A stretch of 49,865 nucleotides of DNA, from assembly GCA_004565275.1 (NCBI GenBank), contig SDOX01000099.1, positions 17,278 through 67,142 of the forward strand. Reading direction: 5' to 3'. This document shows positions 1 through 49,865 of this stretch, piece after piece. The notes under the pieces were generated by a model. It saw nothing but the letters and a program-made list of their open reading frames with translations. It was not told the DNA's origin and ran no database searches. Positions within the stretch are counted from its first letter, which is position 1, and each line of letters opens with the position of its first letter. This DNA is from Nannochloropsis salina CCMP1776. Its lineage: Eukaryota; Sar; Eustigmatophyceae; Eustigmatales; Monodopsidaceae. The translations under genes were made by a program, and so were the position numbers.

Positions 1-1377
1 AGTAGTGTGGAAGGTATTTTTCGGCTATGTAAAAGCTTCGAAGAGGTGAAGTCCCTTGTCACCACCCATCCATCGCACCTATCCCTCCCTATCTCCCTCC
101 CTCCCTCCCTCCCCTCCTCCTGGCCCTCCCTCCCTCCCTCTCAAGGAGGATTACGCTCGCAACCGGACCGAGCACAAGCAGCTCCTTTCCCTATTCATGG
201 AGGAGCGAGAGAAGACGGAACTTCACTCTCAGGCCTGGAACAAGATCGCGGAACGGAGCCGACGAGAGCAGCTGATGATGACGGGTGCGGCCCTCCTTCC
301 CTTCCTCCCTCCCTCCTTCCCTCCCTCTCCTCCCTCGGGAACTGGGGAGTATGGTGATGCATAAGGGAATGTTTTTATCCTAATCTTGAGTATAGTGAGA
401 CACCCAGCGTCTCGTCAAAGTCCTTACATGCGTCCTTCCCCTCCTTCCTTCTTCCCCCTCGGGCAGAGACACCCTCCGTCCTCCCTCCCTCCATCCGGCA
501 GCAGGCCGAGAGAGCCGACCCTTTCCAACGGCAACGAACCGCGCCCAAGGTAAAGACACGCAGGGAAGAGTTAAGGTGGCGACGGATTTGGCGGGAAACC
601 GAGGGAGTCGGGGGAGGAGGAGAGGAAAGCGGTGGAGGGAGATTTGCACGGCGCTGGCGCCTTCAGGACCTTGTTCGTAACCTTTCCTCCCTCTTCTCCC
701 TGTCAAGGTCCTATGGAGCGTCAAGCGGAAGCATGGGAACCGGACAAGCGCCGAGACCGGCACGACTTCGGAGGGGGAGAAGACGAAGCGCGAGGCCAAG
801 AAAGGCTTAGGGAGTGAGTGCTCAGAGGGAAGAAGGGGGGAGAAGGGCGTGGGGAAGGGAGGACATAACGTGCCAAGGGGTTTCCACGGTGGCGATGCCC
901 GTCCCGATGACGGGAGCGCTTGGAATTTCTGTGATGGAATAGGTACCTGTCGGGAAGCAGCTGACAGCGATCCTCAAGGGTCATCGTGATGGCTCTCTGA
1001 CATGTCGTGACGCGGGGATAGACTTGCTGCAATGGGTCTCATGCTGCTCTCTGACTACTGATCCTCTTCCTCTCCTTCTTGTACTTTCAATTTTCAGCCT
1101 AAGCCTTCTCATCTCTCCCTCCCTTCCTCCCTTCCCCCCTCCAGCCCGCATCGACGACCCGTCCGAGGTCGATCCCAGTTTCGATCCGCTCGTGGTGGCC
1201 TCGTTACTCGCAGAGAAGGGCATGGAGGAGGAAGGAAGGAAGATCCTGGGTATTTACCTCCCCAGAGTGGGTGGGAATAAAGGGGGGAAGGCGCGGCGGC
1301 GGGAGCAGCGGATCGGGATGACGGTGGGGGAATATATGGCCAAAGTGACGGCGGAAGAGGAAATAGGGGGGGAATAG
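1..1377 (+). CDS. 3' part of an unrecognised charged, coiled-coil-like protein (5' end outside window)
   Basis: Four exon pieces join in consistent phase: <1-45 (donor at 46), 146-284, 708-813 and a last exon ending with TAG at 1375-1377. The last exon's acceptor is either 1097 or 1144; only the 1097 acceptor (TTTTCAG) keeps the phase, so I prefer a start at 1098. The visible protein is highly charged, with a stretch around codons 15-60 rich in Arg, Glu, Lys and Gln (for example NRTEHKQLLSLFMEER) that reads like a helical or coiled-coil segment. An acidic and basic patch follows, then a C-terminal segment containing VVASLLAEKGMEEEGRK. I do not recognise the family and assign no function. Introns are pyrimidine-rich (CCCT runs at 90-145 and 290-330). 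The start codon and N-terminus lie upstream of the window. Confidence 0.55.
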
Positions 1378-2334
1378 GCGGGGTGGAAGGGAGGAAGAAG
1401 AAGGAACATGGAAAAGAAATAATGCAGTCAACACAGATTCCGTCCATGACGACGAGTGGAGGGATAAAGGTAGAAGGTCAATAAGAGATATCAAATTTAC
1501 GTTGCATGTATTGTGATGCAGAATGCAGTAGCGCGCTAGAGGACGAACATCGACGTGCTTTCTGGTTTATATCTGGATGCTACCATGATAACCACACTTT
1601 TGCCGCTGTGATGGGTTCAGGGGACTGGGTAACTGTCAAGCTCTAGTGGTTCTGGTGTATACTTGAGCCTCCCGTTGCTGTTTTGGTCGATGCCACCGGT
1701 GTTCGGGCCCCCGTTGCTCCTACTCTTACTGCTGCTGACGCTGCTGTTGCTACTGCTTTTCATGTTATTATGACTGTAGTGATCAGCAATCCGCTGTAAG
1801 ACGTTTAGACATTTACGATCCAAGCATTATCGAGGGGAAGCACCTTCATCGTGAGGATGCCTCTCAGCATTAAAACCGCCTTTTTCCCACTTGCTTTTTG
1901 CACCTGCACTCAAAGCGAGTCCTCTAGACTAGAATTGGGTGTGAATCTGGGAATAAATTCGACGGAGAGAGAAAGATGCCAGTATTGACCCCGGCTCCGA
2001 GCTGGGGGGGTACAATCTCACGTGACATCACATTATTACTCTGCTGTGGGGCGATGTATCACAAGCCTGGTCGACAACTTCGTTTTGACGTGGACCAGAC
2101 GACAACAAAGAGCTCTGTCTCCATACGCAGGAAAGGTACTTGCTTGCTTCCGACTGGTTAACAAGAGTCTGAAAAGGAGGTAGTATAAATACAAACATAC
2201 CGTGCCGTCTAGACAACATCACGTTGCACCGTCTTTCGTTAGCGCGCCGCCGAGGTCATCAGCAGCAAGTCCTCCTTTATTAAAGCACAAGGCTTCACGA
2301 GATCTCGAGGACAAGAATCGGGTTTGAGCTCCGG
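1378..2334. other. Intergenic stretch, no supported gene
   Basis: About 950 bases between the stop of the upstream gene and the start of the amine oxidase. The only open frame is a 68-codon reverse-strand frame at 1617-1823. It is serine and asparagine rich because of a CTGCTG-like stretch (1725-1760), and nothing supports it as a gene. The right part must hold the promoter of the amine oxidase gene; no clear TATA box was seen. Confidence 0.4.
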
Positions 2335-4743
2335 ATGGTGCAAGCAAAAGACGGCGTAATAATGGAGGGCGAGAGTCATGAGGTACGCTTGAAATTGAAG
2401 TACACAATACCTACGCAGGGGTCGCCGTCCACCTTCTTTAATGCAATGCTTGGTGATCTTGTTTCCTCCCTTGAGTCTCTCGGAGAGACGCCTTTTTATT
2501 CAGCGTGTCACGCGTCTCTGTCCTTAGGTCATCATTGTTGGGGCGGGAGTTGCCGGAATGGCCGCAGCCCACACGCTTCGACAGACGTACAACATCCACG
2601 ACGTGATAATCCTGGAAGCGCGAGGACGAACCGGGGGGCGCGTGCATACGAATAAAGAGGGTATTGACGAAGGTGCCTCCTGGGTCTATAGTCCCGAGAA
2701 GCATGGGTTGGTTCAGGCTGTGGGGAAAGGAATAGGAGACGCACGGCTGGTGCAGATCGCAGACCCGACAGACACCGTGAATTGCACGGTGGAGAACGCA
2801 AGAATGAGGGTATGGGATGCCGTCACAGGGGAAGAAGTCCCCAGGGAGGAGGTGCGGGCAGGGGAGGAGAAGTTCAACGAAATCCTCGGGCGGGTGGGGA
2901 AGGAGCTACAGGCGGGTGAAGGGGGGGAAGGGGGGGAAAGTCTGGAGGCAGCTTTGCTTCGAAATGCAGAAGGGCAGGTAAGAGGGGCGACGGAAAGGAA
3001 GCAGGTCTTGAAGTATTTGGCGTTTTGGAATGCGGTCTTCCACTGCCCTTCCCTTCCTTCCCCCCTAACCCCCCCTCCTCCCTTTCTTCCATCTCGTTTC
3101 CCACGACCCGGTCCTCCCTTTCGCAGGATGCGACTGCTCTGTTCCGCTGGCAGCGCGCACGGTTCGAGGGGTGGGTGGGGGGAAGTCTGGGTGCGGTCTC
3201 TAGCCGGGAGGCAGACTCGTTCTACGGGCACGAGGGCGGGCATGAGGGGCGGGACTGGTGCCTTCAGGGGGGATATGGGCCGATGTTAAGGCGTCTGGAG
3301 GCAGGGGCAGGGGACATCAGGCTCAATGTGGCGGTCAAGGAGGTGGTGCTGGAGGTAAGGAGGGAGGGAGGGAGGGAGGGTGGGTGGGGGGAAGACTCTC
3401 CAGGGTCATCGAAGGTCTGATTTCCGTCAACCTCCCATCCACAGGGAGCACCGCCCCCCTCCTCTTCCTCAGCCTCGCCCTGCTCTGTCCTCCTTCGCTG
3501 CGTTTCCACCAGCGACCCATGCACGTCCTCCCTCGTTTCCTCCTCCTCCTCTTCCTCTCCCTCCCTCCCTTCCCTTCGCGCACGTTTCGTGATCATTACT
3601 GTCCCCCTTTCCGTTTTGAGCGGGCCCAAGGCTTCCTTGACGTTTCAGCCGCCGCTGCCGGTAGAAAAGACGAAAGCGATGGGGAAAATCGGCGTCGGTG
3701 TTTTCAACAAGGTGGAAACGGCGAAAGGGAGAGAGGGGAGGAGGAAGGGAGGGAGGGTTGGAGGGAGGGAGGGAGGGAGAGGGGAACGAGAAAGAAATAC
3801 AGTGGGTTTATAGAACAAGCGTTCTCGTTCCTGAGATTGAGATGAAAAACAGACAATATTTCTGCTCATCTGGCGGTAGAAATAGGGATGACAGGGGGCA
3901 GATGAGGGAAGCCATGAGTAACAACGCGACGTCGCTTAGCACCCTCGATATCTGTATGCTCATCACCCTCGACAGGTTTTCTTGGAATTCCCTCACCCAC
4001 CCGTACCTCCGCCTGACGCCGACATCCTTGGTTTCCTTCCACCGGCATCATCTCCTTCCTCAACCCCATCCCTCTCCAGCACTTCATTGCCCCACCCGGC
4101 CCTGTACCTGGACCTCGGCCGGCTCTTCCCTCCTTCCTCCCCTCCTTCCCTTCCTCCTTCCTACCGCCTCCTCGCCCTCTTCGCCGGCGATGACGCCGAG
4201 CATTTGGAAGCATTTTCGGAGGACGCTGGGAAAGAAGCCGCTCTGCGGCCTTTGCGCGCCGTCTTTGGCGACGCGGAAAGGGGGGGAGGGAAGGTGGGAC
4301 TGCCCCCACCGAGCCGCTCGTGGAGGACACGCTGGGGGGCCGATGAATGGGCCAAGGGCAGTTACAGCTACCTTAAGCCAGGAGGGAGGATGCAGGACAG
4401 GTGCGTTATCAAGAAGGCTGTAGAAGAAAGGTGGGGCTGGGAGACAAGAGGGTGTGCGAAGGGACTTGATTCCCTGAGCGCGCTGCTGTCATGTCCCTCC
4501 CGAGGCCGGGCCCAGAGATGTTGGGGCCGCAATTCTTGCCACTTTTTTGCCGCTCACATTCCGATGCTTCCCCTGTCACATTTTCACATGCGTGTTAGGC
4601 TCGAGTATGCTAAGCCTTTGTACGACTGCCTCTTCTTCGCCGGGGAGGCCACTAATGCCGAGCATCCGGCCTGTGTGGATGGGGCTTACGTAAGCGGAGT
4701 GCGGGCGGCGAGGGTGGTGAAACTAGCGACAGAGAAGGGATAA
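2335..4743 (+). CDS. FAD-dependent amine oxidase, polyamine oxidase / LSD1-like family
   Basis: Six exons (2335-2382, 2528-2977, 3127-3354, 3445-3711, 3976-4400, 4599-4743) give a 520-residue protein with every intron phase matching. The N-terminus has the Rossmann FAD motif VIIVGAGVAGMAAAHTLRQ (residues 17-35), followed by LEARGRTGGRVHT, the second FAD/GG motif. Further on are FVIITVPLSVLS, KIGVGVFNKVFLEFP, the aromatic motif GSYSYLKPGG and the C-terminal FAD signature FFAGEATNAEHP...GAYVSG. Order and length fit flavin amine oxidases that oxidise polyamines or similar amines and release hydrogen peroxide; the exact substrate cannot be told. No signal peptide is evident and the C-terminus (EKG) is not a peroxisomal PTS1. 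Odd feature: exon 4 begins with about 45 residues dominated by Ser and Pro, an insert not normal in the family. It may be a true loop or an intron boundary I placed too far upstream. ATG 2335 is the only in-frame ATG after an upstream stop at 2281. Confidence 0.88.
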
Positions 4744-5227
4744 AGCTTGATGAAGGAAGATATATGTCGCGAAAACCCATGCCAGTATAATAAGGAAGGC
4801 ACTCGAAGTAAGCCAAATGGAAGTATCAATTCTTAAATGGAGGGCCAGCCGCAAGTATTCGCAACTTGGGCGGCAATACGCCCTGAAAATAAAACTTAAA
4901 CTGCAAAGTTAAGTATGATAGAAATTCTTGAATGGAAAGGGGGGAGCGGGATGCATTCCTAAAGTTGCGTGTTGTACAATCAATTTTCCTTGGCAAAGCG
5001 TTGTCAATGTGGACAAGGCTATTTCCCGCATCAAAATTCGTTGGATTGCGGTAGCTACGCTTGGCACTGTATCATGTCAATCTCTATGACACATTGATAC
5101 GTTTTCCCAGAAATTTGTCGCGTTGTTTCCATCAAATGCTTCATAGAGCCATATGTTTGAAAATAAAACGTTCTCAATGGGCCGGGGGTGAGTGGATATC
5201 GCCCCAACGCTAGCTCGCTCATTTCCC
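4744..5227. other. Intergenic stretch, no supported gene
   Basis: About 480 bases, more AT-rich than the neighbouring exons. It carries the 3' flank of the amine oxidase and the promoter of the next gene. No repeat, RNA gene or convincing reading frame was seen. Confidence 0.4.
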
Positions 5228-7395
5228 ATGTCCGATCAGTGTTACGTTCCATCCCTGCGCTCCTTAAACCACAAACGTTCACCGAATCGATTCTACGACA
5301 GGATGGGACAGGCGTGGCGGCGCCCAGAAGGGGAGCCACGCGTTGGCAAGGCAGAATTGTTCATAGAGCGGGCACGAAATCTCAATCCACAAGCGGTAGA
5401 GGTAAGTCAGAAAGTAGGAGGAAGCGGGAGAGCCGACGACGGCTCATTCACGATGCAAGCATTACAAGTAGAAAGAAGGATGATGCGCAGCTTCACTCGT
5501 TCAAATAGACTTACTGGTCCTTATGTGTCCTTTTCGGTATTTCCTTCCTCTCATTGCCTGTAGCGCGTTAAAGACTGGGTTAATTGTGACGCTTTCTTCA
5601 TATTCAATCTGGGGCGTTCTGAAGCTCACCGTGCGGAAAGCAGCCGGAAAATTGTACGTGCGCTGTCTTTAAAATGTATCAGTTTGGAGACAAGTACGAC
5701 CAATAGGAATATGGCGGGAAACTTAGGCAGGCACAAGCATCCTTTCGAAATAAGCACCCTGTGTATAATGCTAACTTGGAACCCTTGCCATCCCTCTTTC
5801 CCTCTTTGGCACGCGAGAAGGCCGTGGAGTACGGATTGATCCAGACAGCCCCAATTTGGCAGGAAAAGGTCGCTGAGTGGCAAGACGTGTTATATCCATC
5901 CCCGTATGTAAAGAGGACATGATGGAGGGGCTTTAGGCAGAAAGACTCCGGAAGCGTTATCCATCCAGGGCGAAACATCCTTCTGACTGTAGGCGAAAAG
6001 CCCAAAATCCATAAATCGTCCTTCCCCCCTTCTTCGCACCTCTTCCTTTCTATATCTTCCACGCAGCGTGCAAGCGACCATCACTTTGGCCTACGAAAAA
6101 GAAAATAAAAAGCAGGCCGTCAGTGGCTTCTACAATTTTCGGGGCCACGAGTGGACGCTTCAGCACGGTAAGGAGAAAGGGGGGGAGGAAAGAAGCGAGA
6201 CGGGAGACAGTGGAGAAAATTTTTGTGCAAGGACGATAGAAGTATCGCCTGGAGTCGCGGCGAGTCTAGGGCAATAAGAGGCCACTGCCGCCCACGCTCC
6301 GCCTCCGTCACCCAGGGTGGTCTCCCTCGGTATTTCTTGCGGTTGCATTCCTTTTTAAAGTGTTGGTCAAAACATACTGTTCCCTGTCTTCCCTATTTCT
6401 TTAAATTCTCGTTTTGAAAAGAGGACGTAGCTTGTCTCCCTGGGCATCCGCTCGCGCTCGTCCTCAAATGAACCCCTATTTCTCCCTCAAATATGTAAAG
6501 GCGTTGCACCTGTCTTCCTCCCCGTCTATCATTGGCGTGGTCTCCGGTCGGTTCGCCCGTCTTCCTCCCAAGCGTCCTCCACCTCCACCTCCGCCAGTTC
6601 CTCTCCCACCAAGCTCGGTCATCGGGAATTTCGAGGAGAGGTGAAAGCTGCGATACGATGGTAGGCATGCCTCGGTCTTTTCCTTTCCTTGTTGCCCATT
6701 TTTCCCTCTTCATGCTGCATACAATGCCACCCACCCGGACACAGGAGTCAGACGGAACCTGAGTATCGGGGTTACGTCCTCTTCCTCTCTTACTGCGTCT
6801 CGCGCACCCAAGCCCTCCTTCAACCCCTCCAGCCCTTCCTCGATTCTGTCCTCGGCACCTTTCTGGACGTTTTTGTCCTCTCGGTGTTCGTGGAGGGCTG
6901 GTGGAAACGTATGCTCGTCCCCGCTTGGACTTTCTTGACGCAGAATCGCTCCGTGGTGGTTGCTGCAGCCTCGGTCTTTTTGCTCCCTTTCCTGTTATTC
7001 TGGGTGCCGGCGCTTGTTTTCTTCCCTATCACGCTCCTTATCTTCTGGGTGAGAAGGAGCGGGATGTCACAGGGAAATTAGACATGTATATATATATATA
7101 TATACACGCACGGCAAACGCGCGTCGGGTTTTGAACCTGGTCTCAGCAAACCGACCTAGCCCTCGTTTCTCCTCTTTTTCCCATTTTCCCCTTTTTCTGG
7201 CATCTTCCTTCCTCGGTTCAGGTTTCCTTCTTCTCCCTCCTGTGCCTGACGCCCATCGGCTGTGCCCTCGTCTGGCTCCTCCTAGCCTCCAAACCGGTGC
7301 AGGACCGACTCGTCAGGCCCATCTTCCAGGCTTGCTTGGAAAGCCCTGCCTGCAGAAGATGGCTCACACTCCCCCGCTCCCCAAACAGCCTGTAA
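5228..7395 (+). CDS. Unrecognised multi-exon membrane protein
   Basis: Exons 5228-5401, 5707-5903, 6067-6167, 6501(or 6573)-6660, 6745-7048 and 7222-7395 join in phase and give about 369 residues. The start is the first ATG after an in-frame stop at 5189. The N-terminal half is soluble and charged (GKAELFIERARNLNPQAVE, then IWQEKVAEWQDVLYPSP and NFRGHEWTLQH). The C-terminal third is hydrophobic: a segment with FLSYCVSRTQALLQPLQPF, a long helix-like stretch SVVVAAASVFLLPFLLFW plus VPALVFFPITLLIFW, and a last-exon helix VSFFSLLCLTPIGCALVWLL. The tail is short and basic (RRWLTLPRSPNSL). At least three membrane segments are therefore likely. I recognise no family. The fourth exon is the least certain: it is Ser/Thr rich and two acceptors give the right phase. 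The fifth intron contains a (TA)9 run. Confidence 0.65.
7087..7104. repeat. (TA)9 microsatellite
   Basis: Uninterrupted TA dinucleotide run inside the last intron of the membrane-protein gene, about 35 bases after the donor site. It probably varies in length between strains. Confidence 0.9.
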
Positions 7396-7914
7396 ATATG
7401 CACATTTGGGAGTGGTGGTTGGAGGGAGGATGGGAAGCAGGGAGGAAATGCAGAAAGAAAAGGTCCTGGGTGTGGACAGGATTGAATGGGCGGCACGTGC
7501 TTTGTTTCGTTTGTTGCTTTGCTTCTCCGCCGAGCGATGTTACGGCGTGGCGATTATCGCGCACTTTTATGTCATTAGAAGCTTTCCTTTGTCCATGACG
7601 AGGAGGGAAGCAATCGCCGCCCGCAGGTGTGGGACCACCGTGATAGGCGTATGCATCGACTTTCTCGAGGCTTCCTTCTTGGATACGAAGCCACCGGCGG
7701 CGTACCTGTCCGCACCTTGTCTTGAGCTACTAATGAAGCTCATCGATTTTGTGAGCCCTTTCGTCCTTCTCGTCTCTCTCGACGTCCTCATCCTCCCAGC
7801 ATACTCTCTGCTCTCCTTTCACGAGCCCGAACGGAGCGGCACTTCGAGACAAGCTCGGTCGAAACGTCATGATTTTTTCTTCTATCCACATTCTGGCGTA
7901 TCATGCGTGCTCCT
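7396..7914. other. Spacer between convergent genes, no supported gene
   Basis: About 520 bases between the stop of the plus-strand membrane protein and the stop of the minus-strand SRPBCC gene. It should hold both 3' untranslated regions. A long plus-strand frame runs from here into the SRPBCC gene but is only its antisense shadow. Confidence 0.4.
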
Positions 7915-8845
7915 TCATCGGATCGGTCTCCCCTCTCTCGTTCCACGTCCTCCTCTCTTCCCCATCCGACGAAGGTCGACGCGTCGGAAGAAGGAGAGGG
8001 CCCACCCTCTCGCGAGCCCTGACTGCTTTCCGGTGCTGAGTTGCCCCGAGGGGGGGATACATGCCGCGGGTGATGACGATCCTGACGCTGACGACAACGC
8101 ATTCGATGGGGAAGGGCTCTCGCACGTCGTTTCCTCGTCCACGCCGTCTGTGCAATCCCAGAAGACCTCCCCCTCCTCTACTACCTCCTCCGCTCCCTCC
8201 TCCTCCACCCGGTCCTCCCACCCTTCCTCCGCCGCCCGTTTCAAGGCATGCAAGTTTACAGTGACGTCTCTCTTCATCTTCCACTCCACCGCCATCGCTG
8301 GCACCAGCATTCTTGGCCTGAAAGTCGCTTCGTAGCACATCCGGGTAACCTGCTGCCCGCCCACTTCCTCTTCCAGCAGACGCCATTTCCCTTCATAAAG
8401 CTTCAGGAAGGCTGGGGTGTTTTCCACAAGGAAGGAGCTGATAGTGTAGTTCTCTTGATCCTCGTAAACGTCGAGAATGACGGTTGCTTGGAGCAAAGGT
8501 TGAACAAAAGAGGTGATGGAGGAGAAGAAGGAGGAGGACGAAGGCGGTAGTGCAGAGGTGGGCTTGGCTTTGACTTCGCAGAACGGGAACGTCTCAACAG
8601 CGGTTTGGGTGATGCGCACCGATGCCGTTGCGCCAGGAGGGAGCGGGATGCACTGGCTGTGAGAGCAATTGGGAAGGTAACAGGCGAGGCGATCGTAAGC
8701 GGTGAGGAGACGGAAAACGGATGCCCGAGGTCGGAGGACGAGCAGAGAGGCTGTGATTAAGCGGGTCGACGCTCTGTGAGGTGCAGGTGCACGTTGAATC
8801 TTGATGTCGCATAATGATGTGCCAGTTTCGCGCTTGTCATTGCTA
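7915..8845 (-). CDS. SRPBCC / polyketide-cyclase (COQ10, START-like) lipid-binding protein, 5' end unresolved
   Basis: The reverse strand carries a long open exon ending with a stop at 7915-7917. It reads through a typical polyketide_cyc/START-like fold: VFRLLTAYDRLACYLPNC (the 'vwdvLtDYerlaefiPn' strand-helix), a middle strand with ATVILDVYEDQENYTISSF, then KLYEGKWRLLEEEVGG and YEATFRPRMLVPAMAVEW, and the terminal helix VTVNLHALKRAAEEGWED. Plant and algal relatives are often plastid proteins that bind isoprenoid or quinone-like lipids; that role here is inference. After the fold comes a roughly 100-residue acidic then basic tail (EEEGAEEVVEEGEVF...) of low complexity. The exon has no in-frame ATG before the domain, so at least one 5' exon is missing. 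A good acceptor (CACCTCCAG) lies at 8847-8846 and is used as the boundary; another is possible near 8780. Confidence 0.7.
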
Positions 8846-9584
8846 CTGGAGGTGACAGGAAAAGAGAGCGAAATGTTAAAAGACCGCGAACCGGAAGTTT
8901 TAACTATTGCCTTGCAATATTTCGTGCTCTTAAACGCAGTGAGTGCTTTGATGACATATATGATAACATTAATGTAAAAAGAAATTTGAAAGGTTTTTCC
9001 AATGCAGCCCCCAAATATCCTCAAGAGCTTTCCAGGCAAGTAGAATAACTTACCTTGGAAGAGAAGTATCTTCCATCATCCGTAGACGGTACCCTAAAAT
9101 CTTGCCTCGTAGCGTATTAGAGATGACACACCCAGTATTTCTGTTTGATACCATTCGAATTATTATTAATACAACTGACGTACTGCACCCCGGCAAACAG
9201 TCTTCTCCATCAAGCTTTTGCACGTGCCTGCAGCGTCAGGGCATGGGCAAGTCGTCTGCTGTCGCTCGCTCGCTCGGCCCATATCCTTTTGTTCTTTTTC
9301 CCCGCGACGATGGAAGGCACATAAAAAAGTACGGCCCGTGTCACGTCCGGCATCACATCCCAATTTGACGGCGCTCAAAGTGCACAAGGGGCCTCGATTG
9401 TGTGCGGAACGAGGATTAGTACCATTCCATTTCACGACTTGCGCATGGGCTTTTGTTCGTTACCCTTGCATCACAGTGATGTTCACCTGATTCTTGACAG
9501 ACAGCTTGAAGCTTTCAGAACACCTCGTGATTGCTCCTCACCTGTCCTCACCAACAATAGTTCACAAGGTATTTAATAATTGCG
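8846..9584. other. Region likely holding the missing 5' exon(s) of the SRPBCC gene
   Basis: About 740 bases. The leftward SRPBCC gene must begin somewhere to the right of 8846, and the plus-strand ORF at 9585 needs a promoter here. I could not identify a convincing short first exon with ATG and matching phase on the minus strand. Confidence 0.3.
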
Positions 9585-10733
9585 ATGATCAATGCTTTCA
9601 TCTTCCGACTGCGTGGTCGCTTGTCGCTCGTCCTGACAACTACAACGTCTCGTATAGAGCGGCGGCGCCTATGCGTTCCTGTACGAGGTTACCCCCGCAC
9701 GCTCACGACTCTGGGGAGTCCAGACGACCGAAAAAGATATCCACCTTCTACTTCTAGTATTCCTCCTACACCTGGGCGCCCTACCGGTGGTGATCCACTA
9801 GAAGACCTGAAGAAAGTCCACGGCTCCTACATATCTTCACCTTCAACTATCTCTCATCGAGAAGAGGTCATGCGGGCCGAAGCCTCTTCTTTCCTCCACG
9901 TTTTGGAAGAGCACGACCCCTCGGCGCCTTGTCCCATGTGTATAAATGGAGACGCGGGCACGTGCTCCAGCCTTGAGACGCGTGATGGGGCGGTGGACGA
10001 GGCGTACGAGCAGGCTGAAGGTCCTGAGGGCTCCGAGATAGACCGGGAGGAGCGGAAGAGCATTGTCCAGGCCCGGGCTCGCGACATGGACGACGAGAGA
10101 ACTCCTTGTGTCATTCAAGAGCAGCACCGATTGCAAGAGCAACTCGAGGACGAATCGCACAGCGTCAAGGAAGACGAATCGACGTGTTTGGTTGAATCTA
10201 AGGAGGTGCGCACTTCTCAAGCAGGGGGCCACTTCCGACGTGCGGGGCAGCTGCGTGTGACGCGAGAACCCGGCCCTAGCGATGATACAGAGATGCTGAA
10301 AACGGCTGGGTATGGGTCGCAGGGGGCGCGTGAGAGTGGGAAAGGTTACGGAGACGTCTATTGGGAGGGAGGAACTCCCATGTTTTTGACGGAAGACAAA
10401 GCCAGAAACATGTTTGAACACGGAGTGGCGGGGCCGACAGATGCGGCAAAAATCAGGGAGGGTGAGAGTGGTAAGCTAGCCGAGCTCACATGCGATGAGA
10501 CGCGGGGCTCTCTTGATCAGAAAGAAGTGCACAGCAAAATCCTGCGCGCATTGAAAGAGGAGGGAGAGATGGATTCCTTACGACGTACCAATCACCCCGG
10601 AGGACAGCTTGCAAACGAGCGTTTCACGCGGTCCAAATCGAATAGAGCAAGCGACAAGGACACGGAGAAGCAGACCATGAATAAGGGTGGCATAGCAAAA
10701 GGCAGAACGGATGAAGAACCCAGATCGTCGTGA
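9585..10733 (+). CDS. Hypothetical hydrophilic, probably disordered protein (single exon)
   Basis: An uninterrupted 382-codon frame starts with ATG at 9585 and ends at 10733. The first 40 residues are basic (RLRGRLSLVL, RIERRRLCVPVRGYPR). The rest is rich in Glu, Asp, Lys, Arg, Gln and Ser with no hydrophobic core or membrane segment. One small motif-like spot is CPMCINGDAGTC (around residues 118-130), a Cys cluster that is too short to call a zinc finger. I recognise no family. Length and codon-like composition favour a real gene, but the antisense strand also carries a 192-codon frame and there is no intron evidence, so the call is moderate. The N-terminal start could be further downstream. 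Confidence 0.5.
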   Translation: MINAFIFRLRGRLSLVLTTTTSRIERRRLCVPVRGYPRTLTTLGSPDDRKRYPPSTSSIPPTPGRPTGGDPLEDLKKVHGSYISSPSTISHREEVMRAEASSFLHVLEEHDPSAPCPMCINGDAGTCSSLETRDGAVDEAYEQAEGPEGSEIDREERKSIVQARARDMDDERTPCVIQEQHRLQEQLEDESHSVKEDESTCLVESKEVRTSQAGGHFRRAGQLRVTREPGPSDDTEMLKTAGYGSQGARESGKGYGDVYWEGGTPMFLTEDKARNMFEHGVAGPTDAAKIREGESGKLAELTCDETRGSLDQKEVHSKILRALKEEGEMDSLRRTNHPGGQLANERFTRSKSNRASDKDTEKQTMNKGGIAKGRTDEEPRSS

Positions 10734-11290
10734 ATGTGGAGGAAAAAGTACACGACACGGTGAAGCTGTGAGGTACTCGGGCGAGGCAGGAATGATCGAT
10801 TTAAAGATAATGATATGATGAGACTCATGAATATGATAATGTCCAGCTGCGAAAGAATGCAATGTCGGCGTTTAGAGAGGCGACCAAAAATTGGTTGACT
10901 ATTATAAAATCGATACATCCTGCGCATGTTCTTTTTACTCTATGTGTTGAAAGAAACAATCTGAGACGAATCGCTAAGAATCATCTAGAGCACGAATGAA
11001 GTATCTGCGACCCTGCACGATGCAATCCACGAAAGCTACAGCGCATAAATTGGACGAGCACCTAAAGTTCTCGGGCCCAGCGCACTTTCCAGAAACGTAA
11101 AAGCAACGCAATGTAGCAGGCAGGTAATAATTATAATCTATGTGAGTCCAATTTACCCCTCTTCTGGCAAAATTTCTCACCACTGTACACCTCTCCCTTC
11201 CGCGCTTCTCGCCTTACATTGTACATACAAATATGCCGGCCGATAGGGTTGCCTCCATCATCTAGAACCAGCCACATCCCCCCCTCCTGC
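10734..11290. other. Spacer between convergent genes, no supported gene
   Basis: About 560 bases of AT-richer sequence between the stop of the plus-strand hypothetical gene and the stop of the minus-strand MaoC-like gene. Only short frames without similarity that I recognise. Confidence 0.4.
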
Positions 11291-14200
11291 CTACAACAAG
11301 AACGCCTCGGTCTTGGGGCTTTGTCGCAGTATCCGTCTTTCCACCACGCACACAATCTTCTTGCTCAGCTCTGGGATGTGCGCCTTGCAGAGGGCCTCCA
11401 TGTGCTTCGTCCGCAGGGACGGGGTAGTGAAAAGGGCGAGGGGAAAGGCCTGGTCGAGCAGATCCAGGTGCACGTCTACATTCTTGACGCCAATCGTGCG
11501 GAGCGTCAGCGCTAGAAAGGGGCAGGGGATGAAAACGAGACAGGGTGCAGTAGAGTGATGAGGTCATGACAGAGCACAAGTGCGAGGGGAGCACGTCGGC
11601 TCACCTTCCAGATCGCCTGTGATGTTCTCATCCATCTCCTTGATGTAGGAGAAGGAAGACACGATGTCTGGAGCGCAAAGAACGCAGAGGAAAAGCGAGT
11701 AGGGGGGAAAGAATGAGGAAAAGGGGAGGGTAAAGAGGACCCTCCAAGACGTTAGGACTCCGTGGTCAGTCATCGATCTCCTCGTCTGCTGCGCTACGAG
11801 CCACGAGTCACCCGCTCAGATCAATACATTGACTAGTCGGCCAAGGACCGTCGCCTCCAAGCAGTGACCGAAGGCATGGCACACAACTCCCCCCCAGACT
11901 CTTTCCTCTCGTTGTCGTCCCCCCCTCTCTCTCACCCCAGGGGTGCAGATGGTTGATGAAGGCGCATTCGATCACCTCCTCGTGCAGAACCTCGTGCAGG
12001 TCTCGGGCTGAGGCTGAGAGCGTCAAGCCCAGCACCAGACCGCCTGTGGAGGGCAAGGAGGGGGCCGAAGGGTCCTAGCATGATGAGCAATGCCGCGAGA
12101 CGATGCACGAATTTGCTTGCGACAGCCGCGTGACGGCGGAAGGCGTGCCCGCCGGACATATCCAGCCATCTTTCCCGGCATCCTCGCTGCTCGTCATCAC
12201 CTTCCTTGCCAGGTATCTCCCTTCCTTGCCACCCGCAGGCTCCTCGCCACTCTTTCCCCCCTCGCTCTCCCATCTTTCCTCCTCCCTCCTCCCCTACCTG
12301 GGATGTACATCTCGTCGCGCTTGAACTTCCGGGTATTGAAATGGCGCTCGTGGGTAAGACGGCCCAAGGAGGAAAGCTGCATGCTCTACAGAGGGAGAAA
12401 GGGGAGGGAGGGCGCGGTGGAAAGACAGGAGTGAGCAGGAGGCAGGAGCCCGTGAGGCGTGAGCAGTCGAAGCAAGCAACCCCACAAACAATGCCGCCAC
12501 TGGGCGCCCAATGCTTTCGACAACGTCTCGTAAACGGGCGACATCCCTCTCGTAAACGGACGACACGGTCGCCGCGTGCCTGCACACGACAAGACAAGAA
12601 TACCTCCCCTGTGCCCGTGCCGGTCTTCTCCTTTCCCTCCTCCCCTCCCTCCTTCCCTCCCTCCTTCCCTCCTTCCCATCCCCCTCGCACCTGCGCCGGG
12701 GAGAGGGGCCGTGCGAGAGAGTGGAGGAGGAGCTGACCTGGGCGGAGGGACTGCAAGGACTGGGAGCCGAGGGCGTGCAAACTGTGAAAAGGGGGGAGGG
12801 TGGGGGAGAGAGGGAATGCTCGTGTCAGGAGGGGGAATGACGGCCAAGAGGGAAGGGATCACGGATGCTCACGCCCAGCTGCACGCCCTACGCTTTCCGA
12901 AGCCCACCCTCCCCTCTCCCTCCCTCCCTCCCTCCCGCCGTCCCTCCCTCTACCTGTCTGCCCGTGAGACCAAGTGCTCTTCCAGGAGCCGAGGTGGGAC
13001 GGCCACAGGAAAGGTGACGTTGGAGGCAGGGAGGACGACGGGGAAGATCATGCTCTTCTCCGCGGTGAAGATGACCTGGCCCCGCTGATTCTTGAGCTCG
13101 CAGTGGAAAGAGAATATACTGGTGTGCGGGAGGGGAGAAAGGCCGAGGGTAGCGGTGTTCAGGCGCGGGGAGCCATGCGTCTTGAGACGTGCTCGCCGCA
13201 CGCTTCCCCCCCCCGCCCCGATATTACCTGTACTTGTTGCTGCTGGCGACGCGGACACTGCGGATGACGAAACGCTTGGTGATGGTGTCGCCTGGGGCAG
13301 CGGGGAGGGAGAGGGGGGTCACGGAGGGCGAAGAGGGATGGAACAAGCGCGTGAGAGCAAAGAGGCGCGAGAGGCTAAGACGGAGGGAAGGAGGGGAAGC
13401 AGGGGCGTGATAGGGAAGCAAGGCACAGGACGAGGACGAAGGGAGGGAGGGGAGGCCGGGGCCAGTCAGCCTCACCTGCAAAGGCCGGCCAGTGGTAGAT
13501 GGCGTTCTGGAAGCCCACCTGGGAGGAATGGAGGACGAAGCAGAATCTATAGGCGCATTGCTCTCCTTTCATATTCTCATTTCACTCGCTTTATCCCTCC
13601 CTCTCTCCCGCCCGCCCGCCCTCCCGCCCTCCCGCCCTCCCGCCCTCCTTCTTCTACCTGGACTGTGGCGCTGTCCGCGTGCGACATGCTCCCAGTCAAG
13701 AAGAGCATGAGGGAGAAGGGTAAGACTTGATCCTGAAAGCCTAGCTAAGGGGTCCGAGGAAAGAACAAGAAAGGATGAGGGGTCTGGGCTGTAAGGTGAC
13801 GCCATCCGAGAACCTCAGGGTCATATCCCGTCATTACACAGAGCCTTCGTCCGAGCACCCACCTTGCGAGCAAAGGGCGTGGAGGTGTTGAGCCGATCAT
13901 GGGAGTAGAACACGCTTTGCCAGAAATCCCGAAAGGAGGGGTTGATCGTGAGCTCGTAGGGCACGTCGATGGCCTCCCCCTGGTTTATGGCGGTGGAGCC
14001 CAGGTTAGGATGAAGTTAACGATTACAGAGGACACGACGTCTTCTCGTCCCCACAAGCCCCTTTTTCTCCGTCTCTTTTTCGAGTTTACTCTTACAGGGC
14101 GCACGTCGTGGAGATCGATCGCGTGGTCGGTGACCTCTCCCACCACCCACCCTCCCGAAGACTCCTCCCCCTGGGAGGGAGGGGTATGGGAGGGTGGGAT

Positions 14201-14455
14201 GGCACCGTCCACTTTAAAAAACGCGGCATTGAGTGGAGGCGATACATTCTTTTCTTTACGCTTTCTGTGAGGAACGTGCGTGCTCGTGCTGGTGTCGGTG
14301 CCTGTCGCTTTGGCGCTGCAATTCCTGGAGGGGCTGAGTTTCCTGTTCTGCTCCAGCCATCTTTTCCCCACATCCGTCTTTCGCAGCCGACGAAAGGACC
14401 ACCACGGCGATTTGAGGGTGCTCAACCTAAATCCCGCTCGTCGGACCGCCAACAT
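11291..14455 (-). CDS. Double-hotdog MaoC-like (hydratase/dehydratase-type) protein with Arg-rich leader
   Basis: Eleven exons on the reverse strand (14455-14096, 13979-13863, 13732-13658, 13518-13476, 13291-13228, 13118-12954, 12781-12691, 12385-12298, 12043-11936, 11667-11605, 11511-11291) join in perfect phase to 464 residues. The leader MLAVRRAGFRLS is basic and amphipathic, suggesting mitochondrial import (inference). A first hotdog-like half follows: PYELTINPSFRDFW, FYSHDRLNTSTPFARK and HWPAFAGDTITKRF. A second half carries THERHFNT, the MaoC-type turn MYIPGGLVLGLTLSASARDL and FINHLHPWDIVSSFSYI. In known hydratase-2 enzymes the motif is GDxNPxH; here the matching stretch SHDRLNTSTPFA keeps Asp and Asn but lacks the His, so activity on enoyl-CoA is doubtful. 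The fold assignment is by motif only. Introns are short and CCCT/GGGA rich. Confidence 0.68.
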
Positions 14456-14704
14456 GCCGCTGTGATCTCCTGGTGGGTGAGAAACAGAAATGAAACGAAG
14501 ACTTCGTCCTCTTATTGCTGTTGAAGCGGTCGTCTTCTCGCTGACTTTCGCTTTCTCGCCCAGACAGCCGAGACATATCCCATGCCCGCCTCACATCATA
14601 CCGCGCTTTCACGCCGAACCCATCACACAGATGGAGCATTTTTAGGAAAGAAGTAGCGTCCGTAGCTTTGGACGGGACAATATCGCTCTCATTCATGAAA
14701 CGCA
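14456..14704. promoter_or_regulatory. Short divergent promoter region, MaoC-like gene / FANCL
   Basis: Only about 250 bases separate the start codons of the leftward MaoC-like gene and rightward FANCL, so both promoters must lie here or overlap the 5' ends. No TATA box stands out. Inference from gene order. Confidence 0.4.
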
Positions 14705-17471
14705 ATGGCGGCAGGCCCTACCGACGGTGAGATGAGGGAGGAGGTCACCACGGTGGAGGACGAGGAAGCTGAGTTTCTGGCCTACCTCGCTGCTGCTACC
14801 TCCAAGACCAGCAGTATAGACGTATCTGTATTCTTGCTGCCCGCTAGATCCGATTTCATGGCATTTCAAGGCTACATCTCCCTCGGAGTACGTGCAGAAA
14901 CTCTCGCCAGGGGTAGGGGCAGAAAGGCAGGAGGTGTCAGGTTTACTGAGGCAGAATTTCGGTGTGCCTAGCAACTAAGTGTTTCTGTATTTTACATATG
15001 TGCTCCTCGTCCTTGTCCTTAGATGTACCAATTGCCATTGTATTTTTCATGCGAAACGCCTGGAGGGCGCGTGCGGATGTCCTCCATTCGAGGGGACTGT
15101 CGATTGCGCGCCTTGTGGAAGCGAGGGGAATGGCTAAATACCGGGCGGTAAGAGAAAAGAAAGAGGATGGGAGGGCGGTGACGCGACAAGTCAATTGATT
15201 TCCTCACACGAGCACGTACTTTGCATTGCTGGACAGCCTGGAGCGTAGTCTGGACGTCGGGTCATTCGCCACCGAGTTGGAGGACATGCTCTCTTCGCCC
15301 CTCCCTCCCTCCCTCCCTCCTTCTGCATTCAAGGAGGGCAAGACACTGAGGAGAACAGGCGTCACCGCGCCGCCCGCTGTCTATCGACAGGTAGTATCAT
15401 AAGTCGAAGATACTCACGCTCGCCTCCTGCATCCATGTGACTCTGACCCGCATTGAGCACAGGAGACCCAGAGCCTTTCATGCGTGATTTGTCTGCCATT
15501 GCCCCCGCTACTCCCTTCCAACCATGCCTGTCTATCCAATACCACCCTCACACGGTTCCCTTCCTTCTCCTTTCCAGCTTCTCACGGAACTGCAGGCGTT
15601 GGGGTGGGCGAATGCCCGCGATCTATCCCCCCGCCCCCCACAGGGAGGGGCGGAGGACGGGCTACAGGGAGGGGCGGAGGACGAGTTGCTCACCCTGACG
15701 CTCGCCGTCCAAGACTCGGCAGGCCGGGAGCACGAGGTGCTGGTGGAGCTTCCTTCCCACCCCTCTCCCTCCGTCTGGCCGCGGTGCCAGGCCCGACTGC
15801 CACCGGTGGAGGAGGAGGCGGGGGGAGGGGCGGGGTGGCTGGAGGTAGGGAGGGCGGTGGGGAGGGAGGGAGCATCGAGACAGAGCGTAGTGGAAGGGAT
15901 AATCAGGAAGGAGGAGAGAGAGGAGGGCGTGACCGACACGGCGGGACATGGAGCTGAGACACTCGAGCGCCAACATCCTCCCCCCACCCCTCTCGGGGCT
16001 CCTCCAGTTCGACCGGCGCCATCTCCTCCCCCCCTCCACTCCACACTCTCCGCCTTGCTCCCACTTCCACCTTCAGCTGGTCAAGGAGCAGTTTCAAGAT
16101 CGGATCGCGGCTTTCCAAGACTTTTGGGACGTGAGGACACGGGGGGGGAGGGAGGGAGGGAGGGAGAGAGGGAGGGAGGGAGAGAGGGAGAAAAGGAGGC
16201 AGGGACGGGGGAGTAGCGGGGCGGGATAAGTGGAGGGACCGTTGAAAGTCCGCCACGTCAAGTACTTGAAGGGATCAGTCGTCAGACTGGCACGTCATAT
16301 GATCGCTCTCCTGCCTCCCTCCCTCCCTCCCTCCCTCAGGTGATGGACGACCTGGACAGGCATGCCTGGGTCATGGGCGGGGCCTCGGAGCGCTTCCGAC
16401 GTGAGAGCCGAGAGCGACGGGTGGTTTTGCACGCCCACGCATCCTGTGTCATCAACATCGATCCTCTCGCCCCTTACAAGGTAGGGCACTGCGCCTTTCC
16501 TTTCCTCCTCCCTTCCCTCCTTCCTCCCCTTCCCCCTCCCACTCGTCCTCCTCCTGCCCCCTCTACCCCTCTCTCCATCCCCCTCCCTCCCTCCCTCCCT
16601 CCATCCATCCTCCCCTCCCCTCAGCCCTCTCACGTGGAATTTGTCGGCCCGGAGGCCGTCATCGGCCCATGGACTCGACGCCTGTACGCTGGCATCGGGG
16701 ACTGGTGAGCCTCACTCGCTTCCCCTCCTCCCTTGCTTGGCTCCTGCTTTTCTGTCTCGCCGCCTCTCTCTCTCTGCGAGTAAGGTGACGCTTTTCCATG
16801 TCTCATCCTCGCTTTTTCTCCCCCTCCTTGGGCCCCGCCCTGTCGCGCAGGGATACGGCGAGAATGCCTCGACAGAACTTGGAAGCCATTCTCGGATTCC
16901 CCTTCCCTGCCCCTCCCACCCCCTTGGATGGAGAAGGGAACGGAGGAGGAAAGGGAGAGGGGTGGGAGGCGGCCTATGTCGAGGAGTGCTGCATTTGCTA
17001 TGCCTATCGACTGGGAGATGGGTCCTCCAAGGAGAGGGGAGGTACGACGTGGGAGGGGAGGGGTGCGAAGGAAAGAGAAAGCAAGGGAAGGACGTCGAGG
17101 GCAGGGTGGCACCCTCAAGTCTTCCTCGCCCTCTCCTTCTCCCCCGTCCCCATTTTTTCTCTTAGATATCCCCACCGTTACCTGCGAGAACGAGCGCTGC
17201 CGCCGGCTCTACCACTCTGTCTGCCTTCGCCAGTGGCTTCAGACGCTCCCCGACGTGAAGATGATTCGTAAGCACCAAGGAGAGAACGATCCACTAGGCG
17301 CTTTAAACCTTTTCTTAACTCTCACCCAATCAACCTCCCCCTTCCCCCCACCCTGTCCTCCCTCCATTCCTCCCAGGCGGGGGCTTGACCAACCGGACTA
17401 CGTTGCTGGGCTCCTGCCCTTTCTGCATTGAGCCCATCTCCCTCGAGGTGGACGCCGTCAGTTTCGTCTGA
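14705..17471 (+). CDS. FANCL: FANCL, E3 ubiquitin ligase of the Fanconi anaemia DNA crosslink-repair pathway
   Basis: Ten exons (14705-14887, 15023-15147, 15213-15390, 15578-15844, 16077-16130, 16340-16480, 16625-16704, 16851-17041, 17166-17267, 17377-17471) give 471 residues with all phases consistent. Segments match animal FANCL in order: the N-terminal ELF region (FMAFQGYISLG), LLTELQALGWA before the first UBC-like lobe, LAVQDSAGREHEVLVELP, FQDFWDVMDDLDRHAWV, NLEAILGFPFPAP, then the terminal RING/PHD-like finger CCICYAY...CENERCRRLYHSVCLRQWLQ...GSCPFCIEPI (residues about 385-460) with C4HC3 spacing. In animals FANCL monoubiquitinates FANCD2/FANCI with UBE2T. This protein is about 95 residues longer than human FANCL, mostly from Pro/Gly/Glu-rich linkers at 15600-15840 and 16890-17040. 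The acceptor of exon 3 is the least certain boundary. Confidence 0.9.
16131..16339 (+). other. FANCL intron 5 with complementary GGGA (5') and CCCT (3') tracts
   Basis: Right after the donor lies a run of GGGA units (about 16142-16195), and directly before the acceptor lies a run of CCCT units (about 16314-16338). The two tracts are complementary, so the transcript could pair them and bring the splice sites together. The G-tract could alternatively form a G-quadruplex. Seen directly; any role is inference. Confidence 0.8.
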
Positions 17472-17861
17472 AGGCGGTCAGGAGGGCGGCTGCCGCCTGG
17501 CCTTGATTGGGAACGTATCCCTGCGCGGGGGGGTTGTCGCACTCTCCCAGTGCTCGGATTGAGCGATGCCTGCCAGCACCGGCTCGGTTCAGGGACGCAA
17601 GACGAGGCGGAGGGAATGGGCGCGGGCCCGGTGCCCAGATGACGCAAGCATCAAGACAAACGTGGGAGAGAAGAAATTAACAACAACAAAATGACGGAGA
17701 TATTGCCAGCGAGTTTAGACTTTGCAGATTTTGAAGTCGACACTTAATTTACCGCTCGCCTTCTTATTTCTCTTGGTGCGACACCCCTACTCCTTGCTTC
17801 CTCACCATCCCCCGCGTTGTCGAAAGATTCTCCTAAGTCCCCCCCCTCCACCCCTCCCTCG
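17472..17861. other. Spacer between convergent FANCL and ArfGAP genes
   Basis: About 390 bases holding the two 3' untranslated regions; no reading frame of note. Confidence 0.5.
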
Positions 17862-20174
<2,313 letters not shown>

Positions 20175-20671
20175 GGAAATAAATAGAGGTGGGCTAGAGC
20201 GTGCGGTGCTCTGGCTTCCTGCGATTGGGGCGGCGGGTGAGAGAGGGGAAGGGCATGATATTAGCAGGGCCAAAACTAAACAAGAGATGACAACATTAAT
20301 TCTTAGCATTCCGATAATATCTGCTTATTCAAATTGGAAGGACAGTGGCCCTAATGTTTGTGTATGGGGGCAGGAAGGAGTGTACGAGGGGAAGTCCGGT
20401 GGGCAAGGAACACACGGCAGCGGCAGCGAGGCAAAGCGCCAGCGATGTCCGATAAGCGGGGACAGACCGCCATACACCCGCACAAATCCACTGCTCATTC
20501 CATTCGACTAGGTGACTCGCCCTGAAAACGTAGACGTGGACCGCAACGTTCGTAAAGACGCGGTGAGCGACCGATTTTTGCCCGCCCGGGGTCTACTCTT
20601 GCTTGGCGCCAGAAGCCAGCAAGCGAGAGCAGACGCACACATACACTTTACAAGGGTTCGATAGAGTCCTC
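20175..20671. promoter_or_regulatory. Divergent promoter region, ArfGAP / HAD phosphatase
   Basis: About 500 bases between two divergently transcribed start codons. It contains a reverse-strand open extension of the ArfGAP frame (to 20309). No clear TATA box; regulatory content is inferred from gene order only. Confidence 0.45.
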
Positions 20672-22369
20672 ATGTACAAAAATGTCATCCCTCCGGGCGG
20701 GAATGCGAGCACCAGCGGAAGCGTGAGACAAGGCACGATAACAAACAAGATAAAAGCCATCGTGTATGACCTTGATGGTACATTGCTAGACACCGAAAGC
20801 TTGTCTACTGAGGCCATTCAAGCCGTCGTCGGGGCGTACGGCAAGACTTTCACTTGGTACGTGTTTCCACATGGAAAAAAAGGGAAATTTTATGAACAAA
20901 TTCAGAGAAATAATATTAGGTTCGTCTGTTTTATTGCAGGGAGACCAAAAAGAAGATTCTTGGCATGCGCGGTGAGGAATGGGGCCGCGTAGTCGTCGAT
21001 GGTACGTGTCTAGAATGAAATTTTCATCTCCCTCCTCTGTTCTAAGATTCTTTACCATTTCTCTATCAGATCTAGGTCTTAGTGATCAAATAGAGCCCAT
21101 GATGCTCGTAAAGCAATGGGAAAGGGAACTTGAGGTTGTAACCCCGACAGTACAGGTACCTGACATCTCCCAACTATGAATTAACACCACCGCACATGAA
21201 GTTATTGGTCTCCTCTCGTCCTTCTGTGTCATCGTTTTTCTCAACATTTTATCATTATCGATATGTGTCGCCCAAAAAAACAATTTTTCCATCGGTGGAA
21301 AGAATTTTCTGTTTTCGTCTCGTGGCAAAGGTGTTACGCTCGACCGCGGATGCCGAGCAAATAGTCTTTTCTACATTGCTTCGACCCAGACTTTCTTCTA
21401 CAATAGATAGCTGCAACTATTCTCGCATGACATATTCGATACTATTCTATTCCAGTTGTTGCCAGGCGCGAGAGAGATAATTCAGTTCTTCGACTCCAAA
21501 GGTCTTCCTCAAGCGATAGCCACGTCCTCCTCCGCCTTACTAGTAGCGCACAAGCGCAGACATCACGAAGCTCACGTTTTTGGAAGAATGCGAACGATAG
21601 TGACGGGAGACGATCCCAAGGTGAGGCGATAAATCGAGAGGAAAAGACCGGGAGGGGCCTCCGAATTTGTTCCACACATATCCATCGTCGGCGTGTCCTC
21701 TCTCGTTTCCGCCATACTTGCTTCCCTTTATATCCCTTCGCTTCCTTAGATTGTCCGCGGTAAGCCTGCCCCAGACATCTACCAGGAGGCGGCTCGACGG
21801 TTGGGAGTGGCCCCGGAGGAGTGCTTGGTCTTCGAGGATGCGCTGAGTGGAGTGAGTGGACGGGATGGGGGACAGCGTGCGGGTGGACGAGGACAGGGAC
21901 AATCTTTTGTTCTTGAGAGCACTTTCTCCCGCCTACCTATTTACTATTTGTTGTCCTCTTCCTATTTCTTGCTCTCTTTAAGCTCCACGTCTATAATTAG
22001 CCAACTTTTCCTTGCAATGTATTTTCTTCATTTCATAAGGTGTTGTCGGGAAAGGCTGCCGGTATGTTTGTGGTAGCAATTCCAGATCCGCGCCTTGACG
22101 TGGCCTGCTTCCAGGCGCATGCACATCAGGTTTGTCAGGTCGGACCGTGTCCGCTTTATGGCCACAAGAAACGACGATGATTGCCGCAACGGTGGCCTGC
22201 AAAGACCTTAAAGTATCTGAAGCAGGTTGTAGGATCATTATGCATTCATATTCATGTTCTCGATATTCTCCTTCACTTGGATTTGCAGGTCTTGAAAAGT
22301 TTAGATTCTTTTGATCCCCGAAGCTGGGGATGGGTGGAGGACAACATCACGTTCTCCACGATTCAATAG
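20672..22369 (+). CDS. HAD-superfamily phosphatase, pseudouridine-5'-phosphatase (HDHD1/GPP)-like
   Basis: Seven exons (20672-20856, 20940-21001, 21070-21155, 21456-21620, 21750-21851, 22040-22129, 22289-22369) join in phase to 256 residues. All four HAD motifs are present: motif [16 protein letters not shown] (Asp33 and Asp35 as nucleophile and acid/base), motif II IATSSSA, the motif III Lys in [12 protein letters not shown], and motif [11 protein letters not shown]. The helical cap lies between motifs I and II (residues about 45-115). The ending [15 protein letters not shown] resembles the C-terminus of HDHD1-type sugar-phosphate phosphatases, which dephosphorylate pseudouridine 5'-monophosphate or related small phosphates. 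The precise substrate is not decidable from sequence. ATG 20672 follows a non-ATG open stretch. No targeting signal is obvious. Confidence 0.88.
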
Positions 22370-22609
22370 TAGCGTGAAACATACTGTCATGTGGCACTGT
22401 GATTTCTCTGGAAATTTTTAAATCATGCCAAGCAAAGACAAACAGGAGGGAAGAATAATCGAGTTGGTTTTTTGTCTCTTCTCATCACGGATACAAAGCT
22501 GAAACTCGGGAGGAGGGCAAGCAACTGTCTACCAAAGTACAATTAGGAATATTCTGCTTGCGAGTAACTTTCATTTGGCTGATTCTTTTTGCAAAACCTT
22601 TCGATTATA

Positions 22610-22978
22610 TTAAGCATTGGCTTGGCTTTTCTGAATAATCTTTGTTAACTTGTCCTTTAAGGCTCTGTTACACGACTCTCGGTCTGCTTTCCCCTCAAGA
22701 TATAACATTTTACATTTGGGCATATTTAACTTTCTGTGAAAGAAATCGACATTGACGACGCCTAGAATGCCATCGGGTAAACTCATTATTCTCCCTCGGT
22801 GAGATTTTTTTCCCTTTTTAGTGCTAAAATGGGCAGTTGCTGTAAACTCAAGGTTATGAATGAAGATTTTTTCTTGAAATGATACACGACAACAGGAGAA
22901 CGTCAAGAAAAGGGAGAAAATAGTAGAAACCGGTATTCTCGGCGGTTGGAGCGGATTCCCGTTCAAGCGTATTTTCAT
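22610..22978 (-). CDS. Small hypothetical reverse-strand ORF
   Basis: An open frame of about 122 codons from an ATG near 22978 to a stop at 22610. It is basic and contains a hydrophobic stretch (VSTIFSLFLTFSCCRVSF). I recognise no family and see no promoter or intron support. It could be a small gene or chance; listed because it is the only sizeable frame between the HAD and RAP genes. Confidence 0.25.
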   Translation of the reverse strand: MKIRLNGNPLQPPRIPVSTIFSLFLTFSCCRVSFQEKIFIHNLEFTATAHFSTKKGKKSHRGRIMSLPDGILGVVNVDFFHRKLNMPKCKMLYLEGKADRESCNRALKDKLTKIIQKSQANA

Positions 22979-23612
22979 GCAAAACAAATAATGCGAAATT
23001 ACGCTCGACCTCTACCCACTCCTACAGAATAATCTCCCCCCAAACAATATTTTAAAATGTACCCATCAAGAATACACCTTGCTCCGGCACTGACGACGTA
23101 TAGCACTTTTTTCCCCTCTGGGTTTCCCTCGTGGGGAGTCCGTTGCCGGGATCTCATCCTCCGCCTGCTGTCGCGAGATCAGATCCTGGCCTGAATGTTG
23201 GTCATTCGTTCGTGTTTGCCCGCGCGCGCCGTCGCTACGGAATCCATACCACGCAATTCTGCTGGGTTGCGGGCCACACATGGTATGATGGGCTGTCTTG
23301 GTGTGGCGCGGCGGTCCGTAATGCTGGGTACTGGCATTTCCGCGAGACGTGATGTCGAGGAGCGGGATGGGCGACGCAGGCGATGCTAGCAGGAATTGCA
23401 AAGATCAACGATGCAAGCAGGAACTTTCAACAAGTGGAGAACATATGGGTGTCCACACCATTTCCCTCCGAACACGTGACACTATTTTTCTAGTTTTTCT
23501 TAGGAGCGGGAAATAATTGCGCTTGGGATTTCATCCTCATCGTCTTCGCATCTTTAGCTGGCAAGCTTCGACGTTGTCGACGAGGATCGAGAAGAAGGTT
23601 GACATGCAGGCG
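22979..23612. other. Intergenic stretch upstream of the RAP-SAP gene
   Basis: About 630 bases. A more GC-rich patch at 23120-23390 is open in several frames on both strands, without any sequence I recognise. The right end should carry promoter elements of the gene at 23706. Confidence 0.35.
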
Positions 23613-23620
23613 GTATATAT
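23613..23620 (+). promoter_or_regulatory. Candidate TATA box of the RAP-SAP gene
   Basis: The run TATATATA sits about 86-93 bases before the ATG at 23706, a plausible distance for a TATA element with a short 5' leader. No other candidate lies between it and the start codon. Confidence 0.4.
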
Positions 23621-23705
23621 ATGAACCGATTTTCACACAAACATTTACTTCTCATGCCTTCGCAGGACTAGCATGCCCACGCTGTAGTGATACCTAACAG
23701 ACAAC

Positions 23706-26700
23706 ATGCTAGACCGGTCTAAGTCGCCACTTTATCCGCAGCGTTGCCTGACGTGGTGTGTAGGGTTCGCTGCGGCGGCCGTGCTAGGAGCTCAGGCATT
23801 CGTCCCCCCTTCCCCGTCAACACCATCCCAATTACCGTTGGGAAACTCCTGTCAGAAATTCAATTCTCCACTTCTGGCCTACCGCGATGCATTCAGTCAT
23901 GGAGATCAACGCTCCTCCGGCGGCAACACCCGCAGTAGCGGAAGAAGCGAGCACGGCGATCGGCATTACGAGAGGGAATCCATCAGTAAAGAGCTGGGCG
24001 AAAGCGGTGAAAGCACCCGCAGGAGCTCGAGCGCAAATCTACCCTTCCTGAGCAAGAATCCTGAGGACCTTGGTTCCACTGCATTACGAGAAAGTCCGTC
24101 GCTATTCAAGCTACGGAAGCACGGAGGCGGACCTGAGTCCTCTTTCCCATCCTCCCGCTCCTTCTCCTCCTCAACGGCGCCCTTGCCGCCCCTGGAATCA
24201 CTTGCTGGTGGTGTTCCTGGCGGATATTCCACAGCAAGCAGTAGAGACCCGCCCCGGTAAGTATAGGGAGTGTCGAGGCGCCACGATGCAACATTCATCC
24301 TCACATTCCCTCCCGCGTCCTCCCCCCTAGTCCTTCTCCTCCCTCCAACGGACGACGGGATTCATGCTCCCTCTCTCCGGCCTCGTTGGCCGCTGCCATC
24401 CACCAGATCGTCAGGGTGCGTTTCTCTTGAAAACATTCCCCTCCCTACCCTCGTTTCACCTCGCGTCGCACCTAGGCTCCATTTCCTCCTGTGTACGTCG
24501 CATCTCAGCCCACCGTTTCTCCCCGACTGTCACTAGGAGTTAACGACCCCACCCAAGGGTCCTGGGGCGGCATCACCCGAGGCAGCAGCAAAAAGGCTCA
24601 AGCAGAAAAAGGTGAGCCAAAGAGAAAGGGACGTCAGGGTGAGGGGACTCACGACACGTTCAGGAAGAGGACGGGGAGAGGGAGAATACCGTGCCGTCTC
24701 GAAAAGGGTCAGGATTCCAACGGAATGACGGATGAGAGAGTAGCTGTCTCCGCTCCATTCTCTTTATCTACGGCTCGTTTCCCTCCTGCTCATCAAATTA
24801 TTCTTGTCCACGCGCTCAGCTCATGGAGAAGGAGCTCGGAGCCCTCTTGGCAGTCGCCGAGAGAAACGCGGGCTACCTCTCCCCTGAGGCCGTCACCACC
24901 ATCATCAACGCGCTCTCCAAACTCCCTCCCCGGTGCGTTTCCCGGACATGAAGAGATAAGGCCATGCCCGATGTGACTTTGATCGAGACCCCGTCGTCGT
25001 AGCGGTGGTGGATGTCGAAGTGGTGACGTACGATGTGCGACATGACAACTGCTTATCTCGAACCACATTGTAACGTCCCGGACGTAACTCTCCACCCATC
25101 AAATTCTTCTCTTCTCGTCTCCCTATGGTCCCCCTGCCCCTTTGAAACCGATATCTGCAGCGGCCTGCGTAGTGTCGTCCCTCTCTCCGCCTCGTTCCGT
25201 CCTCTGCGCGAGAAGCAGGAGAAAGAGGAGAGCGGGGGAAGAAAGAAGAACCACGTTGCCGAGGTGTTCGCCGTGGCGAAGGGGGAGGTGAGCAAGGAGG
25301 CACATGGATAGTGAGGGCAAAGGAGAGGGAGGAGGTGACGTCCTGTCAGACACGGAAACGGTGACGACGACGCGTAGGAGAGGGGAGGATCTTTTCATTG
25401 CCTGTGAAAGAAAGGGAAGACAAGGCGGGAGAAGCTGGAGGAGGACGGCGAGTGTAGAGGATGGCGGCAATGACATGCCGGGAGGATCGTGTTCGTTTCT
25501 CATGGGCGCCTTCGCCTCCTCGGTCCACAGGCCTGGCCTTCCCCCACCGTCTCGCTCCTGCCCGCCCTCCTCGCCCGCGCCCTGGAGGTCGTCCACGACA
25601 TGTCCCCCAGGTAGGTGTCTCGTCCTTTTCCCTTTTTGCCATCCATTTCAACCGCCTTTCATCTCTCACGCCCATGTCGCCTCGTCCTCCTCCTTCCCGC
25701 CGTCTCCGTCTCCCTGCCTTCAGGTGTGTTGCCACGACCGTCAACTCTTTGGCGCGCTTTCGCTCCTCCGTGGCCCCGTTCTCGCTCCCCATTCCTCCCT
25801 ACTTGCTCACGGGACTGAGTACGCAGGTGAGAAATTATTTATTATAGATCCAGGATTGGGTGACCGGGAGAGGAAGGGGGGACGGAGGGATGGAGGGACG
25901 GGGAGGGCTCGACTGATAGAGGGGACAGAGGGGAGAATGACGCGGTGGAGTCGGGAGGGAATCGAAGGATGGCTGGGTCTGACGGGACGCATGACACATC
26001 TTCACTTGTACGCGCAGGCGCAGAGATTCTTGGTCAAGGAAGAAGAGCGTGGGGAGGCAGGAAAGGAGGGGGGGAAGGGAAGGACGAGGACAGGCAGCGG
26101 AAGGGGAGGCGGCTTCGACTCTGGCGAGCGTTTCACCCCGCAAGGTCTCTCGAATATCATCAATGGCTTTGCACGTTTAGGTGAGGAGAATATTGCCTCT
26201 ATATTCCCCTCTGTCTTCTCCCTTGGTCCTCCCCTGACGCCTCACCTCCCCGTCCCTCCCTCCCTCCCTCCTTCCCTCCCTGCGCAGGCTACCACCCGGG
26301 ACGTCGATTTCTGGAGCTCTTTTGCGAGGAGCAGCTGAGTATGATGGAGGAGTTGGGCCCTCAGGTAAGGCAGGGACGGGGAGTGAGAGGGAGAGAGCAG
26401 GACCGCGAGCAAGTCGATCGTCTGGCGAGCGCGCGGTGTGTCTTCATGACACGTGTAGCACGCCGCAGAGTGCCCAAGGTGCCTTTCCCTTCTCCCTCCC
26501 CCTTCCCCCTCTTCCTCCTTCCCCCCGCCCTCCTCTCCTTGCTTCCATAGAACCTGGCGAACACCATCAACGCACTGGGCAAGCTCGGCTTTCATCCGGG
26601 TACCCGTTTCCTCGAACGCATCGCCGCACGGGCCGAGGATACGCTGCCAGAGTTCAACACGCAGGTTTGTGAATCGGGCACTGTGTCCTCCCTTGCCCTC

Positions 26701-29700
26701 TCTCTCCTTTTGCCACACCCTCGCCCGTTTTGTCTCCCCCTTTGGATACCCGGACGATCCCCCTCCCGACGCAGTCCATTTCCCTTCCTCCGTCCAGGGC
26801 CTCTCCAACATCATCAATGGCTTCGCGCGCCTCTCTCCCCCCTTCCACCCCGGCCCTGCCTTTTTGGACGCCCTCCGCGACGCCTCCTTTCCCTGCCTGC
26901 ACGTCTTCGAGTCTCGAGGCTTGGCCGCTCTTGCCCACGGGTACGTACGTGAGCTCTAGCACTCCTTGTCCGAGATGGCCCTCCTTGTCCTAGATGGCCC
27001 CGTCCTGCGGGCCTCCATCCTTCGTCCCATCCTGGGTATGCCCTGGCTCACTGGGCCCGCCCTCCCCCCTGCCTCTCCCTCTCTCCCCTCTTCCTCCCCT
27101 CCGTCCTGCCAGCTTCTCCACCTTGGGGCACCACCCCGGCAACGAGTACCTGGACGCGGTGGGGGAGGCCATGGGGCGGCATCTGGAACGGGCGTCGGAA
27201 GGACGGTAGGTGCCCCCTTTCCTGCACCCGTCCGTGTGGCGGGTCGCCACCCGTGGCCCCTCCTTTCCTCGCTCGACACATTGACGTCTGCCGCACTCCC
27301 CTTCTCCCTTCCTTCTCCTGCCCTTTCAGCGAGGGCATGACGGGGTGGACGCTGTCCACGCTCTACAATGGCCTCGCTCGCCTGGACTGGCGCCCGGGGA
27401 CCAACACCCTACGGGAAATGGGCCAAGAGGTGCGTCCCTTCTCTCTCCCGCTCCCTTCGTCCGTTCCCTTGTCTGGCTCTATCGTTCTTTTACACACACA
27501 CCCTCCCCCGCCCCTCCTCACCGTCCTCCCTCGCCCGCCCTCCCTCCACCTGACAGTCCAAATGGAGCCCCTCGCTGCCCCCCACTGAAGCCGCCGACAC
27601 CCCCCATCCCATGGGAGGCGACGCTGCCGACGCCATTACGGACCTCTCGGGTCTAGATTGGAGGGCCCCATCGTCCACCTCCCCTTCTTCCTCGGGAGGG
27701 GATCGCGGGAGGGAGGGAGGGAAGGGGAGGAGAGAGCCGACGGGGCAGCGACTGTGGACGTCGACGGCGGCGTGGCTGGTGGCACAGGGGCAGGGAGAGA
27801 CCCGATGGGGGGACGTGCTGGAGCCGCAGCAGTTGACGCAGGTAGGCGGGAAACGAATGGGGAAGAGAGGGGAAGAGAGAGAGTGTGTATTGATGGACAG
27901 GGAGGGTGCTGACATGGAGTGAGCGAGCCGGTGGGGAGGCAGAGAGCCAGGCAAAGAGGGAACAACAGGGGGTGGGTGCATGGGGAGAAGGACGCGAGAA
28001 CGTCCCGCCGGCGTCTTTCCCATTCAACCTGTCTCCTTCTGTCCTTCCCCCCTTCCCCTCTTCCATCCTCTAGCTCCTGTGGTCTCTGGCGATCATGGGC
28101 CCGCCCGTGGAGGCCGAGGGCCTCTTTCGCCGCCTCTTGGGCTCCGCCATCGCCCGTCTAGGCTCACCCTCCACCTCGCCCTCGGCCGCTTCCTTGGCCG
28201 GGAAGGGTCGGGCGGTGGACTGCGAGGACGGTGATTGCAACGTGGTGCCCGTCCACGCGTTGAGGCAGCTGCGGCAGGTGCGGTGGACAAGGGAGAGGCG
28301 GGATCAAGGACCTGGGGAGAAGATATTTCTGAAACCTTGTCTTGGAGTGACTTGCCGCGTGCTCATGGTCTTTATCCTGGTTTTTTTTGGCCCTGCTCCT
28401 TTTCCTTGTCGTCAGGTGGCACGCTTCGTGGAGGTGGTGCTGGGATGGGAGGGAGTGGAGATGGCCGTGGGCGGTTCCCCTGAGGCGGACAAGCTGGACG
28501 AGATGAAGCAGCCCACAGCCTCGTCCCTCCTGCACATGGTGAGAACGGGGGGGGGGCAGGATAAGGGGAAGGAGGGAGGGCATAGAAATGGAGGGAGAAG
28601 ATACGGGGGCCCGTGAGGACGCTCGCTCACCGAGTGCACGTCTCTTTTCACAGGAGGTGCTCCGCCTTCTCTGCAGAGATCTGGCTGCCTACGATGCCCG
28701 GACGGTAAGCCCGACGGCCGCCCCCCTCGCTTCCCTTTTCCGTGTCTATCCCTCACGCCCGTTTCTGACCGCCTGCTTCCTACGCTCCAGGAGGTCGACG
28801 ACGGGGTCTACGTCCAGGACATTGTGCTGATGCCGAAGGCAGCCGGTGTTTCCGGCGCCAAGCCCTCCCTGCCCCCTCCCCTCCCCGTCATCGTGGAGGT
28901 GGATGGCCCCCCCCACTTCTTCAACAATGTGCCTCGCCGGTCCCGGGGGGACCACAAGCTTAAGGTGGGTCAGGGGGCGGCGAGGGAGCAGGAAAGGGGC
29001 ACGTAATGCGGGGGGAGGGCGCAGGAAACTGATTAGTGAGGGATTCAACGAGGGACAAGCGATTCGCAGCGCGGGAAAAGGCTGCCGGTTTCTATCGTGC
29101 GCTCTCTGCGCGATCATTCTTCCCACATGTTCCTTCCTCCCTTCTTTCCTCGACGCCCCTCTCGCGTGCCCGCCCAGGCCCGCATTCTCGAGGCGCAGAC
29201 GGGCAAGAAAAACGGCGGCGTGGTGAGTGTGACCTGGTGGGAGTGGGTGTGTCGCACGCGGAGGCAGCGGACCAGGATGATGGTGCGAAAACTCGTGGAG
29301 GTGGGCGTGACCGATCCCTCCTTGTACTTGAGGGGCGTTGCGGCGCTATCTTTGGAAGGTGAGGAGACGAAGAGAAGAGGGTAGAAACGGGAGGCGAAGG
29401 GGAAGAGGGACAGGGACGGGGGTCAAGAGGGATTAATCATCACTCGGGTGCACTAGAGCGAAATTCAGCCACAAGCCTGTCTCGATCTGTCATCCTTCAT
29501 TTCTCTTCTCTCATAAGTGACCCTTCATCACTCATCTTTCTTCAATAATCCACCAACAGAGGAGGCTGAGGAAGAAAAAGAAGAGTTTGTGGAGGCGTTG
29601 AGCTTCGAGGGCGAAGACGACGAAGGGGAGTGGATGAGGTACGACAGAGCCCTTCATCAAGGGCAACGGAGGAGCGTAGGTCACGGTTGTTGACAACCCT

Positions 29701-30189
29701 AACCCCAACCTTACGGAAGGAAGAAAATTTGCGTGATGTAGAAAGTAGGATAGTGGAAAGGAAAGGACTCTTCTGGTGACCAATCCAATCGCCGCTGCTC
29801 GACCCTCACCCCTCTCCTTTGTCCTTTCTCCCTCTTCCAGCTACAGCGATGACGAGGACGATGAGGACAGTGAAGCTGCAGATGGCGGGCTCATCCAAGC
29901 CAAAGCTCGATCTCTCCTCCAGCAAAAACAAGAAAGGCCTCAGTCTATGATTATCTGGGGTAGGGAAGATGGCGGACACCTTTACAACGCGCCATCGTCC
30001 GCCAGGCTCTCACCGGAAGGGTTAGGAGCTCGCATCGAAAGCGAGGAGGAATCTCTCTTGTGGTCGCTCACAGTGCCGGAGCTGAAGGCAAAATTGAGGG
30101 AGAAACGCCTTCCCGTCTCTGGGGTAAAGGCGGCTTTGGTGTCGCGTCTGATGAATGTCTTGGAGGCAGTGGAAGAAGGAGGGACATAG
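23706..30189 (+). CDS. Plastid-targeted helical-repeat protein with RAP and C-terminal SAP domains (organellar RNA factor)
   Basis: About 21 exons; first 23706-24256, then 24331-24415 and 24476-24611; last ones 28791-28964, 29178-29358, 29560-29638 and 29841-30189. The start encodes a signal peptide (CVGFAAAAVLGAQA) followed by FVPPSPSTP, matching the heterokont plastid motif with cleavage before Phe, and then a Ser/Arg-rich transit region. From about 24.8 to 27.5 kb come repeated helical units such as LSNIINGFARLGYHPG, LANTINALGKLGFHPG, LSNIINGFARL...FHPG, FSTLGHHPGNEYLDAV and LSTLYNGLARLDWRPG. These are OPR/HPR-like repeats of RAP proteins. The RAP domain follows: VIVEVDGPPHFFNN, HKLKARILEAQ, VVSVTWWEWV. 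A SAP motif ends the protein: LTVPELKAKLREKRLPVSGVK. RAP proteins act on organellar RNA processing or stability. Middle exon boundaries (exons 4-7) are approximate. Confidence 0.85.
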
Positions 30190-31109
30190 GGGACATCGCG
30201 ATCGAATCGAAGGCAATCAGAAATATGTAAGGGAGCATATTGTACAGTGTACAAGGAGTAGGTACTATAGAAATATAACGACACGTATCAACACGGAAAA
30301 ATGAAATGAGGCGACTCCTTGTCCCGTCCCAGTTTTGAAACCTATGATCTAGTGGCGACCGACGATGACAGTGTGACGGTAGTATCGCGTGTTGACATGC
30401 CCACACTGACAGAAGTGCCTCCCCTGTTCGACCGGCGAGAATTGTTCTTCGCTTTTCTCAGGCGGCATTGTCAATAGATACAAGGCTACGTCCTCGAGTA
30501 TTTTACAAATGGCAACGTACTACGTAGCTGTAGTCTCCAGCGGATCTGTATTCATTTCGTCCTCGGTCGGACAATGACACTTAGGGGAAAAAGAGTCTCA
30601 ATCCAGCAGTAGTCGGCATCAGAGACTCCAGCACCGTGGAGTGATCGCATGGATCCCGTAGCGTAAGGGACGGTGGACGATCCTGCATAAGAAGATGTTA
30701 TACCAGCCGAGGATCAGGGTTCTCTGACTTCTTTCAGGTACCTCAGTACCTTGGGGAAAAAATGCATGCTACACAAGGACCAAGATGCCAGCCTTCAAAG
30801 CATTTGAAAGCTTCTCACAAAGAGTGAAGCCACTTACGCTGCATAGTGAAGATAAAATAAAATAAATTCAGCCAACAGATGGTTACACGTACTCAATTCG
30901 ATTTTTTTTTTAATTGTCTCGCAAGCTCGAATTGCGGTCTTTGGGCTTTACGAACGCACAACTTTCACCACCTTTTCGGGATATCGATTGTTCCTGATGC
31001 GTTTCTTGTCAAATATTAACCTGACCGTTCTTTAACTGAAACAGAGCAATACAACGGCATTAAAACAACGAGAATCAGTGTCTTACTTCCTCAACCATCG
31101 ATTTCAGTA
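30190..31109. other. Spacer between convergent genes, no supported gene
   Basis: About 900 bases between the stop of the RAP-SAP gene and the stop of the leftward KH gene, more AT-rich than the flanking exons, with a T9 run near 30902-30910. It should hold two 3' untranslated regions. No gene or repeat recognised. Confidence 0.45.
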
Positions 31110-34100
31110 TTACCCTCCTCTGCCGCTAAAGTCGATCAAATTATCGTCGCCAGGGCGCTTGATACGGCTGTTGAGACGGATAATGTGATTGCTGTGGCTG
31201 CTGTGGCTGCTGTGGCTGCTGTGGCTGCTGCTGTGCCGGCTGATACTGAGGTTGCGCTGATGGTTGTTGCCAAGTTCCCCACGACTGCTGCGGCCGTGGC
31301 TGCTCTCGAACCTGCTGCTGTTGCTGCGACTGCTGCTGCAAGAAAGAAGAGAGGTATCCCAGAGTTTGGTTTTCTTCGCTCGTGCGTCCAGATGCCTCTT
31401 GTCCTCGCCCATCCGACAAGTTTCCAAGAAGGCCCAGCCCCCACGGCTGCGGCTGCTGACTTTGCACCGCGGAGGACTGCGTAGGTGCCGGCGGGGGCGG
31501 GGGGGGGGAGGGGGCGGAGGAAGAGTGCTTGAGAAAGACGGAAGCGAGTGTGTTTGCTGTTGCGGTTGCTGCTGATGTTGCTGCGGCGTCTCCTGCTGCC
31601 GGTGGTAGGCGCGAAGCATCTGTTGGGCGGTGCCTGGGTCGACGGCAGTGGCGACTGACTTGGGAAGCCCCAAGAGGGTCATCAGCTGAGAGACCGAAGC
31701 GTCTACAGGTGCCGCCGGTGGATTCGGAGGGACTGCCGGGGCGGTGAGTTGCGGGGGCGGGGGCTGAGACTGCGACGCTTGATGAGCCTGGGTGGGGTAT
31801 GCCGCGCTGTATCCCCCAGGCGGGTAGGAGGTGGGATGGGGTTGAGGTTGAGCTTGGTGGCCAGACGATCCCCCGGGCTGGGGTTGAAGGGGATCATAGC
31901 TTTGAGAATAGCTGGTAGAGTAAGCGGTGGAGGACGGCGCTGCGGTCGCCGGCGGTGGAAGGTGCGGTGCAGGTGCTGGAGCATGTCGGGAAGATTCTCG
32001 CGAATCGCTGCTGGGCGCGAACGATCGACCTCGATACCCCTCCCAGTCCCTGTCTCTCCGGCCGCGATCTCCCCAGCTCCCTTCACCCCCTTCGTAGTGG
32101 TGGCTGCCCTGTCTGTGCCCACTTTCCTTCTGTCGATGCAACTCGAACGCAGGCGCCGACGTACTGGTGGCTCCGGTTGACCGAGAGGAGGGACCAGGCA
32201 CCAGGGGATGTTGCGGGATGGCATGACTTGGCCTGGATGCTGGGGGCGAAGAGGGTGCGGGCGTAGGAGCTGACGCTGACTGGTATTGGCTGTAGGCTGG
32301 CGGGACTGTGGAGGGTTGGGTTGAGTACGCGTGGGACGCAGAGGGGTAGCCGTGGTAGGACTTGCTGGTAGGGGGGGCATTGGACGGAAAGCCGTGCGAG
32401 GACCGGGGGGGAGATTGGCGGTGAGGCTGCTGCGGCCCCATGTGCGAGGGCTCATGCTGGGAGGAGGAGGGCGGCGGGGCGGAGGAGGTGATGGGCTTGA
32501 TCTGTTCAATCGCCTTCGGAGGGGCCCTAGGGGGAGGAAGAAGGGAAAAGTGTCAATTTACACTCCATGATCTCCTGTCTCCTGGACCACAACGCACGAA
32601 CACGAAACAGGCAAGGCCTCCGCCTTTTTACGTTCCTCGTCTCCACTTACGATGCCATCCGGTCCAGCAACTGCTGCTCCACGGCCAGCACGGTGGCCAG
32701 GGGCCCCGTCAGCATCACGGGTCGCTCGTCGTAGGTGCGGGTGAAAGAGGTCTCCTCCTGCAAGATCTTCACCAGCACGCCCGACGCGTGCAGCTCCCGG
32801 ATGAAGGAGCCGCCCTGGCATGCGCGCGTGGGCCGAGGCGAGATCAGAGATCGAGGAAATAGAGACAGCACCCCCCCGCCCCCGGCCCCCTCCCTCCCCC
32901 CCCCATCCACCCACCTTCCCGATGACGTGGCCCATAAGCGGGACGGGCAGTGAAAACTTGATGGTCACCTCCTCCTCCTCCGCCGAGGCCTGCATCCCCA
33001 GCTCCTCCGCCGCCGCCTCTGTCAGCGCCCTCTCTGCCCGCTCCTTGCTCTCCTGCATGCGCCACGCGAAAACCCGCTCCCGCACGATTTCCCGCGCCGC
33101 ATTGATCTCCTGCTGGCCCCCATCGAGGACGATGGACGTCTCGTTCGAGCCCATTTCCGTGTCACCAATCTAGGGAGAGAGGGGTCGAATGAGGAAACCG
33201 AGGGGCACGCGTGGGCCCGCCAGAGCGTCGCTTCGCTCCCTTCTCCTTTACTGTCCCCCTACCTTGGCCAACATGACGCGGGCGCCCGTCGTCTCCCGCA
33301 GTTCCCGCATCCGCGCGCCTTTGGGGCCCATGAGCATCCCCACAGCGCGCACCGGTACCTTTACCACCACTGCGTCCGGACTGAAGCCCTGGCCGAGGAG
33401 GCCGAAGTAGTGCCCGCCCACCTAGAGGGAAGGCGGGGGGGAGGGCGGGAGAGAGGGGGGGGAGGAAAGGTAAGAAAGAGGATGGTGGAGTTACGAGGGA
33501 GAGGGGGCAGTGAGGGGATTCTTCAAGCACGCGCCGCGTCGTGTGGCTTCTTCTTTCGGGTCAAAGAACCACGAGAACGGTCAAAATAATGATCAAGCAA
33601 GACGCGCACCTTCTCTCTTATGAGGGCCAGAGCCTTGTCTCGCTCGGCCTTCCGGCCCGTCACGTAGACTGCTCGCTTCTGATGGCGGCTGGGAGGGAGC
33701 TCCTCCTCGTGGCCGAGGCGAATGCGAGCGCCCGACTCGCTGCTGATGTGCGCGAGGGTGGCACCCCGTTTGCCTGGATGCAAGGAAGGGAGGGAGGGAG
33801 GGAGGGAGGGAAGGAGGGAGGGAAGGAGAAAGGAACGAGGGGAGGGGAGAGAAGGGTGTCAATGCTTGCCAAAGCCTAGTCGAGTGAACACTCCCCATGT
33901 ACTGCTCAGAAAGCGACACGAGTCCCCGCGCCGGCAAGACTGTCTACACCACCCTTCAATCTACCTCGCGCTGTCCCTCCTACCCTCGCCTCCCCCCACT
34001 CCGGTCATCCCTACCGATGAGGGCACCGCCCAGCTCGAGCGGGATGCACCATTTGACCGTGACGCGAGGATCTGAGCCTGGAGGAGGGTGAGAGAGAGTG

Positions 34101-36302
34101 GAAGGAGCAGGGGGGAGGGAGAGGGTGGGAGGGAGAGGTCTTGAGGTGCGCATCACGCGTGGAGGAGGGATATGGCATGGGCGTGGAAAGGGGATCCAGG
34201 GAGTGTGAGAGTGTGAGGAGAGACGCATGACGCCCTCGCGTGCAACGATAGCAGGCGGAATAGAGCAGAGGACAAGGGGGAAAGGAATGGCAGCCGAGCC
34301 CGCGGCTTCAGGAGGGGAGGGAGCGAGGGAGAGAGAGGGGGCAGTCGAGGAGTGTATCGGGATTAAGGTCAGAGGAGAGGCGGCAGGCATGGGTGAAGGG
34401 GCTGCGAGTGGGTGAGAGCGCAGGGGGGGTTGGTCAAGGAAGCTGGGGACGTGAATGAGTGCGTAGCGTACCGGCGAAAAGAGTGTCTTCCAGATTACCC
34501 TCCCGAATGATGCTGTTTCGTCGGTCAATTAGCTTCTGTAGGATGAGGACTTGAGCCTTGGCCACCTTCTACTCGAGCCAAACCGCGCAAGAAAGAGCGT
34601 AGGGGGGGGAACGGGGTGAAAAGGGGGTGGGGGAAGGCGAAACGGGGATGAGGATGGTGTCGCACGCAGGGAGTGGAAGGGAGGGGAGGAGGAGAGGGAT
34701 GGAAACGCCGCGGGGTAATGGGTTTGAGAGGCGAAGAGGAGCAGTGCGGGAGTGGTCCGTGAACGGGCGTGGAGTCTCAGATCCATACATTTTGATAAGA
34801 GTAAGCATAGGATAGATGTACATATAAGAGGGTGGAGTCATGCTGGAGGGGGCGGACACGGCAGTGAACCGCCCGAGCCCAGGGCTCCAGGGCCTCCGCC
34901 GGGTGCGAAGGCCAGCCCGGCCGCTCAAGCGTCTTATCCCCCCTGTACCACCGCTTTCCTCCCCCCCACACTCGTCCAGCTGCTCCCACCTACCTCCCAG
35001 GACCCGCTCAGGGTGATGCCTCTGTCGTAACAGCCTTCGCCCATGTCCTTGTAGTCCTGCACCTTCAGCCGCACGTTGTCCGCGCGGCTCACGATCTCCT
35101 GACGAGTGGCCCCGGCTGTCCGGGGCGGGGGGCAAAGGACGCACGGATGGATCCGAGGAGGGGCGGAGGGAGGGAGAGCGTGATCAGGCATGCTCTAACA
35201 GTCGTCGCGCGGCCTCTCTACCAGGGGCCCGACCTCGCGCCCCCGACCCCACAACTCCCATAGGCCACCATCAGACCGTGCCTCGGTTAGGGTCACTCCA
35301 CCGCTTCTTTCCCCCTCCCTCCAGCACCCACCTCGCCCGATCAGCAAGCCCATGGCCTCGTTTGGGACCAAGATCGTCAGCGTGTAGGAGCTCTCGTCCT
35401 GTTGCCCCTGTCCCGAGAAGCGCCTCCGACGCCGTTCCTCGCGCAAGTCCGGCTCCCCCAGAGGCCGCTTAGCGCCCGGTGTCTCCGCCTCGGCAGGCCT
35501 TGAGGACCACCGTGACGAGGCATGACGGGAATTTTCCTCTTTTTCGGCCTTACGATCCTGCTCAGTAGCCGGCTCCTCCTTTTTCTCCTCCTCCGTCTTC
35601 TCCTCCTCCGTCTCCCCCTCTTCCTCCTCCGCCATTGCCTCCTCTTCCTCCCCCGCGATCATCTTCTTCTCTTCCCCTTTCTTCTTTTGACTCGTCGCCG
35701 TATCCCACTTGCCCGCCTGAGCGGCCTGCCCGTCGGTGACCGCAGGGGGGGCACAAACCTCGTTTTCTATAGTAGCGCCTTCTTCTCCGGTCTCGTTCGC
35801 TGGGCTCACGGAGGGAGCGGGCGTCGCGCCGGAGGGTTCCGTTGGCTGTTCAGATTCCAGTTGAGGTTCAGGAGCAGGTGGAGCGATATTCTGTGGGTGT
35901 GGAAGAGGGAGTGACGGATCGAGCAATGTGTAGGAGCAAAGGCTGTAAGATGAAGAGGGACGGGATTTTAACGAGTATTTTTCAGGTAACTCGCCCAATT
36001 TCCCTCACAACCTGTACAGAAGAAGTTTTGTCAGCTCGCTAGACTACGAAGGCTTATGACGCGTTTCAAGCTCGACCTGGCGATGCATGTACATAAGAAC
36101 TACTGACCTCACAGACGCCGTCCTCCTTGGCCTTCGCCTTATTTTCGGCCCCTACTCCTTTTCCCCGTCCGCGCTTCTTGGAGGTTTCAGGTGCCTGTTC
36201 CAACACATCAGTCACAGCTGTGTTCTCTCCTTGCGTGTCTCGGAGGGAAGTGACTGCTTTGGCAGCCTCTTCCGCTACTGCGCTTCCACGGGTGCGCACC
36301 AT
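31110..36302 (-). CDS. RNA-binding protein with four KH domains and Gln/Pro-rich tail (FUBP/PCBP/vigilin-like)
   Basis: Ten exons on the reverse strand: 36302-36108, 35890-35332, 35115-34994, 34568-34472, 34071-34015, 33773-33610, 33421-33263, 33169-32915, 32814-32651, and 32526 to the end. All phases match. The N-terminus is basic, then a Glu/Lys-rich region. Four KH domains follow with GxxG loops: LLIGRAGATRQEIV, ALIGKRGATLAHIS, MLMGPKGARMRELR and HVIGKGGSFIREL. Such proteins bind single-stranded RNA or DNA. The tail is Pro/Gln/Ser-rich with SQPPPPQLTAP and many Q repeats. Oddity: at a G10 run (31499-31508, C10 on the coding strand) the Q-rich tail shifts frame. As sequenced the protein ends at 31110 with a Ser/Arg/His tail; with one extra base it would continue Q-rich (GYLSSFLQQQ) and stop at 31141. 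No function beyond RNA binding is claimed. Confidence 0.87.
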
Positions 36303-36638
36303 GACTGCACGAGGGCAAGAGGGCAATCCAAACTATCTCCCCTGTCAAGCTTTGGATTGCATGTATGTACGTTGCGGTCATGGAAAAAGGCGTTGCCATC
36401 ATGGGGAAACAAAATTTTAATGTCGGTAGCTGGAAAAGAAAGGTCATTTTGGTGTAAGAGTCGGAGAACCCCCTACCAAAAGTGCCAGCGACAAGGCGAT
36501 GCCCGCCCCGCTTCGTGTCCCAAGGGCGTACACCACCACACCGCGCACCCGTGCATTTACACATTTCTGACCACAGACAGCCAGTCATGACAGAGGAGGA
36601 CATGTAGCGGCGGCATAGTGGACAACTCCGCAGTGCGA
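36303..36638. promoter_or_regulatory. Divergent promoter region, KH protein / kinase-like protein
   Basis: About 335 bases between the KH gene's start codon and the first in-frame ATG of the rightward kinase-like ORF. No TATA box stands out. Inference from gene order. Confidence 0.4.
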
Positions 36639-38006
36639 ATGGGGCCAGAAAGAGAGAATGCTGCCCGGAGACTCTCTTCACGCGCTCCGCCTCCTCTTAC
36701 GTTCATGTTGCCGTCACCTCCCACCTTCGTCTGGCCACCCTCGCAGCATTTTTCGCTCCTGAACTCGCCCTGGCGTCCACCTGCCTCGTTAATATCACTT
36801 TTGCCACTCCTTCTCGGCACGATTATCCAGTGTCCATTGGACGTTGACATGCGCTTCTCGTCCCGAGCAAACGCCGTCCCCGTCAGCACTGCATCGACCA
36901 CGGAAACACTTTTATCGGGTCGTCTCTTTCACAGCGGCACCGATGAGAAAGAGAGCGGTAGAACGGACTTTAAGACATCTGTATCAATAAGAGATGTCGC
37001 AATCGGCAGTGCGGGTTCACCTGGAAAACCGCATTTTGCTGCTTCGTCCTCACTCTCGTCCCTGCCAAGCATCGTGGTTAAAGGAACCTCGTCACCTGTC
37101 TCTCGCCCAGCACAGTCTGGAATTCCAGCTCTACAGTCTCTTTGCGGCAGTACTGGCGGTTCTTCGGCTACAAGGTCGTCGTTGCTATTTTCCTCGTTGC
37201 GTGTCATAGGTCAGGGAGCTTCGGGCATCACGTACGTCCTTCCTGCCGACAGCTTCGACTCCGATATCACGCTCCCGGGACTTGATATGCACGAACTGGG
37301 TAATAATAAGGATGTGGTGCTCAAAATAGGCACAGGAGATGCGGCTGTGAAGGCTCTGCGGAACGAGGCCTCTCTGCTCCAACGGCTGGCAGACCGCGGC
37401 GTCAGGAAGGGGGTAGAGCAGCTGGTAGGATTCGCTGAGTGCCAGATCTCTGGGGACGGGGAGCCATTGCATGCTCGCTATGAGGACGATGCAGGCAAGG
37501 ACAGCAGCGAGAGCAGCATCCTTCGCCCTGGCAGACAGGCGCGGGGCATGCCTGGGAAGGTCGAGCAGAGGGCTGTGTTAGCAATGCAACCGTACTGGCC
37601 CCAGGCCGAGCAAGCGGATCGGATTCAGGGTACGGAGGGTGTAAGGGAGCTTGTTCGCTTGCTGATCAGGGATGTCGCAGTTCAAGGTGGCGTCGTTGTG
37701 AGTGATGTACAGGTGCTGGAGTCCGGGGTGGGGGAGGAACCGGCAGCAGATGGGAACCATGGCACTTTCTTATTGATAGATCTCACAGAGGGGATGGTGT
37801 TGGTGGGAAACATCGAAGAGAGTCCAGACGAAAACAGCCCTGTCACCAATGCAGCCCTCCGATCATTTTTAGGGGAGGTTGCTTCTTTGGTCGCATACAC
37901 AGCCGAGGCTCACACAGCGGCTGTTCAGGAGTCGAAAACATGGGGTATGCCTGTCCTATATGAGCTTGTCAGAGAGGCGTTTCCAATGGCAGCGGAAGAA
38001 CTTTAA
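36639..38006 (+). CDS. Divergent kinase-fold protein, probable pseudokinase (single exon)
   Basis: An intronless frame from ATG 36639 (first ATG after an in-frame stop at 36615) to the stop at 38006, about 455 residues. The first 190 residues are Pro/Ser-rich and may hold a leader. The rest resembles a protein-kinase fold: a glycine-rich loop VIGQGASGITYVLP, a VVLKIG strand with the ATP-anchoring Lys, and a helix with Glu (KALRNEASLLQRLADRG). Much later come VRLLIRDVAVQGGVVVSDVQVLE and TFLLIDLTEG, which sit where the catalytic loop and DFG would be. The canonical HRDxxxxN is not visible: the loop reads GGVVVSDVQ. Catalysis by the usual mechanism is therefore doubtful; a pseudokinase or an atypical small-molecule kinase fits. 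The fold call rests on motif order only. Confidence 0.62.
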   Translation: MGPERENAARRLSSRAPPPLTFMLPSPPTFVWPPSQHFSLLNSPWRPPASLISLLPLLLGTIIQCPLDVDMRFSSRANAVPVSTASTTETLLSGRLFHSGTDEKESGRTDFKTSVSIRDVAIGSAGSPGKPHFAASSSLSSLPSIVVKGTSSPVSRPAQSGIPALQSLCGSTGGSSATRSSLLFSSLRVIGQGASGITYVLPADSFDSDITLPGLDMHELGNNKDVVLKIGTGDAAVKALRNEASLLQRLADRGVRKGVEQLVGFAECQISGDGEPLHARYEDDAGKDSSESSILRPGRQARGMPGKVEQRAVLAMQPYWPQAEQADRIQGTEGVRELVRLLIRDVAVQGGVVVSDVQVLESGVGEEPAADGNHGTFLLIDLTEGMVLVGNIEESPDENSPVTNAALRSFLGEVASLVAYTAEAHTAAVQESKTWGMPVLYELVREAFPMAAEEL

Positions 38007-38009
38007 AGG

Positions 38010-38190
38010 GGTAGGACAGCAACTCACGAGGCTTGAATATACCCTTTGCTAGGCCATTCAGGTCCACAGAATGTGCTTCAAAGCCAAGATGGAGGTATAA
38101 AAAAGCTCAACATAGGGGTGTCTTATTGTGAGTACTTCGGCTCATGATCTCAGCATTCTTCAGGCAAAGTAATGCACACGCTGACCGACA
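38010..38190 (+). repeat. Diverged repeat, block 1 (matches 42278-42445)
   Basis: Starts with GGTAGGACAGCAA four bases after the kinase-like stop codon. It shares ordered, colinear matches with 42278 onward: GGTAGGACAGCAA, GAGGCTT.AATAT.CCC, TCAAA.CCAAG, AGCA...AGGCAAAG..ATG.ACA. The spacing from first to last match is about 150 versus 140 bases. Copies are clearly diverged. No terminal inverted repeats or coding frame. Confidence 0.65.
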
Positions 38191-38225
38191 TCTGTCACGA
38201 GAAGCTACCTTGCCCTTTCAGAACG

Positions 38226-38545
38226 GTTGTTGTTTGTCCTCGTTTGGTTTTCCGTTTGATTGTGCTTTGCTTGCCTTGTTCGTCGCTTATGAGCCCGGTC
38301 CATCAGATACTACTTCATCGGCGAGAAAAATGACATCAGTCGTTTGCAAGCGCGAAGCAGCATTAATACCCACACCAACCCACCCACATCAAAAGCAGCT
38401 TTAAGACGCTTGAAAGAGCTCCTAACTCCCTATTTGGGACATCCAAAAAGATTTGGTGGGGGGCCTTTTTGGACACCTCGGAGTTGTGGGTGGCCCGACC
38501 GTGACCACCGAGTCGAATCTTGGCGTCCCAGAAACGACGCCCTTT
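38226..38545 (+). repeat. Inverted, diverged copy of the oxygenase gene's promoter and first codons
   Basis: Read on the plus strand, this block matches the reverse strand of 44832-44510 colinearly over about 320 bases. Shared stretches include TTGTTGTTT, GATT.TGCTTTGCTTGC, GGCCCATCAGA-like and GGTCCATCAGA, TCGGCGAGAAA, CACATCAAAA, GACGCT, TAACTCCCT-like, and TTTTGGACACCTCGGAGT. The last lies in the coding start of the 2OG oxygenase (protein FGHLGVV; here also FGHLGVV). This copy has no open oxygenase gene behind it, so it is a gene fragment plus upstream region. Confidence 0.7.
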
Positions 38546-38766
38546 GAAATTTTCAAATTTTTTTCTTCGTCGCGATAAATCGACGACGCATCCATTGCAG
38601 AAAGCTGTCAGATTCGCTAATTGCACAGAGGGCTATTATTGGAGCCTGTGCGCTGTCAAAGCTTCATCCAAGGAACGGATTTGAATGTGTTACAGAATAT
38701 CTCAGTGCGGATGTGGAAAGCACAAGCGAATAAGCCCGAACGACAGAGTTCAGGCGGGCTCCCCAA

Positions 38767-38927
38767 GATTCGGTCTTCGCTCAACGCACCCGTGAGTACT
38801 TGATATGGCTCTCTTTCACAAGTACTGGGAGATGTACGATTCTCGAAGACGATTCGGTCTTCGCTCAACGCACCCGTGCGTACTTGATACGGCTCTCTTT
38901 CACAAGTACTGGGAGATGTACGATACT
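38767..38927 (+). repeat. 84-bp tandem duplication, two copies
   Basis: The unit beginning GATTCGGTCTTCGCTCAACG occurs at 38767 and again at 38851, a period of 84. The copies are nearly identical (GTGAGTACTTGATATGG versus GTGCGTACTTGATACGG), so the duplication is recent. It lies in the upstream region of the secreted-protein gene. Confidence 0.92.
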
Positions 38928-39097
38928 CGCTTTATGTCATAAATGACGCGAGCTTATGTTTGTGTTGCAAATTATATCCTGGTCGCGTACCCGATAAGCT
39001 TGATCGAGCTGGGTTCTCTTTGTATACAGGTGCCCCAACATTACCCGATCACGTCTCAGTCCTTTACATGCCTCCACCTACATACAGAGCACAAAAC

Positions 39098-42095
39098 ATG
39101 ACATCTCATTACATCAAAGTGGCTTTTATTATTTTAGCCGTCTTTGCCTTGCAAGTCGAGTCTCAAACCGCCAGACTTCCAGTGCCACAACGATCGCAAG
39201 GCCTTAGCGGAGAGCCTCGGCTCCCTAGCAGGTTGGAAGAACTCGTACATTCGACCCTTAAGCGATGCGGTAAAAGTTGTCAAGATCAACGTGGCTCTTC
39301 TTTTCGTAACTATTTTGCCAAGCTTGAGAAGTTCCCCGACTACAGTAGGACGGCCTCTGAAGAAACGGCGATCAATGTAACACGTGATGATACTTTTCTT
39401 CAGCGTGATTTGCTTCTGAAACGACGAAAAGGAAAGAGGATCAGCAAGAGAAAGCTCAAGAAACAGCTCCAGCAGTGTGAGGCAAGCCTTCAGGAGACGC
39501 AGGTTGCCTTGGAGGCCCCAAGACTTCTGTTTGTCCAAATGGCGCAACACTGCACTTTGGAAATGACAGCCGGACGATACTACCTTCGCACTACAGATAT
39601 GGATCCAGATACCTACGTTTTTGCAGAGATGCCGTCACAATACGCCACTGTCTGGCCTACGAGCTATTTTGTCGGGTACCTTTTTGATGAGTTTTTTCCC
39701 ATCGAAAAGCCCAATGCGGCTTTCACATTTAACGTCTATCGGAACGAGTCCGAGAATTCATTCGAAGGGCCACTCATATCTGTTGTACTATCATCACACC
39801 ACATGAGTCTCCAAGAGGACAACTCGTCGCTTGTCGTCTACGAGCTTGGTCAATCATCGGACCAGGCAGAGACCTCCCCGCTGTCTAATTTCTTCCGGGG
39901 CGTCGATCCCATTCAAAATGCGTCGGTGACGTTTGAGCATTGTTCCATGTTCATTGATCCTGCGGTTGATGACCGTAATATGATGTCAACCGAAAGCTAC
40001 GTGGCTGCGCTGGAGTCCGTCGACCAAGTTCTGGACGACCTCGAAAAGTCCGCCAATGCTATTGAGCAAGGTCTGGCGGGAGTCCAAGTATCAAGCGCGA
40101 ATCAAAGCATGTTGGAGACATTCAGTAGGGTGTGGCAGGTCAAAAATAGTGAGAAAAGAATTCAAGGTGATCCTGATTCAAGTGCGTCCTTGAAAAGTGC
40201 AGCGGACACGCTCCGTGCGACTGCCAATCTGATCAGACAGTGCAAAGATAGCTCAAACGGCTGTGATAACCGCGCCCTCGCAGCAAGCGTATCGAACATA
40301 TTGCTGACCACAGCACCTGTGATAGGGGCCGCGTTCTCTCCGGTGGGTGTAGGCGTCTCGTTGATATCGTCAATAGGGCACCTCTTGTCCATTTTGGCCT
40401 ACGACTTACAAATGCAGTCGAATAAGGGTCTTCTTCCATCTTTAATCCAAGAGTTCGTGATTATGAAATTCAAAACCTTCGATCTCATCTTTGATACCGA
40501 TCTGAGGAGGCTCTTCACGGACTTCTGGTTAATGGATCTTGACAACGTCATCAGACATTCTGGAAGCATCGGTTATATAATTAAGAGGATGGGACCAGAT
40601 TGCCAAGCATCTGTGGACAAGGAGGTAAGATTATCAGATGCAAACAGAGACCTTGAATACAAACTACGTATTTGTGTTCTTATCCTTTTTATCCTCTCGG
40701 GCATGAATTTTCGGGCCCCCAAATGAGATTTCGTCCTCAACGGTCTTCTTAAACCACACGGAACGACACTGACAGGTTGACAGTTGGTATCATGAAGCAT
40801 TTTCTCCCTCATGGAAGTCGACCTATGAGCCCGCTTTGATTAAAATTGAAGAGAAGTATGCAACTGCGTTTGGCCGCAACACGAATGGACGCCGACACAA
40901 AGTGAACTCATGGATTTCGGAATCCGAAGGCATGTGCGCGTCGATGTCGGTTGACTTTATCAAAAATGGCAAAAGCCGTTTAGATTATTGTAAAAAAAAA
41001 CTCGATGACGGTAGGAGTAAATGGCAGTCTCTCGAAGATTTCACGAAGGCCTACCTCACCATGGCAACGAAGTTGATCAGCTTTGCTTCGCAAAGCATTG
41101 TGATTATGCAGACTTCTTCACATTGCGACCCGAAAAAATATGATCAGAATGTGATCAACGACAAATGCAAGTGGAAAAGCACGATAGACAATTTGCTTAC
41201 TAAATCCTTCGATACTCAAGGGCGTGCGTTATTTTTGTCAAAAGCCATGCAAACGCTTGACACGGAATGCAGCCCTACAGCAGCTGGATGGCCATTCTCC
41301 CAAGTTTGCTCCGAGGCAAAATGTAACTACAAATTCGCCTTGATGCTGGAAAAAGATTCCTGGAAACAGTACTTCGGAAGCCTGAATGAGGAGGGAAAAT
41401 ATGTAGTTCTGAAAGAATTCCGGAGTGACAATACATACGTCTATTGTAGTGGTAAAGCTCGTGGGGACCCCCTCCCGGAAGGATGGCAACCAAAAGGCCT
41501 TACTGCCTTTGCCCACGACTGGCTTGGGGATCATTATGTGCAAGGCACTTGCGAGGAAGTTCAGAGCTACTATTTCAATTTCTGGAATGATTACCTGTTT
41601 CGAGCGATGTATGGAGCCGTTCCGAATTTCGGTCTCATACAGGACTTCCCTAAATGTGCGGCGCTTATTAATGATGTTACTCTCTGGGATCCACATTCAC
41701 AGCCTGAAGGATCACTCAAACGCTATCCTTGGCATCTTAAATGCAAGGGCGCCCCAGACTCGTACTATCAAATTGGTCCCGACGAGAGCGAGCAAGCTTG
41801 CTGGAGGAAATGCTACTATGAGGCGAAACTCAAGCCCACTTTTTATTTCAGTGTGATTGAAACATTCCCAGGGATTGAAAATTTATGCCTCTGTCATTCA
41901 ACTTGGTACGTGATACAACGCGGACTCAGGTGGCGACGACACATGTATACTCACGTGGTAATGCCTTATTTTCGTACCCCTTCAACGATGCAGTGACATT
42001 GAGTACAATAGACAGAGCTTCCTCTTTGCAGCGCTAACGCCTCCTCCAAAGTAGGCTCTTCTTCCTTTTGTTCTATTTCGTCCTTTCCTCTATAA
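39098..42095 (+). CDS. Large predicted secreted protein of unknown family
   Basis: Exon 1, 39098-40624, joins exon 2 at 40776 in phase (donor GAG|GTAAGA, acceptor CTGACAG). Exon 2 either runs to a stop at 41996 (915 residues) or splices at 41905 to 42032-42095 (906 residues). The second option replaces a Trp by Cys and fits the Cys pattern better. The N-terminus is a clear signal peptide (VAFIILAVFALQVESQ). Next come a basic, probably coiled-coil segment (KRRKGKRISKRKLKKQLQQ), NxS/T glycosylation sites, and helical stretches with QVLDDLEKSANAIEQGLAGV. A central long hydrophobic segment follows (residues about 395-435: NILLTTAPVIGAAFSPVGV, VSLISSIGHLLSILA). Exon 2 is Cys-rich, ending in CKGAPDSYYQIGPDESEQAC, CYYEAK, CLCHST, a WSC/PAN-like Cys spacing. 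Composition is AT-richer than the genes to the left. I do not recognise the family. Confidence 0.72.
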
Positions 42096-42867
42096 GCGGC
42101 AAGGTACGTGTGGAGGTTTGTTTTGCGCACGGACTGTTTCCTCTGTTGCGTACGGTTGTCTACTAACGAACTGCCCCACTCATCCCTTCCTTTCCCTCAC
42201 CTTTTCTCTGTGACCTCTGCGCCCATCAAGATGTGCCATCAATTGTTTAACTTAGCTCCAGTGAGAGTATTTGAGAAGGTAGGACAGCAAAAGCCGAGGC
42301 TTAAATATGCCCGTAAGATTCACAAAGATGCCTCAAATCCAAGCTACGAGGATTATAAATCTCACTATCATGATGTCTGATGAGAATAATGTCGGTATGT
42401 GCTCCTAGCACTATGTTAGGCAAAGAGATGTACAACCAAACCAAAATTGGCGCAATAAGCTATATCTTCCTCTTCAAATTTAAATTTTAGTACAAAGGCT
42501 CGCCATCCATTGTTGAGCAGATGTTTTCTGTTCTTTGCCTCCTCCTTTTGTTCTTCTAAAGATGCGCTCAGTATTCAGGAATTCTAGCCTTCAAATAACC
42601 CTCAGCGAGAGAAATATTTCAAAAATTAATATCTAGAGATGAGCCGTTCTGCTTCGACCAATCCTTCCCCCTCCCTCACTTTGATTTTTGCTATGAAGCA
42701 AGATACAGGCTAAAGGAAGTGCAAGAGGAGGACTGCAGGACGAAAGAAGAAATAGAAGACAGTCCACGTGCTCTGGAGCGCGGGCTCGCGCCAGGCTGGG
42801 GAGCTCGCTGTCTTCACCCTTGGTCTTCCTAGCACGCTCCTTTCATCGTGCGTCGGCTTGCTCTCGC
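42096..42867. other. Intergenic stretch with a diverged repeat copy
   Basis: About 770 bases between the convergent secreted-protein and oxygenase genes. It holds repeat block 1's second copy (42278-42445). A 90-codon frame at 42108-42380 runs across the repeat and is not supported as a gene. Confidence 0.4.
42278..42445 (+). repeat. Diverged repeat, second copy of block 1
   Basis: Colinear with 38010-38190 as described there: begins GGTAGGACAGCAAAAGCC and includes TTAGGCAAAGAGATGTACA. Same orientation as the first copy, 4.27 kb away. Confidence 0.65.
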
Positions 42868-44607
42868 TTAGGACGACTTCACGCCGGCCCACTTCCGCGC
42901 CAGGTGCTCTCCGAACGTCAACGGACTCGCTTCCCCGCCCTCCCCCCTCGTCTCCTCGCTTTCCCCCCGCAGAGTGTTGTATTCGTGTCCTTTCCCTCCC
43001 CTCCCTACTTCTCGCCTCTCCTCGCGTAACCCCTCCCGCCCCGTAGCCGGCATGGGTGTATCATAGGAGGGGTAGAAAAAGAATACGAGAGAGGTCCGAT
43101 CCCGGCTCGGGGAGAGCGTCACCCTGTGGACAGGTGAATGGAAGGGCCGTCTCTCTCTTTCGGTCCCTCCCTCCCTCCCTCCCTCCCTCCCTCTTCCTGC
43201 CCGGGCTTTGCCCTCAGCAACCAATCTCTCCGAAAGCATGGCTAGAAAATCCCCGCAGTTCACGATCAAAGTTTCCGCCACCCACGGCACTCTCACCCAC
43301 TCCATCTCCTCTCCCTCCTCTCTTGCTCCCACCCGCGCTCCCTGCGGCCGCCCTCGAAATTGCAGGCCTCCCTCCTCCTCGTCGCCCTCCTCTTCCCCTG
43401 TCGACTCCTGTCTCTGCTGGAGGATGATGGTGAACAGGCCCCAGTCCGTGTGAGGGCTCGAGCCCAGTGCCCGAGAGGGAAGGACGGACGGAGGGAGGGA
43501 AGAGGACGACATGTAATGGAAGGCACGGAGGAGGGAGATGCGTTCCCCACCCTCCCCGCTCGCTTCCTCTAGCCAGCCTTCCTCCCTGCCCAGGGCGAGA
43601 GAGAGGGCCCGGCAGAGGGCCCGGCTGAGGGCGATCATGTCCACGAAGAAAGCTTGCATTTCTTCTCTAAAGGCCGTCCCTCCTTTCCCGGTCCCGCCCC
43701 CCCGGAGGGCAGCGAGGGCAGTGGAGGACGTGGGCCAGACATTGGGACCTTCCAATAGGTTTTGAGGGGAGGGCGAGGGCGAGCTGGCTCTCCTTGTCGC
43801 GACATCGGCTCTCTCCCTCTGAAACCATGCGGAACCGGCCGAAGGGTCCCTCACCCCTTCGCTGCTCCCCTCGTCCCCTCCGTCGGCAGACTCGTAACCC
43901 ATGCTGAAGCCCTCCTTCCACTCAATAAATTGTCCCTTCAACCCGCTTTCTCCCAAGACAGGAATGTAGCCGCGTGAAAAGCCTTGCGAGTGGATGGAGG
44001 GCAGGGCCTCTTTCTCTTGCAGGGGCAGAGCGAAGAAGGAATCGATGGCATCCAAGACGCGAGGATACGATGGAAAATTTCGACGGTTAATAGGCCCGCA
44101 TGCCTTCATGCACGTGTGGTCCATTGCTTCTTTGCTGTCGTCCGTCTCCGCTGCCACATCTTTCTCCGTTGGGCTGTCGGACGACCTCGATTTCCCGGCA
44201 CCGCCACTTGCTGTTCCTATATCAAAGCACGGGGCTGGTCCTGCCACTCTTAGACCATCTCGTGTCCGAAGCCATCCTTTATAGTCTAGGAGAAAGAGAC
44301 CATCGGTCTCGCAGGCCTGTCGGAGGGCCTGCACAGCTGCTAGCTTCGCAACCTCACTGGGCGAGGATGAAGGCAGGAACGGGACGAGATCTACCCGGAT
44401 AGGTGTCCATACTGATGAGGTTATGCTTGAAGCGGTGGATGCACTCATTAGAAAAGGAGCGCCTGCATCTCTATTTGTTAAAACGAAATAGAAGGCACCG
44501 TAGGAAAAATCGCAGAGTACGCCGGGTCGCCTCGATAAGATCCGATACGCCGTGGTCGAGGCACTCACCACTCCGAGGTGTCCAAAAGGCACCAAAACTT
44601 TTCTCAT
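42868..44607 (-). CDS. 2-oxoglutarate/Fe(II)-dependent dioxygenase (isopenicillin-N-synthase-like), intronless
   Basis: A single uninterrupted exon of 579 residues on the reverse strand. The N-terminal DIOX_N part includes PIRVDLVPFL, ALRQACETDGLFLLDY, FPSYPRVLDAIDSFFALPLQEKEAL and SRGYIPVLGESG. The jelly-roll core has SSPHTDWGLFTIILQ, giving the HxD iron ligands, then VNCGDFLAMLSERLVA. The distal His is in SPVHRVTLSPSRDRTSLVFFF, with the RxS 2-oxoglutarate anchor. The ligand triad is therefore complete. The substrate is unknown; relatives oxidise small metabolites. Inserts of low complexity (EEEGDEEEGG, GREGGREGGTERERR) interrupt the fold, the latter encoded by a GGGA/CCCT tract of the type seen in local introns. 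An alternative start at the internal Met of MSASTASS is possible. It is GC-rich and intronless amid AT-rich surroundings. Confidence 0.85.
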   Translation of the reverse strand: MRKVLVPFGHLGVVSASTTAYRILSRRPGVLCDFSYGAFYFVLTNRDAGAPFLMSASTASSITSSVWTPIRVDLVPFLPSSSPSEVAKLAAVQALRQACETDGLFLLDYKGWLRTRDGLRVAGPAPCFDIGTASGGAGKSRSSDSPTEKDVAAETDDSKEAMDHTCMKACGPINRRNFPSYPRVLDAIDSFFALPLQEKEALPSIHSQGFSRGYIPVLGESGLKGQFIEWKEGFSMGYESADGGDEGSSEGVRDPSAGSAWFQRERADVATRRASSPSPSPQNLLEGPNVWPTSSTALAALRGGGTGKGGTAFREEMQAFFVDMIALSRALCRALSLALGREEGWLEEASGEGGERISLLRAFHYMSSSSLPPSVLPSRALGSSPHTDWGLFTIILQQRQESTGEEEGDEEEGGLQFRGRPQGARVGAREEGEEMEWVRVPWVAETLIVNCGDFLAMLSERLVAEGKARAGRGREGGREGGTERERRPFHSPVHRVTLSPSRDRTSLVFFFYPSYDTPMPATGREGLREERREVGRGGKGHEYNTLRGESEETRGEGGEASPLTFGEHLARKWAGVKSS

Positions 44608-44832
44608 TGTAAAAAAAAGGGAGTCAAGTGTTCTTCTTAGCGTCCTGGAGCGGGTTTTGATGTGCGAGAATTGATAGGAAGGCCTCTCCGCACTTGCGAG
44701 CGACTAAAAAATGTATTTCTCGCCGATAACTTGGTGTACGTGGAGTCTGATGGGCCGGGCGGCGGGCTTAAAGGTATGAGAAAAGCAAGCAAAGCAAAAT
44801 CGAATGGAGGCACGAAAGAGTATAAACAACAG
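44510..44832 (-). repeat. Source copy of the inverted repeat: oxygenase promoter plus first codons
   Basis: The reverse strand here matches 38226-38545 (plus strand) in order and spacing (323 versus about 320 bases). It covers about 225 bases upstream of the oxygenase ATG and about 100 bases of its coding region. Confidence 0.7.
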
Positions 44833-47800
44833 CTAATCTGCATTATATCTTTGAAATGTTATATTGTAATCTTAGTCCATTCTGTTCCACGTCCTGGCTC
44901 CTTTACCCCTAACTACCTCTTCTTTGCCTTGCTCTTGGAGTCGCGGCGGCAGGACCATTGCGTCGTCTCGCTGCTCGCATCAGCCTCCGCTACCTTCCGC
45001 TATCCCTTCTCCTTCTTGTCCTTAATGCAGTCACAATGATACTAATTCTTGCAGCCGCCGCACTCTACCGCCCCCCTCTCCTCCTCAGGGTCATACGTTA
45101 GGGTTAGACAGCCTTTGCGGGTCTTCCAAGCATGTATGAGCAGTGAGGTGAGCAGGGCGACAACAGTGTCAGCTCCCTCCGCTTCTGGAGAGCTTGCACA
45201 ATCATATTAGCACCAACAATTATTATGGAGAAAGGACAAAAGTTTGGGACCTAACAATCGCGACGAGCAGAAGGGAGACACCTCGACATATGCCTCTGCT
45301 TCCTCCACTTGTTCTTTCTCATTTCGTTGTTCCTTCTCGAGAGAAACAGGAAAAGGACAGGAGACATCGGTCAGAGATAGGGACGCCTCTTCTTCATCGG
45401 GTACATTTCCCTCGTCGTCGTGATTGCTTGTGCGTCTCATTAAATGGAGGGGCGATTCGTGCCTACGGATGGCAGGATCTACATATATTTATGTAAAGAA
45501 GCCGGAAACCTGCGCTTAAAATGGACCAACACTCATTCCACATACCTTGACAATAGCATGAAGATACTTCATTTGCTAACTTATGCAAACCGCGCAAGGA
45601 CGGGGGCGGCTAAGCATGTCTCTATGTGCAGGAAACATTCTTGGGCGACATGCACTTCCGAGTTGACGGCCTGACCCTGGAGCTTGAGCATAAACGTCTT
45701 GACGGTGAAGTATTGCTAAGTCAGAAAACTTTCTTCGTATGGAAGCACGTTTGTGAATTTGCATGTAGTGCAATAGGTTCCATGCGAACACTTCCTGACG
45801 GAAGATCCGAGCCATAACCCCGCAGAGGCGGTGAGATGTGTCATAGATCATTAAGCTTCGTTGAGAACTTAAAGTACAAATCTTTGAGGCATCCATGAAA
45901 GGGTGGTTGATGGAGTATGTTCACATCTAAGGACTGCTCTCGTCTTTCCTCTACATGGCCCATCGATTCCTTGTGGAGTAGGGGATTCACTGAAATACAT
46001 CCGCTCTTCATGAAGTTATAGAGGTTATTGTATAAATTTCCGAGCAGGTCCCTCTAAGCAACTGTTGCTCATCAAGTGCAAACCAAGCTTCGACACGCTT
46101 GGGGTCGTGATTTTCTGTTGTAGTCTTTTTGCGTGGACAAAACGTAGAACACACTTCTGCCCTGCAGCACCTACACGAGCCAAATAAAAATTCAATCACT
46201 CACTATTTTGTAAATCAGAAATATGCAATATGCTGACCTGGTTAGCTTACATAGTTTTTCCCTCCACGCTTGGTCCTGTATACCTCGGTCGCTGTTTCGA
46301 TGCTGCCGTTGAACAGAATGTTACCCGGAACTTCAACCTTCCCGTCGAGCCTCCTGAAAAGCTGCAGGCATTGGGCGCCTCGATTAATGTGTAAATTCTG
46401 TATTTTTTTGGTCTTAAGCACATAGGTACGGAGTCTAGTCAATGACGATCTGGTTGGTTTGAAATTTTGATGTGTACTTGAGTTCCGGATGATCTGTCAA
46501 CACACACTATTGCATTGCAGAAGCTCACGGGTCGCCGTCATCTCGCGAGTATTATAAGGCTGCGTAGTGGTATTAAATGAAAGGCGTGATTGATAAGTAT
46601 GGATGAAATCGATGAACTTATTTCCGTCTTACCATAACAGTAACTAATTCACAGCAATCGGGTAGTGAGCTACCTCTCAAAATCCTCTTCCCTCGTCTTC
46701 CTGCTCGGCTTGCTCTCCCATTACCTCGACCTCGCACTGCGAGCTCTGTGGCCATCGAGAGAATGGCTGAATAATATTAGGGAGCGGTGAATCCGGGGCT
46801 CATTACTCAGGGCTTGTAAAGACAATATGTGTCATCGCAGGCATGTCTATATAAGCCCGAAATTAGAATGCATTGAAAGTAGAGGATGATCGATTCTGTG
46901 CTTTGTGCGACATCATTAAAATGCTGCCATTTTCAATGCAGGACTCCGTCAGAGGGCTAGAGAAGCTGGGTATTACTGATAAAAAGAAGGGGGAATGGGA
47001 AGACAGAAGATTAAAGAAAGGCCATATGCTCAGATTGAGCCCGTCGAGGGGAAAATGGAAATGAGAATACATAGGTTGCAAATGGGTGCCAGTGTATGCG
47101 TACATTATCGCACGTAACAGCAATCGCCAGGTAACACGGAAAAGTATGACAGCCAAGCACTGGAGTAGAGGCTGCGTGGTTTCCTCGGCAAAATTAAAGG
47201 CGAGATATACAAATCGGACAACCCGTCATTCATCCTATCTTTCCCTCCTAATGACATCAAGGAACTCTCTCATATACAGGGTTTGTCACATCTAAGTACA
47301 TCTCGTACCGAGGGTCGACGGGAGAGGGCTGTCTATTTCCTGACGCGCTTGCCTTTGAGGCTCTCCACTCAATTGTGTCAGTACGCGCTTCATACTTAGG
47401 CGAAGTTCCTGTGGATCCTCCGTGTTTATTTTCTTCCGTGATATCATAATCACACTGTTGCTGCTTCGATCGATTCTCATTTGCAAACCCCCCACATTTG
47501 ACATCTTCCTTACAAGGAAGACTCATCCATCAAACGGGTGCACGACCATAACCGACATGTGAGTTCTTATGATTCGCTTCCTGCGCGTCGAGGCCTAATT
47601 CCGTTGCAATTGAAAGAGAGTTTGGCGTGAGTCTCTCTGTAAGAACTAAAAAAAATTCAAGCCTGCGTGTGAGGAACCAGAGAGAAGCCTCCCGATGAGG
47701 GCAAGGGACGTGGGACCTGAGCGCTAACCAAAGCGCTGGGTGCCAGGATCTTAGAGTGCGATAACGCTTGTCCTATAATTTCAATTGTCACGAAAATGTC

Positions 47801-49865
47801 TTTGATACAAATCCAAAATGAGGTGTATTTCATCCTACGTGTTCATATTATAAGCTATATCCTCTCTCCACCGGGCTTCGGAAGGTTCAGTACCGGCTCC
47901 GGCTACCGTTTCTCGATTCGCCGCACCCTGGCTTTGTTATTACTGACGGGTCACCCTCAGAGCAAGTTAGCAGCGAGCTCTCCAAGAATGAGAAAAGGAA
48001 CCCGCACACCACATCTTCACTAGGAACTTAAGAAACACTTCTGAAACAAAAGAAGCCGAAATGTTTTCGTACGTCTTTCGTGATTATTTCTTCTGTCATG
48101 TAGCTCGCATGCGCAGGCCTACTAGTACCGTATAAACCCACGAGTTCATAACGGCCATCGACAGGTGTCCGGCCCTCTTATGCAACCCAATCTATTGCTA
48201 TGACAATGAGTCATGCAAATCGACGATATCCACGGGGAAAAGAAAGAGTACAGGAAACACTCAAATAAGAGGCAACACTGCAACTATCCCCTATCCGCCC
48301 GCGAGGGTCAACTACCGCCTTTCTCGCACATTTATCTTATCGTGACCATTATTGTCACACAGGGTGTCCTGGGATATTGTTTGATCCAACCTTTATTGTG
48401 CGCCGCTACCTTTGCTTGCTTGCGTTTGGCACCTGGGGCATTACTCTTGTCACAACTGCCAGTCAAAGCTCGATTTTTGTCGATTGGCACTGTCAAACGA
48501 TCCGTGACGATTGAGGAGTCATGAAATATCAAATGTAGTATCGATACTTCTCCTCTAGACATTGTTCCTGCTATTGGTCACGCGGGATTGACCGCTCGAT
48601 GGCAAGACGCTGCTTCTCGTTCCTTGTATAGTGACTTTTACGGCAAGTGCTTGCTGTGCACCCGCAAATGGAAGGGAATCAGTCTCTGTACGCAAGATCG
48701 CGTCTCTTTTGAAAAGTTCAGGAGTCCAAAGATTATGAAACCTAAGCGTTGCACGCCAAAAACTGCAACTCAACTGGTAATCGCTATGGTGTGACTGTTT
48801 TTTTCGTCGGCTGACATTCCTCACGGATCCTATCGTGTCTCCTCGTATAGGTATGTCTGAACGGAAACAGCCTATCAGATTCTCTTACCTCATGCAATGA
48901 TCACACGATTACTCACAGGTAGTCTTCGCCCCCTATGTCTACCTCCGCCCCGAACACTGCTCCTACTCCGTTTTTTCATATACTTTTTCGCTCCCGTCCC
49001 ACATCATTAAATATCAGATGGGTGGCAAGTCCCTAGTAATACATCCATAAAATCGTCGTTTTCCACTTCGCTCTTCACTATGTGCTTTGAAGTTATCTTT
49101 TCTCCCCGCGTCTGCGTTTTCCTCTTCCCTGTCTGATTGCATCCCTCTGCAACAATTTTCAAAACGCTAGAGAGAGGGAAATCTCTTCTCGCATACATAT
49201 CTTCTACACTTCCTGCGCTAGGTATCAAAACTGCTGTCACATAGCCAACACGGATACTGAACGTTCCCGGATCTATTCGCAATCTTCCGAAGATAGCCCA
49301 AGACTAGGATATAACCATTCTATGCGAGATGATAGAGACGAATCCGTCGTGTTCATGGTGGTACATCCTTTTTTCATCACAGACAGTGGGTCGAGAGGAG
49401 AGTTGCCGTCCTCATCACAGTCACATCGAGATGAAGCAGACATCGCTTTATGGTTGCCAGGGCCCTTCGACGCCGCTCGCACTGGCGCGCTATGGACGTG
49501 CTTAGGTTCTAAACAGTGCTCAGGTGGAAAAGCGTGTTTTTTTGAAGGAAAGTGTGCCCATCTGGCTTATTAAACATGCAATCAGAACGAGGGGGAGATT
49601 ACGCTGGTGAGTATCATTCTTGAGCTCATGGCAAATAGCAGCATCTCTTCTACAACGAACAAAGCGTCTGAGAAAGGAGGGAAAAATAAGGTCACTCACT
49701 GTCTTGAAGTAGACGGGCACGTCCTCAGTAGGAAGAGGGTATAAAAACTAGGCCCCGTGGCACTACGGGAGAAAAATGGGAGGGGAATTTTGGATTATTT
49801 GATTTTTCTTTCATAGTGCTTTACATTTCTTCCATCTCAGATATTTCCTGCTCACATCGGGAGTC
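44833..49865. other. Five-kilobase region with no gene I can support
   Basis: AT-richer than the left part, with only short frames (below about 110 codons) on both strands. None has a recognisable motif or a convincing chain of exons. The most gene-like scraps are a reverse frame at 46242-46442 (with QLFRRLDGKVEVPGN), a reverse frame at 47257-47526, and plus frames at 48588-48794 and 49322-49573. They could be exons of a multi-exon gene that I could not assemble in phase. No transposase, reverse transcriptase, RNA gene or long repeat was recognised. Pyrimidine CCCT tracts, common further left, are nearly absent. Confidence 0.4.

Follow-up and report, generated by a model that had tools for sequence, protein, structure and literature searches.

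A predicted OPR-RAP protein with a C-terminal SAP domain and a plastid-type presequence motif in Nannochloropsis salina

One gene in the window (the whole stretch of 49,865 nucleotides analysed here, lying in a genome of 26.5 Mb and 103 contigs) is predicted to encode a protein in which an array of OPR repeats is followed by a RAP domain, an acidic linker and a SAP domain, behind a plastid-type presequence motif. This architecture is well supported by the sequence. The gene model, the OPR array, the RAP domain, the linker, the SAP domain and the presequence motif were all computed here (Table 1). By analogy with the respective families, the OPR part would bind RNA, RAP would have a nuclease-like role and SAP would bind DNA; we further infer that the protein may be imported into the plastid, tethered to the nucleoid and active during transcription. 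The reading put forward, with a confidence that falls somewhat short of even, is that of a plastid-directed OPR-RAP protein that binds transcripts, acts on them through RAP and is held on nucleoid DNA by SAP, binding RNA at the polymerase exit. What appears to be new is the SAP domain placed after an acidic linker on an otherwise known type of OPR-RAP organelle RNA factor; RAP-SAP proteins may be annotated elsewhere.

Table 1. Features of the predicted gene, in window positions.
Feature	Position	Strand	Description
Whole predicted gene	23706..30189	+	21 exons, 20 GT-AG introns, 1089-residue protein; ATG at 23706, matching phases, sole stop at the end, finishing at 30189
Presequence, aa 1-31	23706..23798	+	Basic start, hydrophobic stretch, cleavage-like AQA↓FVPP, Phe at +1
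Two weak OPR-like stretches, aa 265-275 and 346-355	24820..25826	+	Exons 4-7; 2.3 and -2.5 bits, insignificant alone
OPR array, aa 417-608	26132..27429	+	Five repeats of ~38 aa in exons 8-13; paralogue-repeat HMM, FAST_1 and RESC6 matches
RAP region	28515..29309	+	From the last part of exon 16 through exon 19; matched by Pfam at aa 864-911 and by the paralogue profile at aa 805-931
Start of intron 19	29359..29384	+	If retained, few extra residues and a stop, giving a RAP-terminal form without SAP (ORF 29040-29384)
Exon 20, acidic linker	29560..29638	+	Gene model, codon scores
Exon 21, first part	29841..30063	+	Remainder of acidic linker and a segment without assigned fold
SAP domain, aa 1049-1079	30064..30156	+	Predicted helix-extended-helix; PF02037 38.0 bits, 43.4 in genome scan

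Gene model and the joining of RAP to SAP

The start ATG is the first in a reading frame that opens just upstream, and the splice sites of the 21-exon model were picked by eye from the reading frames and site lists. In a codon log-odds test, with five paralogue frames as the coding set and introns 1-18 of the gene as the contrast, the model frame came first among the three forward frames in 20 of the 21 exons, the miss being exon 3. The test is soft, as some minus-strand frame outscored the model frame in 6 of the 21 exons (2, 3, 6, 7, 11 and 17). For exon 20 the model frame gave 0.51 and for exon 21 it gave 0.19, and in both exons each of the five other frames, on either strand, was negative. 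Splice-site matrices, built from introns 1-18 only, ranked the donors of introns 19 and 20 as the two best among 28 GT sites (29300-29960) and the intron-20 acceptor as the best among 59 AG sites (29370-29960). The intron-19 acceptor (29559) was weak, ranking eighth of the 59. The start of exon 20 is uncertain because an alternative in-frame acceptor at 29517, which would add 14 residues to this exon, scored slightly above the chosen one (3.9 versus 2.1). Skipping of exon 20 was considered as well; its 79 bases are not a multiple of three, so that a join of exon 19 to exon 21 loses the SAP frame.

Continuous phase, together with the codon and splice scores, supports the joining of RAP, linker and SAP in one predicted protein. 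A sequence-only reading of this DNA had proposed the same union of RAP and SAP; its gene span, its RAP exons beginning at 28791 and 29178, and its SAP in the last exon all agree with the gene model and the Pfam searches. The main product could instead be an ordinary OPR-RAP protein that ends just past RAP, either through retention of intron 19 and its stop at 29384 or through an earlier 3′ end, with exons 20 and 21 belonging to a minor isoform or a separate transcript. Retention would place the stop soon after RAP and give a tail like those of six paralogue open frames, which have 71-133 residues after the DGP motif as against 225 from EVDGP to the end of the window protein; L064, L066 and L067 were left out of this comparison, and the paralogue frames could have spliced tails. 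The weak intron-19 acceptor points the same way, as does the first Met of the exon-21 frame (codon 67), at which an 80-residue SAP-only frame could open. Against such a shortened protein, the codon scores favour the required phase in exons 20 and 21, the intron-19 donor is the best of the 28 GT sites and the next long downstream frame is on the opposite strand. We therefore consider a main product without SAP improbable, and retain the joined OPR-RAP-SAP protein. An origin of the SAP domain in a neighbouring gene was likewise disfavoured, since that downstream frame (31110-32552) is on the minus strand and the exon-21 frame has no Met before codon 67, although the short SAP-only frame could open there.

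OPR array, RAP domain and their paralogues in the genome

Because it overlooked the OPR repeats, the sequence-only reading took the product for a RAP and SAP protein and missed that SAP is an addition to an OPR-RAP factor. Both named domains are present, but the main body of the protein (aa 417-608) is an array in which a unit of about 38 residues recurs five times in tandem: FTPQGLSNIINGFARLGYHPGRRFLE..., LGPQNLANTINALGKLGFHPGTRFLE..., FNTQGLSNIINGFARLSPPFHPGPAFLD... and two others. An HMM was built from ten repeats of paralogues L069 and L062, chosen with a pattern of our own design and with the window protein left out. With this HMM the whole window protein scored 119.2 bits and the five repeats individually 30.2, 33.1, 24.9, 13.6 and 6.1 bits; the maximum among 500 shuffled controls was 8.4 bits, 205 of them giving any row. 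When the OPR part was compared by sequence with the PDB, it matched trypanosome RESC6 (E 1.3e-6) and Polytomella mL123 (E 0.0014). In Pfam, FAST_1 was found at aa 500-554 (E 1.5e-5, 25.2 bits), just under the cut-off of 27.4, and FAST_2 was not listed for the window protein at E up to 1. Membership of the FASTK family was rejected on these two Pfam results. The PPPEW motif present in most green-algal OPRs is absent from the window protein; CCS2 is described as likewise departing from it (PMC8635915). Judged by tandem, helical repeats of 38-40 residues, the window protein is classed as an OPR protein.

Paralogue L069 was folded with two relatives; the model is one of the paralogue, not of the window protein. 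It shows a helical solenoid of mostly 38-residue period, then a less certain alpha/beta RAP region (mean pLDDT 75.9). The best fold matches in the PDB were to organellar proteins, namely trypanosome RESC6 (E 8e-12), other RESC chains and chains of the Toxoplasma, Polytomella and Chlamydomonas mitoribosomes. The matches also take in an ATP-synthase subunit of Polytomella, and general helical solenoids appear in lower rows.

The RAP domain is split over exons 28791-28964 and 29178-29358. The sequence-only reading had suggested the PF08373 profile as a check; in the spliced protein this profile gave a match at aa 864-911 (E 7.7e-5, 23.0 bits) that stays just under the Pfam cut-off of 24.2. A profile of four paralogues (L069, L062, L065 and L061, with the window excluded and with L068 and L070 outside the row-picking pattern) did recover it, at 84.0 bits over aa 805-931. 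The Pfam scores of the paralogues themselves also vary, from 17.2 bits in L062 and 24.0 in L069 to 54.8 in L068, the locus that comes closer than the window protein to canonical RAP. On account of the paralogue-profile score and this variation, the RAP domain is judged genuine but divergent. The aligned domain has DGPxH, K and S-x-x-x-EW type motifs. The RAP core alone, searched against PDB sequences, gave one match only (E 5), and the RAP piece had no match in plasmids (tblastn). Across the species compared in one study, about 91% of the RAP domains in proteins longer than 200 aa are reported as C-terminal (PMC8190603), which bears out the usual position assumed by the sequence-only reading; in the predicted window protein, unlike the usual case, RAP is not C-terminal.

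Ten RAP-like loci were found in the genome: that of the window on contig C101, three further loci on C70, and single ones on C25, C35, C57, C6, C37 and C33. The weakest are those on C6 (E 1.1e-4), C37 (E 4.4e-4) and C33 (E 0.0077), the first two being altered in the DGP motif. The SAP scan gave 28 places with E no higher than 1, of which 23 exceed the cut-off. Both scans read single exons, and the counts are thus lower bounds from which an intron-split SAP would escape. When the places were compared, the window locus was the only one of the ten RAP-like loci to have both RAP and SAP. A SAP-like pattern had no match in L061-L070, which comprise nine RAP loci and one OPR locus, but did recover the window's SAP in L012. 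With SAP at one of ten RAP-like loci, it is therefore not required for the usual work of the family. The OPR HMM gave 12.7 bits for L070, 11.5 for L068 and nothing for L065 or the RAP frame of L061; because of these low or absent scores, a clear OPR array is not taken to be present in every RAP frame. No relative or orthologue was confirmed in scans of viral contigs and genome contigs. The OPR and RAP literature found deals mainly with green algae, apicomplexans and Paulinella; here, ten RAP-like loci, of which some have clear OPR arrays, occur in an alga that, judged by the presequence motif and its general look, appears to have a red-type secondary plastid.

Nineteen further SAP loci were examined for a presequence in the same frame, and three passed (L008, L013 and L023). 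L008 combines an H2TH DNA-glycosylase-like part (E 6.9e-23) with SAP (1.7e-11) and has a presequence-like start. L013, also with a presequence-like start, carries SAP, S1, a CvfB-like winged helix and RRM. The fusion of SAP to a DNA-glycosylase-like protein and to an S1/RRM protein in the same genome is counted in favour of the reading put forward for the window protein.

SAP domain, presequence and the site of action

The SAP domain lies within the last exon (29841-30189). As the sequence-only reading had anticipated, it was recovered by the PF02037 profile, with 38.0 bits (cut-off 23.9) and E 1.2e-9 in the whole protein and E 1.6e-10 in the C-terminal 202 residues; the whole-protein E-value excludes a chance match. 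The acidic linker that was claimed between RAP and SAP is also present: the roughly 60 residues after RAP (aa 941-1000) have a net charge of -21. SAP itself has a net charge of +3, and a further stretch separates it from the acidic residues. Helices are predicted at residues 78-86 and 97-111 of exon 21, where the block pLDDT is 73-81, and fit a helix-extended-helix. Folded alone, the last exon gave a weak model (mean pLDDT 64.2, as against 42-52 in the four remaining models), and comparison of this small model with known structures by Foldseek and VIA-align found no SAP match. The sequence neighbours of SAP in the PDB were weak (MKL1, E 0.068; yeast Tho1, E 0.3).

The three parts may form one protein in which SAP contacts RNA or protein (e.g. 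ribosomal particles or the polymerase), so that it would work in the stroma or on ribosomes and not on DNA. The top fold relatives of L069, which are RNA-editing and mitoribosome chains, are in keeping with this, and the acidic linker could weaken DNA contact. In hnRNP U, moreover, SAP is described as synergistic and another region as predominantly important for DNA binding (PMC10403129). However, the SAP of Tho1 is reported to bind dsDNA but not dsRNA (PMC4909252), the SAP of the window protein scores well above the family-model cut-off, and a DNA-glycosylase-like protein of the same genome carries SAP as well. Action away from DNA thus seems rather unlikely, though it is the most serious of the alternatives, and SAP on nucleoid DNA is kept as the preferred reading.

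At the start of the protein, the context GAQA↓FVPP passed our own motif and hydropathy test and resembles ASAFAP, a motif of proteins of red-lineage secondary plastids. In diatoms, cryptophytes and dinoflagellates that motif is described as including the Phe at +1, directly behind the signal peptide (PMC4329603). The plastid presequence claimed by the sequence-only reading therefore stands at the level of the motif, a hydrophobic start followed by a Phe motif. Two of seven RAP-family frames passed the test: that of the window and that of L069, which has Trp in place of Phe. L062, L065 and L068 failed, with AAAF in L065 and GDAF in L068 seen by eye; L061 is a RAP-only frame without the gene start, and the start of L070 is not clear-cut. 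Of 5000 shuffled starts in each case, 47 passed for the window and 147 for L069; among 108 internal Met windows, 1 passed.

On this evidence the window protein is probably directed to the plastid. Delivery to the mitochondrion or nucleus, where the same RNA and DNA modules would act, is the other possibility. The fold matches of L069 are mostly mitochondrial, SAP is common in nuclear proteins, and targeting was judged from motif and hydropathy only. Chance passes are rare, however, both among shuffled starts and among internal Met windows, and a hydrophobic stretch with AQA↓FVPP behind it resembles the signals described for red-lineage plastid import (PMC4329603). We consider a destination other than the plastid very unlikely.

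Proposed function and comparison with known proteins

In the plastid reading, a nucleus-encoded protein would be directed to the plastid, where its OPR solenoid would recognise one or a few plastid transcripts or pre-rRNAs and its RAP module would stabilise or trim the bound RNA. The flexible acidic linker and C-terminal SAP would keep the complex on plastid nucleoid DNA, so that RNA would be bound while leaving the polymerase. We infer a plastid RNA-maturation factor near the nucleoid because of the roles of OPR and RAP, the SAP of Tho1, Arabidopsis RAP and pTAC3. OPR proteins are described as acting in organelle RNA stabilisation, processing and translation, with RAP a probable endonuclease (PMC8635915, PMC13126933), and RAP is reported in 163 of 1067 green-lineage OPR candidates (PMC13126933). 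Arabidopsis RAP is reported to bind pre-16S rRNA and to colocalise with nucleoids, around which plastid rRNA processing is believed to take place in part (PMC11260468); it may thus offer an OPR-protein precedent for a link between transcript handling and the nucleoid. Tho1 is described as recruited to transcribed chromatin (PMC4909252). A further source counts pTAC3, which carries SAP, among the nucleoid proteins belonging to the plastid RNA polymerase complex, and calls its binding to a specific DNA region unclear (PMC4080259).

A more specific version of this function, which we hold to be doubtful, is a one-chain co-transcriptional factor of a red-lineage secondary plastid, in which OPR would pick the nascent transcript, RAP would trim or protect it and SAP would anchor the complex; retention of intron 19 could then switch between tethered and free forms. 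If true, RNA specificity and DNA tethering would be fused in one protein, functions that land plants appear to split (RAP and pTAC3). Its own DNA-binding-type domain would also make nucleoid retention directly testable by removal of about 31 residues.

The window protein shares helical repeats plus RAP with the FASTK family and trypanosome RESC6, but these are mitochondrial, and FAST_2 was not found in the window protein. To our knowledge neither has SAP. Yeast Tho1 and hnRNP U/SAF-A, like the window protein, combine SAP with an RNA-binding part in one protein, but they are nuclear. We know of no OPR or RAP part in Tho1 or hnRNP U/SAF-A, nor of OPR-RAP in pTAC3/PAP1. pTAC3/PAP1, compared by description, is likewise a SAP protein and is itself found in the plastid nucleoid, but unlike the window protein it is described as a member of the plastid RNA polymerase complex (PMC4080259). 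Arabidopsis RAP is, like the window protein, an organelle OPR protein with RAP, but SAP is unmentioned in the portions consulted of the two sources (PMC11260468, PMC8635915).

No RAP-SAP protein was found among the literature matches listed, which left subscription papers mostly outside and did not cover architecture databases. Where the terms RAP domain and SAP domain co-occur in the texts consulted, they are treated apart, as animal RNA-binding families. Among the matches listed there was also no relevant title on the plastid nucleoid or SAP in diatoms, or on OPR in stramenopiles.

The Chlamydomonas NCL OPR-RAP proteins share with the window protein an OPR array followed by RAP and an expanded family (PMC8635915, PMC13126933). 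In contrast, their RAP is C-terminal, they belong to the green lineage and the word SAP is absent from the main texts of these two sources. The OPR-RAP import candidates of Paulinella chromatophora likewise have a 38-aa repeat and are organelle-targeted, but with a C-terminal RAP and another targeting signal, and the term SAP domain is absent from the main text of that source (PMC7729196). Their published repeat, PxxxxL...FxxQxxxxxLNAxAKL, is one that the repeats of the window protein fit by eye (PMC7729196).

Genes around the OPR-RAP-SAP gene

The features recorded in the window and elsewhere in the genome are listed in the table. The end of a HAD-like hydrolase frame lies a short way upstream of the gene predicted to encode the OPR-RAP protein with a C-terminal SAP domain. 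For the pair of long plus-strand frames at 38960-41996, no Pfam matches were obtained at E 0.001.

Features of the window and loci elsewhere in the N. salina genome (G000; C, contig)
Feature	Position	Strand	Description
Flavin amine oxidase	window 2558-3289	+	fragment; Pfam E 3.3e-8
Long frame	window 17862-18530	-	glutamine-rich
HAD-like hydrolase	window 21750-22076	+	frame end; Pfam E 1.8e-7
Long frame	window 31110-32552	-	glutamine-rich; convergent with the gene studied (23706-30189, +)
Two long frames	window 38960-41996	+	588 and 386 aa
2OG-Fe(II) dioxygenase-like frame	window 42868-44607	-	Pfam DIOX_N 1.1e-11
L008, SAP domain	G000:C14:518736-518828	-	fused to formamidopyrimidine-DNA-glycosylase-like protein
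L013	G000:C29:486758-486859		one protein with SAP, S1, CvfB-like winged helix and RRM domains (Pfam)
L023	G000:C78:733639-733749		SAP match; frame begins with presequence-like start
L063	G000:C57:371873-372559		OPR-like repeats; open frame of 1014 residues
L068, L069, L070	G000:C70, 1.09-1.16 Mb		three RAP genes inside ~60 kb

RAP and OPR loci

Among the RAP places returned by the genome scan, the top match was L068, a member of the cluster on contig 70. A RAP match was also looked for at L063, the locus with OPR-like repeats, and none was found there.

Other SAP proteins

In the L008 fusion the H2TH domain matches with Pfam E 6.9e-23; the N-terminal Fapy domain scored 17.5 bits, which is below the Pfam cut-off of 25.5. 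Both this protein and the SAP/S1/RRM protein of L013 have a presequence-like start by the hydropathy-plus-motif test for the red-lineage plastid type. Inspected by eye only, the SAP frame at L023 has the appearance of a retropepsin-like aspartyl protease.
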